From Thiotrichales bacterium HSG1 (GTDB taxonomy: Bacteria > Pseudomonadota > Gammaproteobacteria > Beggiatoales > Beggiatoaceae), in the NCBI GenBank assembly GCA_030378125.1, contig JAUCGN010000091.1, positions 1-6,901 of the forward strand: a stretch of 6,901 nt of DNA, in the 5' to 3' direction. Within the stretch, counting starts at the first letter, position 1, and every line of letters begins with the position of its first letter. The position numbers and the translations under genes were made by a program. Positions 1 through 6,901 of this stretch are shown here, piece by piece. The notes beneath the pieces were generated by a model that was given only the letters and a program-made list of their open reading frames with translations, was not told where the DNA came from and searched no databases.

Positions 1-127
1 TAGGATATATACATGGATAAGGTACATTTCGCTGTTGATGGACGACTTATTTCTCTCATTGGATTCTTTTCTATAGTTTTTTTGGATGATCCATATTATA
101 ATATTCTTGTCAATGCGTAAGTCCTAA
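1..127. other. Possible insertion-sequence end
   Basis: The stretch ending near 127 reads TGCGTAAGTCCTA (115-127). In reverse complement this is TAGGACTTACGCA, which resembles terminal inverted repeats I remember from insertion sequences of cyanobacteria and sulfur bacteria. If that is right, an IS body lies mostly left of the window and this is its right boundary. The minus strand is open through 1-120 without a stop. The plus strand has a 35-codon ATG reading frame at 13-120, immediately after a TAG. Neither product is recognisable. The other inverted repeat is not in the window, so the call rests on motif resemblance alone. Confidence 0.25.
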
Positions 128-204
128 TCTATTGACTTTATACTTTTAAAAAACTGTCCGAACTATTGTTAAGCGTTGCAAGATACTGAATATCATAGAA
201 TAAA

Positions 205-225
205 TCCCAAGCTAGGAAGTTGGGA
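205..225. repeat. Small REP-like palindrome downstream of the coiled-coil gene
   Basis: TCCCAA (205-210) and TTGGGA (220-225) form a 6-bp stem around a 9-nt loop. Short palindromes of the CCCAAGCT...TTGGGA type are, from memory, dispersed in genomes of sulfur-oxidising gammaproteobacteria and cyanobacteria. It lies 21-41 bp beyond the stop of the minus-strand gene and could also act as a weak terminator for it, but no uninterrupted U-run follows on that strand. A second AT-only hairpin (TAAAATA 230-236 with TATTTTA 242-248) overlaps the stop codon itself. Only one copy is visible here, so dispersal cannot be judged. Confidence 0.3.
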
Positions 226-245
226 ACTATAAAATAAGTTATATT

Positions 246-809
246 TTAGGGAAATGGAAAGGCCTTTATAGGAGCAGACATACGATTAACATTGTATCCC
301 ATTGCTCCAACTGAACTATTCAAATTAGTAAACTGATAACTCATATTGCCCATGTCATAACTCATTGAACTCATACTTGTTTGCATTAAAGCCATATTTT
401 TATTCATCTCCTTCATATTTACACTCATTTGCTGCATATTACCACTCATATTATCAATCGACGTATTCATGTCAGCCATGACACTAACATGTTTTTCCAT
501 ACTAAACATGGCTCCATTCATAATATCGAAATTTTTGTTTATTATAATAAAATTACTTTCCATATTTTCCATATGTTTTCCCATTTTGTCCATACCAGTG
601 GTTATCTGCTCCATTCTAAACAATAGCGTGAAAATGAGAGTGAACATGGCAATACCAAGGACGAACAAACCAATCAGACTAACCCGAATAATTTGCGTGG
701 TACGTCTTCCAACTCTAACTGAAAATTCTTCTCTTAATTGCATTGCATTGTTAAAGTCAGCCATGCTTTCTTTAAATACACCAACCACATCTTCAAGATT
801 TTCTTTCAT
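246..809 (-). CDS. Membrane-anchored methionine-rich coiled-coil protein
   Basis: This 187-residue protein has no recognised enzymatic domain. A cytoplasmic N-terminus (1-38, with arginines at 26, 32, 35 and 36) precedes one transmembrane helix at about 39-64. By the positive-inside rule, residues 65-187 are periplasmic. From residue 66 to 184 hydrophobic residues recur with 3/4 spacing to the C-terminus, broken by one 3-3 step at 108-114. By my count 23 of 35 core positions are Met, including an unbroken run of eleven from 121 to 156. Met makes up 27 of 187 residues. The C-terminus (GYNVNRMSAPIKAFPFP) recalls hypothetical proteins of sulfur oxidisers and methanotrophs, sometimes misannotated as translation initiation factor 2; this is from memory. 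The start is the first ATG, with AGGAA about 13 nt upstream. The gene is monocistronic here. Possible roles include an envelope scaffold, metal binding through thioether sulfur, or an oxidant sink; none is shown. Confidence 0.85.
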   Translation of the reverse strand: MKENLEDVVGVFKESMADFNNAMQLREEFSVRVGRRTTQIIRVSLIGLFVLGIAMFTLIFTLLFRMEQITTGMDKMGKHMENMESNFIIINKNFDIMNGAMFSMEKHVSVMADMNTSIDNMSGNMQQMSVNMKEMNKNMALMQTSMSSMSYDMGNMSYQFTNLNSSVGAMGYNVNRMSAPIKAFPFP

Positions 810-903
810 ATTCTTAAAATATTTCCTATTGGTTTAAAATTTAAGTTCGAAGAGTTTTAGTTATTGAGGCACAAATTGTTATTTTAATAAACATTCATTT
901 TTT

Positions 904-993
904 GGTAGTCCTGCAATATATAGTGATAAATCTATTAATCTCTTAATATTTAACAGATTTTTTAGAACAAACACTATTCTGTGCAGGACTACC
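904..993 (+). mobile_element. MITE-like element, copy 1 (90 bp)
   Basis: A non-coding 90-bp element is bounded by perfect 12-bp terminal inverted repeats, GGTAGTCCTGCA (904-915) and TGCAGGACTACC (982-993). The inverted symmetry resumes after a 4-nt break with ATAGTG (920-925) and CACTAT (972-977). It is flanked by the 8-bp direct repeat CATTTTTT (896-903 and 994-1001), read as a target-site duplication. A second copy lies at 6540-6629 in the same orientation with 87 of 90 identical positions; the differences here are at 918, 941 and 956. It has no room for a transposase, so it would be mobilised in trans. It sits 94 bp upstream of the start of the minus-strand coiled-coil gene. Confidence 0.92.
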
Positions 994-1557
994 CATTTTT
1001 TTATTTTTAAGTAAATATTTTTTATAATTTATGCTTAGGTATTAAGAAATTTGCTACATATAATCTGTACTAGTATAACATGTAATTTAAGTAAAATTGA
1101 TTTGTATTTATTTAGTATAACTTTTACACATTGGCAAAAGAAAATCAGCATCGTCGTTATAATATCTGTTGAATTCTGACTATTTGATTCCGTTTGAATA
1201 TGAGCTTTAAGGAACAATAAATAACTCCATATCTTTCCTATTAAACCATATTTACTTTTATAATCAAAAACTAACACAGTACGTTTGTGTTGGAAGATAA
1301 AAAATGAAAACAAAAGGTTATAACTTTGAGCATAATTTTACTCATGGTAAACAATATCTTACTTTTGGCAACTCTCATCCTAATTGAAAATTCCTATTTT
1401 TTTTGCTTGAATAAATGAGTTATTTGGCTAAAATGAGATTTACTGTTTTAAGACTGACCTATTGGCTTATGAACAGTATTTTTTTGAAAGAAATAAATCA
1501 ATTTATTATTATATAAATACATATAAACCAATACTTTATAAGTAATACAAAATTTAT
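994..1557. other. Gene-poor AT-rich stretch with an IS relic
   Basis: Apart from the transposase remnant annotated separately at about 1264-1378, I see no supported gene, RNA or repeat here. The base composition is extremely AT-rich. The single minus-strand open frame at 1035-1313 has no ribosome-binding site, an implausible composition and lies antisense to the relic. Residual transposase sequence may continue beyond 1378 in other frames, for example a LAKMRF... segment read around 1430, but it is too decayed to delimit. Confidence 0.5.
1264..1378 (+). pseudogene. Transposase remnant (DDE-type, C-terminal part), frameshifted
   Basis: Two adjoining plus-strand frames together spell a recognisable conserved stretch of a DDE transposase family. 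From 1291, one frame reads WKIKNENK, matching the family pattern RWKIENE-F. From 1304 the next frame reads MKTKGYNFEHNFTHGKQYL, matching LKTKGYNLEHNFGHGKQHL. The join requires a small frameshift near 1304-1312. The second frame stops at 1376-1378; after that a third frame gives LLATLILI, which fits the next family segment (a hydrophobic LATL-LLAF stretch). The upstream catalytic domain is not detectable, so only a decayed fragment survives. The ATG at 1304 with a GGAAG upstream could express a 24-codon peptide, but this is probably accidental. The family assignment is from remembered motifs, and the ends are approximate. Confidence 0.6.
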
Positions 1558-1586
1558 TTTAAATAATTGTTGCTTAATTTTATAAT
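1558..1586 (+). promoter_or_regulatory. Candidate sigma-70 promoter for the cold-shock gene
   Basis: TTTAAA (1558-1563, four of six matches to the -35 consensus) is followed after 17 bp by a perfect TATAAT (1581-1586). Transcription starting near 1593 would give a leader of roughly 158 nt before the ATG at 1751, comparable to the long, cold-responsive leaders known for cspA-type genes. The leader includes a small hairpin (TGATG 1631-1635 with CATCA 1643-1647). The surrounding sequence is so AT-rich that a chance match is quite possible. Confidence 0.35.
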
Positions 1587-1750
1587 AAAAAGTTTGCGAT
1601 TATTTGAAAAATACACTATTCTATGGGTCATGATGTTTCACGCATCAAAATGTTTAATATTATGTATTAATAATCATCGAATTATTTTTGATTGTTTAAA
1701 GGCATGGTATTTACGAAATTTAGAAATATTTACAGAGGTTAGTATTAGGT

Positions 1751-1954
1751 ATGAACCGTGGTACAGTGAAATGGTTTAACGACTCTAAAGGTTTTGGTTT
1801 TATTTCGCCTGAAGATGGTAGCAAGGACATATTTGTCCATTTTTCAAGTATTCAAAAAGAGGGGTTCAAGACTCTCAACGAGGGGCAACAGGTTGAGTAT
1901 GAATCAACTGATGGCCCGAAAGGTCCTCAGGCAACCAAGTGTTTTCCTATTTAG
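1751..1954 (+). CDS. Cold-shock domain protein (CspA family)
   Basis: This 67-residue protein spans a single complete cold-shock domain, the usual CspA size. It starts [10 protein letters not shown], followed by the RNP1 motif KGFGFI at 13-18 and the RNP2 motif DIFVHF at 26-31, both nucleic-acid-binding beta-strands. The last third ([21 protein letters not shown]) matches the family closing strands. Such proteins bind single-stranded RNA or DNA in the cytoplasm, melt secondary structure and act as RNA chaperones or antiterminators. The ATG is fixed by family alignment; AGAGG at 1734-1738 lies 12 nt upstream, slightly far for a ribosome site. It is transcribed alone, behind a long non-coding region and against the pilin genes. 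Whether it is cold-induced cannot be decided from sequence; many family members are constitutive or stress-related. Confidence 0.96.
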
Positions 1955-1977
1955 ATTAAAGTCTTGATGTAAAAAAA

Positions 1978-2004
1978 CCGTGGTCTAACTTTGTTAGGCT
2001 GCGG
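1978..2004. terminator. Shared hairpin terminator between convergent genes
   Basis: Arms CCGTGGTCTAAC (1978-1989) and GTTAGGCTGCGG (1993-2004) enclose a 3-nt loop. In the plus-strand RNA all 12 positions pair, nine Watson-Crick and three G-U. In the minus-strand RNA the same three positions become A-C mismatches, but the hairpin is followed by seven U residues (A-run at 1971-1977). It lies 23 bp past the cold-shock gene stop and 19 bp past the pilin stop, the expected place for a bidirectional terminator. On the plus strand the tail is poor (CTATGTAG). Confidence 0.7.
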
Positions 2005-2023
2005 CTATGTAGAAACTTTTGCG

Positions 2024-2650
2024 TTATAAAGAAAAATATAGTTGGTGTTCTACTTCTGTTGTTCCGTTGTCATCATCATAATCTGATAAACTACTCCTAA
2101 TTCTTCCAGTAATTGGGTTTTCATCATCAGAATGAGCGTCCAAAATAACGGCAATATTTCCGGGGACACCAGTAAATCCAACGAACAATGTCATGTTATT
2201 CCCTTGAGCTCCATTATCATTACCATTGCTTGTAGAAGATGAATCGCTTGACACTCCCATCCAACCATTGAAGGCATTTTGAGGTTGTTGTTGTTGGTTT
2301 GATGTTCTTTCTACCATATCTGCTGAACGCAAGTGTAGCCACAATAAACGAGATTCATCGTTAACTGTTTGTGAAGCAAAATTGCCGTTTATGATACCGT
2401 CCCCACCTCCATCATCGCTATTTCCAACTCCTTTAAATCGACTTGCCCCATCATCATCACCTGGAAGTTGATGGTAATGTTCACGATAAACAGTAATAGC
2501 TTTAGAAATACTGCTAAAGTTGTTTTGGATATTTTTTACCTTGGCGTTAGTAATAAGTTCACTACCTTTAAGCACCGTTCCCATAACCAGTCCTATAATT
2601 ATAAAAACGATGGCAATCTCAACAAGAGTGAAACCATCATTAGTTTTCAT
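2024..2650 (-). CDS. Type IV pilin-like protein B (pseudopilin/minor pilin)
   Basis: This 208-residue prepilin has a 6-residue leader ending in Gly6, cleavage before Phe7 (MKTNDG/FTLVEIAIVF), and the conserved glutamate at +5 of the mature protein. The hydrophobic helix runs to about residue 27 and continues as the amphipathic N-terminal helix. The globular part contains LPGDDD (62-67), a glycine-aspartate loop (78-89), DESRLLWLHLRSADMVE (98-114) and a DDENP segment near 175-179; these are also present in its neighbour. The protein has no cysteine, so no disulfide D-loop. Asp clusters may bind calcium as in GspG-type pseudopilins (inference). It carries Q-rich (118-125) and S/N/G-rich (134-152) low-complexity inserts that the paralog lacks. 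It starts 17 bp after the paralog stops and has only a weak ribosome site, suggesting coupled translation. A prepilin peptidase and an assembly machine elsewhere would be needed. Confidence 0.88.
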   Translation of the reverse strand: MKTNDGFTLVEIAIVFIIIGLVMGTVLKGSELITNAKVKNIQNNFSSISKAITVYREHYHQLPGDDDGASRFKGVGNSDDGGGDGIINGNFASQTVNDESRLLWLHLRSADMVERTSNQQQQPQNAFNGWMGVSSDSSSTSNGNDNGAQGNNMTLFVGFTGVPGNIAVILDAHSDDENPITGRIRSSLSDYDDDNGTTEVEHQLYFSL

Positions 2651-2667
2651 TAATCTAGACCAAAAAA

Positions 2668-3267
2668 TTACAATATAAAATAGACATCTCGTATGTCATC
2701 ACTATTACCTTTATAAACAGTTTTACCACTGGCTCTGATGCTACCTTTGGTTGGGTCTTCATCATCGGCTCTTGATTCTAGTATAGCCGCTATATCATTA
2801 GGAATTTTAGAAAACCCTATATAGGTTTTTCCTTCTGCTATGGATGGTGTTGTTACTATCTTAGAAGATACCCCCGTTAACCCACCACCGAAAGCATTAC
2901 CCGGTAAAGTACTGTCACCTGGCTCCCCCTCCACTAATCCAGATGAACGTAGATGAGCCCAAAAATATCCACTTTCATCGGTAGCAGTAGGGGCAAGAGC
3001 GTCTCCTTCAATATTTCCATCATTATCACCACCGGTTATTCCAAATCTGGCTTGTGTTTTAATTTTATCATCATCCCCCGGCAAAGCTCGGTAGCGGTCT
3101 TGATAACTAAAAATTGCGGCAGTTATTCCAGTAAAGTCATTTTCTAAATTTTTTATCCTAGCATTTTTCACAATTTCTTGACCTTTGAGGACTCCGCCTA
3201 ATAACAACCCAATAATCACCATAACAATAGCGATCTCTACTAAAGTAAAACCTCGTTGATTACTCAT
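2668..3267 (-). CDS. Type IV pilin-like protein A (pseudopilin/minor pilin)
   Basis: This 199-residue prepilin is the upstream member of a tandem pair. I place the start at 3267, not the in-frame ATG at 3285. GGAG at 3274-3277 sits six nt upstream of 3267, and this start gives the standard 6-residue leader MSNQRG with cleavage before Phe7 and Glu at mature position 5. Shared features with its neighbour are LPGDDD (63-67 region), the acidic loop GGDNDGNIEGD (79-89), DESGYFWAHLRSSGLVE (97-113), PNDIAAILESRADDEDP (156-172) and a terminal YF-L. There is no cysteine. Such proteins insert in the inner membrane by the N-terminal helix and are assembled into a type II secretion pseudopilus or type IV pilus tip. 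It lies 59 bp below the helical-repeat gene on the same strand, so it may have its own promoter or be read through. Confidence 0.9.
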   Translation of the reverse strand: MSNQRGFTLVEIAIVMVIIGLLLGGVLKGQEIVKNARIKNLENDFTGITAAIFSYQDRYRALPGDDDKIKTQARFGITGGDNDGNIEGDALAPTATDESGYFWAHLRSSGLVEGEPGDSTLPGNAFGGGLTGVSSKIVTTPSIAEGKTYIGFSKIPNDIAAILESRADDEDPTKGSIRASGKTVYKGNSDDIRDVYFIL

Positions 3268-3300
3268 TTTTGTCTCCACAATCACAATTTATCAATAAAA

Positions 3301-3319
3301 TGTAAAGTTACTATTTACA
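3301..3319 (-). terminator. Weak AT-rich hairpin after the helical-repeat gene
   Basis: TGTAAA (3301-3306) and TTTACA (3314-3319) form a 6-bp stem with a 7-nt loop. On the minus strand it comes just after the stop of the helical-repeat gene and is followed by TTTTATT. The stem has a single G-C pair, so it would terminate inefficiently at best and could instead be an operator-like inverted repeat upstream of the pilin pair. Confidence 0.25.
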
Positions 3320-3326
3320 GTTAATT

Positions 3327-4025
3327 CTATTTTTCCAAAGCTAAAAGTTTTTTATTTAAAAATTCAATTTCCTTAGGGTCCGTCAATTGACCACTGGCAA
3401 GCATCCCACCAACCATTAAACGAGCCTGTTCTAATTCTCCCATATCTTCTAAAATAAAAATTTGCATTTCTTTCGCCCATCTCGGCATATTAGGAGTAGC
3501 ATGAGCAGATATCGCTTGAGCATATTTCAATGCCAAAGGTAAATCTTTTAATCTATGTTTAGCCATTACTGTTACATGAGCTAACCAAGTCCATCTCTTT
3601 TTTGGGTCTATAAAAAATTGTCTATAAATAAATTCTAACATTAAACGTTGTTTTTTTTGATCTGAAACAGTTGAATATAAATGACTTGCCGCCAATAATG
3701 GATATTGACTATTTGGATCGAGTAGCAATATTTGTTCCAACCATTGTTGTAATTTATTATAATCAAGTTGTTGATAAGGTAAAAATTGCCCGGTTTGAAC
3801 ATCAAATGCTTGCAACCAAAGCATAAGTATTTTAGCGCCAACAATCGGATCACCAAGAGTTAAAATGTTCAATAACTCAGCTTGAGGTGGTGTAGTTAAT
3901 TTTTCTATTTTTATATTGGGCGGAGGTAATTTATTATGCAAAATAATTTGCCCTCCCAAACTTAATAATAGCAACATAATTATTGTTTTAGGGATATTTT
4001 GCACAGAACGTTGTTGCTCATTCAT
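3327..4025 (-). CDS. Membrane-anchored helical-repeat protein paired with ABC permease
   Basis: This 232-residue protein has one N-terminal membrane anchor (about 13-31) and a proline-rich linker (LPPP 33-36). An all-helical body follows that looks like degenerate TPR repeats, with segments around 48-72, 87-117, 126-150, 160-176 and 183-210. Conserved-looking blocks are LGDPIVGAKILMLWLQAFD (57-75), LDPNSQYPLLAASHLY (102-117) and ILEDMGELEQAR (191-202). I recall the same protein type as an uncharacterised neighbour of an ABC-2 permease in beta- and gammaproteobacteria. Its ATG overlaps the permease TGA by four bases (ATGA, 4022-4025), a clear translational-coupling arrangement with no ribosome site of its own. 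This suggests the two products act together at the inner membrane, with the helical domain probably periplasmic. The exact role is unknown. Confidence 0.8.
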   Translation of the reverse strand: MNEQQRSVQNIPKTIIMLLLLSLGGQIILHNKLPPPNIKIEKLTTPPQAELLNILTLGDPIVGAKILMLWLQAFDVQTGQFLPYQQLDYNKLQQWLEQILLLDPNSQYPLLAASHLYSTVSDQKKQRLMLEFIYRQFFIDPKKRWTWLAHVTVMAKHRLKDLPLALKYAQAISAHATPNMPRWAKEMQIFILEDMGELEQARLMVGGMLASGQLTDPKEIEFLNKKLLALEK

Positions 4026-4789
4026 AAGTTTTTTCTATAAATATCAAATAAGCTCATGCTAATCAGCAATATAACATATATAGCTGTTTGTAGCAAAATT
4101 TCTATTAAACTATTAAAACTACCAGTGTGATAAACTAACCAAGCAGATTGAGTGAAGTTTTCTAAATTGGGGAGTAACATGGCTAGTAATTTAATGAAAC
4201 CATTAATAAACTGATCTGTCAATGACTGTGAGTTTGACAATGAGTTTAATGCCATCAATTGGATCGCACCAATACTACGCGCCAATATATAAAACCCTAA
4301 AACCATGCTGAAAGATTGGACAACTTGATGGAAAGTGAGTACACACAATAAACTAACTGCTATAACGATTAATAATTCACAAAAAAGAGATAAACTCCAT
4401 AACCCCACTTGTGAATAAGGCACATAATTTAATAATGCTAAGCCAAACAATGTAGCTGTAAGCAAAGCGATTAATGCAAAACCACTAAATTTACCAATGA
4501 AGTAACTGCTACGTTGTAAAGATAAAGATAACCACAAATATATAGAATTATTGTGAAATTCATGTACCATACTAGTAATTACAAACAGACTGATTACGTA
4601 AATTGCACTTAAACGTAAAAAAGCTGCCAACAAACTGCTTTGATAATTTACAGTCTCAACGATAGCTGTTTGACCAATAAAAATGCTCAATCCAAATCCA
4701 ACGAGCAGTAACATGACGATAACTACAAAGAAGCTAGTACGTAAAGCTTCCAATGCTACTAAAGTGGCGAGAGTAATAATTTGTTTCAT
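4022..4789 (-). CDS. ABC-2-like transporter permease subunit
   Basis: This 255-residue polytopic membrane protein has hydrophobic segments at about 18-39, 57-75, 98-120, 131-153, 157-177 and 227-249. Six helices and this length are typical of ABC-2 type permeases. The N-terminus (TLATLVALEALRTSFF...GFGLSIFIGQ) resembles the uncharacterised permeases that accompany the helical-repeat protein encoded next to it. No Walker-type ATPase is encoded in the window, so if it is a transporter its nucleotide-binding subunit must be elsewhere. It is the first gene of a minus-strand cluster, and its start codon lies only 25 bp from that of the divergent kinase. No clear Shine-Dalgarno is visible upstream of the ATG, but alignment of the N-terminus with remembered homologues supports this start. 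The substrate cannot be inferred. Confidence 0.78.
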   Translation of the reverse strand: MKQIITLATLVALEALRTSFFVVIVMLLLVGFGLSIFIGQTAIVETVNYQSSLLAAFLRLSAIYVISLFVITSMVHEFHNNSIYLWLSLSLQRSSYFIGKFSGFALIALLTATLFGLALLNYVPYSQVGLWSLSLFCELLIVIAVSLLCVLTFHQVVQSFSMVLGFYILARSIGAIQLMALNSLSNSQSLTDQFINGFIKLLAMLLPNLENFTQSAWLVYHTGSFNSLIEILLQTAIYVILLISMSLFDIYRKNL

Positions 4790-4814
4790 TTAATAAATTC
4801 TAGGTAAACTAATA
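4790..4814. promoter_or_regulatory. 25-bp divergent intergenic region
   Basis: The start codons of the permease (4789) and the histidine kinase (4815) face away from each other across just 25 bp. There is no space for two separate sigma-70 promoters, so at least one must lie inside the opposite coding sequence or the two must overlap. The only visible element is AGG (4802-4804), 10 nt before the kinase ATG, a plausible ribosome site. Confidence 0.5.
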
Positions 4815-6509
4815 ATGTCTTTTAATTTAACTTCACCCAAACATGAACACCGTCTACTTGGTCTGTTATTAATATCCATACATATTGTACTATGGTGGAA
4901 TTTTTCCAGTTTTCCAGAACTATTATTGCGGATTGGATTGCTTATTCATCTTGGAATTTTTATTTTGTGGCAACCTTTGTGGAGCCAATTAAATATTCAT
5001 AGTATTAAATATAATATATTGTTAATTATAGCAATTTGTATATTTTTAACTTTTCCTAATGTATTTTTATTAATCTTTTGGCAAATTATATTACTAGGTT
5101 TATTGGGGGGGCGCGACTTAGTTAAACCGGTTGATAAAACGATCAATTTAGTGGCAATTGTATTTTTATGTTTGGAAATATTACTAACTGTTTTTAGTCG
5201 TTTATTCATATTTGATGAATTAATTCAATATTTTACAACTAGTATTTGGTTTAAATATGGAATACTACTAATTCCATTCATATTTTTGTTTATAACTACT
5301 GATGATAGTAGGGAGCATCGTTATTATGTCAATTTTTTTCATGGTTTAACCATTGCAATGGTAATTGTTATTATAACTTTAGGTAGTCTAGTTATCAACC
5401 AAACAAACCATGTAATTATACCACTAGCAGTTTTTCAGATGGTATTGGCCATATTAATTTTTATTTTAACGATTAGTTGGTTATGGATTATACTTATTGG
5501 AGAGGAAGGAACAGAATCGTTGTGGACCCGGCATTTATATAATATTGGTGGCTCCTTTGAACAATGGATAGAACATTTAGCTCAACCAATTCATCACAAA
5601 AATTTAACTCCCCCAGAATTTTTGCAAGCAGGTTTTGAGCAGTTATTAACTTTGCCTTGGATAACTGGTATTGCTTGGCATTCTTTGTACGGTGAAAATA
5701 TGTTAGGAGACCCTGCCTCTCATAAAATGGTTATTATAATCCAATCAACTGAAATTACAATTTATCCCCGTTATCGAATAAGTGCTAGCCACTCCTTCCA
5801 AATTAAAATTTTAGTCCAATTATTGGAATATTTTCATCAAACTAAACGCCGGGAAGCAGCTTTTGCTCAACAAGCCCATCTACAAGCTATTCATGAAACT
5901 GGAGCAAAACTAACTCATGACATTAAAAATCTATTACAATCTTTACATGCAATTACATCAGCCATAGAAATATACCCACCTTCTAAACATGATGATACAC
6001 AAAGGTTATTGCAAGGACAATTACCACATTTAACCCAACGTCTTAAACGTACTTTAGACAAGTTACAAAAACCGGCTGAATTTTCTTATTCCAATGTACC
6101 AGTTCAATTATGGTGGAGCAATGTACAGGCTCGTTACCGTAAGAGTGAAATTTATTTTCATACTGATGTAGATGATGAAAATGTCTTGATTCCAGAAGAT
6201 TTATTCGATAACGTTACTGAGAATTTATTACAAAACGCTCTTATGAAACGGAAACGGGAAGCAAAATTAAAAATTGAAGTGTCATTATCTATTAAACAAG
6301 GCAATTTGCAATTGAGCGTGTTTGACGATGGCAGCCCAATACCTGATGAAATATTTAATAGCTTGTTTAGCCAACCGGTTCCATCTAAAGATGGTTTTGG
6401 AATAGGTCTATATCACGTTGTGAAACATCTCTATCACACTGGTTACGAACTACAAATTACCAATAATATTGCTGGTAACGTGTGCTTTGAGCTTGCCAGC
6501 ACCGAATAA
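4815..6509 (+). CDS. Membrane sensor histidine kinase (HDIKN type), orphan
   Basis: This 564-residue protein has an N-terminal membrane region of about seven or eight helices (14-30, 36-53, 65-98 as one or two spans, 110-131, 147-161, 174-194, 199-228). A cytoplasmic GAF-like segment follows (about 240-340, LTPPEFLQAGFEQLLTLPWITGIAW). The kinase core has an H-box with His368 in THDIKN (367-372), an N-box DNVTENLLQNAL (465-476, Asn470/Asn474), a G1 box DDGSPIP (504-510) and a G2 box GFGIGLY (527-533). All residues needed for ATP binding and autophosphorylation are present. The HD-[IL]-KN H-box recalls the PrsK-like and related kinases rather than the classical HE type. No receiver domain or response regulator gene follows; the next gene is lptC. 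It is divergent from the permease pair, a possible target. It ends with a double stop (TAATAA). Confidence 0.92.
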   Translation: MSFNLTSPKHEHRLLGLLLISIHIVLWWNFSSFPELLLRIGLLIHLGIFILWQPLWSQLNIHSIKYNILLIIAICIFLTFPNVFLLIFWQIILLGLLGGRDLVKPVDKTINLVAIVFLCLEILLTVFSRLFIFDELIQYFTTSIWFKYGILLIPFIFLFITTDDSREHRYYVNFFHGLTIAMVIVIITLGSLVINQTNHVIIPLAVFQMVLAILIFILTISWLWIILIGEEGTESLWTRHLYNIGGSFEQWIEHLAQPIHHKNLTPPEFLQAGFEQLLTLPWITGIAWHSLYGENMLGDPASHKMVIIIQSTEITIYPRYRISASHSFQIKILVQLLEYFHQTKRREAAFAQQAHLQAIHETGAKLTHDIKNLLQSLHAITSAIEIYPPSKHDDTQRLLQGQLPHLTQRLKRTLDKLQKPAEFSYSNVPVQLWWSNVQARYRKSEIYFHTDVDDENVLIPEDLFDNVTENLLQNALMKRKREAKLKIEVSLSIKQGNLQLSVFDDGSPIPDEIFNSLFSQPVPSKDGFGIGLYHVVKHLYHTGYELQITNNIAGNVCFELASTE

Positions 6510-6539
6510 TAACTTGTTAAACCCTTAAATTATTTCTTT

Positions 6540-6629
6540 GGTAGTCCTGCAATGTATAGTGATAAATCTATTAATCACTTAATATTTAACATATTTTTTA
6601 GAACAAACACTATTCTGTGCAGGACTACC
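6540..6629 (+). mobile_element. MITE-like element, copy 2 (90 bp)
   Basis: This second copy of the 90-bp element has terminal inverted repeats GGTAGTCCTGCA (6540-6551) and TGCAGGACTACC (6618-6629), identical to those of copy 1. It differs from copy 1 at 6554, 6577 and 6592 only. A perfect 8-bp direct repeat ATTTCTTT flanks it (6532-6539 and 6630-6637). It differs from the flanking repeat of copy 1, so each copy arose by its own insertion. It occupies most of the gap between the kinase stop and the lptC start, 42 bp before the ATG, where it could alter read-through or promoter function. Confidence 0.93.
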
Positions 6630-6671
6630 ATTTCTTTAAATGTTTATAACAAACAATAGGAAAAAAATACT

Positions 6672-6901
6672 ATGTTAAAACCTTGGTGGGTGGTTTTATT
6701 ATTTTTAGTATTTGTAACTACTTGGTTAGTACAAAGTGTTGACGATGATTCGATAATTCCTCCCACAGAAGAACTGAGAATCCCTGATTACAGCCTAACT
6801 AAATTTAGTAGTACCCGTATGGATGAATCTGGTCAATTGAAAAGTCAGTTGACAGCAGTTGATATGAGCCATTATCCTAACGTCAATACTAGTATAACAG
6901 A
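6672..6901 (+). CDS. lptC: LPS export protein LptC, 5' part (cut by window end)
   Basis: The first 76 complete codons are present. An N-terminal membrane anchor (about 5-20, WWVVLLFLVFVTTWLV) is followed by the typical LptC opening. PDYSLTKFSSTRMDESGQLKSQLTAVDMSHYPN (38-70) matches the family pattern PDY-L--F--T-MDE-G-L---L-A--M-HYP. LptC is the bitopic inner-membrane protein that receives lipopolysaccharide from LptB2FG and passes it to the LptA bridge. AGGA at 6658-6661, ten nt upstream, supports the ATG. In most gammaproteobacteria kdsC precedes lptC; here the neighbour is a histidine kinase with a MITE between. lptA and lptB would be expected to the right, outside the window. Confidence 0.88.
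   Translation, partial: MLKPWWVVLLFLVFVTTWLVQSVDDDSIIPPTEELRIPDYSLTKFSSTRMDESGQLKSQLTAVDMSHYPNVNTSIT

What the first reader, a model, noticed from the sequence alone, without database searches (positions are those of the whole stretch)
896..1001. Two near-identical 90-bp MITEs with perfect TIRs and distinct 8-bp target duplications
Copies at 904-993 and 6540-6629 share 87 of 90 positions, the same 12-bp perfect inverted termini (GGTAGTCCTGCA), a second inverted block (ATAGTG/CACTAT) and the same orientation. Each has its own perfect 8-bp flanking repeat (CATTTTTT; ATTTCTTT). Different target duplications with near-identical cores indicate recent, separate transposition of one small family. 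An 8-bp duplication with GG-starting termini is compatible with trans-mobilisation by an IS1595- or ISL3-like transposase; that part is inference. I do not recognise the element.
Basis: seen in the sequence. Interest (0 to 1): 0.75.

Follow-up and report, generated by a model that had tools for sequence, protein, structure and literature searches.

The report
IS1-type mini-transposons of Beggiatoaceae bacteria
The two 90-base repeats are copies of a tiny gene-less transposon that occurs in several genera of sulfur bacteria, is likely moved by enzymes of the IS1 family, and in some relatives carries the same hairpin core as other transposon-like repeats with unrelated ends.

Summary
In detail: 904-993 and 6540-6629 are 90-bp elements, 87/90 identical, each with its own perfect 8-bp duplication. 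Three searches find 53 places, some partial, in this 63%-complete genome. Of 67 aligned elements from three genomes, 26 have a perfect 8-bp duplication (0.08 expected). One copy is nested in an IS1-family element whose other copies show the empty site. These are MITEs.

The suggested IS1595/ISL3 helper is not supported: no IS1595 transposase was found (ISL3 not tested). Full-length elements with the same 22-bp end layout encode IS1-family transposase here and in relatives. Helper action is inferred; only broken helper copies were seen here.

The family occurs in seven Beggiatoaceae genera, mostly at about 90 bp. In some relatives its core is a double palindrome found in 30 of 42 family genomes (2575 matches) and 0 of 397 other Pseudomonadota genomes, and also inside repeats with other ends. 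That shared core is the surprise. Terminator and RNA roles were tested and not supported. New member of a known kind.

The parts
896..903 (.). target duplication of copy 1, left (CATTTTTT)
   Evidence: 8/8 match to 994-1001
904..993 (+). MITE copy 1, 90 bp
   Evidence: full-length match in BLAST and covariance-model searches
904..915 (+). left terminal inverted repeat, 12 bp GGTAGTCCTGCA; the 22-bp IS1-type end runs on through the block at 920-925
920..925 (+). second inverted block ATAGTG = inner part of the 22-bp IS1-type end
928..963 (+). core: weak inverted repeat with T-run, read as a diverged double-palindrome hairpin (inference)
972..977 (+). partner of the second block, CACTAT
982..993 (-). 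right terminal inverted repeat
994..1001 (.). target duplication of copy 1, right
6532..6539 (.). target duplication of copy 2, left (ATTTCTTT)
6540..6629 (+). MITE copy 2, 90 bp, between a histidine-kinase-like gene (4815-6509) and an open frame at 6672 that I call lptC-like from recall; identical 90/90 to the copy at G000:C365:4292-4381
6564..6599 (+). core of copy 2
6630..6637 (.). target duplication of copy 2, right

Best explanation
The two repeats are members of a MITE family: 90-bp elements without genes that insert with 8-bp target duplications and are likely cut and joined in trans by an IS1-family transposase that would recognise their 22-bp ends. Shown: the multi-copy family, the 8-bp duplications, a nested insertion with matching empty sites, and IS1-family elements in the same and related genomes with the same end layout. 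Inferred: that the IS1 transposase performs the movement, that helper copies are or were intact in the cell, and that the window's core descends from a double palindrome shared with other repeats. The core is probably dispensable for movement, since copies with weak cores, the two in the window included, have perfect duplications.
For: 36 BLAST hits, 40 of 65 candidates scored, 53 distinct places in this genome, some partial. 95 model hits of 104 scored (some may be the two strands of one near-palindromic element). Perfect 8-bp duplications at 13 of 34 elements here, 5 of 16 in G004, 8 of 17 in G012; 26 of 67 in all against 0.08 expected. Thirteen identical 90-mers in G012 at different sites, 10 of 13 with perfect 8-bp duplications; three identical pairs in this genome. 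The copy at G000:C337:3950-4039 lies inside an IS1-family copy, flanked by AAAAAATA twice, while two other IS copies are uninterrupted there. IS copies C362 and C421 are 778 bp with matching 22-bp ends GGTAGTCCTGAACAAAGTAGTG and match IS1 transposase (PF03400 E = 1e-17 for C362; 54% identity of C362 to an intact relative). The right end of the 13 identical G012 MITEs matches that 22-mer 22/22; the window's right and left arms match it at 19/22 and 17/22. The intact relative (L131, 238 aa) is PF03400 E = 2.8e-22. IS1-family matches occur in 11 of 14 genomes searched. IS copies with perfect 8-bp duplications: L132, L146, L369, L377.
Against: No intact IS1 transposase was seen in this 63%-complete genome; C362 and C421 are frame-broken. 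Of 23 IS copies in which my scripts found both ends, only 4 have a perfect 8-bp duplication, and none of the 3 in this genome. Three of the 14 genomes searched have no IS1 match (G003, G052, G053), although G053 has a MITE with a perfect duplication, and G011, with 36 model hits, has one weak IS1 match (E = 2.7e-5). The window's left arm agrees with the IS end at only 17 of 22. IS1 of E. coli usually duplicates 9 bp (recalled). Helper action itself is untested.
Confidence: 0.88

Rival explanations
1. The elements are moved by an IS1595-, ISL3- or other 8-bp-duplicating transposase, and the likeness to the IS1 ends is coincidental or secondary.
For: Those families also duplicate 8 bp and have GG-starting ends (recalled; an ISL3-linked MITE with 8-bp duplications is described in Microcystis, PMC11448079, passages seen). 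No intact IS1 helper was seen in this genome. ISL3 was not searched for.
Against: PF12762 has 0 hits in this genome. The full-length elements found with the same 22-bp end layout are IS1.
Confidence: 0.06
2. The elements are kept mainly for a host function: a folded RNA or transcription terminator distributed between genes, with transposition only as the original source.
For: 108 of 110 elements lie outside ORFs of 90 aa or more, with flanks 66% coding by a simple ORF caller. Elements fold well as RNA, and cores in several relatives form long stems followed by a T-run. On 63 distinct but clonal rows, paired cells, both-sided cells and covariation score exceed all 500 shuffles.
Against: T-run orientation does not follow transcription: of 89 elements with a gene on both sides, 24 tandem pairs run with it and 35 against, p = 0.19. 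Inner-stem mismatches do not favour G-T over A-C (36 against 66; in the outer stem 34 against 19, mostly one pair). The number of pairs with both-sided change (10, shuffles 9.4) and of pair types (34, shuffles 35.3) are not raised. With 13 divergent cores, native halves fold no better than halves exchanged between elements (p = 0.23). The terminator scan found none at either copy.
Confidence: 0.05
3. The near-palindromic arms stay alike through quasi-palindrome (template-switch) correction during replication, so the hairpin is a mutational by-product and not selected. This adds to the MITE reading and does not compete with it.
For: Both-sided changes in the inner stem without strand-specific RNA signal there. 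Loss of one half-core (18 bp) in 72-bp forms fits slippage at palindromes.
Against: Does not account for copy number or duplications. Not tested directly.
Confidence: 0.3

Closest known systems
IS1 family insertion sequences
   Same: 22-bp end layout GGTAGTCCTG-N6-[AG]TAGTG, 8-bp duplications at some copies, IS1-type transposase in the full-length partner
   Different: the 90-bp element has no gene; by eye its core is not the sequence found inside the ends of C362 and C421
MITEs of 'Candidatus Thiomargarita nelsonii' (hupL MITE and TATAG MITE of the dsrA intron; PMC4853749, passages read)
   Same: same bacterial family; high copy; the TATAG element is mostly intergenic and hairpin-forming, and its ends resemble one of the other shells here that carry the double-palindrome core
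   Different: hupL MITE: 10-bp direct and 19-bp inverted repeats; dsrA MITE: TATAG ends. The passages link neither to IS1 nor to an 8-bp duplication. Their sequences were not seen
MITEAba12 and ISAba12 (PMC6382973, abstract and passages)
   Same: MITE paired with its IS by shared ends and duplication length; nearly fixed length (90% are 113 bp); 40% of 90 copies with duplications
   Different: other IS, 9-bp duplication, other ends (related ISs listed there end GGCTTTGTTGCACAAA)
187-bp Microcystis MITE linked to ISL3 (PMC11448079, passages)
   Same: 8-bp duplication, stem-loop, mainly intergenic
   Different: 9-nt ends GGCTCTTCG, ISL3 partner, 187 bp

Membership tests
MITE (non-autonomous DDE transposon) | terminal inverted repeats | tested here: met
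MITE (non-autonomous DDE transposon) | constant-length target duplication differing between copies | tested here: met
   26 of 67 perfect 8-bp, 0.08 expected; 1 of 67 has 9 bp; 10 of 13 identical G012 copies
MITE (non-autonomous DDE transposon) | multiple dispersed copies, no coding capacity | tested here: met
   one search lists no ORF of 60 aa or more within either copy; copies
MITE (non-autonomous DDE transposon) | empty site | tested here: met
   C337 copy nested in an IS, compared with the uninterrupted C421 and C362; one site only, and the first base of the duplicated octamer is A there and T in the other two. Orthologous window site of copy 2 not comparable
IS1-family MITE | ends shared with an IS1-family element | tested here: met
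   22/22 for the right end of a G012 subfamily, 19/22 and 17/22 for the window's right and left arms
IS1-family MITE | partner encodes IS1 transposase (InsA zinc ribbon, InsB DDE domain) | tested here: met
   PF03400 over cut-off; PF03811 just under its cut-off of 26.1 (25.1 in L131; 23.3 in C421)
IS1-family MITE | partner gives the same 8-bp duplication | tested here: met
   only 4 of 23 two-ended IS copies, 0 of 3 in this genome
IS1-family MITE | IS1 transposase moves the element | not testable with these tools
   needs an assay
IS1595-driven MITE | IS1595 transposase in the genome | tested here: not met
   PF12762: 0 in the own genome, which is 63% complete
ISL3-driven MITE | ISL3 element with the same ends | not tested
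   no ISL3 search was made
Correia/ERIC/RUP-type (TA duplication) MITE | TA target duplication | tested here: not met
   8-bp duplications instead; the definition of these families is recalled

The most novel reading that the evidence does not exclude
A portable hairpin core: in Beggiatoaceae one double palindrome (ACCTGNCAGGT, about 7 nt, ACCTGNCAGGT) sits at the centre of mini-transposons with unrelated ends (IS1-type GGTAGT, two TATAG-type shells, and a GGATTTAATAA type), and shells are swapped by recombination at this core. New MITE families would then arise by changing ends around a common hairpin, not only by internal deletion of an insertion sequence.
Probability: 0.45. Interest if true: 0.68.

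Novelty: new member of a known kind. Interest (0 to 1): 0.45.

Why it matters
It gives Beggiatoaceae, whose MITEs were described without a parent found in ISfinder in the one paper that I found on them (PMC4853749, passages), a MITE family with a named likely helper, and may help to explain their fragmented assemblies. If the shared core reflects real exchange, it shows a route by which new MITE families form: keep the hairpin and swap the ends.

Tried and rejected
IS1595 helper: no hit. RNA selection on the hairpin: G-T and A-C mismatches in the inner stem were 36 and 66, so no signal there for an RNA read in the T-run orientation; the outer stem has 34 and 19, mostly from one pair. Terminator role: orientation against genes not biased (24 and 35, p = 0.19), and no terminator call at either copy. 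Covariation: three of five measures exceed all 500 shuffles on 63 clonal rows and two do not; 13 divergent cores do not beat chimeras, and only 2 of 13 rank at the best end of their chimeras. Treated as inconclusive. Orthologous empty site for copy 2: the gene after the kinase is another one in the four congeners, so no comparison. Viral carriage: the exact MITE pattern has 0 hits in viral contigs. Rfam: nothing at the MITEs. Paper searches for IS1-linked bacterial MITEs, for Beggiatoaceae MITEs or repeats and for the core letters (304 papers, 20 listed, none of these 20 about such repeats by title) showed no report of this family. The library lacks most subscription papers, and ISfinder was not available.

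Full report
Check of the observation. The 12-mer end is strongly over-represented in the genome against its reversed control (50+50 against 5+3).

Copy number and mobility. The window is contig C455 of a 2.22-Mb, 457-contig genome that is 63% complete. BLAST gives 36 hits (40 of 65 candidates scored). Together with the end-pair scan and the pattern search I count 53 distinct places, some partial. A covariance model built from 67 elements gives 95 hits in this genome, with at most 104 candidates scored per genome; because the element is nearly palindromic, some hits may be the two strands of one element, as seen. The 67 elements, 34 own, 16 of G004 and 17 of G012, came from loci found by BLAST and passed a length filter of 86-94 bp. 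Of them 26 have a perfect 8-bp duplication and 34 at most one mismatch, against 0.08 and 1.61 expected from mismatched flank pairs; one has a 9-bp duplication instead. The sites are AT-rich; position 2 of the duplication is A in 88% and position 6 is T in 88% of 26. Identical copies at different sites show recent movement: three pairs in this genome, and in G012 thirteen identical 90-mers, 10 of 13 with perfect duplications. The copy on C337 lies inside an IS1-family element and is flanked by AAAAAATA twice; two other copies of that element are uninterrupted at this place, where the first base of the octamer is T and not A.

Length. A pattern with exact 9-bp ends that allows 69-129 bp finds 36 places in this genome: 29 of 88-91 bp and 7 of 72-75 bp (counted from its rows). 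The five of 72 bp lack one half of the core (18 bp).

The helper. Two full-length 778-bp elements, C362 and C421, carry matching 22-bp ends GGTAGTCCTGAACAAAGTAGTG and a frame-broken IS1-type transposase. The right end of the identical G012 MITEs matches this 22-mer 22/22; the window's right and left arms match at 19 and 17 of 22. The same 22-mer forms both ends of an IS copy in G050 (L390) and one end of a copy in G012 (L368). In relatives the IS1 copies have ends of the same kind, GGTAGT..N..GTAGTG with variation, and four copies have a perfect 8-bp duplication (L132, L146; L369, L377), out of 23 with both ends found; none of the three in this genome does. The intact relative L131 (238 aa) is PF03400 E = 2.8e-22 with a sub-threshold InsA zinc ribbon. 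With its protein, IS1 matches occur in 11 of 14 genomes searched; G003, G052 and G053 have none, and G011 has one weak match. Short derivatives with IS-type ends and IS pieces also exist here: 132 bp on C26 and 166 bp on C409. That the IS1 transposase moves the MITE is inferred from these matches.

Range. BLAST with the window's 90-mer finds it in 4 of 40 relatives' genomes, the own one included. The family is therefore Beggiatoaceae, and the window's genome shares the genus of G001-G004. The model hits 22 of 42 family genomes, eight of them with 20 or more hits (G000, G001, G002, G004, G011, G012, G050, G051), but this overstates the range, because in several genomes the best match is a hairpin in another kind of repeat. 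Elements with GGTAGT-like ends were seen in G000-G004, G006, G011, G012, G040, G050-G053 and G056, that is in seven genera, some with one such end only. Perfect duplications outside the three aligned genomes were seen in G001, G040 and G053. The exact-end pattern hit only 3 of 30 genomes; G002, G003, G004, G050 and G051 were not among those 30.

The core. In this genome's main subfamily the core is a weak, AT-rich inverted repeat. In relatives it can be a strong hairpin: ACCTGACAGGT..ACCTGTCAGGT in G011 and G050, the variant CCTACTAGG/CCTAGTAGG in G004, and other hairpin sequences in G040 and G053. The exact double palindrome ACCTGNCAGGT-N3-9-ACCTGNCAGGT occurs in 30 of 42 family genomes, 2575 forward matches in sum and up to 586 in one, with 0 for the reversed control; in 0 of 397 other Pseudomonadota genomes; and in 32 stretches of viral contigs. 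This genome has two exact copies. Among 91 distinct exact cores in fetched loci, viral ones left out, the script put 3 between two IS1-type arms, 6 between two arms ending in TATA after TCTGAA, 2 between two arms ending TTATTAAATCC, 1 mixed (L309), 9 with one recognised arm, and 70 in no class. By eye, L181 (G001) also has two IS1-type arms, and 17 of the 20 G018 cores that I fetched (of 48) sit between two further arms ending in CTATA; the script had left these unclassified. So repeats with unrelated ends share one core. Exchange of shells at the core is my inference; the single clear mixed element is L309. That the other shells are transposons is inferred from their inverted ends and copies; their duplications were not tested.

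What the core is not shown to be. It does not follow gene direction as a terminator should (24 and 35 of 89 elements with two neighbours, p = 0.19; 108 of 110 elements outside ORFs of at least 90 aa). Its inner stem has no G-T excess. In a clonal set three covariation measures exceed shuffles and two do not; in a divergent set native halves do not beat chimeras (p = 0.23). Copies with weak cores have perfect duplications, so the core is unlikely to be needed for movement.

Literature. PMC4853749 (passages) reports two MITE kinds in Ca. Thiomargarita nelsonii and found no parent in ISfinder; one has TATAG ends and a long hairpin and resembles one of the other shells here, but its letters were not seen. 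PMC6382973 and PMC11448079 (passages) give MITE-IS pairs of other families. PMC3718332 (passages) has archaeal MITEs tied there to ISC1733 and ISC1058. PMC11172852 was seen in a listing only; its abstract start says that Beggiatoaceae has 25 genera in GTDB, the number of genera in the 42 genomes here. No report of this family was found in the searches named in Tried and rejected.

Noticed in passing
window 6510-6671; L295-L298: In the four congeners the kinase gene (4815-6509) is followed by another small gene, whereas here copy 2 and an lptC-like frame (name recalled) follow: the MITE lies at a break of gene order.
   Followed up: partly
G000:C44, C109, C120, C132, C447: 72-bp forms with one half of the core missing (18 bp), probably slippage between the two palindromes.
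   Followed up: partly
L309:1501: Core with one TTATTAAATCC-type arm and one TATA-type arm: a mixed element.
   Followed up: partly
L238, L242: MITEs on contigs filed as Bacteroidales MAG CSMAG_1681; either mis-binned contigs or transfer.
   Followed up: no
L333-L364: The double palindrome occurs in 32 stretches of viral contigs, repeated closely in L356.
   Followed up: no
window 1690-2007: Weak cspA thermoregulator match (37.2 bits, gathering 78) over a cold-shock gene at 1751-1954.
   Followed up: no
window 2024-3285: Two neighbouring genes with the N-terminal methylation motif known from type IV pilin-like proteins.
   Followed up: no
L217, L247: Hits of the MITE pattern in Hungatella and a Chitinophagaceae MAG without a model match, probably chance.
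   Followed up: yes
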